This document shows, piece after piece, positions 1 through 64,000 of a stretch of DNA of 64,000 nucleotides. The DNA is taken from assembly GCF_900172325.1 (NCBI RefSeq), contig NZ_FWFR01000001.1, positions 434,001 to 498,000 of the forward strand, given 5' to 3'. The notes under the pieces are model-generated. The model worked only from the letters and a program-made list of their open reading frames with translations, made no database searches and was not told the origin of the DNA. The translations under genes and the position numbers were made by a program. How positions within the stretch are numbered: position 1 is the first letter of the stretch; each line of letters begins with the position of its first letter. This stretch comes from Oceanibacterium hippocampi (GTDB taxonomy: Bacteria; Pseudomonadota; Alphaproteobacteria; Sneathiellales; Sneathiellaceae).

Positions 1-1
1 C

Positions 2-541
2 GACCGCCTGCTGCGGCCGGGGCTGGCATGGCAGGGCACGCTGGTCTGGCGCCGCGTCCCGAGTGGCGAGGAGACGGCCAGCGTCGCATACCGGGCGTAC
101 ATGCTCGATGGCGAGGCGAAACGGCTTGAACTGCGTTACGCCGTCAACGGCGAGTCGCGGTTCCAGTCGATCCCGCTTGAATGGACGCGGCCGGGTTTCG
201 GGGGACGGCGCTGGTGGTTCATCTGCCCGGTATCGGGGCGGCGGGTCTCGACGCTGATGCTGCCGCCCGGCGGCGACCTCTTCGCCGCTCGGCAGGCATG
301 GGGCCTCGCCTACCAGAGCCAGCGCGAAAACGCCTATGACCGCGCCATTAGCCGGGCGCAGAAGATCCGAATGCAACTTGGCGGCGACCCCTCGCTGGCG
401 GCGCCCTTTCCGCTACGGCCGAAGGGAATGCACCGACGCACATACAGGCGGCTGATGTCTATGGCGCTTGCCGCTGAAGAGTGGGGCATGACCGGGATGA
501 TGAACTGGTGTCAGCGCCGCATGGGTGGCCACCCGCTCTGA
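2..541 (+). CDS. hypothetical protein, 5' end outside the window
   Basis: The reading frame is open from base 2 with no start codon before an internal ATG at 101, so the gene begins upstream of the window. About 180 codons are visible. The protein carries a [10 protein letters not shown] segment, then [13 protein letters not shown] and a [11 protein letters not shown] segment. This arrangement resembles a widespread alphaproteobacterial family of unknown function, many of whose members have paired cysteines that could bind metal. Here only the single Cys of WWFICP remains, so a zinc site is doubtful. The C-terminal part is rich in Arg and Met. No function can be assigned. tRNA-Arg follows on the opposite strand. 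Confidence 0.7.
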
Positions 542-643
542 CGCTGCGGCGACCCGGCACCGATTTCACATCCGCGCGATTGCTATTTGATTGCTGGGTG
601 GAAAGTGAGCGAGCCGGTCAGTTCGCTAAGCCATTGAAAAGAA

Positions 644-720
<77 letters not shown>

Positions 721-733
721 TGAATCGCGCCCT

Positions 734-761
734 GTTTAACGCATGGCCGGGCCCATGGCAA
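734..761 (-). promoter_or_regulatory. possible sigma-70 promoter of tRNA-Arg
   Basis: On the minus strand TTGCCA (761-756) is followed after 16 nt by TTAAAC (739-734), 13 bp upstream of the mature tRNA 5' end. The -35 is good and the -10 is poor, so this is only a candidate. Confidence 0.35.
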
Positions 762-900
762 TCGCCGGCGTATCGATCTTTCACGATCCGCTTTCGGGCA
801 ACTCCGTGACCGGGCGGCAGCGGTCGCGCGCGTTCGCCATGCAATTTAGCAATTGACGATATCTTAACGAATTCGCGCGACCCTGCAGGCGAGGAGGACC

Positions 901-1089
901 GTGTCGGCCATGAAACGGCTGTTTGTCCTTTACGCGACGATCGCGCTCTGCACCTTCCTGGTCCAGGGCATCACGGATCGTTTTGTCGCCCGCTGCGACT
1001 TCGACATGGCAGCCTGCGCGCTTCGCCTGCCCGGCTATTCGGCGAACGCCCTGCTCTGGCCCTATTACTGGCTCAATCACCTCGCATGA
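901..1089 (+). CDS. small membrane or exported protein of unknown function
   Basis: This is a 62-residue ORF. AGGAGG at 892-897 precedes it, with a GTG at 901 (3-nt spacing) and an ATG at 910 (12-nt spacing), so the start is uncertain between the two. The N-terminus is a short basic segment followed by a hydrophobic stretch (LFVLYATIALCTFLV), either a signal sequence or a single membrane anchor. The rest contains two Cys and a Tyr/Trp-rich end (LLWPYYWLNHLA). It lies between the tRNA and the histidine kinase on the plus strand. No family is recognised. Confidence 0.6.
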   Translation: MSAMKRLFVLYATIALCTFLVQGITDRFVARCDFDMAACALRLPGYSANALLWPYYWLNHLA

Positions 1090-1158
1090 ACGGGCATCGT
1101 CCCGAGCCGCCCTCCTTAACGAATCGTCAATCGCCGGTCACCTAACCTCGGACGTGCC

Positions 1159-1349
1159 ATGACAAGCTTTTTCCGTCGCCGCGGCGCGATACCGACTGGG
1201 CCATCGAGATAGCGATCGACGAGACATACCGGCGGGAGCCCGTACTTCGGAAGCCGGTCCTTTCCCGCGCCGACACGAAGACCGCTCCGCCTAGGCGGGG
1301 CGGCGAGGAGACGTCCTATCGCTCCTTCTTCGACGATGCGGATGTCGGC
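1159..1349 (+). other. displaced 5' end of the PAS histidine kinase (apparent frameshift)
   Basis: The kinase frame is open from 1146 and reads protein-like sequence ([18 protein letters not shown], then [12 protein letters not shown], the start of a PAS domain), but it has no ATG, GTG or TTG before 1350. An ATG at 1159 lies one frame away. It reads [10 protein letters not shown] and stops at 1210. Restoring one base in the GC-rich run at about 1173-1190, or in the T5 run at 1168-1172, would join this start to the kinase frame. Either the sequence has a one-base deletion here (error or mutation), or translation uses an unusual start or a frameshift. Confidence 0.5.
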
Positions 1350-3215
1350 ATGTATCGCTCGTCGCCCGACGGGCGCATGCTGATGGCGAACCGGGCGCTG
1401 GTTCAACTCAACGGCTACGATACCGAGCAGGAACTGCTCGACGCGGTCGGCGACATCTCGCGGGAATGGTATGTCGATCCGACCCGGCGGGATGATTTCA
1501 AGCGCCTGCTTGAAACCGAGGGACGGGTTCGCGGCTTCGTTTCCGAGGTCTATCGTCACAAGACACGCGAACGGATCTGGATCACCGAAACCGCCCATTG
1601 CCAGTATGACGCGGACGGGAACACGATTCTCTACCAGGGCACGGTTCAGGACGTGACCGCCCAGGTGACGGCCGAGATCAAGCTGCGCGAGAGCGAGGAG
1701 CGCCTGCGCGACCTGGCGACCACGACGCCGGTGCCACTGTTCGTTACCCGTCTGTCGGACGGTGAGCTTCTCTATGCCAACGACCAGGTCGGGCCGGCCT
1801 TCGGACTGGCGCCCGACGAGATGGTCGGTCGGCGGATCAGCGACTTCTATGTCGATCATGCCGACCGCAAGGCCATGCTGGAGCGCCTGAACGAGGAAGA
1901 GCATCTGACCGGCGTCGAGATCCGCTTCCGGCGCGCCGACGGCAGCGAGATCATCGCGATCAACTCCATGACCCGGACGCACTATTACGGCGTACCCGCG
2001 ATCATCGGCAGCTTCATCGACATCACCGATCGCCGACGCAGCGAGGCCTCGGCCAGGGAGACCCGCCGCCGGCTCGCCGCGCATCTGGAAAGCACGCCGC
2101 TCATCGCCATCGCCTGGGACATGGAACTGAGGACGACCGAATGGAACCGGGCGGCCGAGCGGATCTTCGGTTACAGCCGCGCCGAGGTCATCGGACGCAA
2201 CATCTTCGAACTGATCGTCCCGCCGGATGCGCGTGATCAGGTCTACCGCATGCTGCGATCCATCATGCAGGACGGTTCCGATGCGGAAAGCACCAATGCC
2301 AACGTCACCAAGGACGGGCGCACCATCATCTGCCAGTGGAACAACAACCGGCTGCTCGACACCGACGGCAACCCGATCGGCGTGGCGGCGATCGCCCAGG
2401 ACGTGACCGAGAGCGAGCGGGCGCGCGAGGAACTGCGCCAGGCCAAGGAACTGGCCGAGAGCGCAAGCCGCGCCAAGAGCGACTTCCTGGCGAACATGAG
2501 CCACGAGCTCCGCACGCCGCTGAACGCGATCATCGGTTTCTCGGAGGTCCTGAAGAACGAGCTCGTCGGGCCGATCGGCTCACGGAAATACCTCGAGTAT
2601 GCCGAAGACATTCATGACAGCGGCAGCCACCTTCTCGGCGTCATTAACGACATCCTCGACATGTCGAAGATCGAGGCCGGGAAGACCCAGCTCCTCGAAA
2701 GCGAGTTCGAGGCCCTGCATGCGATCGAGCCCTGCATCCGCCTGGTCCGGGAACGGGCCGAGGCGAAGGCACTGACCCTCGAGGTCAACGATCGGAGCAA
2801 CGGCATGCTCCTCTGGGCGGACGAACGGCTGTTCCGCCAGATCATGCTGAACCTGATGACCAATGCGGTGAAATTCACACCCGATCACGGCCGGATCGAC
2901 GTCTCGCTGGCCCCCGGACGCGAGGGCGGGCTGATGGTCCGGGTGACCGACAACGGCATCGGGATTGCCGCAAGGGACCTGCAGAAGGTCATGGAGCCCT
3001 TCGGCCAGGCCGAATCCAGCTTCACGCGCTCATTCGAGGGCACCGGCCTTGGCCTGCCGCTCGTCAAGTCGCTGATCGAGCTACACGGCGGCCACTTCGA
3101 GCTGGAAAGCGAACTGCATGTCGGCACCGTCGCGACCGTCGTCTTCCCGGGGGAACGGCTGCGCCCGCCGCACAAGGCGCAGATTCACAGTTTCAGCCGC
3201 GTCAGCGGCGGGTGA
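1350..3215 (+). CDS. multi-PAS sensor histidine kinase (N-terminus incomplete as read)
   Basis: The visible frame encodes 621 residues. There are three PAS/PAC sensor modules at roughly 1-100, 115-230 and 240-350. A HisKA domain follows with the phospho-acceptor in [10 protein letters not shown] (His385). The HATPase has an N box (NLMTNAVKF), a G1 box (DNGIGIA) and a G2 box (GTGLGLP). No transmembrane segment or receiver domain is seen, so it is probably cytoplasmic and signals to a separate response regulator. The first ATG lies inside the first PAS domain, so the true start is upstream (see 1159-1349). No response regulator gene is nearby. Its last 14 bp overlap the convergent ABC ATPase gene. 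Confidence 0.9.
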
Positions 3216-4245
3216 GCTGCAGGAAGGCGTCTTCCAGGTCCGCCTCCTCGGTCGACAGGTCGACGATCTCCAGGCCGGCCGCCTGGACCCGGGACAGCAC
3301 CTCGCCGATCGCGGTCGCGCTGGGCCGGTAGTCGAGCTTCACGATATTCGGATCCGGCAGGCTCGCGCCGAGCGTGGCAAGCCCCTCCGGCAAGATCTCG
3401 AGCGGCTCGCGGATCCTGATCTTCAGGCTCTTGCTGTCGAGGCGCTGGACCAGTGTCTCGGTCCGCTCGCAGGCGACCACCTTGCCGCGGTCGATGATCG
3501 CGATCCGGTCGCAGAGCTGCTCGGCCTCCTCGAGATAGTGGGTGGTCAGCAGGACGGTGACGCCGCCGACATTCAGTTCCCGGATATATTCCCAGAGCTG
3601 CTGGCGCAGCTCGACATCGACGCCGGCGGTCGGCTCGTCGAGGATCAGCACGGCGGGCCGGTGAACCATCGCCTTGGCGACGAGCAGGCGCCGACGCATG
3701 CCGCCCGACAGCGAGCGCGCATAGGATTCCGCCTTGTCGGTCAGGCCCATGGCGGCGAGGATCCGGTCGGTCTGCCGTTCCGACTTGCGAACGCCGTACA
3801 GCCCGGCCTGGAATTCCATCGCCGCGCGCGGCGTGAAGAACGGGTCGATATTCAGTTCCTGCGGAACCACGCCGATCGCCCGGCGCGCCGCCCGCATCTC
3901 GCGATCGATGTCGTGGCCGGCGATACGCACGCTGCCCTCGGTACGGGCGACCAGCCCGGCGAGGATATTGATGAAGGTCGACTTGCCGGCACCGTTCGGG
4001 CCGAGCAGCGCGAAGAATGAGCCTGCGGGAATGCTGAGATCGACACCGTCGAGGGCCGTCACCGGGCCCCGTCCGCCGCTGCCGCGATAGACCTTGCGAA
4101 GTCCGCGCACCTCGATCGCCGGCACGGCCTCGGCCGGCGCCTTCGCGGTTATGCTGTCGCCCGTCGCCGGGCGGCCGGTCTCGTTTCGCATGACATTCGC
4201 TGAAAAAAGGGGGGCTTCGCAGTTGCGTGCGGACCGCCAATGCAT
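3202..4245 (-). CDS. ABC-2 type transporter ATP-binding protein
   Basis: The 347-residue ATPase has Walker A (GPNGAGKS), signature LSGGMRRR, Walker B (AVLILDEPT) and a switch His (TTHYLEEAE). A C-terminal extension resembles the DrrA/YadG class that drives drug, lipid or polysaccharide export with an ABC-2 permease. The start at 4245 has AGGCGG five bases upstream. A second ATG at 4191 would give a more usual N-terminus but lacks a clear ribosome site. The first 45 residues are low in similarity and may be non-conserved. No permease gene adjoins it on either side, so its partner must be encoded elsewhere. Confidence 0.9.
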   Translation of the reverse strand: MHWRSARNCEAPLFSANVMRNETGRPATGDSITAKAPAEAVPAIEVRGLRKVYRGSGGRGPVTALDGVDLSIPAGSFFALLGPNGAGKSTFINILAGLVARTEGSVRIAGHDIDREMRAARRAIGVVPQELNIDPFFTPRAAMEFQAGLYGVRKSERQTDRILAAMGLTDKAESYARSLSGGMRRRLLVAKAMVHRPAVLILDEPTAGVDVELRQQLWEYIRELNVGGVTVLLTTHYLEEAEQLCDRIAIIDRGKVVACERTETLVQRLDSKSLKIRIREPLEILPEGLATLGASLPDPNIVKLDYRPSATAIGEVLSRVQAAGLEIVDLSTEEADLEDAFLQLTRR

Positions 4246-4352
4246 ATCATCCGCCTGATCGGCCGGTCAATCGCGACCGCCGCCGGACCAGGCCTCCGAC
4301 ACCAGTCGCCGGGCCACGTCAGAGTGTGTCGACGGCAAAGGACCGAAACACC

Positions 4353-4529
4353 ATGGAACCGCCCGAAATCATCGAAGTCGAAGCGCTGCGCGTCCCCTGC
4401 GACGGGGGCGGAACGCTCGGCCACCCGCGCGTCTTTCTCAATCTCGGCAACGACCACAAGGTCGACTGCCCCTATTGCGGACGCCGATTCGTGCTGAAGG
4501 AAGGCGCCGACGTCGGCGCCCATCACTGA
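4353..4529 (+). CDS. zf-CHCC zinc-finger protein (NDUFS6-like)
   Basis: This is a 58-residue protein. A CDGGG turn, GHPRVFLNL and CPYCGRRFVL supply the C-H-C-C ligands of the zf-CHCC family, which is related to the mitochondrial complex I subunit NDUFS6. The ATG at 4353 has AAAGGA about ten bases upstream. A longer open frame from 4227 has no family support. By homology it may be a small zinc-binding accessory protein of respiratory complex I, but nothing in the neighbourhood confirms that. It is followed closely by polA on the same strand. Confidence 0.85.
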   Translation: MEPPEIIEVEALRVPCDGGGTLGHPRVFLNLGNDHKVDCPYCGRRFVLKEGADVGAHH

Positions 4530-4572
4530 ACCCGTTCCCGGTGTCGCCGGGCGGCGGCCGACAAGAGGCAAC

Positions 4573-7434
4573 ATGATCGCAACGGACGCTGCCCGTCATC
4601 GCATCTACCTGGTTGACGGCTCGGGCTACATTTTCCGGGCCTACTATGCCCTGCCGCCGCTGACCCGGCCGGACGGCACGCCGGTCGGCGCGGTACTCGG
4701 TTTCTGCAACATGCTGCAGAAGCTGATCGACGACACCAAGGTCGACGGCTCGGTCAGCCACCTGGCGGTGGTCTTCGATTCAGCCCGGAAGACATTCCGG
4801 AACGACATCTACCCGGAATACAAGGCGAACCGGGAGGCGGCGCCGGAGGACCTGGTGCCGCAATTCTCGCTGATACGCGACGCGACGCGGGCCTTCAGCG
4901 TGCACTCGATCGAGCGCGAGGGCTACGAGGCCGACGATATCATCGCCACCTTCGTCGCACGGGCCCGGACGATCGGGGCCGAGGTCGTGATCGTTTCCTC
5001 CGACAAGGACCTGATGCAGCTCGTCGGCGACGGCGTCACCATGCTCGACCCGATGAAGAACCGGATCGTCGACCTCCCGGAGGTGCTGGAGAAATTCGGT
5101 GTGGCCCCCGACCGCGTGGTCGACGTGCAGTCGCTCGCCGGCGATTCGACCGACAACGTCCCGGGGGTTCCCGGCATCGGCATCAAGACCGCGGCCCAGC
5201 TGATCAACGAATACGGCGACCTCGAGAGCCTGCTCGCCCGGGCCGCCGAGATCAAGCAGCCGAAGCGGCGCGAGAATCTGATCGCCTTCGCCGAGCAGGC
5301 GCGGATCAGCCGGCAGCTGGTCGCGCTGGCCGCCGACGTTCCGCTGGAGGAGGGCTTCGACGGCCTGCTGGTCGCCGATCCCGATCCGGCGACCCTCGAA
5401 GGCTTCCTCGCCGAGAACGGCTTCAAGGCGCTGCTGGCGAAGGTGCGCAGCCGCAACGGGTCGCCGGCCGGGGCACTTCCGGCGGCCGCTCCGCCGGCGG
5501 GCAGCGATCCGGACCCTGTCGCCGGCGCCGCGGCGCCATCAGGCGGCGACGAGGCGCCCGCGCCATCCGACAGCGTCTACGAGCTGGTCCAGGATACCGG
5601 CGCGCTCAGGCGCTGGATCGCCGCTGCCTCGAAGGCCGGCGTTGTCGCCGTCGATACCGAGACCACGTCGCTCGACGCCATGCGGGCCGAGCTTGTCGGC
5701 GTGTCGCTGAGCGCCGAGACCGGGCGCGCCTGCTACATCCCGCTTGGCCATGTCGCGCCGGCGCCCACCGGCGAACTGGCCTTCGACGGGGGCGACAGCT
5801 CGATGCCGGAGGCGCCGAAGCAGATCGACCGGGACGAGGCCCTGGCGCTGCTCAAACCGATGCTCGAGGACCCGGCGATCCTCAAGGTCGGCCAGAACCT
5901 GAAGTACGACCTGCTGGTCCTGCGCCGCTACGGCGTCGACATCCGGCCGTTCGATGACACCATGCTGCTGTCGTTCACCCTCGACGCCGGCCGGCACGGC
6001 CATGGCATGGACGAGCTGTCGGAACTTCACCTCGCCCACAAGCCGATCGCCTTCAAGGATGTCGCCGGCAGCGGCAAGGCGATGAAGAGCTTCGCCGAGG
6101 TGCCGCTCGAACGGGCCTGCGACTACGCCGCCGAGGATGCGGACGTGACGCTCCGGCTCTTCCAGGTGCTGAAGCCCCGCCTGGCAACCGAGCATCTGGC
6201 GACCGTCTACGAGACGATCGAGCGCCCCCTGGCGCCCGTCCTCGTCGCGATGGAGGCTGCCGGAATCAAGATCGATTCCGGACAGCTCACCGCGTTGTCG
6301 TCCGATTTCGCGGGACGGATCGCCGAATACGAGAAGGAGATCCACGCGCTTGCCGGCGACGCCTTCAATGTCGGTTCACCGAAGCAGCTCGGCGAGATCC
6401 TGTTCGACCGGATGGGCCTTGAGGGCGGCAAGAAAGGCCGGAACGGCGCCTGGTCGACCGATGCCAACGTGCTGGAGAAGCTTGCCGCGGAGGGCCACGA
6501 GCTGCCCGCCCGCGTACTCGACTGGCGTCAGCTAGCCAAGCTGAAGAGCACCTACACGGACGCGCTTCAGAACCAGATAAACCCGCAGACAGGCCGCGTG
6601 CATACCTCCTTCGCGATGGCTGCGGCGGCGACCGGCCGGCTCGCCTCGACCGATCCGAACCTGCAGAACATCCCGGTTCGCACCGCCGAAGGCCGCAAGC
6701 TCCGCCGGGCCTTCATCGCCGAACCGGGCCACAAGCTGATCTCCGCCGACTACTCGCAGATCGAGCTCCGGCTGCTCGCCCATATCGCCGATATCGGATC
6801 GCTCAAGGCTGCCTTCCGCGATGGCCTCGACATTCATGCGATGACCGCCTCCCAGGTCTTCGGCGTGCCGATCGAGGGCATGGATCCGAGCGTCCGCCGT
6901 TCGGCCAAGGCGATCAATTTCGGCATCATCTACGGGATCAGCGCCTTCGGTCTCGCCCAGCAGCTCGGCGTGCCGCAGCGGCAGGCGCGCGACTACATCG
7001 ACGCCTATTTCGAGAAATATCCCGGGATCCGCGCCTACATGGACCGGACCAAGGAATTCTGCCACCACCACGGCTATGTCGAGACGGTGTTCGGCCGGCG
7101 CTGTCACATCGGCGGGATCAACGACCGGAACCCGGCCAGGCGTGGCTTCTCGGAGAGAGCGGCGATCAACGCCCCGATCCAGGGCTCGGCCGCCGACATC
7201 ATCAAGCGCGCGATGATCCGCATGCCGGAGGCGCTGGCGGCCGCCGGCCTGAAGGCGCGGATGCTGCTCCAGGTCCATGACGAACTGATCTTCGAGGCGC
7301 CCGAGGCGGAAGCCGAGGCGACCGCGGCACTGGTCACCAGCGTCATGGAGAAGGCGGCTCTGCCGGCCCGCGCGCTCAGCGTGCCGCTGACCGTCGATGC
7401 CGGGATCGGGGACAACTGGGGCGAGGCGCACTAG
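4573..7434 (+). CDS. polA: DNA polymerase I
   Basis: The 953-residue protein is full length for bacterial Pol I. Residues 1-290 are the 5'-3' exonuclease/flap domain (GSGYIFRAYYALPP, YKANR, VVIVSSDKDL, VPGVPGIGIKTA). An Ala/Pro-rich linker at about 297-340 follows. The 3'-5' proofreading domain keeps its acidic residues (VDTETTSLD, NLKYDLLVL, YAAEDADVT), so proofreading should be active. The polymerase domain has motif A (ADYSQIELR), motif B (RRSAKAINFGIIYG) and motif C (VHDELIFE). It acts in Okazaki fragment maturation and repair synthesis. The ATG has AGAGG upstream, and 43 bp separate it from the zinc-finger gene. Confidence 0.98.
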   Translation: MIATDAARHRIYLVDGSGYIFRAYYALPPLTRPDGTPVGAVLGFCNMLQKLIDDTKVDGSVSHLAVVFDSARKTFRNDIYPEYKANREAAPEDLVPQFSLIRDATRAFSVHSIEREGYEADDIIATFVARARTIGAEVVIVSSDKDLMQLVGDGVTMLDPMKNRIVDLPEVLEKFGVAPDRVVDVQSLAGDSTDNVPGVPGIGIKTAAQLINEYGDLESLLARAAEIKQPKRRENLIAFAEQARISRQLVALAADVPLEEGFDGLLVADPDPATLEGFLAENGFKALLAKVRSRNGSPAGALPAAAPPAGSDPDPVAGAAAPSGGDEAPAPSDSVYELVQDTGALRRWIAAASKAGVVAVDTETTSLDAMRAELVGVSLSAETGRACYIPLGHVAPAPTGELAFDGGDSSMPEAPKQIDRDEALALLKPMLEDPAILKVGQNLKYDLLVLRRYGVDIRPFDDTMLLSFTLDAGRHGHGMDELSELHLAHKPIAFKDVAGSGKAMKSFAEVPLERACDYAAEDADVTLRLFQVLKPRLATEHLATVYETIERPLAPVLVAMEAAGIKIDSGQLTALSSDFAGRIAEYEKEIHALAGDAFNVGSPKQLGEILFDRMGLEGGKKGRNGAWSTDANVLEKLAAEGHELPARVLDWRQLAKLKSTYTDALQNQINPQTGRVHTSFAMAAAATGRLASTDPNLQNIPVRTAEGRKLRRAFIAEPGHKLISADYSQIELRLLAHIADIGSLKAAFRDGLDIHAMTASQVFGVPIEGMDPSVRRSAKAINFGIIYGISAFGLAQQLGVPQRQARDYIDAYFEKYPGIRAYMDRTKEFCHHHGYVETVFGRRCHIGGINDRNPARRGFSERAAINAPIQGSAADIIKRAMIRMPEALAAAGLKARMLLQVHDELIFEAPEAEAEATAALVTSVMEKAALPARALSVPLTVDAGIGDNWGEAH

Positions 7435-7487
7435 CCGGCCCCGCCTCGCGGGTCAGCGGGCGCGAACGCGGGACAGGCGGAATGGCC

Positions 7488-8474
7488 TCAGAGCAGGCCC
7501 TGCAGGACGCGGTCGGGCGGTGTATGGCCGTCGACGAAGGTCTTGATGTTGATGATGACCTTCTCGCCCATGTCGATCCGGCCCTCGATCGTCGCCGAGC
7601 CCATATGGGGCAGCAGCACGACCTGGGGAAGCTCCAGAAGCTTGGGATTCACCGCCGGCTCGTGCTCGAACACGTCGAGACCGGCGCCGGACAGGTCGCC
7701 CGCCCGCAGCATCCGGGTCAGTGCGTTCTCGTCGATGACCTCGCCGCGCGCGGTATTGACGATATAGGCATGCGGCTGGAGCAGTTTCAGCCGCCGCGCC
7801 GAAAGCAGGTGGTAGGTCGCCGGCGTATGCGGGCAGTTGATCGAGATGATGTCCATCCGCGCCAGCATCTGGTCGAGGCTTTCCCAGTAGGTCGCCTCGA
7901 ATTCCTGCTCGACCGACTCGGGCAGCCGGTTGCGGTTGTGGTAATGGATCGAGAGGTTGAAGGCCTGGGCGCGGCGGGCGACCGCCTGGCCGATCCGGCC
8001 CATGCCGATGATCCCGAGCCGCTTGCCCGAGATCCGGCGTCCGAGCATGCCGGTCGGCGACCAGCCGGTCCATTCCCCGGTCCGCATCATGCGTTCGCCT
8101 TCCGCGAGCCGACGCGGCACCGCGAGGATCAGCGCCATCGTCATATCGGCGGTGTCCTCGGTCAGGACGCCCGGCGTGTTGGTCACGGTGATGCCCCGCT
8201 GGCGCGCCGTCGCGAGGTCGATGTGGTCGACGCCGGTACCGAAATTCGCGATCAGGCGGAGATTGGGGTTGGCCTGGGACAGGATCTTCGCGTCGACCCG
8301 GTCGGTGACGGTCGGCACCAGGATGTCGGCCTTGCGGACGGCTTCGATCAGGTCGTTCTGGCTGAGCGGCGTATCGTCGAGATTGAGGCGCGTATCGAAC
8401 AGCTCCATCATCCGCGTCTCGATCGCGTCGGGGAGCTTGCGGGTGACGATAACGAGCGGCTTCTTCTGCGACAT
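7488..8474 (-). CDS. D-2-hydroxyacid dehydrogenase (glyoxylate reductase-like)
   Basis: The 328-residue protein has the D-isomer 2-hydroxyacid dehydrogenase fold. The Rossmann motif is GIIGMGRIGQ. The catalytic Arg is in NTARGEV, Glu in VFEHEP and His in LLPHMGSA. The TNTPGVLT loop is typical of the glyoxylate/hydroxypyruvate reductase group, so it probably reduces glyoxylate or hydroxypyruvate with NAD(P)H in the cytosol. Substrate cannot be fixed from sequence alone. It converges on polA, with 53 bp between the two stops, and diverges from the SH3 gene. Confidence 0.88.
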   Translation of the reverse strand: MSQKKPLVIVTRKLPDAIETRMMELFDTRLNLDDTPLSQNDLIEAVRKADILVPTVTDRVDAKILSQANPNLRLIANFGTGVDHIDLATARQRGITVTNTPGVLTEDTADMTMALILAVPRRLAEGERMMRTGEWTGWSPTGMLGRRISGKRLGIIGMGRIGQAVARRAQAFNLSIHYHNRNRLPESVEQEFEATYWESLDQMLARMDIISINCPHTPATYHLLSARRLKLLQPHAYIVNTARGEVIDENALTRMLRAGDLSGAGLDVFEHEPAVNPKLLELPQVVLLPHMGSATIEGRIDMGEKVIINIKTFVDGHTPPDRVLQGLL

Positions 8475-8690
8475 CTTTGGTGCTCCGGCTCCCGGTCCGC
8501 GGCGTTACCGCGACAATCACTTGTTCCGGCCCACGACCGGAGGCGCCTCTGTCTAGCAGATCGTCCGCGGGGTGACAATTGGACCGGCGCAAGCTTTCTG
8601 CCCAGCCTTGACCACTGAGCCTCCGGCGCGGCATAACCGCCAGCGACGGCCCGCAGCGCCGGCTGCATCCCCTATCGAATCCGAGCGCCG

Positions 8691-9185
8691 ATGCCGAACC
8701 GCTTTATCCTCCTGTTGCTTGCAATCCTGGTCGCGTCCCTGTCCGGCCTGCCCGGCGCGAATCCCGCGCATGCCGAGGGCAAGCTGCCGCGCTTCGCCTC
8801 GCTCGGCTCGGACAAGGTCAACGTGCGGACCGGCCCGGGCAAGCGCTACCCGATCCAGTGGGTCTATGTTCGGGAAGGCCTGCCGGTCGAGATCATCGCC
8901 GAGTTCGAGCAATGGCGGAAGATTCGCGACGAGGAGGGCGACGAAGGCTGGGTCCATTCGAGCCTTCTCAGCGGCCGCCGCATGGTGACCTTCACCGAGA
9001 CGGTGCGGGCGATGCGCCTGAAGGCCGATGCGGCGTCGCTGCCGGTGCTGTTTGCCCAGCCCGGCGTGCTGGCCGAACTGGAACGCTGCGACGGAGCCTG
9101 GTGCGCGGTCGCGGTCGGCGACCAGCATGGCTATGCCCGCCGCGAGCATCTCTGGGGCTTGCTTCCGGACGAGCGTTTCGATTGA
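8691..9185 (+). CDS. exported SH3-domain protein
   Basis: The 164-residue protein begins with a signal peptide (MPNRFILLLLAILVASLSG, likely cleavage after AHA at residue 28). Two bacterial SH3-like modules follow. The first holds the VNVRTGPGKRYPIQWVY and GWVHSSLL elements. The second, around residues 105-160, holds ERCDGAWCAVAVGDQHGYA and ends in HLWG. Such proteins usually bind peptidoglycan or other envelope ligands in the periplasm. The two Cys in the second module could form a disulfide. It is monocistronic as far as can be seen. Confidence 0.85.
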   Translation: MPNRFILLLLAILVASLSGLPGANPAHAEGKLPRFASLGSDKVNVRTGPGKRYPIQWVYVREGLPVEIIAEFEQWRKIRDEEGDEGWVHSSLLSGRRMVTFTETVRAMRLKADAASLPVLFAQPGVLAELERCDGAWCAVAVGDQHGYARREHLWGLLPDERFD

Positions 9186-9239
9186 GCCCCGGCTGGCCGC
9201 CGGAGCCCATCGTTCCGGTACCGCAACAGGCTGACTGGA

Positions 9240-9827
9240 TCAGTCGAAATCTTCGGCCAGGCGGGCGCGTGTCACCGGGGTAAGCACGGCGCGGTGGCCG
9301 TAGGCGGGGTGCGAGATATCGAGCCCGATCTCGCCCTCACCGCTCCGGAAGGCGGCGATCTGCGCCTTGCTGAACGGAAAATGCAGGAAATGCACCGAGG
9401 AGGTCTTGCCGCTTTCCTTGGTCCGCTCGACATCCTCCTCCGGGATCGCCGCGACCCGCTCGCCGGCGACCAGGAAAGCGACACGATCCTCGATCCCGCC
9501 GAGTGCGTCGAGGACCCGCTTGCGACGGCGTTCGTCCTCGACCTCGATCATCATCGTCGCGATCAGTTCGCTACCGTTCGGGATCATCGTCGAATAGGCG
9601 GCGAGCTCGTCGGCAATCTGTGCCTCGCCGCCGCGCTCGATATAGAGCATCTCGTGAATCTGCAGCCACATGCTGTCGAAATTCTCGAAATAGAAGGTGA
9701 TGTCGGGCCCGACATGGACCCGCCGCTCGCGCTTGACAGGCAGGATGCGCGCCTTGTGCTGCTTCCGCTCGGCGGCATAGGTCTCGATCGGGATGATATC
9801 GTCCCGGGTCAGGGTCCGTGACGGCAT
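9240..9827 (-). CDS. DUF3501 family protein
   Basis: The 195-residue protein starts at the ATG at 9827, with GAGGAAG seven bases upstream. The open frame before it is a shadow extension. Recognisable DUF3501 features are an N-terminal DDIIPIETYAAERKQHK, then VGPDITFYFENFDSMWLQIHEM. The biochemical role is unknown. In many proteobacteria this family sits beside a rubrerythrin and a CCG-type iron-sulfur protein, as here. It is 28 bp downstream of the iron-sulfur gene and almost certainly co-transcribed with it. Confidence 0.88.
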   Translation of the reverse strand: MPSRTLTRDDIIPIETYAAERKQHKARILPVKRERRVHVGPDITFYFENFDSMWLQIHEMLYIERGGEAQIADELAAYSTMIPNGSELIATMMIEVEDERRRKRVLDALGGIEDRVAFLVAGERVAAIPEEDVERTKESGKTSSVHFLHFPFSKAQIAAFRSGEGEIGLDISHPAYGHRAVLTPVTRARLAEDFD

Positions 9828-9855
9828 GATGACTTCCTCGTCGGTCCAGCGGAGT

Positions 9856-11193
9856 TCAATACCCGTAGGCTCGGGCAAGCAATTCGATCGGGTGGCTGGC
9901 GGCGGCCGGCGCCTTGACGTCGTCGCCGAGCCGTTCGAGCGCCTGCACAAGGTGGGCGCCGGCGAGCGGGCATTCGGACGCGACATGCGCCTTCGTCGCC
10001 TTGGCGATATTTCGGGCCGCGGGCTTGCCGATCTTCAGCGCGACCTCGAAATTCTCCTTCTTGATCCCCCATGAGCCACCATGACCCGAACAGCGCTCGA
10101 CCAGGGTGACCTCTGTTTCGGGGATCAGCTTCAGCATCTCCTGCGCCTTTGGCCCCATGTTCTGGGCCCGGGCATGGCAGGCGAAATGCAGCGCAACACC
10201 GCCGTCGAGCGGTTTCAACCCGTCCGCCAGTCCCTGGCGCTTGGCGATGTCGACGACGAACTCGGTGATGTCGAAGCTCGCCTTGGCAAGCTTCGCGACC
10301 AGCGGGTCGTCGGGCAGGATCAGCGGCCATTCGAATTTCAGCATCAGCGCGCAGGACGGGACCAGCGCGACGATGTCATAGCCTTCGTCGATATAGCGTT
10401 CGAGCGCCGCGGCGACCGTGCGGGCACTCTCGGCAACACGATCGAGCTCGCCATGCTCCAGTTGCGGCATGCCGCAACAGCCGGGATACTCGACCACCGT
10501 CTCGACGCCATTCCGGGCCAGCACCTGGCGCGCCGCCTCGCCGATCGACGGACTGTTGTAGTTGGCGAAGCAGGTCGCATAAAGCACCGCCTTGCGGCCG
10601 GCGGCCGGCGCCGTGCGGTCGACCTCGATCGCCTGGGCCTCTGCCCGGGCCTTGAAGGTCTTGCCGTGGAATTCGGGCAGATGGGCATCGCGATGGATGT
10701 CAGCGACCTTTTCCAGGAGAGGTCGGGTCAGACGGTTGCCGGTGCCGGTCGCCCAGTTGGCGAGCGGCGCCACGGCGCCGGCAAGCTTGCCGTTGCGGTC
10801 GGTCTCGGTGAGCTGGCGGTCGACGAAGGAGATCTTGCCGGCGCGGGCTTCGGCGGCGCGGTAGCGCAACATCAGGTGCGGGAAGTCGAGGTTGAACTCG
10901 TGCGGCGGAACATAGGGGCATTTGGTCATGAAGCACATGTCGCAGAGCGTGCAGGCATCTACGACCGGCTTGAATCCTTCCGACGAGACGCTGTCGAGTT
11001 CGCCGCTGTCGGAATCGTCGATCAGGTCGAACAGGCGCGGGAAGGAATCGCAGAGATTGAAGCAGCGGCGGCAGCCATGGCAGATGTCGAAGACCCGGCG
11101 AAGCTCGGCATCGATCTTCTCGGCATCGTAGAAATCCGGGTTCTGCCAGTCGAGCGGATGTCGAACCGGCGCATCGAGACTACCTTCTCGCAT
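9856..11193 (-). CDS. CCG-domain iron-sulfur protein (GlpC/HdrD-like)
   Basis: The 445-residue protein has two ferredoxin-type [4Fe-4S] sites near the N-terminus ([11 protein letters not shown] and [13 protein letters not shown]). Two cysteine-rich domains like those of GlpC and heterodisulfide reductase follow. The first has a full CCG motif ([13 protein letters not shown]). The second reads CSGHGGSWG, where the usual CCG is CSG, so that metal site differs from classic HdrB. It probably moves electrons between a quinone or other carrier and a partner. The rubrerythrin just upstream lacks a rubredoxin domain and is a reasonable partner (inference). No membrane segment is seen. Confidence 0.88.
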
Positions 11194-11235
11194 GGCGCTG
11201 CCTCCTGTCGGACAAAGACGAAAGGAACCGAACGC

Positions 11236-11255
11236 ACCGGCCCGCTCGGGCCGGT
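11236..11255 (-). other. hairpin between rubrerythrin and Fe-S gene
   Basis: ACCGGCCC and GGGCCGGT form a perfect 8-bp stem with a 4-nt loop, 33 bp after the rubrerythrin stop. No T-tract follows on the minus strand, so it is more likely an RNA-stability or processing element than a terminator. It could lower expression of the downstream genes relative to rubrerythrin. Confidence 0.6.
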
Positions 11256-11287
11256 ACGTCCGCGATCATCACCGATCCGGAAGCGGA

Positions 11288-11707
11288 TCAGGCGTCGAGC
11301 GTGTCGAGCGCCTTCTGGAAACGACCGGCATGGCTCTTTTCAGCCTTGGCCAGCGTCTCGAACCAGTCGGCGATCTCGTCGAAACCCTCTTCACGGGCCG
11401 ACTTGGCCATGCCCGGATACATGTCGGTGTATTCGTGGGTCTCGCCGACGATGGCCGCCTTGAGGTTGGCCGAGGTGGCGCCGATCGGCTCGCCCGTCGC
11501 CGGGTCGCCGACTTCCTCGAGAAACTCGAGATGACCGTGCGCGTGGCCGGTCTCGCCTTCCGCGGTCGAGCGGAACACGGCGGCAACGTCGTTGTAGCCC
11601 TCGACGTCGGCCTTCTGTGCGAAATACAGATAGCGCCGATTGGCCTGACTCTCGCCGGCGAAGGCTGCCTTCAGGTTTTCCTCGGTCTTGCTGCCCTTGA
11701 GTGACAT
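11288..11707 (-). CDS. rubrerythrin family protein without rubredoxin domain
   Basis: The 139-residue protein is a ferritin-like four-helix bundle with diiron ligands in two helix pairs: GESQANRRY with [10 protein letters not shown], and [12 protein letters not shown] with [11 protein letters not shown]. The C-terminal rubredoxin domain of classic rubrerythrin (two CxxC pairs) is absent, as in sulerythrin-type proteins. Electrons for peroxide reduction must therefore come from another protein. The start has a strong AGGAGG site. A near-consensus promoter lies 73 bp upstream (11780-11808). Downstream come the Fe-S protein and DUF3501. Confidence 0.93.
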
Positions 11708-11779
11708 CGAATTCCTCCTGGAGTTGATCGCACGCATCGGTCGGGCACGGAACCCGCGATGCACGATATGACAGGAGCG

Positions 11780-11808
11780 ATAGTAGGGATGGCCCCGGGG
11801 GGTGTCAA
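11780..11808 (-). promoter_or_regulatory. sigma-70 promoter of the rubrerythrin operon
   Basis: The minus strand has TTGACA (11808-11803), a 17-nt spacer and TACTAT (11785-11780). The -35 is perfect and the -10 matches five of six consensus bases. The spacer contains a GC-rich run. Two perfect inverted repeats lie just upstream. Confidence 0.8.
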
Positions 11809-11815
11809 CAGCTTG

Positions 11816-11834
11816 GAACAGTTCAAAACTGTTC
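11816..11834. promoter_or_regulatory. inverted repeat GAACAGTT-CAA-AACTGTTC
   Basis: A perfect 8-3-8 palindrome centred 17 bp upstream of the rubrerythrin -35. The position suits an activator site or an upstream operator for a dimeric regulator. The regulator is unknown. Confidence 0.6.
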
Positions 11835-11848
11835 GCAACTAGACTGAC

Positions 11849-11869
11849 AATACAAATGAAATTTGTATT
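11849..11869. promoter_or_regulatory. inverted repeat AATACAAAT-GAA-ATTTGTATT
   Basis: A perfect 9-3-9 AT-rich palindrome directly after the irr stop codon and 41-61 bp upstream of the rubrerythrin -35. Its size and AT content suit a Fur-superfamily or IscR-type operator. It does not match the classic rhizobial Irr box flanks. No T-tract follows, so it is not a standard terminator of irr. Confidence 0.6.
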
Positions 11870-12289
11870 TCAGCCCGCCTTTGAAACCCGGATGACCACG
11901 TCGACCCGGCTCACCTGCATGCCTTCCGGCGGAGCCGGCAGGCTGGTGATGCCAATGGCGTCGCCCGGGATATCGGCGAGGTCGCCGGTTCCCTCGAAGA
12001 AGAAATGGTGATGGGGTTCGGTATTGGTGTCGAAATAGGAGCGCGCGGAATCGACCACCACTTCGCGCAGCATTCCGGCGGCCGTGAACTGGTGCAGGGA
12101 ATTGTAGATCGTCGCCAGCGAGACGCGGATGCTGGCACCCAGCGCTTCCTCGTGAAGCCCCTCGGCGGTGATATGCCGGTCGCCGCCGTCGAACAGCAGC
12201 TTGGCCAGCGCGAGGCGCTGGCGGGTCGGCCGCAATCCGGCTTCGCGCAGCCGCCTCAGGGCATCGCTGAAGGGTCGTTCGCTGGTCAT
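11870..12289 (-). CDS. irr: Fur family regulator, Irr type
   Basis: The 139-residue protein has a winged-helix N-terminus (LRPTRQRLALAKLLF, ISVSLATIYN-like SIRVSLATIYNSLHQFTA). An HHH motif lies inside SYFDTNTEPHHHFFFEG. That triple His is the mark of the alphaproteobacterial iron-response regulator Irr, which in rhizobia senses iron through haem. Cys pairs of classic Fur are absent. Irr would bind iron-control elements and adjust iron and haem genes. Here it is the first gene of a run with rubrerythrin, the Fe-S protein and DUF3501, and its own -35 overlaps an Irr-box-like palindrome. A PerR-like role is the main alternative. Confidence 0.85.
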   Translation of the reverse strand: MTSERPFSDALRRLREAGLRPTRQRLALAKLLFDGGDRHITAEGLHEEALGASIRVSLATIYNSLHQFTAAGMLREVVVDSARSYFDTNTEPHHHFFFEGTGDLADIPGDAIGITSLPAPPEGMQVSRVDVVIRVSKAG

Positions 12290-12330
12290 TCGCGTTCACC
12301 ACGGAAATGCATCACGTCGTCCATGAACGC

Positions 12331-12360
12331 AATATAGCGAGTTTATTGGAATTATTCAAA
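12331..12360 (-). promoter_or_regulatory. irr promoter overlapped by an Irr-box-like palindrome
   Basis: The minus strand has TTGAAT (12359-12354), 17 nt, then TATATT (12336-12331), 41 bp before the irr start. The palindrome TTGGAATTATTCAAA at 12346-12360 has the TTxGAA-N3-TTCxAA skeleton of the rhizobial iron control element and covers the -35 box. This suggests autorepression. Confidence 0.7.
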
Positions 12361-12381
12361 TGACCGGGCACGACCGCCCGG

Positions 12382-13779
12382 TCAGTCGCCCGTGCAGATG
12401 CGGTCGACCAGTTCCTTGACGGTCGGGACATGGCCGCCGGCATAGAACGGATCATCGGCGAAGCGGAACGCCGCATGGCCGGCGAACATAAGGTTCTCCG
12501 ACACGTCGCCCATGTGGCTGATGGCCCGCAGCGTCTTCTGGATGCAGTAGCTGCGCGGGTCCGCCTTGCGGCCGGTCGTGTTGCCCTCGCCCTGGGCCCA
12601 GTTCGAGAACAGGCAGGCCGAAAGGCAGCCCATGCAGTCGACCTGGTCCTTGTGGATTTCCTGGCGTTTCTCCGAGGTGACGAAGATCAACGTCGAATCA
12701 GGCGTCTTCATCGCGTCGTCGAAGCCTTCCTCGACCCATTTGTTGGCGCGCTCCGCATCACCGGCGGTGAGATAGACCTCGCGCTTGCGCGGACCGAAGC
12801 CGAACGCCACCTGGTGCTCGCCCACCGGCTGCGTGGTGAAGGCGACCTGGCGCTCGTTGCGCGCCCGGAGTTCCTGGATGAACTCGTTGTTGACCGCGGA
12901 GGACCAGAAGCCGGTCGGACTGTAGCGATTGAGGAAAACATCGCCTTCCTTGAGCGTCATCAGCCGCTTCTTCCAGGCATCCGGGATCGGGCTCTCCTGG
13001 GTCAGCAAGGGCCGGGTGCCGTACTGGAAGGCAATCGGACCGATCTCCTTGTTGTCCATCCAGTCGGCCCAGTCGCGCAGGTACCAGACGCCGCCGGCCA
13101 TGATGATCGGGACCTGCTCGAGGCCGACCTCGTTCATCAGCCGGCGCAGTTCGGCGACCCGGGGATAGGGATCCTCCGGCCGGTGCGGATCCTCGGAATT
13201 CGACAGCCCGTTATGACCGCCGGCCCGCCACGGATCCTCGTAGACGACGCCGCCCAGCCATTCCGAGAACTTGTGATAGGCCCGCTTCCAGAGCGCCCGG
13301 AAGGCGCGCGCCGAAGAGACGATCGGGTAATAGTGGATCTTGTAGTTGGCGGAGATCTGGGCGATCCGGTAGGGCATGCCGGCACCGCAGGTCACGCCGT
13401 GGACGAGCCCCTTCGCGCCTTCGAGAATGCCGTGCAGGATGCGCTCGGCCGCGCCCATCTCCCAGAGCACGTTGACATGGATGCGGCCTTCGCCGCCGCG
13501 CTCGTCATGGGCGATCCGGGCCTGGGCGATGCCGCCGCGAATCGCGTAATCGACCAGTTCCTCATGGCGCTCCCGCCGGGTGCGGCCATGGTAGACCTGA
13601 TCGATCATGTTGCCGTTCTCGTCGTAGGAATCAGCATTCACGCCCGAGAAGGTGCCGACACCGCCGGCCGCGGCCCATGCGCCCGAGCTCACGCCGCTGG
13701 TCACAGCAATCCCCTTGCCGCCTTCGACGAGCGGCAGGACTTCCTTACCGGACAGAAGTATGGGGTTCAGTGCCTTCAC
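12382..13779 (-). CDS. nitronate monooxygenase-like flavoprotein with C-terminal Cys cluster
   Basis: From the GTG at 13779 (purine-rich GGGAGA site upstream) the protein has 465 residues. It belongs to the FMN-binding nitronate monooxygenase / 2-nitropropane dioxygenase superfamily: VEGGKGIAVTSG, GVTCGAGMPYRIAQI, VPIIMAGGVW and IAFQYGTRPLL mark the TIM-barrel flavin site. It is longer than typical members. The last 90 residues hold CMGCLSAC and a further Cys in RSYC (about 382, 385, 389, 412), which could bind an iron-sulfur cluster. A nitronate substrate is not certain. It lies upstream of irr on the same strand, but irr has its own promoter. Confidence 0.8.
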   Translation of the reverse strand: MKALNPILLSGKEVLPLVEGGKGIAVTSGVSSGAWAAAGGVGTFSGVNADSYDENGNMIDQVYHGRTRRERHEELVDYAIRGGIAQARIAHDERGGEGRIHVNVLWEMGAAERILHGILEGAKGLVHGVTCGAGMPYRIAQISANYKIHYYPIVSSARAFRALWKRAYHKFSEWLGGVVYEDPWRAGGHNGLSNSEDPHRPEDPYPRVAELRRLMNEVGLEQVPIIMAGGVWYLRDWADWMDNKEIGPIAFQYGTRPLLTQESPIPDAWKKRLMTLKEGDVFLNRYSPTGFWSSAVNNEFIQELRARNERQVAFTTQPVGEHQVAFGFGPRKREVYLTAGDAERANKWVEEGFDDAMKTPDSTLIFVTSEKRQEIHKDQVDCMGCLSACLFSNWAQGEGNTTGRKADPRSYCIQKTLRAISHMGDVSENLMFAGHAAFRFADDPFYAGGHVPTVKELVDRICTGD

Positions 13780-13915
13780 AACGTTCTCCCTCTCCCACCG
13801 GCGAAGCTTGATCGTGAGAAGACAGGATCGGGCCAAATATCGAGCCTTCTGTCGCGCCGGTGCATCGGGCTCTCAGGCCCTGCAAGCTTACTCAATCTGT
13901 CTAACATGCTGCAGC

Positions 13916-13946
13916 TCCGGACCGAGTCAAGGAAACCCGGTCCGGA
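13916..13946 (-). terminator. hairpin after pnp
   Basis: TCCGGACCG and CGGTCCGGA form a perfect 9-bp stem with a 13-nt loop, 25 bp past the pnp stop on the minus strand. No T-tract follows, so it is a 3'-end stability hairpin or a weak or Rho-assisted terminator. Confidence 0.55.
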
Positions 13947-13970
13947 ACCCCAGTTCAGGAACGGAGCCGA

Positions 13971-16088
<2,118 letters not shown>

Positions 16089-16272
16089 CCATCCATCCTT
16101 CCGTTCGGACCCGGCCGCCCATCGGCCCGGTCCGAGCCGGCGGAATCCCCTGGATTCCGCCTCTATGCGAGGCCGCGCACGCTAGCGCGCCGCCTCCCGC
16201 GAATGCCACCCGTCTGCTTGTATGGCCTGAACCGGATGGGCGGCGCCTCCGGCAGGGTCTCGGGAATCGCAA

Positions 16273-16318
16273 CGCCCGGGATAGTCGATACCGTCAAGGC
16301 ATCGCCGGTTCCCGGGCG
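16273..16318 (-). promoter_or_regulatory. long hairpin in the rpsO-pnp intergenic region
   Basis: The outer arms CGCCCGGGA and TCCCGGGCG (9 bp, perfect) enclose a 5/4-nt internal loop and an inner 7-bp stem CGATGCC/GGTATCG with one G-U pair and a TTGAC loop. It starts 20 bp after the rpsO stop. Position and length fit an RNase III or PNPase autocontrol element. No T-tract follows. Confidence 0.6.
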
Positions 16319-16338
16319 CGTCGTGTGCGACCGTTGCC

Positions 16339-16608
16339 TCAGCGGCGAATGCCAAGGCGCTGGATCAGCGTGCTGTAGCGATTGACGTCCTGGCCCTTCA
16401 GATAGTCGAGCAGGCTCCGACGGCGGCTGACCATTTTCAGGAGGCCGCGCCGCGAATGGACGTCATGCGTGTGTGACTTGAAATGTTCGGTCAGGTTGGT
16501 GATCCGCTCGGTCAGGATCGCCACCTGGACTTCCGGTGAACCGGTGTCGCCTTCATTGGTGGCATATTCCTTGACGAGCTCAAGCTTGCGCTCTGGCGTA
16601 ATCGACAT
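16339..16608 (-). CDS. rpsO: 30S ribosomal protein S15
   Basis: The 89-residue protein has the full S15 sequence ([49 protein letters not shown]). It binds 16S rRNA and helps assemble the 30S platform. An AGGAGAGACC site precedes the ATG. truB is 15 bp upstream and pnp lies downstream, the usual bacterial order. Confidence 0.99.
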
Positions 16609-16623
16609 CGGTCTCTCCTGAAA

Positions 16624-17520
16624 TCAAAGGTTGAAAACGCGCAGCGGACGGACCTTTTCCCGATCGACCTCGGCAAGAGCCACCGGCTCTCCTCCGGTCG
16701 TCACGCAAACCGTACCGTCGGCTGCACCGGGCACCGTCACCGGCTGACCATGTCGAAGGCGGTCGGCCTGCGGCTCCGTGATGGCCAGCGCCGGGATGTC
16801 GTCCAGCGCGGTCAGGATCGGGAGCAGGTGCTCGTTAGGCGCCGGAAACTGCCACATCGTGGCAAGCTTATCCAGCGAAATCGCCCGATCCTCGGAAAAC
16901 CCGCCGACCTTCAGCCGGCGGAGTGCCGTGACATGGCCGCAGGTACCCAGCGCGCGGGCAAGATCGCGGGCCACGGCGCGGACATAGGTGCCCTTGCCGC
17001 AATCGATTTCGAGGCTCGCATGGTCGGCATCCGGCGTTTCCACGAGGCGCAGGGCGTCGATCCGGACGCTGCGCGGCTGCAGGTCCGGGGTCTCGCCCCG
17101 CCGGGCCAGGTCATAGGCCCGTGCGCCGCCGACCTTGAGCGCGGAATAGGCCGGTGGCAGCTGCTCGACGTCGCCGATGAAGGCGCCGAGGGCGCCCTCG
17201 ATCTCGGCCGCCTCCGGGCGCACGGCAGACTGTTCGACGACCGGGCCTTCGGCATCGTCGGTTTCCGTCGTTTCGCCCCAGCGCACCGTGAAGCGGTAGC
17301 GCTTGGCGCCGTCCATGACGTAGGAAACGGTCTTGGTCGCCTCGCCGAGCGCGATCGGCAGAATTCCGCTGGCCAGCGGATCGAGCGTACCGCCGTGGCC
17401 CGCCTTCGCGGCGCCGGTAATCCGGCGGACGGCGCCGACGACCTGGGTCGAGGTCATGCCGACGGGCTTGTCGATGATCAACCAGCCATGCACCGGCAGA
17501 CCGCGACGTTGTCGCGCCAT
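16624..17520 (-). CDS. truB: tRNA pseudouridine-55 synthase
   Basis: The 298-residue enzyme has the TruB signature: WLIIDKPVGMTSTQVV, then GHGGTLDPLASGILPIALGE with the catalytic Asp. YRFTVRWGETTETDDAEG and the GTYVRAVARDLA segment follow. The C-terminal PUA-like region ends in LRVFNL. It makes the T-loop pseudouridine in all tRNAs. rbfA is 11 bp upstream and rpsO 15 bp downstream. Confidence 0.98.
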   Translation of the reverse strand: MARQRRGLPVHGWLIIDKPVGMTSTQVVGAVRRITGAAKAGHGGTLDPLASGILPIALGEATKTVSYVMDGAKRYRFTVRWGETTETDDAEGPVVEQSAVRPEAAEIEGALGAFIGDVEQLPPAYSALKVGGARAYDLARRGETPDLQPRSVRIDALRLVETPDADHASLEIDCGKGTYVRAVARDLARALGTCGHVTALRRLKVGGFSEDRAISLDKLATMWQFPAPNEHLLPILTALDDIPALAITEPQADRLRHGQPVTVPGAADGTVCVTTGGEPVALAEVDREKVRPLRVFNL

Positions 17521-17531
17521 GTCCGGCTCCT

Positions 17532-17939
17532 TCAGTCGCGATCGATGTCGTCGGAACCCTGTTCCGCGGCCACCTGCCGGAGGAGGCTGTCGATGCGGCT
17601 CGCCTGCTCGAAGCTGTCATCGCTCTTGAACGTGATCCGCGGCGTGTTGCGGAGCGGCACGGCGCGGGCGAGCAGGGTGCGGATATAGGTGGAACAGCGA
17701 TTGAGCGCGGCCACGACGGCGGCCGCGTTCTCGCCGCCGAGCGGCGTCACGAAAGCGGATGCGTTCTTCAGATCCGGGCTCATCGAGACCTCGGTCACGG
17801 TAACCGAGACGCCGGCCAGATCCGGATCGCGAAAGGTTTCCCGCGTCAGCAGATCCGCCAGGGCGTGCCGCATCTCTTCGCCGACACGCAACTGGCGCTT
17901 GCTGGCCGGGCGTTTCGCCTGCCTTGTGCCCGCCATCAT
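17532..17939 (-). CDS. rbfA: ribosome-binding factor A
   Basis: The 135-residue protein matches RbfA (QLRVGEEMRHALADLL, TVTEVSMSPDLKNASAFV). Its C-terminus carries an Asp-rich tail. It is a KH-fold 30S maturation factor acting on the 5' end of 16S rRNA. Two adjacent ATG codons open the frame (17939 and 17936). infB is 58 bp upstream. Confidence 0.97.
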   Translation of the reverse strand: MMAGTRQAKRPASKRQLRVGEEMRHALADLLTRETFRDPDLAGVSVTVTEVSMSPDLKNASAFVTPLGGENAAAVVAALNRCSTYIRTLLARAVPLRNTPRITFKSDDSFEQASRIDSLLRQVAAEQGSDDIDRD

Positions 17940-17997
17940 TCCCTCACGAAAATCCTGTCGAAAGACGCTGTCGCGGCGGCCGGAGCCGCCGCATGTC

Positions 17998-20676
17998 TCA
18001 CAGCGTCCGCTCGACCTCTTCGAGTTCGAAGCACTCGATCATGTCGCCGGTCTGGATGTCCTGGTAATTCGCCAGCGCCATACCGCATTCGGCCCCCTGC
18101 TTGACCTCGCGGACCTCGTCCTTGAAGCGGCGGAGGGACGAAAGATCGCCCTCGTGGATCACCACGTCGTCGCGCAGGAGACGGACCTTGCAGCCACGGC
18201 GGACGACGCCCTCGGTGATCATGCAGCCCGCGACCTTGCCGGTCTTGGTGATGTTGAAGACTTCGCGGATCTCGGCGTAGCCCAGGAAACGCTCGCGCAC
18301 CGCCGGCGCAAGCATGCCGGACAGCAGGCTCTTCAGGTCGTCGATCACGTTGTAGATGATCGAGTAGTAGCGGATATCGACACCATCGCGCTGGGCCATC
18401 TCGCGGGCCTGCTTGTTGGCGCGCACGTTGAAGCCGATGATGATGCCGTTCGAGGCCCGCGCCAGGATGACATCGGACTCGTTGATGCCGCCAACCGCCG
18501 AATGCAGGATCTCGACCTTGACCTCGTCGGTCCCGATCTTCTCGGCCGAACCGACCAGCGCTTCCGCCGATCCCTGCACGTCCGCCTTGATGACGAGCGG
18601 CAGGAGCTGGGCCTGGCCTTCCTTGATCGCCGAGAACATCTGTTCCAGCGTGCCCCGCTGGCCGACCGCGGCGCGCTTCTCTCGGGACTGCCGCTGCCGG
18701 AACTCGGCGATATCGCGGGCCCGGCTCTCGCTGTCGATGACGCTGAGCAGGTCCCCCGCTTCCGGCGCGCCCTGCAGGCCGATGACCTCGACCGGCTCGG
18801 CCGGTCCGGCGCTCTCGACATTGTTGCCGCGGTCGTCGATCAGGGCGCGCACGCGGCCCCATTCGGCGCCGGCGACGAAGACGTCGCCGATCCGCAGCGT
18901 GCCGCGCTGGACGAGAACGGTGGCCACCGAGCCGCGCCCGACTTCGAGCTTCGCCTCGACCACCACGCCCTCGGCATTGCGGTCCGGGTTTGCCTTCAGT
19001 TCGAGGATTTCCGACTGCAGGAGGATCGCTTCCTGCAGCTTGTCGAGACCGGTGCCCTTGGCGGCCGAGACCTCGACGTCCTGTACGTCGCCGCCGAGGC
19101 TTTCGACGACAATCTCGTGCTGCAGCAGTTGCTGGCGGACCTTGTCGGGGTTGGCTGCCGGCAGGTCGCACTTGTTGATCGCGACGATGATCGGGACCTC
19201 GGCCAGCTTGGCATGGCGAATCGCCTCGATCGTCTGCGGCATCACCGCGTCGTCGGCCGCCACGACCAGGATGACGATGTCCGTCACCTTGGCACCGCGC
19301 GAGCGCATGCCGGTAAAGGCCTCGTGACCCGGGGTGTCGAGGAAGGTGATGGTAGCGCCGCCGGAGAGTTCGACCTGGTAGGCGCCGATATGCTGGGTGA
19401 TGCCGCCGGCTTCGCGGGAAACCACGTCGGTCTTGCGCAGCGCGTCGAGCAACGATGTCTTGCCGTGATCGACATGGCCCATGACCGTGACCACCGGGGC
19501 CCGCGGCTTCAGGCTCTCGACCGGATCGTCGTCACCGGACAGGCCGACCTCGACGTCCGAATCCGATACCCGGCGAATCCGGTGGCCGAATTCCGAGACC
19601 AGAAGCTCCGCGGTGTCGGCATCGATCGGCTGGTTGATGGTGACCATCACGCCCATTTTCATCAAGGCGCGGACGACATCGACGCCGCGTTCGGCCATGC
19701 GGTTCGCAAGCTCCTGGACGACGATCGTCTCAGGCACCACGACATCGCGAACGACCTTGGTGGGCGCTTCATCGCCCCTGCCGCCGGAACGGGCCTTCTC
19801 GCGGGCACGGCGTACTGCCGCCAGGCTCCGCTGCCGCTGGCGGCCGTCACCGGACACCAGCGCGTCGGTCACCGTCAGGCGGCCGGTCCGCCGGCTTTCG
19901 CCGCGGCGGGTGGCAACGGCGCGATCGGCCGTCTTGCCGCGACGGGCCTTGGTCGCGCCGCGCGGGCTGCCGCGATCGGAATCGCCTTCCCGCTCCTCGG
20001 GGGCACCGGCACGGGCCGCGGCCGGTGCCGCCGCGCGACTGACTTCCTGGCGTTCTCGCGCGGCTTCCGCATCGGCCTTGCGCTTCGCCTCATGCTCTTC
20101 GGCAAGGCGCTTCGCAGCCTCTTCCTCCGAGCGACGTCGGGCATCGGCGTCGTTGCGCTTGCGATCTTCCTCTTCCTGCTGGCGCCGTTCGGCGGCAGCA
20201 CGTTCCTCGGCTTCGCGACGCTCGGCGAAATCACGCTCGCGCGCTTCCTCCTCGGCCTTGACACGGGCCTCGGCCGCTTCCTTGCGCGCACCATGCAGGG
20301 CTCGCACGCGGGCAGCCTTCTCCTCGGCCGTGAGCTGCTTCAGGACGACGCGGCCGCGCGTCGCATGGCGCGGCTGATCGTTGCGCGGCCGTTCCTTCTG
20401 CGGGGCCGGCGCGGGCGCGCTCGGCTTCGCCTGGACCGCAGGCGCGGCGGCCGGCTCGGGCTTCGGCGCGGTCGTCTCGCCGGTCTGACCGGCAGTCGTG
20501 CCGGGCCGGGGCGGCACGCGCTTCTTGCGAACCTCGACCTGGACGGTCTTGGAACGGCCATGACTGAAGCTCTGGCGGACCTGACCGCCCTCCGGACCCT
20601 TGCGCATTTCAAGCTTGCGCGGCTGCTTGTTCAGACTGAGCGACTTGCGCTCGTCCTTGTCGTTCGCTTCGGACAT
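17998..20676 (-). CDS. infB: translation initiation factor IF-2
   Basis: The 892-residue GTPase has an N-terminal IF2-associated domain. A long Ala/Glu/Arg-rich stretch, probably coiled coil, covers about residues 120-230. The G domain has G1 [12 protein letters not shown] starting at residue 400, DTPGHEAF and NKCD. The C-terminal domains bind fMet-tRNA and end with [19 protein letters not shown]. It brings initiator tRNA to the 30S subunit. It starts 2 bp after the ylxR stop, consistent with translational coupling. Confidence 0.98.
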
Positions 20677-20678
20677 AC

Positions 20679-21335
20679 CTACTCCGCCACCTGTGCCGGT
20701 TCGGCGCGCGATGCGCCGTCCCCGTCGAAATCGCCCCGGAACTCACTCAACCGGGCGATTTCTGTGAGAAAAGGCTGCGCCAACCGTCCATGGATCAGCG
20801 CAGCATGTACCACATTTTCCCGCCCCAATGCCAAACTCAAATCCGCTCGCGAGAAGTAGCGGCAATTGGGCAGTCCCGCGGCCGGAGCCGCGAGCTTGGC
20901 GCCGGATTGCGGCGCCGCATCGGAAGCTTCAATCAGAACGGCGACACGACCCTCTCGGAGCGCGCCGCGCACTTTCTCGAATCCGCATTCGAGGGCGCCG
21001 GCGCGCTTGGCGATACCAAGGCGGTCGAGACACCGGCGCACCAGCAGACGATCGACACGGTCGACGAGATCCGTCGGCACCGCGACATTGCTGCGCGCGG
21101 CGCGCGCGAACAGCCGCTTGTCGACGGCCCGCTGCAGAGACGTACGGTTTGGCGTCAGCCAGATGCCCCGGCCCGGCAGAATCTCCGCCAGGTCCGGAAC
21201 AATGTCCCGGTCGGGGCCAACGACGAATCGGAGCAAGCCCGGCTTCGGCTTGCTCTCGCCGGTGACGATGCAACGCCGAAGCGGTCCGGCTTCCCTGTCA
21301 GGGAGCCAGTCACTCGGGGCGCACGGATTGTTCAT
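20679..21335 (-). CDS. YlxR/L7Ae-like RNA-binding protein
   Basis: From the ATG at 21335 (AGGAGG upstream) the protein has 218 residues. An N-terminal YlxR (DUF448) domain is marked by [20 protein letters not shown] and [20 protein letters not shown] second domain resembling L7Ae/L30e follows ([20 protein letters not shown]). This two-domain form is usual in alphaproteobacteria and lies between nusA and infB. YlxR proteins bind RNA and have been linked to transcription control and RNase P. The open frame upstream of 21335 is a shadow. It overlaps the nusA end by 26 bp. Confidence 0.93.
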
Positions 21336-22890
21336 CGGCCTCCTTGGCGCCGGCCTCGACCGTCGCCTCGTCTTCGTCGTCGAACCAATGGGCCCGGGCG
21401 GCCATGATGATGTCGTTCGCCTCGTCCTCGCCGAGGCCATGCTCGCGCAGGATCCCGTCCTGCGCATTGACCAGTTCGTCGCCGGCGAGATCGCCGAGAT
21501 CGTCGAGCGTCTTCACCCCGGCCTCGCCGAGGGCGACCAGCATGGCCGGCGTCAGCGCCTCGATCGCGGCGACCTCGTCGCTGACCCCGAGCTCGACCCG
21601 GCGCTCCTCGTAGGCGGTGTTGACGCCGTCGACATATTCGCGGGCGCGCTGCACCAGCTCCTCGGCGAGATCCTCGTCGAAGCCCTCGATGTCGGCGACC
21701 TCGGACGCCTCGACGAAGGCAACCTCCTCGACGCGGCTGAACCCTTCGGTCACGAGCAGCTGGGCAATCACTTCGTCCACATTGAGCGTGTCGATGAAGT
21801 GCTGGCTGCGCTCGCGGAATTCAAGCTGGCGGCGGTCCGATTCCTCTTCCTCGGTCAGGATATCGATATCCCAGCCGGTCAACTGCGAGGCGAGCCGCAC
21901 ATTCTGGCCACGCCGGCCGATGGCGAGCGAAAGCTGCTCGTCCGGAACCACGACCTCGATCCGTCGGGTTTCCTCGTCGAGCACAACCTTGGACACTTCC
22001 GCCGGCGCCAGCGCATTGACGATGAAGGTCGCCGGGTCGGGCGACCACTGGATGATGTCGATCTTCTCGCCCTGCAACTCGTTCACGACCGCCTGGACGC
22101 GCGAACCGCGCATGCCGACGCAGGCGCCGACCGGATCGATCGAGCTGTCGTTGGACAGCACGGCGATCTTGGCCCGGCTGCCGGGGTCGCGGGCCACCGC
22201 CTTGATCTCGATGATATGGTCATAGATCTCCGGCACTTCCTGGCCGAACAGCTTCGCCATGAAGGTCGGATGGGTGCGCGACAGGAAAATCTGCGGGCCG
22301 CGCTGTTCGCGGCGCACGTCGTAGATATAGGCCCGGATGCGGTCGCTCTGGCGGAAACTTTCCCGCGGCAGCAGCTCGTCCCGCCGGACAATCGCCTCGG
22401 CGCGGCCCAGATCGACGGTGATGTTGCCGTATTCGACGCGCTTGACGAAGCCGTTCACGACCTCGCCGATGCGGTCCTTGTATTCCTCGTACTGACGCTC
22501 GCGCTCGGCATCGCGGACCTTCTGCACGATGACCTGCTTGGCGGTCTGCGCGGCGATCCGGCCGAAATCGATCGGCGGCAGGGGCTCGGAAATAAAGTCC
22601 CCGACCTGGGCCGCCGGATGGCGCGCCTTGGCCTCGTCGATGGTGATCTGGATCGCGTCTTCCTCGATCTCGTCGACCACCTCGAGCAGGCGGGCGAGAC
22701 GGATCTCACCGGTCTTGCGGTCGATCTCCGCCCGGATCTCGTTCTCGTGACCGTACTTCGCACGGGCCGCCTTCTGGATAGCCTCTTCCATCGCTTCCAG
22801 AACGATATCCCGATCGATGCTCTTCTCCCGGGCAACCGCGTCGGCTACCTGCAGAAGCTCCAAACGGTTCAAGCTTGTCGCCGATTCCAT
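21310..22890 (-). CDS. nusA: transcription termination/antitermination factor NusA
   Basis: The ATG at 22890 with GAGGAAG upstream gives 526 residues. The N-terminal RNA polymerase-binding domain (LELLQVADAVAREKSID) is followed by S1 (ITVDLGRAEAIV) and two KH domains (SIDPVGACVGMRGSRVQAVV, LSLAIGRRGQNVRLASQL). An extended acidic C-terminus holds helix-hairpin-helix repeats typical of alphaproteobacteria. NusA affects pausing, termination and antitermination, and in E. coli it regulates its own operon. That is relevant to the terminator ahead of rimP. Confidence 0.98.
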   Translation of the reverse strand: MESATSLNRLELLQVADAVAREKSIDRDIVLEAMEEAIQKAARAKYGHENEIRAEIDRKTGEIRLARLLEVVDEIEEDAIQITIDEAKARHPAAQVGDFISEPLPPIDFGRIAAQTAKQVIVQKVRDAERERQYEEYKDRIGEVVNGFVKRVEYGNITVDLGRAEAIVRRDELLPRESFRQSDRIRAYIYDVRREQRGPQIFLSRTHPTFMAKLFGQEVPEIYDHIIEIKAVARDPGSRAKIAVLSNDSSIDPVGACVGMRGSRVQAVVNELQGEKIDIIQWSPDPATFIVNALAPAEVSKVVLDEETRRIEVVVPDEQLSLAIGRRGQNVRLASQLTGWDIDILTEEEESDRRQLEFRERSQHFIDTLNVDEVIAQLLVTEGFSRVEEVAFVEASEVADIEGFDEDLAEELVQRAREYVDGVNTAYEERRVELGVSDEVAAIEALTPAMLVALGEAGVKTLDDLGDLAGDELVNAQDGILREHGLGEDEANDIIMAARAHWFDDEDEATVEAGAKEADEQSVRPE

Positions 22891-22901
22891 CGTCTTCCTC
22901 G

Positions 22902-23483
22902 TCAATCACGATCGTTCAACGACGCCGCAATGAGCGCGTCCGTCAATACGAGACTGGCCTTGTCGATTGCCTCAAGCGGCACCCGGCGAACAGCGGTCTC
23001 TCCGGCATCGTCGGCGCGGATCATGACCTCGTCGCCTTCAACGCCCAGCAGCTCGCCACGAAAACGCTTGCGGCCGTCGATCAGCTCGACCGTCTCGAGT
23101 TTCGCCTCGAAGCCCGCCCATCGCTCGAAATCCTTGCGCCGGGTCAGCGGCCGATCGATACCCGGCGACGAGACCTCGAGATGATACGCACTCTCGATCG
23201 GGTCCTCGACATCAAGCAGCGCCGAGACCACCCGGCTTACCTCCGCGCAGTCATCGATACCCATCGTTCCGTCGGGCCGCTCGGCCATGATCTGGAGCGT
23301 CGCGCGCTTGCCCTCGGCAAGCCGCACCCGCACCAGTTCAAACCCCATATCCTGCAGCGCCGGGCCGATGATTTCCGCTACCCGAGCCGCCGGCCCTGGT
23401 CTCTGTCTTGTTCCCAAGCCTTGCGCCAAAATAAAAAAAGTGGGCCAATGGCCCACTGCCCTTGAGGCCGCCGAACGCGGCAT
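22902..23483 (-). CDS. rimP: ribosome maturation factor RimP
   Basis: The conserved RimP core begins at ARVAEIIGPALQDMGFELV and includes YHLEVSSPGIDRPLTRRKDF and the EGDEVMIRADD C-terminal Sm-like domain. It assists 30S assembly. The start is unclear. The ATG at 23483 gives 193 residues but has no good ribosome site and puts codons 10-19 over a complete intrinsic terminator. A TTG at 23429, directly after the terminator, gives 175 residues, closer to the usual length, but also lacks a ribosome site. I give the ATG with low certainty for the N-terminus and high certainty for the gene. Confidence 0.9.
   Translation of the reverse strand: MPRSAASRAVGHWPTFFILAQGLGTRQRPGPAARVAEIIGPALQDMGFELVRVRLAEGKRATLQIMAERPDGTMGIDDCAEVSRVVSALLDVEDPIESAYHLEVSSPGIDRPLTRRKDFERWAGFEAKLETVELIDGRKRFRGELLGVEGDEVMIRADDAGETAVRRVPLEAIDKASLVLTDALIAASLNDRD
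23428..23456 (-). terminator. intrinsic terminator / probable attenuator at the head of the rimP-nusA operon
   Basis: The minus strand has a 7-bp GC-rich stem (GTGGGCC/GGCCCAC) with a 3-nt loop, followed at once by seven T, an A and four T. It is a textbook intrinsic terminator. It lies 75 bp past the trmB stop but within or directly before the rimP start, and downstream of a good promoter. Confidence 0.85.
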
Positions 23484-23506
23484 GAACAGTTTTATCTGTG
23501 ACTCCA

Positions 23507-23534
23507 ATGATAGAGACAAAGTCGGATCTATCAA
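23507..23534 (-). promoter_or_regulatory. promoter of the rimP-nusA-infB operon
   Basis: TTGATA (23534-23529), 16 nt, then TATCAT (23512-23507) on the minus strand, each five of six to consensus. The -35 overlaps the trmB stop codon. The predicted transcript starts near 23500 and meets the terminator hairpin after about 45 nt. Confidence 0.65.
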
Positions 23535-24271
23535 GCCTTTTCTGGCGCGCGCGGACCCGATTCCGGGCGCCGGATCGCCCGCAAGTAAAGGCATGAAGCC
23601 CCCCCGGCCAGCGCCTTTTCCTCGTAGCGGGTCGGGTACCAGTCGTGTGGCCTCCGACGCCATTCCCCGGGGCCTTCCGGCAGCCACTCGAACGCGGGGT
23701 GGTCGAGCAGATGCCAGAGGATCCAGCGACCGTATTCGGCGTGATCGGTCGCAAGGCGCAATTCGGCGCCCGGAGCCAGCGCGCTTGCCAGTCCGTCCAG
23801 CGTATCGCGGTTGACCAGGCGCCGCCGGTGATGGCGGCTTTTCGGCCACGGATCGGGAAACAGCACGAAGGCGCGCTCGATCGATCCCGGCCGGAGCGCG
23901 GCGAGCAGCATGCGGGCGTCGTCGTCGAGGATGCGGATATTGTCGAGCCCCGCCTCGTCGATCGCCCCGAGCAGCTTGGCGACGCCGTTCAGGAACGGCT
24001 CGGCGCCGAGCAATCCGCAGTCCGGATGGCGGCCGGCCTGTCCGGCGAGATGCTCGCCGCCGCCGAAGCCGATCTCCAGCCAGATCGCCCGCTTGCGGGC
24101 CGGGAACAGCGACATCGGATCGAGACTGCCCGGCGCCGCGTCGCCGAGCGCGATCCGCAGGTCGGGAAGAAGGGCGTCGACCAGCCGCTGCGGCCGGGGC
24201 CGAAGCGGCTTTCCCCGGCGTCGGCCGAAGCTGCGCGCCGGAGCCACGTCGGGCCGCCCCTCGTCGGCCAT
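23531..24271 (-). CDS. trmB: tRNA (guanine-N7-)-methyltransferase
   Basis: The 246-residue enzyme has a SAM-binding motif (WLEIGFGGGEHL) and the TrmB signature FPDPWPKSRHHRRRLVN. It methylates G46 in the tRNA variable loop. The N-terminus is Arg-rich, and some residues before the core (PLRPRPQRLVDALLP) may interact with tRNA. It is 13 bp downstream of metK, which makes its cofactor, and the two are likely co-transcribed. The nus-operon promoter overlaps its stop codon. Confidence 0.96.
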   Translation of the reverse strand: MADEGRPDVAPARSFGRRRGKPLRPRPQRLVDALLPDLRIALGDAAPGSLDPMSLFPARKRAIWLEIGFGGGEHLAGQAGRHPDCGLLGAEPFLNGVAKLLGAIDEAGLDNIRILDDDARMLLAALRPGSIERAFVLFPDPWPKSRHHRRRLVNRDTLDGLASALAPGAELRLATDHAEYGRWILWHLLDHPAFEWLPEGPGEWRRRPHDWYPTRYEEKALAGGASCLYLRAIRRPESGPRAPEKA

Positions 24272-24284
24272 GGCCGGAACCCGT

Positions 24285-25454
24285 TCAGGCGAAGTGGCGT
24301 TTCAGCGCATCGACGAGGTCGAGACGCTCCCAGGAGAAGCCCCCGTCGTCCTCGGGCGCGCGACCGAAATGCCCGTAGGCCGAGGTGCGGGCGTAGATCG
24401 GCCGATTGAGCGAGAGATGCTCACGAATGCCGCGGGGGCTGAGATCGACCATGTCCTGCAGCACCGTCTCGAGACGGGCCGGATCGACCGTATCGGCGCC
24501 GTTCAGGTCGACATAGAGCGCGAGCGGCTTGGCGACCCCGATCGCGTAGGCGAGCTGGATCGTGCATTTCTCGGCCATGCCCGCGGCGACGATATTCTTG
24601 GCCAGATAACGCGTCGCATAGGCTGCCGAGCGATCGACCTTGGTCGGGTCCTTGCCCGAGAAGGCGCCGCCGCCATGGGGCGCGGCACCGCCGTAGGTGT
24701 CGACGATGATCTTCCGCCCGGTCAGGCCGGCATCGCCGTCCGGGCCGCCGATGATGAACTTCCCGGTCGGGTTGACGTAAAAATTCTCTTCGTCGCACAT
24801 CCAGCCGTCCGGCAGGACCTCGAGAACATACTTCCGCACGATCTCGCGGATCTCGTCCTGGCTGACCGCCTTGTCGTGCTGGGTCGAGACCACGACGGAG
24901 GTCGCGCGCACCGGCTTGCCGTTCTCGTAGGCGAGCGTCACCTGGCTTTTCGAATCCGGGGCGAGGTGCGGCTGCTCGCCGGAATGACGAACCTCGGCCA
25001 GACGCTTCAGGATACGGTGGGCGTAGAAGATCGGCGCCGGCATGTATTCTTCGGTCTCTTGCACGGCGAAACCGAACATGATGCCCTGGTCGCCGGCACC
25101 CTCGTCCTTGTTGCCCGCCGCGTCGACGCCCTGGGCGATGTCGGCTGACTGGCCATGCAGGTAGATCTCGACGGCGGCGTTCTTCCAGTGGAAGCCTTCC
25201 TGCTCGTAGCCGATCTCGCGAACCGCATTGCGGGCGAGTTCGGTGATCACCTCGTGCGACACCGAAGCCGGACCGCGGGTTTCGCCGGCAATGACGATCC
25301 GGTTGGTCGTCGTCAGCGTTTCACAGGCCACGCGCGATTGCGGATCGGCAGCGAGAAAGGCGTCCACGACCTCGTCGGAGATCCGGTCGCAGACCTTGTC
25401 CGGATGACCCTCGGACACGGACTCGCTCGTGAAAAGATAGCTCGATCGCCGCAC
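24285..25454 (-). CDS. metK: S-adenosylmethionine synthetase
   Basis: From the GTG at 25454 (GGAGG eight bases upstream) the protein has 389 residues. It carries [19 protein letters not shown], the [12 protein letters not shown] motif and the phosphate loop [16 protein letters not shown]. It makes SAM from methionine and ATP. The open frame upstream of 25454 includes leader sequence and is not coding. A promoter at 25578-25607 and a leader of about 115 nt with a stable hairpin precede it. Confidence 0.97.
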
Positions 25455-25518
25455 GGGATATGCCTCCGTCAAATGTAGCACCGGACCGGCCGGTAATGTG
25501 CCGCGCCGGGGCCGAGTC

Positions 25519-25540
25519 GGGCCCACAGAGGCGTGGACCC
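25519..25540 (-). promoter_or_regulatory. hairpin in the metK leader
   Basis: GGGTCCAC and GTGGGCCC pair over 8 bp (one T-G) with a 6-nt loop in the metK 5' leader. A second short pairing (GTCGAC repeats) adjoins it. It does not match the SAM-I, SAM-II or SAM/SAH consensus elements I can recall. Confidence 0.45.
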
Positions 25541-25577
25541 TGTCGACGGTATTCGACGGGCTTGCGCGAATCCGGGG

Positions 25578-25607
25578 AATATGGCGATGCGCCGGGTGGA
25601 CGGTCAA
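25578..25607 (-). promoter_or_regulatory. metK promoter
   Basis: TTGACC (25607-25602), an 18-nt spacer, then CATATT (25583-25578) on the minus strand, giving a leader of about 115 nt before the GTG start of metK. Confidence 0.55.
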
Positions 25608-25650
25608 GCGGCAATTGCCGTTCCGTCCCGCGAAGCGGAACCGAGGGCGG

Positions 25651-26079
25651 TCAGACCCTGGGCGTACGCGCCTCGTCCTCGCCGTCCGCGACATGATTGG
25701 CGACGGCCTTGACCAGTTCGAAGACCCGCTTGCGGACGTTGGGCTCGGCGATCCGGTAGTAGGCGCGAACCAACTCGAGGGTCTCGCGGCGGGTCAGGTC
25801 GTCCTGCTGGTATTCTTCCTGGCTGCCGGCCGAGAATCCCGTCGTCTCCTCGACTTCATCCGACATGTCGTCGAAGAAGAAGGACGGCGGCACATCGAGA
25901 ACCTGACAGAACTGGAACAACCGGCTCGCGCCGATTCGGTTGGCACCACGCTCGTATTTCTGGATCTGCTGAAAGGTCAAGCCGACGGCTTCGCCAAGCT
26001 TCTCCTGACTCAGGCCAAGCAGGGTCCGACGCAATCTCACGCGCTTGCCTACGTGAACGTCGATCGGATGATGCGCCAC
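25651..26079 (-). CDS. XRE-family transcriptional regulator (first copy)
   Basis: The 142-residue protein starts at a GTG (26079) with GGAGG eight bases upstream. The HTH_3 domain spans about residues 9-65 ([40 protein letters not shown]). An acidic linker and a helical C-terminal part ([20 protein letters not shown]) follow. It belongs to the alphaproteobacterial group related to small phage-type repressors. The target is unknown. It lies just upstream of metK, which has its own promoter. A second XRE protein is encoded 194 bp upstream on the same strand. Confidence 0.9.
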
Positions 26080-26273
26080 GCGCTAAGCCTCCAGACTCGA
26101 ATACTCAGTGGTTCCCGCGACAGGACTGCCGCGCCCGGGGAGGGGTGGAAACGCCCCCAACGCCTACGGGTGTATGGTGACGGGAAGTAACCGTCAAGTG
26201 CAAAACATTTTCAAAATTGACGCTTCCGGTTCATGGCCGATCCATACAACTTGTTGATATCGCAAGCGTTCTG

Positions 26274-26633
26274 TTATCGGAGCGCGGCAAGCGCCTTGAC
26301 GTGGCGGAGGACCGTCTCTCGCATTTCGGGAGTAAGTTGATAATAATGCAATATTAAATCGCGCGACTCGGCGGCCATGGGCGGGGCGAGATACTGTTCT
26401 ATCGGGTCACTGCTACCGACGGGATACAGAAGTTGGGGCAATGTTACTTTCAGGGCATCGGCAACCTGTCTCAGGCGGTCGACCGAAATATGGCTCGAAC
26501 CGGCCTCGTATTTCTGGACCATCTGCGCGCTGATCGACAGCCGTTCAGCCAGTTCGCGCTGCGACAGTCTCTGATCCCGGCGAATCTGCCGGATGTTCTT
26601 TCCGATCGTTTCGTCCAGGCTGTCCCGTGCCAC
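26274..26633 (-). CDS. XRE-family transcriptional regulator (second copy)
   Basis: The 119-residue protein starts at the GTG at 26633 with a G-rich site (GGGGG) about ten bases upstream. The open frame extends further into lnt territory without family support. The HTH is IGKNIRQIRRDQRLSQRELA and QMVQKYEAGSSHISVDRLRQ. The C-terminal half (ESRDLILHYYQLTPEMRETV) is built like that of the protein at 25651-26079, so the two are probably distant paralogues. It is oriented away from lnt's start, 59 bp after the lnt stop. Confidence 0.85.
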   Translation of the reverse strand: MARDSLDETIGKNIRQIRRDQRLSQRELAERLSISAQMVQKYEAGSSHISVDRLRQVADALKVTLPQLLYPVGSSDPIEQYLAPPMAAESRDLILHYYQLTPEMRETVLRHVKALAALR

Positions 26634-26692
26634 CGCAGTCTTGCCCCCTGTTTCCGGGCGATCATACGAAGGTATGCAACTTGCGGGAAGGT

Positions 26693-28291
26693 TTATGCGC
26701 GCCTGTCGGCCGGACGGGCATGACGGCCAAGCCGGGCGCCGAGCGCGGCCACCGCGGCGGCGGCGAGCAGCAGCACCAGGGGGATGACATCGCCGAAGCG
26801 GCGATAGGGCGTCACGCCTGCCAGCGGTGGCGGGAGCGCGCCGTCCAGGACCCCTCCCTCGCCGAGGCCGAGGCTGGACAGCACACGGCCATGGCTGTCG
26901 ATGAAGGCCGATATGCCGGTGTTGGCGGCACGAACCATCGGCAATCCCTGCTCGACCGCGCGGAAGCGTGCCTGGGCAAGATGCTGGTAGGGCCCGGCGG
27001 TGTGACCGAACCAGGCGTCGTTGGTCACGTTCAGCAGCCATGCCGCGTCGTGATCGCCAGCAAGCATCTCCGGAAAGATGGCCTCGTAGCAGATCAGCGC
27101 GCGAACCGGCGGAAGCCCGGCAACCCGGAGAATCCCGTCGCCCCCGCCAGGTCCGAAATCCGCATTGCCCGAAACTCCCTGCACGATCTTGCCGAGGCCG
27201 AGGGTCGTCAGCAGGCTGCGGAACGGCAGATACTCGCCGAACGGCACCAGATGCTGCTTGTCGTACGTGGCGCCGATCTCGCCGTCGCCGGTGAGGACCT
27301 CGACGCTGTTGCGATAGTGATCGCCCTCGGCATCGCGGAAGAACCGGGGCGTTCCGGTAAGCAGGTAGCGGTCGGGACCGACCATTCGCCCGAGAAGTTG
27401 GCGAAGCGCCGGTTCCCGGTCGAGGAAATAGGGCAACGCCGTCTCCGGCCAGACCAGGTAGTCGATCGGGCGCTCGGACGGGCGCCCGGACAGTTCGATC
27501 AGCCGTTCCACGTGGCGGGCGCGCAGGTCCGCCTGCCATTTGAGCTTCTGATCGATATTGGCCTGCACGATGCGAAGCCGGGGCGCCTCGGCCTCGGCCG
27601 CAATCTCCGCGCCGTCGAGCCGGACGAGCCCGAAGACGGCGATCCCGATGCCGAGCAGCACCGGCGGCAGCAAGGCTGCGACCGGTAGCGCGCGACCGGA
27701 ACTGCCGGAATCGGATGTGCCTGCCAGTGCCGCCGGCGCGGCCGCGGCCCAGACCGTCGCGAAGCCCAGGGCATAAACGCCGGAGAGCGCGGCCACCTGC
27801 ATCATGACCGGGCTGAAGGCCCACACCTGGCCGATCTGGTTCCACGGAAAGCCGGTGAAGATATGGGCGCGGACGAGTTCGGCCAGGGTCCACGTCGCGG
27901 CCAGCGCGAACGGTTGCCAGCGGCGATCCGGCGCGATCATCCGGGCGCCGAGCAGGGCCAGACCCGGAAAGATCGCGAGTATGGCGGGAAAGCCGATGAG
28001 CGGGAGCGGCAGCAGGAAGCCGTGGCGGGCGATATCGACGACGAAGGCGAAACCGATCCAGTAGAGCGACAGCATGAAATGGCCGAGGCCGAACCACCAG
28101 CCGACAAGGAAGGCCGCGCGCCGACCGCGGCTGCCGGCCAGCAGCCAGCAGAGCCCGGTGAAGGCGACCGGCAGGACCGGAACCAGGTAGAGCGGGGCGA
28201 ATCCGAGTGCCGCGAGGGCGCCGAGCAGGTAGGCGAGGCCGTAGCGCCGCCAGCCGCCGAGGCGGCCCAGGCGTTCGGCGAGAGCGGTCAT
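26693..28291 (-). CDS. lnt: apolipoprotein N-acyltransferase
   Basis: The 532-residue inner-membrane enzyme has six or so hydrophobic segments in the first 210 residues, then a nitrilase-fold domain. The catalytic Glu is in LVWPETALPYF, Lys in YDKQHLVPFGEYLP and Cys in ALICYEAIFPEM. It N-acylates lipoproteins in the last step of their maturation. The ATG at 28291 shares its first base with the corC stop (TGATG), so the two are translationally coupled. Confidence 0.97.
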   Translation of the reverse strand: MTALAERLGRLGGWRRYGLAYLLGALAALGFAPLYLVPVLPVAFTGLCWLLAGSRGRRAAFLVGWWFGLGHFMLSLYWIGFAFVVDIARHGFLLPLPLIGFPAILAIFPGLALLGARMIAPDRRWQPFALAATWTLAELVRAHIFTGFPWNQIGQVWAFSPVMMQVAALSGVYALGFATVWAAAAPAALAGTSDSGSSGRALPVAALLPPVLLGIGIAVFGLVRLDGAEIAAEAEAPRLRIVQANIDQKLKWQADLRARHVERLIELSGRPSERPIDYLVWPETALPYFLDREPALRQLLGRMVGPDRYLLTGTPRFFRDAEGDHYRNSVEVLTGDGEIGATYDKQHLVPFGEYLPFRSLLTTLGLGKIVQGVSGNADFGPGGGDGILRVAGLPPVRALICYEAIFPEMLAGDHDAAWLLNVTNDAWFGHTAGPYQHLAQARFRAVEQGLPMVRAANTGISAFIDSHGRVLSSLGLGEGGVLDGALPPPLAGVTPYRRFGDVIPLVLLLAAAAVAALGARLGRHARPADRRA

Positions 28292-29292
28292 CAAGACTCC
28301 GTTCTCTCTTCCATGCCTTTCAGCCGGACGCGGAGGCGTTTGACCCGGCGCGGGTCGGCATCGACGACCTCGAACTCGATACCGGACGGATGGCGGACGA
28401 CCTCGCCGCGCTGCGGCATGCGGCCGAGCAGATGCATGACCAGGCCGCCGAGCGTGTCGACTTCCTCGTCCTCTTCCTCGGGCAACAGGTCGATATCGAC
28501 CATCGCCTCGAAATCCTCGATCTCGGCCCGGGCGTCGGCCTCGATCAGTCCGTCGCCGCGATCGATCAGCAGTTCTTCCTCGTCCTCGTCGTGCTCGTCC
28601 TGGATCTCGCCGACGATTTCCTCGACCAGGTCCTCGATCGTGACCAGGCCGTCTGTCCCGCCGAACTCGTCGACCACGACAGCCATATGGATGCGTGTCA
28701 CGCGCATCCGCACCAGCAGGTCGCGGACCGACATCGACGGCGGCACGAAGAGCACGTCACGCATGATGTCGCGAAGCTGGAACCCGTCACCGTCGGACCA
28801 GTAGGGCAGGAGGTCCTTCAGGTGCACCATGCCGATGACGTTGTCGAGCGCGTCGCGATAGACCGGAACCCGGGTATGGCCCGCCTCGCGGAACAGCGCG
28901 ATCAGATCGTCAAGCTTGGCCGACGCCTCGACGGCATCGATGTCGGCGCGCGGCACCATCACGTCGTCGGTCCGCAATTCGCCGAAATTGAGGATATTGT
29001 GGAGCATGGCGCGTTCGTCCGCACTGAGCGGCTCGTCGCTTTCCACATGCTCCTCGATCAGTTCCTCGAGCGTCTCGCGGAGGCTGCCCTCGCCGCGCCC
29101 GCCGCCGAACAGGCGCGACACCAGACTGAACAGGCCGCTCGATCCGCCGCTCCGGCCCTCTCCTTCCCTGACGGGCCTGGAGGGGGTCGCTTCGCTGGTC
29201 GCCCCGTCAAGCCGGGGCTCGATAGACTGGGGTTCCTCGTCCCCGGCGATCTTGGTTGCGCTCATAACTCCTGTGCTCTTCACTTGACCCAT
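28291..29292 (-). CDS. CorC/HlyC-type CBS-domain protein
   Basis: The 333-residue protein lacks membrane segments. It has two CBS domains (MVPRADIDAVEASAKLDDLI; MSVRDLLVRMRVTRIHMAVV) and a C-terminal CorC_HlyC domain (EFEVVDADPRRVKRLRVRLK). Related proteins aid Mg/Co efflux or metal homeostasis. The start is either ATG 29292, overlapping the ybeY stop, or ATG 29265, which has AGGAG very close upstream. The N-terminal 60 residues are low-complexity, acidic and Gly-rich. Confidence 0.92.
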   Translation of the reverse strand: MGQVKSTGVMSATKIAGDEEPQSIEPRLDGATSEATPSRPVREGEGRSGGSSGLFSLVSRLFGGGRGEGSLRETLEELIEEHVESDEPLSADERAMLHNILNFGELRTDDVMVPRADIDAVEASAKLDDLIALFREAGHTRVPVYRDALDNVIGMVHLKDLLPYWSDGDGFQLRDIMRDVLFVPPSMSVRDLLVRMRVTRIHMAVVVDEFGGTDGLVTIEDLVEEIVGEIQDEHDEDEEELLIDRGDGLIEADARAEIEDFEAMVDIDLLPEEEDEEVDTLGGLVMHLLGRMPQRGEVVRHPSGIEFEVVDADPRRVKRLRVRLKGMEERTES

Positions 29293-29825
29293 CAGCCTTC
29301 GAGGTCGGCGTCCCGCGGTCCCGACCCGTACGGATCGGCAATACCCAGACCGGCGAGAATAGCGCGCTCCCTCGTCTCCATCAGTTCCGCATCGTCATCG
29401 TTCTCGTGATCGTACCCGAGCAGATGCAGAACGCCATGCACCACGAGATGGGAAAGATGATCGCCCGGCGACTTATTCTGCAACTGGGCTTCCTGCAAAA
29501 TCGTTTCAAGGGCGACGATGATGTCGCCGAGAAGCAACGGCGGCCGATCGCCATCGCCGATATCGGTCCCGTCGGCCCCGTCGTCCCGCATGTCGCCCTC
29601 GAAGGAGAGCACGTTGGTCGGCTTGTCCTTGCCGCGGTAATGGCGGTTCAGGGTCCGCACCGACTCGTCGTCGGCCAGTACGACGCTGAGTTCCAGCCGG
29701 CGTTCCGCCAGGCCTTCCTCCGCCAGGGCCGCCGATGAGGCGCGGATCACGATCGCCTCGCCGTCAGGAAGAACGTCGCGCCACGTCTCGCAGGAAACCG
29801 AGACGGCGATCTCGGGGGCGTTCAT
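29292..29825 (-). CDS. ybeY: endoribonuclease YbeY
   Basis: From the ATG at 29825 (GGAG nine bases upstream) the protein has 177 residues. The zinc site is HLVVHGVLHLLGYDHEND with three His. YRGKDKPTNVLSF is the other family hallmark. It works in 16S rRNA 3' maturation and 70S quality control. An alternative GTG lies at 29849. The 5' end overlaps the upstream HD-hydrolase gene by 62 bp and the 3' end shares a base with corC. Confidence 0.95.
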   Translation of the reverse strand: MNAPEIAVSVSCETWRDVLPDGEAIVIRASSAALAEEGLAERRLELSVVLADDESVRTLNRHYRGKDKPTNVLSFEGDMRDDGADGTDIGDGDRPPLLLGDIIVALETILQEAQLQNKSPGDHLSHLVVHGVLHLLGYDHENDDDAELMETRERAILAGLGIADPYGSGPRDADLEG

Positions 29826-32124
29826 CGTTGTCATCTCCACGCCTGCCACCGGTTTCGACGGGCTTCAGCGGTTGCGGATACTCGATACGGCTGTGATAGA
29901 CACCGAGTGTCAGGGTCCGGCGGAATGCGTCCCGGATCGCCGCCAGATCGCGGATCGTGAGGTCGCTTTCCTCGAGCTGGCCGTCGGCGATCTTGTGATC
30001 CATGACCGAGGCGATCCGCGCCTCCAGCTCGGCCGGGCCCGGGCTCTTCAGTGCCCGCGTCGCCGCCTCGACGGAATCCGCGAACAGCAGGATCGCCGCT
30101 TCCCGGCTCCTGGGCTTCGGCCCCGGATAACGGAAATCCTCTTCCCGCACCGGCTGGCCGGTCGTTTTCGCCTGTTCGACGGCGCGGTCGTAGAAGACCT
30201 GGAGCAGGGTCGTTCCCTGATGCTGGGTGATGGCGTCGAGTACCGCCCGGCCGAGCCGGTGCTTGCGGGCGATATCGATGCCGTCCTTGATATGGGCGAA
30301 GATGATCCGTGCCGAGAGTTCCGGCGGCAGCCGGTCGTGAATGTTGCCGTCATGCTGGTTCTCGGCGAAGTAGGCCGGCCGGACCGACTTGCCGAGATCG
30401 TGGTAGAGCGCCATCACGCGGCACTTGATCGGATTGGCGCCGATCGCCTCGCCGGCCGCCTCGGCCAGATTGGCGATCATGACCGAATGATAGTAGGTGC
30501 CGGGACTGAGCAGCGCGATCTGCTTGAGCAGCGGATTGTCGGCCGAGGCGAGCTCGAGCAGCCGCATGTCGGTTGCTTCGTCGAAAATATGCTCGATCAC
30601 CGGCAGGGCGCCGGTCGCGACCATCGCCGAGATGGCTCCGGAAAAGAGCGCGAAGAAACACGAGACGACGATCATCTCGGTGCCGCCCGCCCCGCCGCCG
30701 GCGCCGAGCACGAGCACCATCGGCACGCTGATCGCCTGCACGAGGCCGATCGCGAGGCCGGAACGCAGCAGTTCGCTGCGGCGCCGGACCCGTCGCGCGG
30801 TGACGCCGGCGACCAGCACGCCGAGCAGGTAATAGGCCAGCAACCAGATATCGCCGCCGACCCGGTGGGTCAGCATGAGCGAGAGTCCGATCCCGGCCAG
30901 CAGGCTGGTCCGTGCGTCGACAAGGAGGGCGATCAGGATCGTCGCGGTCGCGACCGGGATCAGGAATGTCCCCGACCGCGGATCGATGTCGAGGCCGACC
31001 GCGATGCCGCGGCCTGCGAAATGGAATCCGAAGCCCAGCAGCGCAGCGCCGGCCGAAACGGCGAGCGTGATGTAGACCTGCTTCCGGGTCAGACGGAAGC
31101 GGTGTCCGCTGCGCTGGAAGAACAGCGCGCCGAGCAGCAGCATCAGGGTGACAAGGGCGCCGAAGGCCCCGGTCTCACCGAGATAGGGACGGTTTGCCGC
31201 CTTTTCCTGCAGGGCGTGCAGCCGGTCGAGGGCCGCCTGTGTCACGCGGTCGCCCTCGCGGACGATCACCTCGTCGGCGGCGATCTTGACATAGGTCGCC
31301 TCGACTGCCGCCCGCTTCTGTTCGCGGGCCGCGCCGGTCGCAGCAAGATCGGCAATCAGGTTGGGGCGGACCAGCGCCAGGGCGGTCTCCAGCACCCAGC
31401 TGCGGACGATCCGCGCCTCGCCGTAGGTCGCCGTCGCGGCGCGCGCCTGGACCAGCCGGCGCAGCTTGCCGAGATCGATCACCCGGCTCGGATCGGTAAG
31501 CTGCCACTCGTTCTGGGTAACCGTGTCGCGGATCTGGATACCGCCACGGCGCGGCAGTTCGTCCCGCGCGGCGACCACCATGTGATCGAGACCGATGCCG
31601 ACGAAGGTGTTGATCGCGCGGGCGACGTCGGCCGGATCCTCGAACGCCTCGAGAAGCGCGAAGACCGTCGCGTTGACCGGCTGGCCGAGATCCTTCTGGA
31701 AGGCGAGGCGGCGCTCGGCTTCCTCCAGTTCCTTCGATGCCGCGCGCGCGGCCATCGCCGCCGCGGCCTTGTTGACCCGTTCGACGATGTTGAAATAGAG
31801 CTCCGGATCGTAATTGAAGATCGGCTTCACGGACGCTTCGGCCGCCTTGCGCCGAAGCTCGGTCGCGGCGTCGTCCTCGATCAGCAGGTCGCGGTCCGCC
31901 CGGATCGTCGATTCGGCGATCGCGCCGACGACCGGCAGCGGCCCGGCGTCGCGCCAGTTCGGCGGCGTGAACAGCAGGGTCAGGAAGACGACGAAGGCGA
32001 CCAGCAGCGGATAGTCGATCCACGGCCGCACGGTTTCCCAGCGATCGTCGGCGAGTGCCTTGATGGCGGTCGCGGACAGCAGTGCCCGGGCGGCCGCGAG
32101 CGGCGATGAACGGTTACCCGTCAT
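29764..32124 (-). CDS. 7TM-HD family phosphohydrolase (PgpH-like)
   Basis: The 786-residue membrane protein has an N-terminal TM segment, a large periplasmic part (about 60-300), a cluster of seven TM segments (about 310-500) and a cytosolic HD domain (ALYHDLGKS near residue 570, KHRLGRAVLDAITQHQG). This is the 7TMR-HD architecture. In Listeria PgpH degrades cyclic di-AMP, but whether this organism makes that nucleotide is unknown. The start is ATG 32124 or the TTG at 32136 that overlaps the phoH stop. Confidence 0.93.
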   Translation of the reverse strand: MTGNRSSPLAAARALLSATAIKALADDRWETVRPWIDYPLLVAFVVFLTLLFTPPNWRDAGPLPVVGAIAESTIRADRDLLIEDDAATELRRKAAEASVKPIFNYDPELYFNIVERVNKAAAAMAARAASKELEEAERRLAFQKDLGQPVNATVFALLEAFEDPADVARAINTFVGIGLDHMVVAARDELPRRGGIQIRDTVTQNEWQLTDPSRVIDLGKLRRLVQARAATATYGEARIVRSWVLETALALVRPNLIADLAATGAAREQKRAAVEATYVKIAADEVIVREGDRVTQAALDRLHALQEKAANRPYLGETGAFGALVTLMLLLGALFFQRSGHRFRLTRKQVYITLAVSAGAALLGFGFHFAGRGIAVGLDIDPRSGTFLIPVATATILIALLVDARTSLLAGIGLSLMLTHRVGGDIWLLAYYLLGVLVAGVTARRVRRRSELLRSGLAIGLVQAISVPMVLVLGAGGGAGGTEMIVVSCFFALFSGAISAMVATGALPVIEHIFDEATDMRLLELASADNPLLKQIALLSPGTYYHSVMIANLAEAAGEAIGANPIKCRVMALYHDLGKSVRPAYFAENQHDGNIHDRLPPELSARIIFAHIKDGIDIARKHRLGRAVLDAITQHQGTTLLQVFYDRAVEQAKTTGQPVREEDFRYPGPKPRSREAAILLFADSVEAATRALKSPGPAELEARIASVMDHKIADGQLEESDLTIRDLAAIRDAFRRTLTLGVYHSRIEYPQPLKPVETGGRRGDDNDERPRDRRLGFLRDVARRSS

Positions 32125-32132
32125 GTCCTCGC

Positions 32133-33158
32133 TCAAGAAGCATCCCCTGTCTTGCCGGCGGCCTTGCGGTCATCGCGCGCATCATAGGCGCGCACGATGC
32201 GGGTCACCATGGCATGTCGGACGACATCATCGTGGGAGAATCGGATTGTCACAATCCCTTCGACGCCGGCCAGGACCTCAAGCGCATCGACAAGTCCCGA
32301 CCGGGTTCCCGGCGGCAGGTCGACCTGGCTCGGATCGCCGGTCACCGCCATGCGGGAATTCTCGCCGATTCTGGTTAACAACATCTTCATCTGCATCGGC
32401 GTTGTGTTCTGCGCCTCGTCGAGCAGCACGAACGAATTGGCCAGCGTCCGCCCGCGCATGAAGGCGAGCGGGGCGACCTCGATTTCGCCGTTCTCGAGGC
32501 GTTTGTGCACCTCGTCGGCCGGCAGCATGTCGAACAGCGCGTCGTAGATCGGCCGCAGGTAGGGATCGACCTTCTCGCGCAGGTCGCCGGGCAGGAATCC
32601 GAGCCGTTCGCCTGCCTCGACGGCGGGCCGCGAGAGCACGATCCGGTCGACCTGACCGGTGATCAGCATCTGCACCGCGACGGCAACGGTGAGATATGTC
32701 TTGCCTGTGCCGGCCGGACCCAGGCCGAACACCAGGGTCTGGCCGCGAAGCGCCTCGACATAGCGGGACTGGTTGGCGTTCCGCGGCATGATCGTGCGCT
32801 TCTTGGTGCGGATCTCGTGCCGCTGGGCGGCGCCGAGGGCATCGCTTTCCTTGCGATGCACGACTGCCTCGGCGAGCCGGATCGCGCCGTCCACATCGCC
32901 GTCGCCGACCGCCTGACCCTTCTCGAGCCGGGCATAGAGATCGTCCAGCGCCAGCTTGGCGACGGCGCATTCGGCCTCCGCGCCCTGCAGCACGACACTG
33001 TTGCCCCGGGCCGAGAGCTCGATGCCGAGGCGCTGCTCGAAGCGTGCCAGATGCCGGTCGTTCACACCGACCAGGGCCGCGAGTAGCTGGTTGTTCGCAA
33101 ACGTCATGATCGTTGGCGCCGGCGGCGTGGCAACGGCCGCTCGGGGGGCCTCTCCCAT
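32133..33158 (-). CDS. PhoH family ATPase/RNA helicase-like protein
   Basis: The 341-residue protein has an N-terminal KH-like part and the PhoH ATPase core with Walker A GPAGTGKTYLTVAV (near residue 146) and Walker B FVLLDEAQNTT. In alphaproteobacteria it sits with ybeY and miaB, as here, and probably acts in RNA metabolism. The ATG at 33158 shares a base with the miaB stop. The neighbouring GTG at 33161 is an alternative. Confidence 0.95.
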   Translation of the reverse strand: MGEAPRAAVATPPAPTIMTFANNQLLAALVGVNDRHLARFEQRLGIELSARGNSVVLQGAEAECAVAKLALDDLYARLEKGQAVGDGDVDGAIRLAEAVVHRKESDALGAAQRHEIRTKKRTIMPRNANQSRYVEALRGQTLVFGLGPAGTGKTYLTVAVAVQMLITGQVDRIVLSRPAVEAGERLGFLPGDLREKVDPYLRPIYDALFDMLPADEVHKRLENGEIEVAPLAFMRGRTLANSFVLLDEAQNTTPMQMKMLLTRIGENSRMAVTGDPSQVDLPPGTRSGLVDALEVLAGVEGIVTIRFSHDDVVRHAMVTRIVRAYDARDDRKAAGKTGDAS

Positions 33159-34510
33159 CACGCGGCCGCCGCGTCGGGCGTCACGAGGACACCCTTGAGC
33201 GAACGGCCGAATCCGGCCTCGATACGGACCTCCGCGACCCGGCCGATCCGGTGCCGGGGCGCCTCGACGAAAACCGACTGCATGTAGGGGCTGCGGCCGA
33301 CAAGCTGTCCGGTCTGCCGGCCGTCGCGTTCGAGCAGGACCGGCAGGACACGACCCGCGAAGCCGGCGTTGAAGTCCGCCTGCTGGCCATTGAGGAGCAC
33401 CTGAAGCCGTTGCAGCCGCTCGTCCTTGACCGGCTCCTCGATCATCTCGCCGGCGGCCGCCGGCGTACCCGGACGAGGGGAATACTTGAAGCTGTAGGCC
33501 TGGGCGTAGCCGATCTCGCCGACCAGGGTCATGGTGTCCTCGAAATCGGCCGCGGTCTCGCCGGGGAAGCCGACGATGAAGTCGCTCGACAGGGCGAGGT
33601 CGGAACGCGCCGCGCGCAGCTTGTCGACGATCCGCCGGTAGTCGTCGGCACTGTGCCGCCGGTTCATCGCTGCCAGGATGCGGTCCGAACCGGACTGCAC
33701 CGGCAGATGCAGGTAGGGCATGAGCGCCGGCACCTCGCCATGGGCACTGATCAGGTCGTCGGTCATCTCGAGCGGGTGCGAGGTCGTATAGCGCAGCCGC
33801 TCCAGCCCCGGCGCCTCGGCGAGCAGGCGGATCAGGCGGCCGAGCGTTACCGGGCGCCCGTCGGGGCCCTCGCCGTGATAGGCATTGACGTTCTGGCCGA
33901 GCAGGGTGAGTTCGCGGGCGCCGCCGGCGAGAAGCTGGCGCGCTTCCTCGAGGATCGCGGCAACCGGCCGCGAATATTCCGCGCCGCGCGTGTAGGGCAC
34001 GACGCAGAAGCTGCAGAACTTGTCGCAGCCTTCCTGCACCGTGAGGAAGGCCGAGACGGCGCTGTCAGCGGCGCGCGCCGGCAGGGTGTCGAACTTCGGC
34101 TCGGTCGGGAAGTCGGTGTTGAGCGTGGCGCCGGCGCCGCGGCTCGCGCGGGCAACCATCTCGGGCAGCTGGTGGTAGGCCTGCGGCCCGAACACCATGT
34201 CGACATAAGGCGCCCGGCGGAGAATTTCCTCGCCCTCGGCCTGGGCGACGCAACCGGCAACCGCGATGATCATCCCGCCGTTCCCCGCTGCTTCCCGCTC
34301 GCGTCGCGTCGCGCGCAACCGTCCGAGCTCCGAGAAGACCTTCTCCGACGCCTTCTCGCGAATATGGCAGGTGTTCAGGATCACCATGTCAGCGTCATCG
34401 GGCGCCGCCGCGGGACGATAGCCCAGGGGACGCAGAAGCTCCGCCATACGATCGCTGTCGTAGACGTTCATCTGGCAGCCATGGGTCGAGATGAATAGTT
34501 TTTTCGTCAC
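33158..34510 (-). CDS. miaB: tRNA-2-methylthio-N6-dimethylallyladenosine synthase
   Basis: The 450-residue radical-SAM methylthiotransferase has an N-terminal UPF0004 domain ([35 protein letters not shown]) whose three Cys bind one cluster. The radical-SAM motif is [15 protein letters not shown], and a C-terminal TRAM domain follows. It modifies A37 of tRNAs reading UNN codons. It appears to head the miaB-phoH-pgpH-ybeY-corC-lnt chain. Confidence 0.97.
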
Positions 34511-34630
34511 GTCTCGTCGCGCCCGTCCGGGGCCATGGGGCCCGCGCCTGTCAACGGCCGGCCAAGTCGGCCGACGCCCTCTCGGGAAGGCCGTAATTCC
34601 GGCGGGACATTAGCAGCGGCCCTCCGAGAG

Positions 34631-35464
34631 TCAAGAATGCTGCGGCTCACCATTACCGCGTGCCGGGGCGGCGAAACTCGGGGCCGGCTCCGGCCGCCCG
34701 GTGAGCGCCCGGGTCAGGCCGTCGGCGATCACCGTCTGGCAATAGCTGCTGAGCGCCTTCCGCGAGCCGAATTCCTCGATCGTCACCGGCTGGTGGAAGC
34801 GCAACTCGGCTTCCAGGCGTCCCGATTTCAGGAGCTGCCAGAGATGCGGCGGCAACTCCTCGTCGCCGACCCAGGCGACCACGTTCATCCAGCCCCGCGT
34901 CAACGGCAGGCCATCGAGCTTGGTATAGGCGATCGTGACCGGCTGCACGGTGAGCGGGCCGCCGCTGACCGGCTTTTCGGCGACCGCCAGGAAGGCACTG
35001 CGAAAAGGCAGCACCCGGACACCGTCATTCGACGTCCCTTCGGGGAACAGGATAAGGCTGTGACCCTGATCGAGGCGCTGCTGCATCTCGTCGCGATGGC
35101 CGGCCGTGGCCGTCCGCTTGCGCTCGACGAAGACCGACCTCTGCAGCCGCGCCAAGGTGCCGAAACCGGGAAAATCGCCGACCTCGCGCTTGGCGACGAA
35201 ACTGCCCGGCAGGCCCTGCGAGATGACCGGGATATCGAGCCAGGAGATGTGATTGAGTACGAACAGCGTCGGGCGGACCCGGCTCACGGTGCCGATATTG
35301 CGCACCCGGACGCCGAGGATCCGGCAGACCACCTTGTGGTAGAAATGCGGCAGGCTTTCCGCGAGGCGCCAGTTGAAACGCACCGCCAGGGCCTGCAGCG
35401 GGATCAGAGGCAGAGTCCAGAGGGCGAACAGCACCAGCACGATGCCGGCCCGGATCGAGGCCAT
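34631..35464 (-). CDS. PlsC-type 1-acylglycerol-3-phosphate or lyso-ornithine-lipid acyltransferase
   Basis: The 277-residue protein has one N-terminal hydrophobic segment (AGIVLVLFALWTLPLIPL). The acyltransferase motifs are NHISWLD (H and D catalytic), GFGTLARLQRSVFVERKR and FPEGTSNDG. PlsC and the ornithine-lipid enzyme OlsA cannot be told apart by these motifs. An olsB gene at 57.9 kb makes the OlsA role possible. It lies 49 bp after the Fur/Mur gene on the same strand. The first ATG is preceded by a GTG at 35467. Confidence 0.88.
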   Translation of the reverse strand: MASIRAGIVLVLFALWTLPLIPLQALAVRFNWRLAESLPHFYHKVVCRILGVRVRNIGTVSRVRPTLFVLNHISWLDIPVISQGLPGSFVAKREVGDFPGFGTLARLQRSVFVERKRTATAGHRDEMQQRLDQGHSLILFPEGTSNDGVRVLPFRSAFLAVAEKPVSGGPLTVQPVTIAYTKLDGLPLTRGWMNVVAWVGDEELPPHLWQLLKSGRLEAELRFHQPVTIEEFGSRKALSSYCQTVIADGLTRALTGRPEPAPSFAAPARGNGEPQHS

Positions 35465-35513
35465 CACCGCGCGGTCTCTCGTGCACCGCGAGGATTGCGG
35501 TCGGTCGCTTCGC

Positions 35514-35963
35514 TCACCCGGCCGTGTCCTCGCCGAAGTCGTCCGCCTCGTCGCTGTCCGGCACGCAATAGAGTTCCAGCCGGTGATCGATCAGGCGGAA
35601 GCCGAGCCGCTTGGCGATCTTTCGCTGCAGCGCCTCGATCTCGTCGTCCCGGAACTCGACGATCTCGCCGGTCTTGACGTTGACCAGATGATCGTGATGG
35701 GTCTCGGGCACCTCTTCGTAGCGGGCCCGGCCCTCGCGAAAATCGTGACGGTCGACGATCCCGTGTTCCTCGAACATCCGCATGGTCCGGTAGACCGTCG
35801 AGATGCTGAGATTGGGATCGATCTTGACCGCGCGACGATAGACCTGCTCGACGTCCGGATGGTCTTCGGCCGAGGAGAGAACGCGCGCGATCACGCGGCG
35901 CTGCTCCGTCATGCGCAGACCCTTTTCCACGCAAAGCTGTTCTAGCTTTGTGGGTATCGACAC
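35514..35963 (-). CDS. fur: Fur family regulator (Fur/Mur type)
   Basis: The 149-residue protein starts at a GTG with GGGGGAG upstream. It has the winged helix (LRMTEQRRVIARVLSSAEDH, SISTVYRTMRMFEE) and metal-site residues (HHDHLVNVKTGEIVEF, a canonical His-rich patch, and LYCVPD). The CxxC zinc site is lacking, as is usual for alphaproteobacterial Fur/Mur. In rhizobia this group responds to manganese. With the Irr protein at 11.9 kb the organism has the usual alphaproteobacterial pair of iron and manganese regulators. Confidence 0.92.
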   Translation of the reverse strand: MSIPTKLEQLCVEKGLRMTEQRRVIARVLSSAEDHPDVEQVYRRAVKIDPNLSISTVYRTMRMFEEHGIVDRHDFREGRARYEEVPETHHDHLVNVKTGEIVEFRDDEIEALQRKIAKRLGFRLIDHRLELYCVPDSDEADDFGEDTAG

Positions 35964-36070
35964 TTCACTCCCCCTGCTCTGCTACGACCGCAATAGTAGG
36001 GTATCCGGACGGCAACGGCCAGAAGTCCGGTCGGGTAATTCTCAGCGGGCAGGATGCCGCGGCGCCGTGC

Positions 36071-36490
36071 TCAGGCGCGCTTGGACGAGCGGCGGCGATT
36101 GGTGCCGAGACCGATGCTCTTGGCCAGTTCCCGGCGCTGGCTGGCGTAATTCGGCGCCACCATCGGGTAGTCCGGGGGGAGATTCCATTTCAGACGGTAA
36201 TCCTCGGGCGACATGTCGTAGGCCGTCTTGAGATGGCGTTTCAGCATCTTCAGCTTCTTGCCGTCTTCGAGGCAAATGAGGAAGTCCGGCGTGACCGAGC
36301 GCCGCACCGGGACGGCGGGCTGCTGGCGCTGCGCTTCCTGCTCGACACTGCCGACACCGGCAAGCGTGCCGTAAACATCGCGAATCAACCTCGGCAAGTC
36401 GCCCATTTCTACTTTGTTGTTGGACAGATGCGAGGTGACGATTTCCGTCGTCAATGCCATCAGTTCTTTTTTGTCCATCGGTTCCGACAT
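36071..36490 (-). CDS. mucR: MucR/Ros family transcriptional regulator
   Basis: The 139-residue protein matches MucR/Ros (LTTEIVTSHLSNNKVEMGDL, KMLKRHLKTAYDMSPEDYR, DYPMVAPNYASQRRELAKSI). In Ros the zinc finger uses Cys2His2. Here the region reads CLEDGKKLKMLKRHL, with the second Cys replaced by Asp and the last His by Tyr, as in the zinc-independent rhizobial Ml proteins. MucR proteins bind AT-rich DNA and act like global, H-NS-like silencers. The upstream 150 bp are strikingly AT-rich. Confidence 0.93.
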   Translation of the reverse strand: MSEPMDKKELMALTTEIVTSHLSNNKVEMGDLPRLIRDVYGTLAGVGSVEQEAQRQQPAVPVRRSVTPDFLICLEDGKKLKMLKRHLKTAYDMSPEDYRLKWNLPPDYPMVAPNYASQRRELAKSIGLGTNRRRSSKRA

Positions 36491-36644
36491 TTAACATGAC
36501 CTCTTCTGGCTCAGACGCCCCGATATATTCCGATTGGCATATCGAAGCAACAGATTATCAACCGGTCAACTCAAATACAGTCATGATTTACCGGGGACAA
36601 TTCTTTCTTCCTAATAAGTGGCAATAGTAAGTGTATAAGAGGGC
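36491..36644 (-). promoter_or_regulatory. AT-rich control region upstream of mucR
   Basis: This gap is much richer in A and T than its surroundings and contains many T-A steps, the preferred target of MucR-type proteins. A candidate minus-strand promoter is TTGCTT (36550-36545), 17 nt, TATATC (36527-36522). MucR autocontrol is likely by analogy. The region also receives transcription from the end of rimI. Confidence 0.55.
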
Positions 36645-37109
36645 TCAGATATCACGTTTCAATACCAGGGCATCGTCTCTTTTCCCATCGGACCTCTGAT
36701 AATATTCCGGACGGCGGCCGGCGTGACGGAACCCCAGCCCGAGATATAGCGCCCGCGCTGCCACATTGTTCTCGGCAACTTCCAGGAACAGCTCGACCGC
36801 ACCGGCCGCGCGCGCGTCCTCGATTCCCCGCCCGAGCAGCATCCGCGCCACGCCCTGCCGGCGCCGGTCCGGCAGCACGGCGAGCGAGAGCAGTTCGCAT
36901 TCGTCGGCCGCGGTCCGCAGAAGCGCGAAGCCGAGCGGCAGCGGCGGCGTCGTGTCCTCGGCGACCGCAAGCAGGGCGAACGCCCCGGGCGTGGCCAGAA
37001 GCCGCGCAATCTCGCCCGGCGGCCAGGCCTCGCTGAAGGTCCTGGCGTGAAGCTCGGCCAGCACGAGCACCATCTCCGCGCCGGCGCGCCGGATCGTCGG
37101 CACGCTCAC
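36645..37109 (-). CDS. rimI: ribosomal protein S18-alanine N-acetyltransferase
   Basis: The 154-residue GNAT enzyme has the acetyl-CoA loop (RRRQGVARMLLGRGI) and the RimI hallmark ELFLEVAENNVAARALYLGLGF. It starts at a GTG that overlaps the tsaB stop by 4 bp (GTGA). RimI acetylates S18. The tsaB-rimI pairing is common in bacteria and supports the assignment. Confidence 0.95.
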   Translation of the reverse strand: MSVPTIRRAGAEMVLVLAELHARTFSEAWPPGEIARLLATPGAFALLAVAEDTTPPLPLGFALLRTAADECELLSLAVLPDRRRQGVARMLLGRGIEDARAAGAVELFLEVAENNVAARALYLGLGFRHAGRRPEYYQRSDGKRDDALVLKRDI

Positions 37110-37789
37110 CGACGGCTTCCCGGCGCCGGCGCCGCTGGGAGCTTGGCGTCGGGCGCGCGCAGATAGAGCGGGGCAGGCACCTCGCCCGTCCTTGGCGGCG
37201 GCAGGGACGCGGCATAGCGGGCGACCCAGCGCGCGTCAGGCTCCAGGATCCCGTCCAAGCAGGTGATCGCGAGCGCGCCGTGGGCGGCGGCAAGCAGGGC
37301 GGCGCCGCTGCCCGCGGCAAGAACCTGCCCGTCCGGCAGAAGCGCTGCGGCGCGGCGCGGCGCGATCGCCAGCGCATCGCCGAGCGGCCGGCCATTAGCA
37401 TCGAAAGACTGCAGATAGATCTCGCCCCGCCGGGCATCGAGGGCGACGACGAGCGGCCGCGGATCGTTCCGGTCGGCCCGCGCGGCCCGCTCGATAGCCC
37501 GCAGCGTGGTGACGCCGACGAGCGGCAGGCCGGTGGCAAGCGCCAGGCCGCGCGCTGCCGCCAGGCCGATACGGAGGCCGGTGAAGCTGCCCGGTCCGAC
37601 CGTCACGGCAAGCCGGTCTAGCGCGGCGAAGGCCAGCCCGGCATCGGCGCGAACCGCCTCGACCATCGGCATCAGCGCCTCCGCCTGCCCGCGCGCGCCG
37701 AGCCGCGTCCGATGGGCGAGCACCCGGCCATCCTCGACGATCGCGACCGAACAGGCGCCAAGCGCCGTATCGAGTGCCAGGATCTTCAT
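37106..37789 (-). CDS. tsaB: tRNA threonylcarbamoyladenosine biosynthesis protein TsaB
   Basis: The 227-residue protein has the ASKHA fold segments ILALDTALGACSVAIVEDG and TVGPGSFTGLRIGLAAARGL. It forms the t6A complex with TsaD and TsaE and modifies A37 of ANN-decoding tRNAs. It diverges from the dipeptidase gene at 37854, leaving 64 bp for both promoters. Confidence 0.95.
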   Translation of the reverse strand: MKILALDTALGACSVAIVEDGRVLAHRTRLGARGQAEALMPMVEAVRADAGLAFAALDRLAVTVGPGSFTGLRIGLAAARGLALATGLPLVGVTTLRAIERAARADRNDPRPLVVALDARRGEIYLQSFDANGRPLGDALAIAPRRAAALLPDGQVLAAGSGAALLAAAHGALAITCLDGILEPDARWVARYAASLPPPRTGEVPAPLYLRAPDAKLPAAPAPGSRR

Positions 37790-37853
37790 TTGCCCGTCCG
37801 GACCGTTCGATTAAACTCGCGACATGACATGTCTTTTCTCCGTTTGAGCCGCC

Positions 37854-38429
37854 ATGACCGAGCTTCTGGTCGACATCGCGGGCCAGTTCGATGTCGAGAT
37901 CGACATCCGCTATGCCGGCGACAACAACTTCACTGGTGCGCCTGTTTACACGCGCCCGGGCTGCTACCTCAATCCCGAAGCCGCCGGACTGCTGGAACGC
38001 GCTGTCGCACTGGCCCGCCCGCTCGGTTTCCGGTTCCGCGTCTTCGACGCCTTCCGCCCGACCGAGGCGGCCTGGGCGCTCTGGCACCATACCCCGGACC
38101 CGGAATTCCTCGCCGACCCGCGACGGGGGTCGCCGCATTCGCGCGGCGCGGCGGTCGATCTGACCCTCGTCGATGGCGATGGTCGCCCCCTCGACATGGC
38201 GACCGACTTCGACGCCTTCCTGCCACAGGCCCATCATGCCCGGACCGACATCCCGGTCGATGCGCAGCGGAACCGCGCCCTCCTGCTCGGGATAATGACC
38301 GCCGCCGGCTGGGACAACTACCGGAACGAATGGTGGCATTACCAGCTCTTCGAGCCGCGGCGCTTTCCGCTGCTTTCCGACAGCGCCGCCGGCACCCGGA
38401 TGATGGACAGCGCTGGCCGTGCCGCGTAA
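37854..38429 (+). CDS. D-alanyl-D-alanine dipeptidase (VanX/DdpX family)
   Basis: The 191-residue zinc peptidase has the Zn ligands and catalytic Glu of the family: SPHSRGAAVDLTL (His, Asp) and NEWWHYQLFE (Glu, His), with the Arg in FRVFDAFRPT. No signal peptide is seen, so it is probably cytoplasmic and splits D-Ala-D-Ala from wall turnover. It need not confer vancomycin resistance, since no vanH or vanA partner is present. The polysaccharide deacetylase gene follows after 13 bp. Confidence 0.92.
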   Translation: MTELLVDIAGQFDVEIDIRYAGDNNFTGAPVYTRPGCYLNPEAAGLLERAVALARPLGFRFRVFDAFRPTEAAWALWHHTPDPEFLADPRRGSPHSRGAAVDLTLVDGDGRPLDMATDFDAFLPQAHHARTDIPVDAQRNRALLLGIMTAAGWDNYRNEWWHYQLFEPRRFPLLSDSAAGTRMMDSAGRAA

Positions 38430-38442
38430 CACTGGCCCGATC

Positions 38443-39525
38443 ATGACGCGCCGATTCAACCCAGAACCCGGCCGGAACGCGCGCACCCGGAGAGAGCGGC
38501 GGCGCCGGATCCATACCGGGCTCATCGCCCTCCTGTCCCTGGCGCTGCTGGTCGCCGCCGACGCCGGCGCCCGTGCCGCCGACTGGGCGACGGTGGTGAT
38601 GTATCACCGCTTCGGCGAAGACAGCGCGCCGTCGACCAATATCCGGCTCGACCAGTTCGACGTCCATCTCGCCGAACTCGCCTCCGGCGCCTACACGCCG
38701 ATGGCCGTCGACGCGATACTGGCGCGGCTGGCCGCCGGCGAGGCGCTGCCCGACCGCACGGTCGCGATCACCGTCGATGATGCGTTCCTGTCCGTCTATA
38801 CGGAAGCCTGGCCGCGGCTGAAGGCGGCAGGCATCCCGTTTACACTGTTCGTCGCGACCGAGCCGATCGACCAGGGCCTTGCCGGTTACATGACCTGGGA
38901 CCAGATCCGGGAACTCGCGGCCGACGGCGTGACCATCGGCAGCCAAACCGCGGCGCATCCGCACATGCCGGCGATGTCGGCCGAGCGGAACCGCGAGGAG
39001 CTGGCCCGATCGAACGCCCGTTTCGAGGCCGAACTCGGCAGCCGGCCCACCCTGTTCGCCTATCCTTACGGGGAATATGGGAACGCCGTTCGCGAGATCG
39101 TCGCCGAGGCCGGTTTCGCGGCCGCCTTCGGCCAGCATTCCGGTGTCATGCATGGCGGGATGGATGCCTATTCGCTACCGCGTTTCGCGATGAACGAGAA
39201 GTACGGCTCGATCGGCCGTTTCCGCCTCGCCGTCAACGCGATGCCGCTCAGGGTCCGCGACCTCACGCCGGCGGACACCGTGTTGCGGCAGAACCCGCCA
39301 CTGTTCGGCTTCACCATCGATGACGAGATTGACAATCTTGACCAGTTGGCCTGCTTCGCCTCGAACCAGTCCGGTCCGGCCACCATCGAGAGACTGGGCC
39401 AGACCCGTTTCGAGGTTCGCCTCGACGGCCCCTTCGCGGCCGGGCGCGGACGGGTGAACTGCACCCTGCCGGGCCCCGATCGGCGCTGGCGCTGGTACGG
39501 TATCCAGTTCTTCATTCCCGGCTGA
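38443..39525 (+). CDS. exported polysaccharide deacetylase
   Basis: From the ATG at 38443 the protein has 360 residues. A basic N-terminus and a hydrophobic stretch ending in ADAGARAAD (cleavage after about residue 46) form a signal peptide. The NodB domain has VVMYHRFG, TVDDAFLSVY with the metal Asp, and QTAAHPHMPAM with the His pair. A C-terminal domain of about 100 residues follows. Substrates in this family include chitin, peptidoglycan and poly-N-acetylglucosamine. The dipeptidase and glucosaminidase neighbours favour a wall or surface glycan. A GTG at 38419 would overlap the preceding gene. Confidence 0.88.
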   Translation: MTRRFNPEPGRNARTRRERRRRIHTGLIALLSLALLVAADAGARAADWATVVMYHRFGEDSAPSTNIRLDQFDVHLAELASGAYTPMAVDAILARLAAGEALPDRTVAITVDDAFLSVYTEAWPRLKAAGIPFTLFVATEPIDQGLAGYMTWDQIRELAADGVTIGSQTAAHPHMPAMSAERNREELARSNARFEAELGSRPTLFAYPYGEYGNAVREIVAEAGFAAAFGQHSGVMHGGMDAYSLPRFAMNEKYGSIGRFRLAVNAMPLRVRDLTPADTVLRQNPPLFGFTIDDEIDNLDQLACFASNQSGPATIERLGQTRFEVRLDGPFAAGRGRVNCTLPGPDRRWRWYGIQFFIPG

Positions 39526-39546
39526 CGGCCGCGACAAGCAATCCGC

Positions 39547-40458
39547 TCAGTCCACGCCAAACGCCGCGCGCAAGCCGGTCGACGGAGCCAAACGTGCGCG
39601 GTCGAAGGCGTCGAGACCGTTGACCCGGATAACCGTCTGCAGGCTCTCGACATAGCTTTCGCCGAGTTCCGAGTACGCATCGAGCTGTCCGGCGAGACCG
39701 GTGCCGTCGAACGGCCCGCTGGCGGCACGCATGCTGCGTCGCATCTCGCGAAAGCCGCGGTAGGCGGCATGGCGATTGAGGTTGATCATGTAGGCCCGAA
39801 CGGAGCCCGCGAGCGTATCAAAACGCCGGATGCGATGGGTCGCACCGGCCGCCCGGCTCTTCGGCACCATGCCCGGGTCGTTCGCATCCCAGGTCCATTG
39901 CCCGAACAGGGCATTGCCCTCGCGGGCAAATCGCGACCGCCCCCAGCCCGATTCGATTGCCGCCTGGGCGATGACCAGCGACGGCGGCACGATATCGATC
40001 CGGCGCAGCAGGCTTCGGGCACTGTCGTCGTCGACCCGGTATCGCGCCGCAAGCATGGCGCGCCATCCCGGCGTCGCGTCGCCATCCTTAAGGCGGCGGC
40101 GGATCTCGCGCACCCGCTCGTTCTCGCGAAGGACGATCGGCAACAGGACGCGGATGAAATCGCGCTTGCGCTCGGTCGTCGAGGGGACGGTCGCCCAGTC
40201 GGGCGGAAACGCGGCGAGAAAGACGCGCGGGACCGGCGCTCCAGCGCGGATCGCCGGCAGCGACAGGTCCCGGGCATCGAGCAGTGTCTCGAGAGCGGCA
40301 TGATCGGCGACCCGCCAGTCCTGCCCCGAAGAGGGCCCCAGGTAAGACCAGAGCACGGCGAGCGTACCGGCAGCGAGCCAGACGCCGAGCAGGGACAGCG
40401 CAACCTTCCGGCCGTCGCCCGCGGACGTGACGGCGCGGCCCGCGTCTTTCGCGTTCAT
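39547..40458 (-). CDS. Bax-like glucosaminidase, membrane-anchored
   Basis: The 303-residue protein has an N-terminal anchor (VALSLLGVWLAAGTLAVLW) and a periplasmic lysozyme-fold glucosaminidase domain. The family signature is VPPSLVIAQAAIESGWGRSR, with the likely catalytic Glu in IESGWG, and NALFGQWTW. The domain is found in Bax and flagellar FlgJ-type peptidoglycan hydrolases. It lies 13 bp downstream of a second, similar gene. The two proteins share layout (IRRRLKDG/LAARYRVDD versus YLAARHRAGVALDRGERR), so this is a tandem duplication. Confidence 0.88.
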   Translation of the reverse strand: MNAKDAGRAVTSAGDGRKVALSLLGVWLAAGTLAVLWSYLGPSSGQDWRVADHAALETLLDARDLSLPAIRAGAPVPRVFLAAFPPDWATVPSTTERKRDFIRVLLPIVLRENERVREIRRRLKDGDATPGWRAMLAARYRVDDDSARSLLRRIDIVPPSLVIAQAAIESGWGRSRFAREGNALFGQWTWDANDPGMVPKSRAAGATHRIRRFDTLAGSVRAYMINLNRHAAYRGFREMRRSMRAASGPFDGTGLAGQLDAYSELGESYVESLQTVIRVNGLDAFDRARLAPSTGLRAAFGVD

Positions 40459-40471
40459 CGGTGCGGGACGG

Positions 40472-41401
40472 CTATTTCACGGTCCCGAACAGACGCGCGG
40501 AGCGTTCGCGGGCGAGCCGGGCGTCATCGAAATCCTCCAGCCGGTTCCCGTCGATGATCTTCTCCAGCGTCGCCACGTAATCCTCGCCGCGCTCCGAATA
40601 ACTCAGCAGGGTCGCGGCCAGGACGCCACCGGTTACCGCCTCGCTCTCGGCGCGGACCCGCGCACGCTCCTCGCGGAATTCCTCGTAAGCCGGGTGCGTG
40701 TTGAGATTCAGGACATAGCGATAGACCGAATCCTGCAGGCTGCCGAAGGTGCGCACCTCGTGGGAGGCGTCCGCATCGCGGCGCACCGGGACCATGCCGG
40801 CGCCCTTCTGCCAGGTGCGCTGGCCATAGACTGCGTTGCCGTGCCGGGCAAATCGCGAGGTTCCCCAGCCGGACTCCTCGGCGCCCTGTGCCAGCGCCAG
40901 CGACGGCGGCACCACGTCGACCCGCGCGATCAGTGCGTCGAAATCGCGCGGCCCGACCCCGTACTCGGCCGCCAGATGCTCCAGCCAGCGACGTTCGCCC
41001 CGGTCGAGGGCGACGCCGGCGCGGTGCCGGGCGGCGAGATAGAGCAGAAGCTCGCGATCGGCGAGAACCTGCTCGTTGATGTCGAGCAGGATCGGCAGCA
41101 GGATCTTGATGAAGGCGGCCTTGCGGAGCGACCCGGCTTCAACCTCCGGAAGATCGTCCGGCAGCGTATCGATGAAGATCCGCGGCACGGCCGCGCCGCG
41201 CCGGATGTCGCGAAGCTCCCGTCCCTGGCGTTTCCAGAGATCGAGAAACTCCTGAACACCGGCCGCTTGTGAAACCTGTCCAACCGACGCGGTCTGCGCG
41301 TTCGCTGCCGCCGGCGCCCAGAACGGCACCGGCACCGGCACGGCGAGGACAAGACAAAGAAAAGCGACACGGAGCTTGGTTGAGACTTGCTTCCGCAGCA
41401 T
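40472..41401 (-). CDS. Bax-like glucosaminidase, secreted paralogue
   Basis: From the ATG at 41401 the protein has 309 residues and a signal peptide (VAFLCLVLAVPVPVPFWAPA, cleavage near ANA). The glucosaminidase domain reads VPPSLALAQGAEESGWGTSR and NAVYGQRTWQ, again with the EESGWG Glu. The first gene of the pair, it is probably co-transcribed with the anchored paralogue. The open frame upstream of 41401 is not family-like. The gene diverges from the cyclase at 41563. Confidence 0.88.
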   Translation of the reverse strand: MLRKQVSTKLRVAFLCLVLAVPVPVPFWAPAAANAQTASVGQVSQAAGVQEFLDLWKRQGRELRDIRRGAAVPRIFIDTLPDDLPEVEAGSLRKAAFIKILLPILLDINEQVLADRELLLYLAARHRAGVALDRGERRWLEHLAAEYGVGPRDFDALIARVDVVPPSLALAQGAEESGWGTSRFARHGNAVYGQRTWQKGAGMVPVRRDADASHEVRTFGSLQDSVYRYVLNLNTHPAYEEFREERARVRAESEAVTGGVLAATLLSYSERGEDYVATLEKIIDGNRLEDFDDARLARERSARLFGTVK

Positions 41402-41562
41402 ATTCGGTAACGTCTGTTTCTTGATCGGGTTCCGTCCGGGCAAAAATGATCTCCGCCACGCGGGGGCCGGCAGCTCCCCTGTCGGGGAATCGGACGGCAG
41501 GCAGCCGGGACCGGCGTGTTCCGACGGAAAATGCGTTAACAGAATCTTTAGATCAAGGCCCA

Positions 41563-42819
41563 ATGTCAGCGAGAACGAACGAGAATGCCGGCCTGGCCCC
41601 GTCGGCGGCCAGTACCGCAAGCATGCATGCCCGGGATCACCGGTCGATCGAGAACTGGCTGATCGGCAATGACGGCGAGATTTTCGGCGCCGCGACGCTG
41701 GACGCGCTCTGCCGCCGGCTGATCGCCGCGGGGGTTCCGGTCAGCCGCGCCTCGATCGGCTTGCTCGCGATGCATCCCGAGACCTTTGCCAGCAACCTGC
41801 TCTGGCATCGCGAGAACGGTTCCGAAACGGTCACCCGGAGCCATGCGATAGCGACCTCCGACGTCTATCTGAAGAGCCCCGTCTACATCATCCATCAGGG
41901 CGTCGATTCGATCAGGCGACGCCTGGATATCGAGAACCCGCAACTCGATTTTCCGTTGCTCACGGAACTCCTGGCCGAGGGCGCGACCGACTATGTCGCC
42001 ATGCCGCTCCGTTTCCGGAACGGCCAGATCAATTACATCTCCTGGGTCAGCGACCGGGCAGGCGGCTTCTCGACCGCAAATCTCGCGCTGCTTTACGGAC
42101 TGCTGCCGGCGATCGCGCTGCGCGCGGAATTGTACAGCGCCTACGAGCTCAGCCACGATCTGATGAACACCTATATCGGCCGTCGCGCAGCCGACCGGGT
42201 GTTGAGCGGGACCTTCAGGCGGGCAATGGGCGAGCGCATCGAGGCGGCCCTGCTGCTCTGCGACCTGCGCGGTTTCACGGCGATGAGCGAGCGGCTGCCG
42301 ATGGAGGAAGTGATCGAGACGCTCGACGATTATTTCGACTGCATGGCGCGGCCGGTTGCGCAGAACGGCGGCGAGATCCTGAAATTCATCGGCGACGGCA
42401 TGCTGGCGATGTTCCCCCGGGACGACGCCAGCCAGACCCTGGGCGCGCCCTGCCGGGCCACCGCCTCGGCGCTGGCGGCACTGGAGGAACTCGACGCGCT
42501 CAACCGGCGGCGGGCCGAGAACGACAAGAGTCCGCTCAAGACCGGGATCGCGCTGCATACGGGAACGGTGTTCTTCGGCAATGTCGGCGCCGCGCACCGG
42601 CTGGACTTCACGGCAATCGGTCCGGCCGTGAACGCGGTCGCCCGGATCGGCGCGCTCTGCCCCCGGCTCGAACGGCCGATTCTCGCCTCCGGCCGCTTCG
42701 CCGCGCAATGCCGGGCCTTCCGGATGCAGTCGGTCGGTTCGCACGTCCTGCGCGGCATCCGCGAACCGGAAGAACTGTTCGCGCCGCACGGCGCTCAGGT
42801 GAGTTCGTCGATTTCCTGA
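41563..42819 (+). CDS. class III adenylate/guanylate cyclase with GAF-like N-terminus
   Basis: The 418-residue protein has an N-terminal region of about 200 residues, probably a sensor (WRRENGS-like WHRENGSETVTRSH, AEGATDYVAMPLRF). The class III catalytic domain follows. Metal-binding Asp residues are in LLLCDLRGFTAMSERL and KFIGDGMLAMFP, and GTVFFGNVGAAHRLDFTAIG leads to VNAVARI. No membrane segment is present. This family in rhizobia makes cAMP. A cyclic-nucleotide-binding protein is encoded at 61.4 kb. Its 3' end overlaps the convergent universal stress gene by 25 bp. Confidence 0.9.
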   Translation: MSARTNENAGLAPSAASTASMHARDHRSIENWLIGNDGEIFGAATLDALCRRLIAAGVPVSRASIGLLAMHPETFASNLLWHRENGSETVTRSHAIATSDVYLKSPVYIIHQGVDSIRRRLDIENPQLDFPLLTELLAEGATDYVAMPLRFRNGQINYISWVSDRAGGFSTANLALLYGLLPAIALRAELYSAYELSHDLMNTYIGRRAADRVLSGTFRRAMGERIEAALLLCDLRGFTAMSERLPMEEVIETLDDYFDCMARPVAQNGGEILKFIGDGMLAMFPRDDASQTLGAPCRATASALAALEELDALNRRRAENDKSPLKTGIALHTGTVFFGNVGAAHRLDFTAIGPAVNAVARIGALCPRLERPILASGRFAAQCRAFRMQSVGSHVLRGIREPEELFAPHGAQVSSSIS

Positions 42820-43283
42820 TCGGTCAGCGTGCCGGGGACGACGGTGATCGGAATACTGACCGCGCCGGAACGCTCGCTCACCAGGCTCTTGATGAGCGGC
42901 CCGGGATTGGTCGCCTCGGCGGCGGCGGCGAGCACGAGGATGCGGATGTCGGGATCTTCCTCGATCAGCCCGACGACCTCGTCGCGCTTGTGACCCTCGC
43001 GAATGACGAATTCCGGAATCAGGCCGGAATGCGCCTGGATCTCCGACGCCATCCCCTGCAGCAGCAGTTCGGCTTCCTGGCGGGCCTCTTCGCGCATGAC
43101 CTCGCCGACCCCCATCCAGTGCTGGAAGTCGGGCGGCTCGAGGACGTGAAGCAGGGTGACGCCGCCGCCCACGCGGACCGCGCGCGCGGTTGCGAAGCGC
43201 ACCGCGACCTTGCATTCAGGCGTGTCGTCGACGACCACCAGGAACTTGTTTCGGCGCCGGGCGCCGCTTTGCATCTCGGACAT
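42795..43283 (-). CDS. universal stress protein family
   Basis: The 162-residue protein starts at the ATG at 43283 with GGGGGC six bases upstream. It has the Usp fold (KFLVVVDDTPECKVAVRFAT, TLLHVLEPPDFQHW, ITVVPGTLT). The ATP-binding loop is not the classic GxxGxGxxxxGS form, as the segment reads AAAAEATNPGPLIKSLV, so nucleotide binding is doubtful. It lies 82 bp after DUF2333 and may be co-transcribed with it. Confidence 0.88.
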   Translation of the reverse strand: MSEMQSGARRRNKFLVVVDDTPECKVAVRFATARAVRVGGGVTLLHVLEPPDFQHWMGVGEVMREEARQEAELLLQGMASEIQAHSGLIPEFVIREGHKRDEVVGLIEEDPDIRILVLAAAAEATNPGPLIKSLVSERSGAVSIPITVVPGTLTDQEIDELT

Positions 43284-43365
43284 GTGGATGCCCCCATCCG
43301 GTTTCACCGCATCCTGCAATGGCGCCGCAGATCCGGCAAGCGGCGCCTGCGCCGCCCTGCCGCGG

Positions 43366-44340
43366 CTATTTCAGGAGGACGTTGGTGATCTCGCGCAGCT
43401 GGGTGCGCGCCCGAAGCAGGTAAAAGCCCTGCACTGCCAGATGGTTGGGCAGGAACAGACCGGCCGGATCACCGTTCACGACGACCAGCGGATCGAGGAC
43501 CGCGGCATTCCGCATGCTGAGCAGCATCTGGTCCCAGGCGGTGCCGATCTCGCGCTCGTCGATGGTCTTCGCGAAATCGCGGCGCAGCTCGCGAAGCAGC
43601 AGGTAATAGGCGTAGACCTGCCCCTTGATGTTGTAGAACACGTCGTCGGATTGAAAGTCGATCCAGTCGCCGGCGTGCTCGTGAATCTGCCGGTCGAGAA
43701 CGGCCGTCGAGGACCCGAGATCGAGGGCGATGCGATCGAGGGTCGCCATCAGGTTGTCACCGCGACGTTCGAACACCGCCTCGCCGGCCGCGAGGCGCCG
43801 GTTGTAACTCAGGAGCTTGCGGCGGGCGTTCTCGTACTGCTTCTCCGACGACGTGGTCGGGGTCCAGGAGGTTTCCAGGTCCCATACCCAGATCGTGCCG
43901 GAATATTGCAGCTTGCCCGAAGCGTCCTGCAGATCCGGGTCGGTCTGGCTGGAGCCGCGCGTGCGGCCGAGCTGGTCGGTCAGCTCGAAGGTGAAGCGTG
44001 CGAGCGCACCGACGATGCCCTGCTGGAAGCTCGGCATGTTGTCCAGGGCCGCCGCAGGCAGGAAGAACGGATCGTTGGCGGTCCAGCGGTTCCGGTTCAC
44101 TTCCCGGTCGATCAGCGCCGCCATCATGTCGACCGTGTGGCTGCCGCCGGCGATCTCGTCCGCCTCAGGCACCGCGAAATCGACATCGTCGTCGACGGCA
44201 TGCACGATCAGCATGCCGATGGGGTAATAGAGCAGCAGGAACAGAAGGAACAGGAACAGCACGACCCGGACCCTGCCGGCCGTCACGATCCGCCGCCCCG
44301 AGCCGACGCGGCGGGGGCTGTCCTGTCCGATTTCGCTCAT
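43366..44340 (-). CDS. DUF2333 family inner-membrane protein
   Basis: From the ATG at 44340 the protein has 324 residues. One N-terminal TM helix (VVLFLFLLFLLLYYPIGMLI) is followed by a long extracytoplasmic domain rich in Arg, Asp and Trp (NRWTANDPFFLPAAALDNMP, DLETSWTPTTSSEKQYENAR, FYNIKGQVYAYYLLLRELRR). It matches the DUF2333 family, whose function is unknown. The upstream open frame to 44415 is not supported. It forms a short operon with the Usp gene. Confidence 0.87.
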   Translation of the reverse strand: MSEIGQDSPRRVGSGRRIVTAGRVRVVLFLFLLFLLLYYPIGMLIVHAVDDDVDFAVPEADEIAGGSHTVDMMAALIDREVNRNRWTANDPFFLPAAALDNMPSFQQGIVGALARFTFELTDQLGRTRGSSQTDPDLQDASGKLQYSGTIWVWDLETSWTPTTSSEKQYENARRKLLSYNRRLAAGEAVFERRGDNLMATLDRIALDLGSSTAVLDRQIHEHAGDWIDFQSDDVFYNIKGQVYAYYLLLRELRRDFAKTIDEREIGTAWDQMLLSMRNAAVLDPLVVVNGDPAGLFLPNHLAVQGFYLLRARTQLREITNVLLK

Positions 44341-44438
44341 GCCGCCCGTTCCCTTCTCACACGTTTGCCCCTTGGAGGCCCCCGTAGAGGTAAGACCCCG
44401 GCTCCGGTGGCGCAAGTCGCGTGAACGGCGCCGGCCGC

Positions 44439-45437
44439 TCAGACCGACAGGAAGCCGACCGTTTTCTTCACCTCGTCGACGATCGGTCCGGCGATCGCCC
44501 GGGCCCGCTCGGCGCCGTCGCGGAGTACCGCATCCACGTGGTCGGGGGCTGCCATCAGGCGCTGCATTTCGAGCCCGACCGGACCGAAGGTCTCGACCAT
44601 CAGGTCGGCCAGAGCCGGCTTGAAGGTGGAGAACGCCGCGCCGGCGAATTCAGCCAGCACATCCGCCCGGGTCTTGCCCGCGAGCGCGGCATAGATTCCG
44701 ACCAGGTTGCGTGCCTCCAGCCTGCCTTCGAGTTCCTTCTCGGTCTCGGGCAGCGGTGCCGGGTCGGTCCGCGCCTTGCGGATCTTCAGCGCGATCTCGT
44801 CCGGACCATCGGTGAGATTGATCCGCGAATAATCCGACGGGTCGGATTTCGACATTTTCTTCGAGCCGTCCCGCAGGTTCATCACCCGCGTCGCCTCGCC
44901 CAGGATCAGCGGTTCGGTCAGGGGAAAGAGTTCGACGCCGTAATCATGGTTGAACTTCTGCGCGATGTCGCGGCAGAGCTCGAGATGCTGCTTCTGATCC
45001 TCGCCGACCGGCACATGGGTCGCCTTGTAGGCCAGGATGTCGGCGGCCATCAGGTTCGGATAGGCGTAGAGGCCGACGGAGGCGTTCTCCGCGTGCTTGC
45101 CCGCCTTCTCCTTGAACTGGGTCATCCGGTTCAGCCAGCCCATGCGGGCAACGCAGTTGAAGATCCAGGCCAGCACCGCATGCTCGGGCACGTGGCTCTG
45201 GGCGAAGATGATCGACTTCTCCGCATCGATCCCTGCCGCCAGGTAGGCGGAGGCCACCATGCGGGTGGTCGCGGTCAGCTCAGCCGGATCCTGCCAGACG
45301 GTGATGGCGTGCATGTCGACGATGCAATAGAGGCACTCGTAATCGTCCTGCAGTCCGACGAAATTGCGGATTGCGCCAAGATAATTGCCAAGATGCAGGT
45401 TTCCGGTCGGCTGGACGCCGGAAAAGACGCGCGACAT
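44439..45437 (-). CDS. trpS: tryptophanyl-tRNA synthetase
   Basis: The 332-residue class I synthetase has the HIGH-equivalent [12 protein letters not shown], the KMSKS loop ([14 protein letters not shown]) and [14 protein letters not shown]. It charges tRNA-Trp. The ATG at 45437 has AAGGA seven bases upstream. It is 81 bp downstream of murJ. Confidence 0.98.
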
Positions 45438-45518
45438 CACTCGTTTCCTTGATTTGCGGTGCTTCGGACCACCCGTCCCGACGGGCACTGGCGGTTATCG
45501 CGCGCAGGCGCGACGCGG

Positions 45519-47117
45519 TCAACTCGGATCGCCGCCCGCATCCGCGTCAGGCCCGGGTTTCGCCGCCGCCGAAGGCTCGCGACGGAACAGCGCCTTGAGG
45601 TCGGCCGGCCGTGCGCCGCCGCCGAGCGTCACGGAGATGGCGAAGACGAGCGCCCCGCCCGCGACCAGCCCGATCAGCACCGCGATCCGCATGGTCGGGC
45701 CATCGGCCAACATCGGCATGACCAGCGGGCGGGCGGCGAGCAGGGCCGCGCCCATCAGCGTCGCAGCGAGGACGATGCGCGGAAAGCGTCGGCGGAAGCG
45801 CGGGTCGGCGGCAAGGAAATCCCGGCGGTGCAGCAGGACCATCAGCAGCAACGCGTTCAGCCAACCGGCCAGCGTCGTCGCCAGCGCGATCCCGACATGA
45901 CCGAGCGGCCCGATCAGCGCCAGCGAAAGCGCGATGTTGGCGGCGACGGCGGCGGTCGCGACGATGACCGGCGTCCGGGTATCCTCGCGGGCGAAGAAGG
46001 GCGGCGCCAGTACCTTGACGAGGACGAAGGCCGGCAGCCCGAAGGCATAGGCGGCCAGCGCCCCGGCGGTCGCCATGCTGTCGGCCGCCGTGAAGGCGCC
46101 ACGCTCGAACAGCACGATCGCGATCGGCCCGGCAATGGTCGCCAGCGCGACCGCGGCGGGCAAGGTCAGAAGCAGCGAGAATTCGAGACCCCGGTTGAGC
46201 GACTGCATCGCCGCCCCGTCCTCGCCGGCGCGAAGCTGGCGCGAGAGCAGCGGCAGCAGCGCGGTGCCGATGGCGATCCCGATCACGCCGAGCGGAAGCT
46301 GGTAGACCCGGTCTGCATAGTAGAGATGGGCGATCGCCCCGGTCGATAGGAACGAGGCGATCATCGTTCCGACGACGATGTTGATCTGCGTCACCCCGGC
46401 GCCGAGCGCGGCCGGCAGCATCAAAGTCAGCAGGCGGCGGATGGCGGCGTCGAAGCGCGGCCGGACGAGCCGCGGTCGCAGGCCCTCCCGCGCGCTGGCA
46501 ACCATCAGGTAGACAAGCTGGGCAAGGCCGGCCACCGCGACCCCCCAGGCCAGCACCTGGCCCGGCAGGCCGACCAGCGGCACCACGATGGCGAGCGCGG
46601 CGATCAGGATGATGTTGAGCAGCACCGGGGCCGCCGCCATCGCGGCGAACCGGTAGACGGCGTTCAGCATCCCGCCGAGCAGGGAGACGAGCGCCATCGC
46701 CAGCAGATAGGGAAAGGTGATCCGGGTCAGTTCCACGGCCAGCGCGAACTTGTCCGCGTCGGCCGAGAAGCCGGGCGCCAGGCCGTACATCAGATAGGGC
46801 ATGAAGATCTCGGCCAGCAGCGTGAACAGGCCGACGGTGACCAGCATGACGCTGAACACCTGCTCGCCGAAGGCCCGCGCCGCCTCCTTCCCCGATGCTT
46901 CCAGGCGACGCGAGAACATCGGCACGAAGGCCGCCGTGAAGGCGCCTTCGGCGACCAGCCGGCGGAACAGGTTCGGGATCCGGAAGGCGACCACGAAGGC
47001 GTCGGCGAGCGGGCCGGCGCCGAGCATGGCGGCGATCAGGATGTCACGGACGAATCCGAGGATGCGGCTCAGCATGGTGAAGCCGCCGACGGTCGCCGCC
47101 GCTTTGGCGAGATTCAT
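45519..47117 (-). CDS. murJ: lipid II flippase MurJ
   Basis: The 532-residue integral membrane protein has about 14 hydrophobic segments and family signatures GFVRDILIAAMLGAGPLADA, FRRLVAEGAFTAAFVPMF and FFAREDTRTPVIVATAAV. It flips lipid II across the inner membrane for peptidoglycan synthesis. It lies between glnD (59 bp upstream) and trpS, a familiar alphaproteobacterial order. Confidence 0.97.
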   Translation of the reverse strand: MNLAKAAATVGGFTMLSRILGFVRDILIAAMLGAGPLADAFVVAFRIPNLFRRLVAEGAFTAAFVPMFSRRLEASGKEAARAFGEQVFSVMLVTVGLFTLLAEIFMPYLMYGLAPGFSADADKFALAVELTRITFPYLLAMALVSLLGGMLNAVYRFAAMAAAPVLLNIILIAALAIVVPLVGLPGQVLAWGVAVAGLAQLVYLMVASAREGLRPRLVRPRFDAAIRRLLTLMLPAALGAGVTQINIVVGTMIASFLSTGAIAHLYYADRVYQLPLGVIGIAIGTALLPLLSRQLRAGEDGAAMQSLNRGLEFSLLLTLPAAVALATIAGPIAIVLFERGAFTAADSMATAGALAAYAFGLPAFVLVKVLAPPFFAREDTRTPVIVATAAVAANIALSLALIGPLGHVGIALATTLAGWLNALLLMVLLHRRDFLAADPRFRRRFPRIVLAATLMGAALLAARPLVMPMLADGPTMRIAVLIGLVAGGALVFAISVTLGGGARPADLKALFRREPSAAAKPGPDADAGGDPS

Positions 47118-47176
47118 GGGCTTGGCCTATAGCGGAATCCGCTTGCCGGCGGAAGTGGGAAGCGCCCGGCGCACAC

Positions 47177-49987
47177 CTATTCGGCGGCTTGCGTCTCCTT
47201 GCCGGCGGCCGGCTTCGGCGACGCTTTCTTCTTCTTCTCGACGGTCCCTGTCAGCGCTGTCAGCAGGCGTTTCTCGATCAGCTTCAGCTTGCCCTGGTTG
47301 GTGATCTTGAGGCCGAACAGGTCCTTCACGTAGAAGACGTCGACCGCGCGTTCGCCGAAGGTCTCGATATGGGCCGAGGAAATCGAGAGCGACAGATCGA
47401 AGAAGGCGAGCGTCAGTTCGGCGAGCAGGCCAAGCCGGTCGCGACCGTTGACCTCGATCACCGTATGGGCGAGCGACGCATTGTTGTCGATCAGCACGAC
47501 CGGCTCCACGGTGAAGACCCGGGTCCGGCTCGGCAGCGCCGAGTTGCGCCGGTCGGCCAGTTCCTGGCGCGGTCGCCGGGTGCCGTTGAGGGTCTGTTCG
47601 ATCGCCGCCGAGAGCCGGGCGAGCTGGCCCGGATGGTCGAAGGCGCCACCCTCGTCATTCTGGATCAGGAAGCTGTCGAGCGCCAGGCCGTCGGCGGTGG
47701 TGAAGATCTTGGCGCCGACGATATTGGCGCCGGCGATCGCGATCGCCCCGGCGATGCGGGCGAAAAGGCCCGGATGGTCGGCGGTGTAGAGCGTGATCTC
47801 GGTGATGGAACGGAAGCTGTCGCTGCGGTTCTCGAGCGTGAGCGGCGCCCGCTCGCGATCGGCGCGGCGAATGATATGGGCATGCCGGACATGGGCCTGG
47901 GTCTCGAGCGAGAGCCAGTAGGGGTCGTAGTGGCGGGCGATATAGCGGTCCAGTTCCTCCGCGGTCCAGTCGGACATGGCCTCGCGGAATGCCTCCTTCG
48001 AGGCGCGGATCCGCGCCTCGCGGCCCTTGATCGCGTGACCGCCGCTGAGCACGCTTTCCGCGACATAATAGAGTTCGCGGAGCAACTGCCCCTTCCAGCC
48101 GTTCCAGACCTTCGGGCCGACGGCGCGGATGTCGGCGACGGTCAGCACCAGGAGCAGCCTGAGCCGCTCCGGGCTCTGCACGATATTGACGAAGTTCTCG
48201 ACCGTCTTCGGGTCGGCGATATCGCGCTTGAAGGCGAAATGGCTGAACACGAGGTGATAGCGCACCAGCCAGGCGACCGTCTCGGTTTCGGCCGCGGTCA
48301 GGCCGAGCCGGGGGCAGAGCGTCTCCGCCACCTCGGCGCCGATTACCGAATGATCACCGCCGCGACCCTTGGCGATGTCGTGCAACAGGACGGCGACATA
48401 GAGCACGCGCCTGGACAGCACCTTGTGAATGATGTCGTTGCTGAGCGGATGGTCCTCGCCGAGCACGCCGGACTCGATTCGCGCCAGCACGCCGATCGCC
48501 CGGATGGTGTGCTCGTCGACGGTGTAGACATGGTACATGTCATGCTGGGTCTGGGCCACGACGCGACCGAAATCGGGCACGAAACGACCAAGCACGCCGG
48601 CCTCGCTCAGGCGCCGGAGCGTGGTTTCCGGATCCTTCTTGGAGGTCAGCATTTCCAGGAACATCCGGTTCGCTTCCGGATTCTCCCGCACCGAGTTGTC
48701 GATCAGCTTGAGATTGCGGCGAATGATCCTGAGCGCGTTCGGGTGGATGTCGAGATCGCGGCTCTGGGCGAAATGAAAGAGCCGGATCATCAGCACCGGG
48801 TCCGCCTTGAGCGACACTTTCTCCGCCATGTCGACCCGCTTGCCGTCGACCGTCAGGCCCTCGACCGGGACCTTGGTGAAACGGAAACGCGGCATCCGGA
48901 AGCGGCCCCGGCCCTGCTGCTCCGCTTCGAAGGCGGCGCAGAAGATCCGCGTCAGGTCGCCGACATCCTTGGCCACCAGGTAATAGTGCTTCATGAAGCG
49001 CTCGACGCCGAGCGTCCCGGCATGGTCCTTGTAGCCGAGCCGGCGGGCCAGTTCCGGCTGGACGTCGAAGGTGAGCCGCTCCTCAGCGCGGTCGACGATC
49101 AGGTGCAACTGGCAGCGCACCGTCTTCAGGAAGTCCTCGGCCTTGAGAAACCGCCGACGCTCGGCCGCGGTGAGGACGCCGCGGGCGACCAGTTCGGACA
49201 CCTCGTCGGCGCGGTAGAGATATTTCGCGATCCAGAACAGCGTATGCAGGTCGCGAAGTCCGCCCTTGCCTTCCTTGATGTTGGGTTCGACCAGGTAGCG
49301 GGAATCGCCGAGCCTGGCATGGCGTTCGTCGCGCTCGGCAAGCTTCGCCTCGACGAAATCGAGGCCCGAGCCCTCGACGATCTCCTTCATGAAGCGGCTG
49401 CGGAGCTGGCGCTCGAGCGGCCTGTTCCCGGTGATGTAGCGCATCTCGAGAATCGAGGTGCGGATCGTGATATCGGCCTTGGCGAGGCGGATGCAGTCGT
49501 CGATCGAGCGCGTCGCATGGCCGACCTTCAGGCCGAGGTCCCAGAGCATGTAAAGCATGAACTCGACGACCTGTTCGCCCCACGGCGTCTGCTTGTAGGG
49601 AAACAGGAACAGCAGATCGACGTCCGAATAGGGCGCGAGTTCGCCCCGCCCGTAGCCGCCGACGGCGATCACCGAAAGCCGTTCGCCGGACGTCGGGTTG
49701 GTCAGCCTGTAAATCCGGCCGACGGTGAAATCGAAGATGCAGCGGATGACCTGGTCGGTCAGGAACGTGAAGCCACGCATCGCCACGCTGCCGTCGCCGT
49801 CCTCCTTGAAGCGCTGCTCGACCACCGTCCGGCCATGGGCCAGAATCGTCTTCAGATACTGCAGCGCCTCGGCGCGAAACCCGGCGGAATCCGGGGCGTG
49901 CTCCGTGGCAATGCCGTCGAGGCCGGCAATGACGGCCTTGCGGTCGACGATTTGGCGGCGGTTTCGCAGGTTTTCCATCGATATCAT
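47177..49987 (-). CDS. glnD: bifunctional PII uridylyltransferase/uridylyl-removing enzyme
   Basis: The 936-residue protein has the nucleotidyltransferase motif GGYGRGELAPYSDVDLLFLF (about residue 105). A GlnD helical domain, an HD domain (VLLHDIAKGRGGDHS, about 535) and two ACT domains (about 735 and 845) follow. It senses glutamine and modifies PII. The C-terminal 25 residues are a Lys/Ala-rich tail. The start may be ATG 49987 or ATG 49978. Confidence 0.97.
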   Translation of the reverse strand: MISMENLRNRRQIVDRKAVIAGLDGIATEHAPDSAGFRAEALQYLKTILAHGRTVVEQRFKEDGDGSVAMRGFTFLTDQVIRCIFDFTVGRIYRLTNPTSGERLSVIAVGGYGRGELAPYSDVDLLFLFPYKQTPWGEQVVEFMLYMLWDLGLKVGHATRSIDDCIRLAKADITIRTSILEMRYITGNRPLERQLRSRFMKEIVEGSGLDFVEAKLAERDERHARLGDSRYLVEPNIKEGKGGLRDLHTLFWIAKYLYRADEVSELVARGVLTAAERRRFLKAEDFLKTVRCQLHLIVDRAEERLTFDVQPELARRLGYKDHAGTLGVERFMKHYYLVAKDVGDLTRIFCAAFEAEQQGRGRFRMPRFRFTKVPVEGLTVDGKRVDMAEKVSLKADPVLMIRLFHFAQSRDLDIHPNALRIIRRNLKLIDNSVRENPEANRMFLEMLTSKKDPETTLRRLSEAGVLGRFVPDFGRVVAQTQHDMYHVYTVDEHTIRAIGVLARIESGVLGEDHPLSNDIIHKVLSRRVLYVAVLLHDIAKGRGGDHSVIGAEVAETLCPRLGLTAAETETVAWLVRYHLVFSHFAFKRDIADPKTVENFVNIVQSPERLRLLLVLTVADIRAVGPKVWNGWKGQLLRELYYVAESVLSGGHAIKGREARIRASKEAFREAMSDWTAEELDRYIARHYDPYWLSLETQAHVRHAHIIRRADRERAPLTLENRSDSFRSITEITLYTADHPGLFARIAGAIAIAGANIVGAKIFTTADGLALDSFLIQNDEGGAFDHPGQLARLSAAIEQTLNGTRRPRQELADRRNSALPSRTRVFTVEPVVLIDNNASLAHTVIEVNGRDRLGLLAELTLAFFDLSLSISSAHIETFGERAVDVFYVKDLFGLKITNQGKLKLIEKRLLTALTGTVEKKKKASPKPAAGKETQAAE

Positions 49988-50119
49988 AGCGGGGATCGCT
50001 TTCCGGCGCGGCGCGCCCTTGCTTGCGACCGAACATTCCAGTCCATCAAGATACGCGCGGCGGCACGCGTTTCAAATGCAACGCGTCGGCCGCCGTTGTC
50101 GCGCCGGAACTGATCGCCG

Positions 50120-50887
50120 TCAGGTGATCGTCGCGCCGCCGTCGATCACCATCGTGTGCCCGGTCATGAAGGCACCGGCGTCGGAGGCCATGAACACGGC
50201 CGCGCCGGCGATCTCCTCCGGTGTGCCGATGCGGCGCAGCGGCGCCTTCGAGGTCGCCTGCTTCAGGATCTCCGGGTTCTCCCAGAGCGCGCGGGCGAAA
50301 TCGGTCTTGATCAGGCCCGGCGCGATCGCGTTTGCGCGAATGTTGTAGGGGCCATACTCGACGGCGATGTTGCGGGCCAGTGCCATGTCGGCGGCCTTCG
50401 AGATGCCGTAGGCGCCGAGCACCGGCGTGCCCTTGAGGCCGCCGATCGAGGAGACGATGATGATGACGCCGTCCTTGCGCGCCTTCATTTCCGGCAGGAC
50501 CATCTGGCAGAGCCAGTGGTTGGAGCGGATGTTCGAGGCCATGATCTTGTCGAAGGCATCGTCGGGGATGTCCGCCATCCCGCCGAAATACGGATTGACC
50601 GCGGCATTGCAGACCAGGATATCGATCTGGCCGAGACGCTTGCGGGTTTCATCGACCAGCGCCTGCAGCTGTTCCTTGTGCGAGATGTTGCCCGGGATCG
50701 CCGTCGCCGAACCGGCGCCGTCGCCTACCGCGGCGTTGATCTCGGCGGCGACCGCATCACAGGCATCGGCCTTGCGGCTCGATACGACGACTTTGGCGCC
50801 GGCCTTCGCCATCGCCTCGGCGATCGCCTTGCCGATGCCCTTCGTGGAACCCGTGATGACGGCGACCTTGCCCGTCAGATCGAACAT
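50120..50887 (-). CDS. SDR family oxidoreductase
   Basis: The 255-residue short-chain dehydrogenase has the cofactor loop TGSTKGIGKAIAEAM, NAAVNPYFGG, catalytic Ser in IIIVSSIGG and the YxxxK pair in AYGISKAADMALA. IDGGATI near the C-terminus is typical. It resembles the DHRS4 group, so NADPH use is possible (SSRKAD after the second strand). The substrate is unknown. A ribosome site GAGAGAAACGC precedes the ATG. It lies between mutS and glnD on the same strand. Confidence 0.9.
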   Translation of the reverse strand: MFDLTGKVAVITGSTKGIGKAIAEAMAKAGAKVVVSSRKADACDAVAAEINAAVGDGAGSATAIPGNISHKEQLQALVDETRKRLGQIDILVCNAAVNPYFGGMADIPDDAFDKIMASNIRSNHWLCQMVLPEMKARKDGVIIIVSSIGGLKGTPVLGAYGISKAADMALARNIAVEYGPYNIRANAIAPGLIKTDFARALWENPEILKQATSKAPLRRIGTPEEIAGAAVFMASDAGAFMTGHTMVIDGGATIT

Positions 50888-50979
50888 GCGTTTCTCTCCC
50901 CGATAACATTTCCCAGGCGACCCGAACGCGCCGCCGGCCGAGCACGATAGACGGCTCCACCCCCTGCTGTCGATCCGCC

Positions 50980-53661
50980 CTATCGCCCGGCGCGTTCGGC
51001 CGCCAGCCGCTTGAGCTCGTAGATCAGGTCGAGCGCCTCGCGCGGCGAGAGGTCGTCCGGCGCGATCGTCGCCAGCCGGTCGTCCAGCGGATCCGGCACG
51101 TCCGGCTCCTCCCGCGACCGCCCGTTCTGCCGGAGCATCTCGGCGAACAGCGGCAGATCCTCGGCCAGGCGGGTCGCGGCCGAGGCCTGATCGCCCGATT
51201 CGAGCCGCTCCATGACCTCCTGGGCGCGCCCGATCACCGCCGCCGGCAGGCCGGCCAGCTTCGCCACCTGGATGCCGTAGGAACGATCGGCCGCGCCGCC
51301 CGTCACCTCATGCAGGAAGATCACCTCGCCCTGCCATTCCTTGATCCGCATGGTGTGGTTTGCCAGCCCGTCGAGCTTTGCGGCGAGTGCCGTCAGCTCG
51401 TGGTAATGGGTCGCGAACAGCGCCCGGCAGCGATTGACGTCGTGCAGATGCTCGACCGTCGCCCAGGCGATCGAGAGCCCGTCGAAGGTCGCCGTGCCAC
51501 GCCCGATCTCGTCCAGGATGACCAGCGACCGCGGCCCCGCCTGGTTCAGGATCGCCGCCGTCTCGACCATTTCGACCATGAAGGTCGAGCGGCCCCGCGC
51601 AAGGTCGTCGGAGGCACCGACCCGGCTGAACAGCCGGTCGACGACGCCGATACGGGCGCTCTCCGCCGGCACGTAGGCACCGATCTGCGCGAGAATCGCG
51701 ATCAGCGCGTTCTGCCGAAGGAAGGTGCTCTTGCCGGCCATGTTCGGGCCGGTCAGCAGCCACAGGCGGCTGTCCCCGTCGAGCCGGCAGTCGTTGGCAA
51801 CGAAGGGGCCGGCATCGGCCTTGCGGAGCGCCGCCTCGACGACCGGGTGACGGCCTCCCTCGATCGCGAAGCCGGTGCCGTCATCGACTTCCGGTCGGCA
51901 CCAGTTCTCCGCGACCGCGAGTTCGGCAAGCGCGGCCGCAACGTCGAGCCGCGCGAAGGCAGCCGCGGCGGCGAGGATCGTTGCGCCCGATTCGAGTACC
52001 CTGGCCTGCAGCATCTCGAAGCATTCCAGTTCCAGCGCCAGCGCGCGTTCGGCCGCCCGGCCGATCTTGTCCTCCAGCTCACCGAGCGCCACGGTTCCGA
52101 AACGAACCGCGTTCGCCATGGTCTGTCGATGGATAAAATCGGCACCGAGCTTGTCCGCGTGGCGCGGCGAGATCTCGACGAAATAGCCGAGCACGTTGTT
52201 GTGGCGGACCTTCAGGCCGGCCACCCCGGTCTCCTCGCGGTAGCGTTCCTGGAGCGCCGCGATATGCCGCCGGCTCTGGTCCCGGAGCATGCGGAGCTCG
52301 TCGAGTTCCGGCCGGTAACCGGCAGCGACAAAACCGCCGTCGCGGGCCTGCAGCGGCAGCTCGGCGGCGAGCGCCCGGTCCAGCTCATCGACCAGCTCCG
52401 CATGAAAGCCGAGCGCGTCGAGGGCGAGGGCGATGCCCTCGGGCGGTCCGCCCAGGCGGTCGTCCATGAAGAGTGTCCGGACCTCGGCCGTGAGTCCCAG
52501 CGAATCGCGGATCGCGGCCAGATCGCGCGGGCCGCCGCGGCCAAGCGACAGCCGGCTGAGCGCCCGCTCGAGGTCGGCGCACCGGCGCAGCAGCGCGCGG
52601 AGCGCGCCGCGCGGCTCGCTGCCGCCGGTGAAGTACTGGACCATGTCGAGACGCGCGTTGATCGCCGCCGGATCGGTCATCGGACCGGCGAGATCGGCGG
52701 CCAGCCGGCGCGCGCCCGGCCCGGTGACGGTCCGATCGATGGTCGCCAGCAGCGAACCGTCGCGGCCACCGGCCAGCGTCTGCACCAGTTCGAGATTGCG
52801 CCGGGTTGCCGCATCGATGGAGACCACGGCGGCCGATTCGAGCCGTTCCGGCGGGCGGATCGTCGGCAGGCGGCCTTTCTGGGTCAGCGCGACGTAATCG
52901 ACCAGCGCCCCGGCGGCGGCCAGCTCGGCCCGGCCGAAGGCGCCAAAGGCGTCGAGCGCGGCCACGCCGAACAGCGATTTCAGGCGGCGGGCGCCGTTGT
53001 CGCTGTCGAACCGGACCGACGGCAGCGGCGTTATCGCACCTTCGGCCGCCGCCTCGATGCCGCGCTCGGCAATCTCGCCCATGAGCCGGTCGGCGAGCAG
53101 GATCTCACCGGGCGCCAGGCGGGCAAGCTCGGAAGCGATCTCGCGATCGGCGAGCGCCCGGGTCGCGAATTCGCCGGTCGAGATGTCGAGCCAGGCGATC
53201 GCCCATTCACCGGCCGCCCGGGCGAGGCTGGCCAGGTAGTTGTGGCGACGGGCGTCGAGCAGATTGTCCTCGGTCAGGGTGCCGGGCGTGACCAGGCGAA
53301 CGACATCGCGCTGCACGACCGACTTGGCGCCGCGTTTCTTCGCCTCCGCCGGGTCCTCGGTCTGTTCACAGACAGCGACCCGGAAGCCCTTCCGGATCAG
53401 CCGCGACAGATACCCGTCTGCCGCATGGACCGGGACGCCGCACATCGGGATATCCTCCCCCGCATGCTTGCCGCGCTTGGTCAGCGCGATGTCGAGGGCC
53501 GCCGCGGCGGCGACCGCGTCGTCGAAGAACAGCTCGTAGAAATCGCCCATCCGATAGAACAGGAGGCAATCGGAATGGGCCTCCTTCAGCGCCAGGTACT
53601 GGGCCATCATGGGGGTTATTTTCGGCGCGTCGGCCGCCTGATTCGCACGTGCTTTCGGCAT
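50980..53661 (-). CDS. mutS: DNA mismatch repair protein MutS
   Basis: The ATG at 53661 gives 893 residues. The N-terminal mismatch-binding domain has [16 protein letters not shown], with the FYE motif that contacts mismatches. The ATPase has Walker [12 protein letters not shown] (about 640) and [18 protein letters not shown]. The C-terminal part [10 protein letters not shown] follows. The open frame upstream (to 53748) is shadow. It diverges from maeB with 155 bp between. Confidence 0.97.
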
Positions 53662-53816
53662 GGGGCGGAAGCTAGCATGCGTTTTCCGCCGCTGCATCAA
53701 TTGTCGGGGCCACACCCGCTCCTCTAAGATGATCGCCCGACGCCGCAAGCCTGTGGTCTCGGGACGCGTACCATCGGGCCGCGAAACAGGTGAATGGTCG
53801 AGAGGTCGAAGAGAGA

Positions 53817-56081
<2,265 letters not shown>

Positions 56082-56106
56082 GGCCGCCGGCGGGATCCGC
56101 GGGACG

Positions 56107-56952
56107 ATGAGCGAGCGACCGCAAGACGACGATACCGCGGCCCTGCTCGATCGCGTCGCCGCGGGCAATGGCGCGGCCTTCGCGGAACTCTACCGGCGCT
56201 GGGCGCCCCGCGCCCATGCCGAGGCGTTGCACCACCTGGGCGACGCCGAACGGGCCGAAGCCGCGTTGCAGGAAGGCTTCCTGCGGGTCTGGCACCAGGC
56301 CGGGTCGCAGCCCGGTGGCCCGGACCGGGCCTGGCTCATGACCCTGTTCGAGGCGGCGATCGCCAGTTATGGCGACGGGCCGGTCGCCTGCGACTTCACC
56401 CGCGAACCGGTGCCGCCACCGGCACGGATCTGGCAGGGCGTTGCGCTGGTCACCAGCGGCAGTCGCGGCGGACGCGACGAGGACGACGGGCGGCGGCGAA
56501 GACCGGGCGCCCGCATGTCCGGTCCGACGCCGGCGACCATGCCACCCTTCTGGCGGCGGCCGCGGGTTCTGGCCATGGTCTTCGCCGTGGGCGCGCTGAT
56601 ATTCGTGGCCGGCCGATACGACCGGTCACCGCCGGCCGAGCCCGGCGAGGCGCACTGGTACATTCATGTCGACCTGGCGGAGCATGAGATCACGGTACGT
56701 CCCGATCCGGCCCTGAAGGGCACCGGCGACAGCACGCTGATGCTGTGGCTCGACCCGGGCGCGCCCGAGGTCCTCGTCCCGGTCGGCGCGCTCTGGCCGG
56801 ACCGGGAGACGCATCTGCCGGCCACGCGCGCCGTCGCCCGTTCGCTCGCCAAGGCCAGGCGTTTCGTCATCACCCGCGAGACGGGCACCGCCGAGCTAAT
56901 CCGGCAGCCCACCGGACCGATCCTGTTCGAGGGGCCACTGCCGCCCGGGTGA
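56107..56952 (+). CDS. fusion-like protein: sigma region 2-like segment plus RskA-like anti-sigma segment
   Basis: The 281-residue protein starts at the ATG at 56107. Residues 1-90 resemble region 2 of an ECF sigma factor (LLDRVAAGNGAAFAELYRRW, AEAALQEGFLRVWHQA). No region 4 follows. Residues 100-125 hold the PPPARIWQGVALV linker seen in RskA anti-sigma factors. A basic stretch, one TM segment (VLAMVFAVGALIFVAGRY, 154-171) and an RskA C-terminal domain follow (LMLWLDPGAPEVLVPVGALW, QPTGPILFEGPL). This is a joined sigma/anti-sigma, either by deletion between two once-adjacent genes or a deliberate fusion. It begins 25 bp after maeB. Confidence 0.75.
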   Translation: MSERPQDDDTAALLDRVAAGNGAAFAELYRRWAPRAHAEALHHLGDAERAEAALQEGFLRVWHQAGSQPGGPDRAWLMTLFEAAIASYGDGPVACDFTREPVPPPARIWQGVALVTSGSRGGRDEDDGRRRRPGARMSGPTPATMPPFWRRPRVLAMVFAVGALIFVAGRYDRSPPAEPGEAHWYIHVDLAEHEITVRPDPALKGTGDSTLMLWLDPGAPEVLVPVGALWPDRETHLPATRAVARSLAKARRFVITRETGTAELIRQPTGPILFEGPLPPG

Positions 56953-57157
56953 GCCTTCCGACGGGCCCGCGCACGCGGGAGCCCGCGGATGCGAAAAAAA
57001 TCCCGCATGCCGACATCCGCCGGAGATATTTCGGCGTATCATTCATTAGTGTTCGGTGCTGCATCCGACACCCGGCTGTTCGCCGCCGTGCCGGCAACGC
57101 CGGCCGCCGCGTCCGACTGACGCGGCTCGCTCGAAAACAAAGGAAGGAACTTCCCCC

Positions 57158-57757
57158 ATGTCCACCAATCAATTCGTTGCCGAAAGGCTGATTGTGCCGG
57201 CGCGTCGCGTGTTTATGAGCGATGTCGGGAAGGCCGCGCTCTCGGCGAGCGCCGTGGCAATCCTCGCCGGTTGCGAGAGCATGGCGTCCGGCCAGGCCGA
57301 CACGTCCGCCTCGGATGCCGAGATTCTCAACGTCGCCCTCGGTCTTGAACATGAGGCGATCGGCGCGTACCAGCTCGGCGCCGAAAGCGGCCTGCTGCAG
57401 AAGCCGGTGCTCGACGTCGCGGTGCTGTTCCAGAGCCATCACAAGGCCCATCGCGACGCCCTGATGGGCGCGATCTCGAAACTCGGCGGGGCGCCCGTCG
57501 AATCGAAGAGCCTGGACGACTACGCCGCCTCGCTCGGCGCCGCCTCGCTGAAGAGCCAGACAGACGTCCTGATGCTCGCCGCGAAGCTCGAGAAGGGCGC
57601 GGCGAATGCCTATCTGGGCGTCATTCCGTCCTTCGGCGATCGAAATATCGCCCAGGTCGCCGGCCGTCTCGCGGCCGACGAAACGATGCACTGGACGGCC
57701 CTTGCCGGCGCCCTCGGCCAGCCGCTGCCGCAGAATGCACTGACCTTCGGCGCCTGA
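57158..57757 (+). CDS. ferritin-like domain lipoprotein
   Basis: The 199-residue protein starts at the ATG at 57158 with AAGGAAGGA upstream. It has a hydrophobic N-terminus with a lipobox-like SAVAILAGC, suggesting an outer-envelope lipoprotein. The mature part is a ferritin-like helical bundle with putative metal ligands in LGLEHEAIGAYQLGAES, FQSHHKAHRD, LEKGAANAYLGVIPSF and ADETMHWTAL. Enzymatic role is unknown; iron or peroxide handling is possible. The sigma/anti-sigma-like gene lies 205 bp upstream. Confidence 0.85.
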   Translation: MSTNQFVAERLIVPARRVFMSDVGKAALSASAVAILAGCESMASGQADTSASDAEILNVALGLEHEAIGAYQLGAESGLLQKPVLDVAVLFQSHHKAHRDALMGAISKLGGAPVESKSLDDYAASLGAASLKSQTDVLMLAAKLEKGAANAYLGVIPSFGDRNIAQVAGRLAADETMHWTALAGALGQPLPQNALTFGA

Positions 57758-57781
57758 TCACCAAGGTGATCGACCGCGTTT

Positions 57782-57813
57782 CCCGGGCGGCTTCGGCCGC
57801 CCGGGGTCGTTTT
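57782..57813 (+). terminator. intrinsic terminator after the ferritin-like gene
   Basis: CCCGGGCGGC-TTCG-GCCGCCCGGG forms a perfect 10-bp stem with a stable TTCG tetraloop, followed by GTCGTTTT. It starts 25 bp after the stop of the plus-strand gene and lies before the convergent olsB gene. Confidence 0.85.
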
Positions 57814-57865
57814 CACGGTCTCTGGAGGGACGGTTATGCGCAGCCGGTGGAGCGGACGCCGGGGC

Positions 57866-58735
57866 TCAGCCGCGGCGTGAGGCGCGGTCGCCTCGGTCGA
57901 AATGGCCGAAATAACGCTCGCCGATACGTTCGACCGGCAACAGCACGAAGACATCCGTGGTCCCGAACTGGTGGTCGACCACCGCACCCTGGCCAATATG
58001 GGCGCCGAGCCGGATGTAGCCCTTGACCAGCGGCGGCAGCGCCATGAAGGCCCGACGGGCATTGATCTGGTCCGCCGGCAGCAGGTTCATTTCCTCGTAG
58101 CGTTCGGCAACCGCCCGGACCCGCAGATCCTCGGGCGCCAGGTGGTTGTGATGCAGGTAGGAAAGCGGCTGGGCGTGGGCTTTCGGATCGACTCCGGGAA
58201 GGCTGGCGCAACCGAACAGCGCGGTGATCGCGTGGGCCTCCATATAGGCCGCGATGCCGCGCCAGAGCAGCTGGATGGTCGCCGTGTTGCGATGATCGCG
58301 GCGCACGCAGGAGCGGCCGAGTTCCATCAGGCCCCCCTTGCCCGGCGGGTTGAGCACGGGATGACCAAGCAGCGGCGTCAGGTCGTATTCATCGGCCGAA
58401 TAGAAACCGTCGTGCTTCTCCGCGACCGCCTGGCGAAGCAGCCGGTAGGTCCCGACCACGTTGTTCGGACCCTTTTCCTCCCGATCGATGACCAGGAGAT
58501 GATCGCAAAGCGCGTCGAAGGCATCGAAGTCCCGGCGCGCGGCATCCATGGCCGGGGTCGCGAGGGCTGCCATCTCCCGATAGAAGATCTGGTAGCGCAG
58601 CGCCTGGCTGCGGGCGATCTCCTCGTCGGAGCGGGCGAGACGAACCTCCAGCCGGCCGTCGACAACCGCGAGCGGAAACGCCTCGGCCCATGGCCTCGGT
58701 TCGCGGGTGAGTTCGCTGCGCAACGGAACTTGCAT
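57866..58735 (-). CDS. olsB: GNAT N-acyltransferase, OlsB-like (ornithine lipid synthesis)
   Basis: The 289-residue protein has the OlsB layout: a GNAT-like core with RYQIFYREMAALATPAMDAA, DHLLVIDREEKG, VVGTYRLLRQ, LMELGRSCVRRDHRNTATIQ and LLWRGIAAYMEAHAITALFG. OlsB transfers a 3-hydroxyacyl group from ACP to ornithine; an OlsA-type enzyme completes the lipid. A PlsC/OlsA-like protein is at 34.6 kb. The ATG at 58735 is taken; a GTG at 58756 is an alternative. Confidence 0.88.
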   Translation of the reverse strand: MQVPLRSELTREPRPWAEAFPLAVVDGRLEVRLARSDEEIARSQALRYQIFYREMAALATPAMDAARRDFDAFDALCDHLLVIDREEKGPNNVVGTYRLLRQAVAEKHDGFYSADEYDLTPLLGHPVLNPPGKGGLMELGRSCVRRDHRNTATIQLLWRGIAAYMEAHAITALFGCASLPGVDPKAHAQPLSYLHHNHLAPEDLRVRAVAERYEEMNLLPADQINARRAFMALPPLVKGYIRLGAHIGQGAVVDHQFGTTDVFVLLPVERIGERYFGHFDRGDRASRRG

Positions 58736-58872
58736 GCTCTTACCGGTGTTTTGCACTAGGTCTCAACCATACCGGTTTTCTTGACGACTGTATGACGCGG
58801 CCCGGGGCGGGGAAATATCCACGACCGGGCCGGACATCCGGCGTCTTTCGATCATGGCATCGCGCATCGTCG

Positions 58873-60303
58873 TCATCGATCCCTCTTGACGAACCCCGCT
58901 GACGGATCGCCCTCATCAGCCGATCCCTGTCGTCGTGCCAGCGCCCATAGTAATATCAGACCGGGCACGGCGGCAAAAGCAGTCACGGCAAAAAAGAGAA
59001 ACCAGCCGAGTTGCTCGGCGAAATAGCCGGCGGTGGACGAGAGCACCGTGCGCCCGACGCCCGAGAGCGCGGAAAGCAGCGCGAACTGGGTCGCTGTATA
59101 CAGCCGGTTCGTGCAGAGCCCGCTGATATAGGCGACGAAGATCACGGTCCCGAAGCCGCCGGTCAGGTTCTCGACAGCGATCACCGCCACCAGCACGTTC
59201 AGATCGGCACCGACGGACGCCTGCCAGCAGAACATCAGGTTCGACGCCATCTGCAGGATGCCGGCAAGCCAGAGCGCCTGCAGCGTGCCGAGGCGCCGGT
59301 AGAGATAGCCCCCGGCATAGCCGCCGATCAGCGTCGCCGCGAACCCGAACAGCTTCACGACCCGGCCGTAGTCGGTCTTGTCGAAGCCGATATCGAGCAC
59401 GAATGTGCTGGTCATCGTCCCCGCGAAGGCGTCGCCGAACTTGAACAGCGTGATGAACAGCAGGATCAGCAGCCAGGAATCCCGCGCCGCGAAATCGCGG
59501 AACGGATCGAACACCGCCTGCCGGAAGCGTTCGCCGAGCGTCAGCGTCCCGGCCGTTGCTTCCGGCCCGGCCGGCTCGTCCGTGGCGAGCGTCGTCATCA
59601 CGCCGATCAGCAGGCAGCCGGCCATTACCGCATAGCCGACGAACCAGGCCGAATTGAGCGCGAAGCCGTTCGCCTGCAGGATCGAGACGAGTTCGTACAT
59701 GCCGGCGGTGCCGACGAGCAGCGCAATCCGGTAGGCGGCGACGTAATGGGCCATCGCGCCGGCCTGGTTCGCCGCCTCCAGCTTCTCGATCCGGAAGGCA
59801 TCGATCACCAGGTCCTGGGTCGCCGAGAAGAAGGTGACGACAAGGGCGATCAGGGCGACGAGGAAAAGATCGTCCGCCGGATCAGCGGCACCAAGCATCA
59901 GAACGCTGCCGATCAGCGCCGCCTGGCTGGTCAGAAGCCAGCTTCTCCGGCGGCCCAGTCGGCGATGCAGGAACGGGATGTGGATGGCGTCGATAAGCGG
60001 CGCCCAGAGGAATTTCAGGACGTAGGGCAGGCCGAGCAAGGCGAACAGGCCGATCGTGACCTTGCTCTGGCCGCTCTCGAAGAGCCAGACCGACAGCGTC
60101 TGTCCGGTCAGCGCAAGCGGCAGGCCGGAGGCAAAGCCAAGCAGCAGCACGGCAACGACGCGCGGGTCGCGATAGAGCGCGATCGCGCCGGCAAGGCCGG
60201 CAGGACCCTCGTCCGCCGGACGGGCGGGCGTCCGGGCGGGGTCGGAAACGGCCCGGTCGGGTGGCGGATTGTCGGGTCCTCGCGGGCGATCCTTCTCGCT
60301 CAC
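58873..60303 (-). CDS. ampG: AmpG-type MFS muropeptide transporter
   Basis: The 476-residue protein has about 12-14 TM segments and AmpG features (VVAVLLLGFASGLPLALTGQ, LYVL-like LPYVLKFLWAPLIDA, ATQDLVIDAFRIE). AmpG imports anhydromuropeptides in wall recycling. It starts at a GTG overlapping the previous stop by 4 bp (GTGA), so it is translationally coupled to the AlaDH-like gene. Confidence 0.92.
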   Translation of the reverse strand: MSEKDRPRGPDNPPPDRAVSDPARTPARPADEGPAGLAGAIALYRDPRVVAVLLLGFASGLPLALTGQTLSVWLFESGQSKVTIGLFALLGLPYVLKFLWAPLIDAIHIPFLHRRLGRRRSWLLTSQAALIGSVLMLGAADPADDLFLVALIALVVTFFSATQDLVIDAFRIEKLEAANQAGAMAHYVAAYRIALLVGTAGMYELVSILQANGFALNSAWFVGYAVMAGCLLIGVMTTLATDEPAGPEATAGTLTLGERFRQAVFDPFRDFAARDSWLLILLFITLFKFGDAFAGTMTSTFVLDIGFDKTDYGRVVKLFGFAATLIGGYAGGYLYRRLGTLQALWLAGILQMASNLMFCWQASVGADLNVLVAVIAVENLTGGFGTVIFVAYISGLCTNRLYTATQFALLSALSGVGRTVLSSTAGYFAEQLGWFLFFAVTAFAAVPGLILLWALARRQGSADEGDPSAGFVKRDR

Positions 60304-61406
60304 GCCGCCTCGATTCCGAGGAAGCGGTCGACCGGCACATGATCGCGCTTCTGGATCCGCGCCGTCTCGGCGTGGGTGAGCGTGCCGTCGGCGCAGGTCA
60401 GGCCGCGGCGCAGCCAGGGATCGTGCCGGCAGGCCTCGAGCGCGCCTTCGCCGGCGACATGACGGATATGGGGCAGGATCGCCCGGGCATAGCCGGCCGA
60501 TGCCGCGACCGGCACCGCGCCGGGAATGTTGTCGACGCAGAAATGCCGGATTCCCTCCTCGAGATAGACCGGGTCGCGCCAGCTTGTCGGGCGACTGGTC
60601 TCGATCGCGCCGGCCTCGTCGCAGGAGATGTCGATGATCGCGGCACCCGGTTTCATCCGGCCGAGATCGGCCCGGTTCACCAGATGGTCGTTGCGATGCT
60701 TCGGCCAGAGGACGCAGTTGATGACCAGATCCAGCCGGTCGAGAAGGCCCGACAGAATGTCGATATCGCCGCTGCGGAAGCGTCGGCCGGACCAGTCGAG
60801 TTCCGCCCGGCCCCGGGCGCCCCTGTCGATATCCAGCCCGATGACGTCGACGTCGAAGGCGAGCAGAGTGCGCAGTGCGCCGCGTCCGACATTGCCGAGC
60901 CCGACGACCGCGGCCTCGATCGGCGGAGCGCCGAAATGGGTGAACAGATGGCGGCCCGTCCCGCCGTTCGGGGCGAAGACGAGGCGCAGCCCCTCGAATG
61001 CGCCGATCTCGCCGGCCAGCGCGCAGTTCGGCGAGCCGTAGCGATGGGTATCCTCGAGCGCGATCGCGGTCAGGCCGACCTCGAGGAACCTGTCGACCTC
61101 GTTCCGGTTGAGCGCTCCGTGGATGTTCGTCATGACGATATGGTCGGGACGGAGGGCGCCATATTCCTGCGGCAGCACCTCCTTGACCTTGGCGATCAGC
61201 CGGGCGCTTTGGTAGACCGCCGTGCCGTCATCCAGCAGCGTGGCGCCGGCCGCGGCATAGTCCGCATCGGTCACCCCGCTCAGGATCCCGGCACCGCGCT
61301 CGACGAAGACCTCGTGGCCGTCGTCCGCCAATTCACGGACCTCGCCGGCCAGCAGCGCGACCCGGCCTTCCTGCGGCTTGATCTCGCGCGGCACACCGAT
61401 ACGCAT
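60300..61406 (-). CDS. AlaDH/PNT-family NAD(P)-dependent dehydrogenase
   Basis: From the ATG at 61406 the protein has 368 residues. It has the AlaDH/PNT N-terminal domain (MRIGVPREIKPQEGRVALLA, GVTDADYAAAGATLL) and Rossmann motif VVGLGNVGRGALRTLL. The middle differs from classic Ald (EDTHRYGSPNCALAGEIGAF), so an opine-type or other amino acid substrate such as that of N5-(carboxyethyl)ornithine synthase is possible. Coupled to ampG, so a link to alanine from recycled muropeptides is one reading. The upstream open frame is not supported. Confidence 0.8.
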   Translation of the reverse strand: MRIGVPREIKPQEGRVALLAGEVRELADDGHEVFVERGAGILSGVTDADYAAAGATLLDDGTAVYQSARLIAKVKEVLPQEYGALRPDHIVMTNIHGALNRNEVDRFLEVGLTAIALEDTHRYGSPNCALAGEIGAFEGLRLVFAPNGGTGRHLFTHFGAPPIEAAVVGLGNVGRGALRTLLAFDVDVIGLDIDRGARGRAELDWSGRRFRSGDIDILSGLLDRLDLVINCVLWPKHRNDHLVNRADLGRMKPGAAIIDISCDEAGAIETSRPTSWRDPVYLEEGIRHFCVDNIPGAVPVAASAGYARAILPHIRHVAGEGALEACRHDPWLRRGLTCADGTLTHAETARIQKRDHVPVDRFLGIEAA

Positions 61407-61437
61407 GGCTGTCACCCTGTGAAGCGGAAGCGGCGCC

Positions 61438-61893
61438 TCAGCCCTGGCCCTGCTGGCGCGCCTTCTGGAGGTCGGCCGTGGTCTTGACCACGCGTTCGGC
61501 AAGAACGCGCATCATCTCCACCGCCATCTGCGGGAATTCGTTGACCAGCCGGAAGAACAGATCCTTGGAGATCCGCAGGGTCGTCAGCTCGCTCTGCGCG
61601 GTGATCGTCGCCGTCCTCGGCACATCGATCAGGACCGCGATCTCGCCGACCACGTCGTTCTTGCCCATATGGGCAACCGTCAGCGGCCCGGACGGGGTGT
61701 CTACGATGACATCGGCGGTGCCGTCCATAATGACATAGGCGGCATCGCCCACATCGCCCTGTCGACACACCGTCTCGCCGGCACGGAAGGTCAGCCGCTC
61801 GGAAGTGAACGCGAGTAGCTTGAGCTTCGACGGCTCGATATTCGCGAACAGCGGGATGTTCCGCAGCAGTTCGACTTCCTCGTTCAGGCTCAC
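61438..61893 (-). CDS. cyclic nucleotide-binding (cNMP) domain protein
   Basis: The 151-residue protein starts at a GTG (61893) with GGAGGAG upstream. It is almost only a cNMP-binding domain: AGETVCRQGDVGDAAYVIMD, then the phosphate-binding cassette VVGEIAVLIDVPRTATI with its Glu and Arg. It has no DNA-binding HTH and no catalytic domain, so it is not a CRP. It is likely a cAMP sensor acting on a partner protein. It lies 20 bp after the unusual ABC exporter gene and 31 bp before the AlaDH gene; all are probably in one operon. Confidence 0.88.
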   Translation of the reverse strand: MSLNEEVELLRNIPLFANIEPSKLKLLAFTSERLTFRAGETVCRQGDVGDAAYVIMDGTADVIVDTPSGPLTVAHMGKNDVVGEIAVLIDVPRTATITAQSELTTLRISKDLFFRLVNEFPQMAVEMMRVLAERVVKTTADLQKARQQGQG

Positions 61894-61913
61894 GTGTTCT
61901 CCTCCCGTCGACG

Positions 61914-64000
61914 CTAGCTCGCCGCGATCAACTGCCTGTAGGCGCTGCCGTCCCTGTCGAGATCCTGGAAAGGACCCTGCTCGACGATCCGGCCGCCCTG
62001 CAGGACGACAACATGGTCAAAGGCCTTGGCGTCCTTCGGCCGGTGCAGCGACCAGACGACGCTGCGCCCTTTGAATTCCTCGAGCACCGACGCCATTATC
62101 TTCTGCTGCGTCGCGCTGTCCAGCGCCGCGGTCGCCTCGGAGATGATCAGGAGATCCGGCCGCTTGATGATCGCCCTCGCCAGGGCCAGCTTCTGGCGCT
62201 GGCCGACATTCAGGCGCGTGCCGGCAATGCCCACCTCGAAGCCGAGCCCGACGCTGGTGATGGTGTCGTACAGGTCGAGTTCGGCAACGACCTCGCCGAC
62301 CAGCGCGCCGATCTTGTCGGAGGCCTGCGCCTGGCCGTAGGCGATGCGGCCGAACAGGATATTGTCCTGGATGTTCGAGGCGGCGTTGTAGCTGTCGACG
62401 TCGAAGAAGGCGACCTTGCCCTTCAGGTCGTCGGGCAGCTTCTCTGCGAAGATCTTCCGCGCCGTTACGATGCTGGCCATCGTCTCGTCGCTGATCACGC
62501 CGAGCCGGTGCCGGGCCTGGATCAGCTTGAAGGGAAGCGACAGCAGGCGGGTCCGTTCCTCGGGCTTCAGATCGTCGAGCCGGTCCCGTTTCACCCGCGT
62601 CACCAGCGACTGGAAATCCTCCAGGTCGTCGGCGGCGATGAAGCTGTATTGCTGGAAGAACTCGTGATCGGGCGGGAGATCGGCGAACAGTTCGACCATC
62701 AGGGTGGCGACTTCGTAGCCGTTCTCGAGAAGGGTCCGGGTCAGGCCGGCTTCCTCGAGCACTTCCAGCACGTAGGGATTCTCGGCCAGCCGGTTGATGT
62801 CGAACGTCTCGTCGGTCGGCGTGCCGAACATCAGGTTCTCGGCCAGCGTGGCGTTGCTGTTGTAACGCTCGACATCGAACGGCTCGATCATGCCGGCGTA
62901 GCTCTCGTTCGAGGCGACGTGGCGGGCAAAGCTTTCGCGCGCCTTAAGGATCGCTTCCGCCCAGTCGGGATGGGCGACCGGATCGATCGTGCTGCGCAGG
63001 CCGAACTGGTAGACGTCCTGATCCAGGCTGACGATGGCGAGCGCCTGCAGCCCGCGGGCAACGAGCGAGGAATAATCGGTCGCGCCGGCGGCCGCGTAAT
63101 CGGTCCAGTCGGACGTGATGTCGTCGGGCGAATTGCCCGAACGGATCGCCTCCTGCACGTAGCGCTTGTGCGCCTGCTCCATCGTCTCGTCGCGCTCGGG
63201 CTCGCCCAGCGGCAGATGACGCAGGCTGTAGAACAGGTTATCGCCGAGCGTCGTATTGAAGATGAAACCGCTCGGGCCGACGTAGGAAATCCGGCGGCCC
63301 GTCATTGCGGAGTCCGCGTTCGCAAGGTCGATGTCGCCGATCCGGATCGAGCCGCTGTCGGGCTGCCGCAGCCGGGCGAGCGCGAGCGCCAGTTCCTCGC
63401 GGCCCGAACCGCTCGGCCCGACGAGCGCCACAAACGACGGCAGCTTGAGCTGCAGGCTGACGCCTTCGATGAACGGATTGTCCTGCTCGTCGACCATGCC
63501 GAGATTGGAGACGACGATCTGCTCGCTGAGCGGCGGCACCTCGGTGACATGCGGCACATCGAAGCCGTCTTCCGCGATCCCGCTCGGGGAGAACTGCTCG
63601 ATCACCTGCTCGTACTTGATGCGGGCGTCTTCCTTCTGCTGGTAGTAGGTCAGCAGTTCCTTCCACGGCGCCGCCATGTCCTTGTGGGCGGCGATCGCGG
63701 CAACCAGCGTGCCGATCTCGAGTGATCCGGTGATCACCAGGTAGCCGCCGATCGAGTAGAAGAAGAACGGCCCGAGTTGCTGGATGAAATTGTTCAGGAA
63801 CTTGATGACGAACTTCTTCTGGTAGATGTCGAAACGGACGAAGAAGATGCTCGACATGCGGTGCGAGAAGTCCGACAGCATCAGCGCCGAGGTGTCGTGC
63901 GCATGCACTTCCTGCACGCCCTGGACGGTCTCGCCGATGCGGTCCGAGAGCCGGCGAACCAGGCGGACGCGTTCCTTGCCGAGCAGGTTCACCTGGCGCT
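61914..64000 (-). CDS. atypical ABC exporter with split, insert-bearing nucleotide-binding domain (5' end outside window)
   Basis: The frame is open through the window edge, so the N-terminus is missing. At least 692 residues are visible, counted from a GTG at 63992. The last part of an ABC transmembrane domain (SDRIGETVQGVQEVHAHDTS, FFFYSIGGYLVITGSLEIG) leads to an NBD. Its Walker A reads GPSGSGREE with Arg in place of Lys (192-200). The signature is LNVGQRQ (594-600), Walker B is LLIISEA with Ser for Asp, and the switch is SLHRP. Walker A and signature are about 400 residues apart versus the usual 110, owing to an insert of about 290. ATP hydrolysis looks impaired. Confidence 0.85.
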   Translation of the reverse strand, partial: RQVNLLGKERVRLVRRLSDRIGETVQGVQEVHAHDTSALMLSDFSHRMSSIFFVRFDIYQKKFVIKFLNNFIQQLGPFFFYSIGGYLVITGSLEIGTLVAAIAAHKDMAAPWKELLTYYQQKEDARIKYEQVIEQFSPSGIAEDGFDVPHVTEVPPLSEQIVVSNLGMVDEQDNPFIEGVSLQLKLPSFVALVGPSGSGREELALALARLRQPDSGSIRIGDIDLANADSAMTGRRISYVGPSGFIFNTTLGDNLFYSLRHLPLGEPERDETMEQAHKRYVQEAIRSGNSPDDITSDWTDYAAAGATDYSSLVARGLQALAIVSLDQDVYQFGLRSTIDPVAHPDWAEAILKARESFARHVASNESYAGMIEPFDVERYNSNATLAENLMFGTPTDETFDINRLAENPYVLEVLEEAGLTRTLLENGYEVATLMVELFADLPPDHEFFQQYSFIAADDLEDFQSLVTRVKRDRLDDLKPEERTRLLSLPFKLIQARHRLGVISDETMASIVTARKIFAEKLPDDLKGKVAFFDVDSYNAASNIQDNILFGRIAYGQAQASDKIGALVGEVVAELDLYDTITSVGLGFEVGIAGTRLNVGQRQKLALARAIIKRPDLLIISEATAALDSATQQKIMASVLEEFKGRSVVWSLHRPKDAKAFDHVVVLQGGRIVEQGPFQDLDRDGSAYRQLIAAS

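Follow-up and report, generated by a model that had tools for sequence, protein, structure and literature searches.

A 281-residue reading frame joining SigK-type sigma region 2 to RskA-like sequence beside a ferritin-like gene: a probable deletion remnant

SigK-RskA systems pair an ECF sigma factor with a class I membrane anti-sigma factor: RskA keeps SigK bound until a signal sets SigK free to read its target genes. Here we describe a reading frame in a window of 64,000 nucleotides from Oceanibacterium hippocampi that encodes 281 amino acids and carries the same kind of region 2 and the same kind of linker-transmembrane (TM)-C-terminal part as SigK-RskA (4nqw). Moreover, relatives carry a complete SigK-RskA pair beside the same neighbour gene, which is ferritin-like. 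However, SigK and RskA are two proteins, whereas the frame encodes one, lacking both region 4 of the sigma factor and the anti-sigma domain.

Two kinds of single-chain protein offer further comparisons. IutY of Pseudomonas putida (ECF243) has a fused anti-sigma part, as do members of ECF48, ECF52, ECF53, and some of ECF36 (PMC8999054, PMC5411451). These fused ECFs share with the 281-residue protein a single membrane-bound chain built from sigma and anti-sigma sequence; their sigma factor, however, is complete and can be freed by proteolysis, while the protein described here is missing region 4 and the anti-sigma domain. Single-chain proteins of Reyranella and relatives, with a sigma-anti-sigma domain (ASD)-TM layout, likewise join a SigK-type sigma factor to RskA-type material next to a ferritin-like gene, but in these both sigma regions, 2 and 4, are present along with the anti-sigma domain, and RskA_C is absent. 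Judged from sequence comparison, the 281-residue frame is probably a worn-down remnant of a sigK-rskA-ferritin cluster, left by an in-frame deletion, rather than a new regulator.

The joined frame and its two halves

The genome carrying the window comprises 4.83 Mb in 18 contigs, is 99% complete, and holds one full-length copy of the joined frame. The frame begins 25 bases after the end of maeB, and the ferritin-like gene is the next one downstream (Table 1). A preliminary description of this DNA had read it as a single protein composed of an ECF sigma region 2 without region 4 and an RskA-like part, and the open frame, the Pfam and PDB matches, and a purpose-built HMM all agree with that reading.

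Table 1. Features of the joined frame and its surroundings (positions in the window)
Feature	Position	Strand	Evidence
Joined frame, 281 aa	56107..56952	+	Open reading frame
ECF sigma region 2, SigK type, residues ~7-79	56125..56343	+	Pfam, NCBIfam, PDB sequence match, fold
Zone holding the join, residues ~80-97	~56344..56397	+	Alignments
RskA minus its anti-sigma domain, residues 98-278	56398..56940	+	HMM of 16 relatives, alignment
Probable TM helix, residues 153-168	56563..56610	+	Run of uncharged hydrophobic residues aligned to the RskA TM helix in relatives; modelled as a helix with low pLDDT
-35-like element TGCATCCG, putative relic	57060..57067	+	Comparison with relatives; 98 bases upstream of the ferritin-like start
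Ferritin-like gene (PF13668), conserved neighbour	57158..57757	+	Pfam Ferritin_2, E 5.9e-24; synteny in relatives

In the N-terminal half, Pfam Sigma70_r2 matched residues 28-81 with 25.7 bits (cut-off, 24), and the top PDB sequence match was Mycobacterium tuberculosis SigK (4nqw; E 1.2e-5, residues 8-81). Region 4, the part that recognizes the -35 element, gave no Pfam match in the 281-residue protein and had no counterpart in the alignment with relatives. The preliminary description had staked the sigma assignment on a region 2 helix bundle, and AlphaFold, given an input alignment of 13 sequences with sigma factors among them, predicted such a bundle with confidence (pLDDT, ~90-97). The best structural match of the predicted region was again SigK 4nqw, over 83 residues with a Z score of 11.5 and an rmsd of 1.9 Å. 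In relatives, region 2 closes with a (nearly) invariant RN, which the 281-residue protein has lost.

For the C-terminal half, an HMM built from 16 RskA relatives aligned its positions 59-237, out of 241, to the protein from residue 98 onward with 32.6 bits, compared with a top score of 5.2 bits among 2000 shuffles. The linker, TM helix, and C-terminal domain thus follow one another in the RskA order, as had been proposed. Model positions 1-58, which correspond to the anti-sigma domain, have no counterpart in the protein apart from what may be left of helix 4. Pfam left the RskA part unmatched when searched with the whole protein and returned an RskA match of 19.9 bits, below the cut-off of 29.4, when searched with the C-terminus alone. 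The TM helix and RskA_C are therefore present by the HMM, though below the Pfam cut-off and without the EPxGGSPTG motif of RskA_C that is (nearly) invariant among relatives. The C-terminal beta domain matched structures of unrelated proteins, mostly with Z scores of 5-8. Searches of the same genome with PF10099 and with alignment A1 found no other RskA, and both also missed the joined frame itself; the RskA part is detectable with the isolated C-terminus or with a better alphaproteobacterial HMM. Between the halves, one alignment takes the zone holding the join for the end of region 2 and another for what is left of anti-sigma helix 4; this zone lies close to the interval of 56370-56430 that had been singled out earlier.

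Several properties of the frame count against decay. All 281 codons are still open, the region 2 and RskA segments both have gene-like codon usage (the linker does not), and region 2 has a confidently predicted fold. Random sequence would yield 4.4 stops per 281 codons, with a probability of 0.012 for none; this expectation is no test of selection because the joined frame descends from genes. The open frame and the confidently predicted bundle would suit a functional protein kept by selection, in which a membrane-tethered region 2 might act as a decoy or damper by binding core RNA polymerase or a foreign anti-sigma factor. The possible remnant of helix 4 would suit it too, as helix 4 of class I anti-sigma domains contacts sigma-2 (PMC7406223). 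We regard such a role as unlikely: conserved positions are degraded in both halves, no promoter-like site was found upstream of the frame, nor any sigma-70 promoter-like site near it, and the architecture was found nowhere else, being absent from the other genomes of a 385-genome sample of the class and from a GTDB scan with the 281-residue protein as direct query, which returned zero relatives. What remains of the decoy proposal on the positive side is a region 2 that is predicted to be foldable.

Intact clusters in relatives and the state of the halves

With the ferritin-like neighbour as the query, matches were found in 26 of the 385 genomes. At three of these loci, L074, L089, and L090 (genomes G147, G054, and G184), separate, overlapping sigK and rskA genes lie upstream of the ferritin gene, and the ferritin of G147 shares a clade with that of the window. 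Compared with these clusters, the 281-residue protein consists of the front of the first gene, sigK, and the back of the second, rskA; missing are exactly the 3' part of the sigma gene and the 5' part of the anti-sigma gene. Because relatives hold separate sigK and rskA genes at the same place, the join is most readily explained by an in-frame deletion. Starting from an ordinary sigK-rskA-ferritin cluster, such a deletion, roughly 450-500 bases long judging from gene lengths, would have taken out region 4 of the sigma factor along with the gene boundary and almost the entire anti-sigma domain, so that region 2 would run directly into the RskA linker, TM helix, and outer domain. With neither -35 recognition nor the normal sigma-binding domain in the product, the switch would no longer work, and the sequence would since have drifted under relaxed selection.

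To place each half among its relatives, we used leave-one-out scores. Region 2, taken as a segment that extended a few residues into the join, scored 57.1, whereas the lowest of 40 SigK-type sequences reached 96.9; the RskA part scored 48.4 against a minimum of 64.3 and a median of 153, below all 39 relatives. Because the relatives had been chosen for their HMM scores, the comparison set is tilted toward high scorers. A shorter region 2 segment compared with 60 broader ECF sequences scored 63.5 against a median of 92.4, with three genuine sigma factors lower. The ferritin neighbour, scored likewise, was normal (266.6 versus a median of 264.6). Degradation of both halves beside a normal neighbour fits the pattern of a once-real gene that has since been drifting.

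The same scores bear on a possible assembly artefact, in which a missing stretch would have collapsed two intact genes into one. The halves should then be as conserved as those of relatives, which they are not, so an assembly deletion is less likely; the frame also lies on a contig of 2.3 Mb, and we consider this account highly improbable. Of the two readings in the preliminary description, a dead fusion left by a deletion and a decoy, the first agrees best with the separate genes in relatives, the degraded halves, and the normal ferritin.

The putative ferritin promoter

Many ferritin-like and SigK-type sigma genes in relatives are preceded by a putative promoter dyad, TGCATCC-N16/17-CGTA, and the single-chain loci carry a putative variant, TGCATCC-N16/17-CGGGTA/T. 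The CGGGTA/T form was picked up by counting dyads, where it far exceeded shuffled sequences, and the CGTA form was recognized by eye from listed sites. One or the other form of this ECF-promoter-like dyad precedes such genes in L065-L091, L137-L151, L165, L168, and others. The window's ferritin gene retains the first half alone, as the -35-like TGCATCCG, with no -10 CGTA at the usual spacing. TGCATCC occurs seven times in the window, neither more rarely nor more commonly than expected by chance, and TGCATCCG therefore serves as supporting evidence only. Synteny and the putative motif suggest that the ferritin-like gene was probably among the targets of the ancestral sigma factor. Altogether, the low scores of the halves, the lost motifs, and a putative ferritin promoter without a -10 element suggest a decaying remnant.

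Single-chain proteins and other sigma loci

Single-chain sigma/anti-sigma proteins were found in G034, in G090, and at 15 named loci (L137-L151) from Reyranella, Rhodospirillales, one Rhodobiaceae MAG, and other alphaproteobacterial MAGs; besides L137-L151, the loci of such proteins are L080:2370-3308 (-) and L091:1720-2667 (-). Mostly ~312-337 aa long, they combine SigK-type regions 2 and 4 with an RskA-type anti-sigma domain and end in a hydrophobic segment, a layout that resembles IutY (PMC8999054, PMC5411451). A ferritin-like gene, mostly divergent, lies next to nearly all of them, with none in the stretch examined at L144. At G036:C73:9243-9953 (+), sigma and anti-sigma parts match within one frame that a single TAG interrupts; it is possibly an intermediate between the split and single-chain forms.

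Since proteins of this kind have a ferritin-like gene beside them in G034, in G090, and at most of the 15 named loci, the 281-residue frame could have arisen by an internal deletion in one such protein. This origin is very unlikely: what the 281-residue protein lacks, region 4 and the anti-sigma domain, is present in the single-chain proteins, whereas RskA_C, which it has, is absent from them, and the ferritin-like genes beside them belong to a different clade.

Two other types of sigma locus were observed, both of them present in the window's own genome. One, a second type of ferritin-like locus, has an upstream ECF sigma factor of ~230-258 aa with conserved Cys in a C-terminal extension (L076:1103-2558 (-); also L075, L081, L083, L085, and L086). 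The other, L032:1342-2648 (-), is from the window's genome and encodes an ECF sigma factor adjoining a cupin-type anti-sigma factor that appears ChrR-like by eye.

As a remnant of a sigK-rskA-ferritin cluster, the joined frame would be a case of ordinary gene decay, a snapshot of the loss of a sigma/anti-sigma switch while its probable target gene stays. The single-chain family is of greater import than this remnant: with their ferritin-like neighbours and shared promoter-like motif, these proteins offer a case in which to study how sigma/anti-sigma hybrids originate and are switched on.
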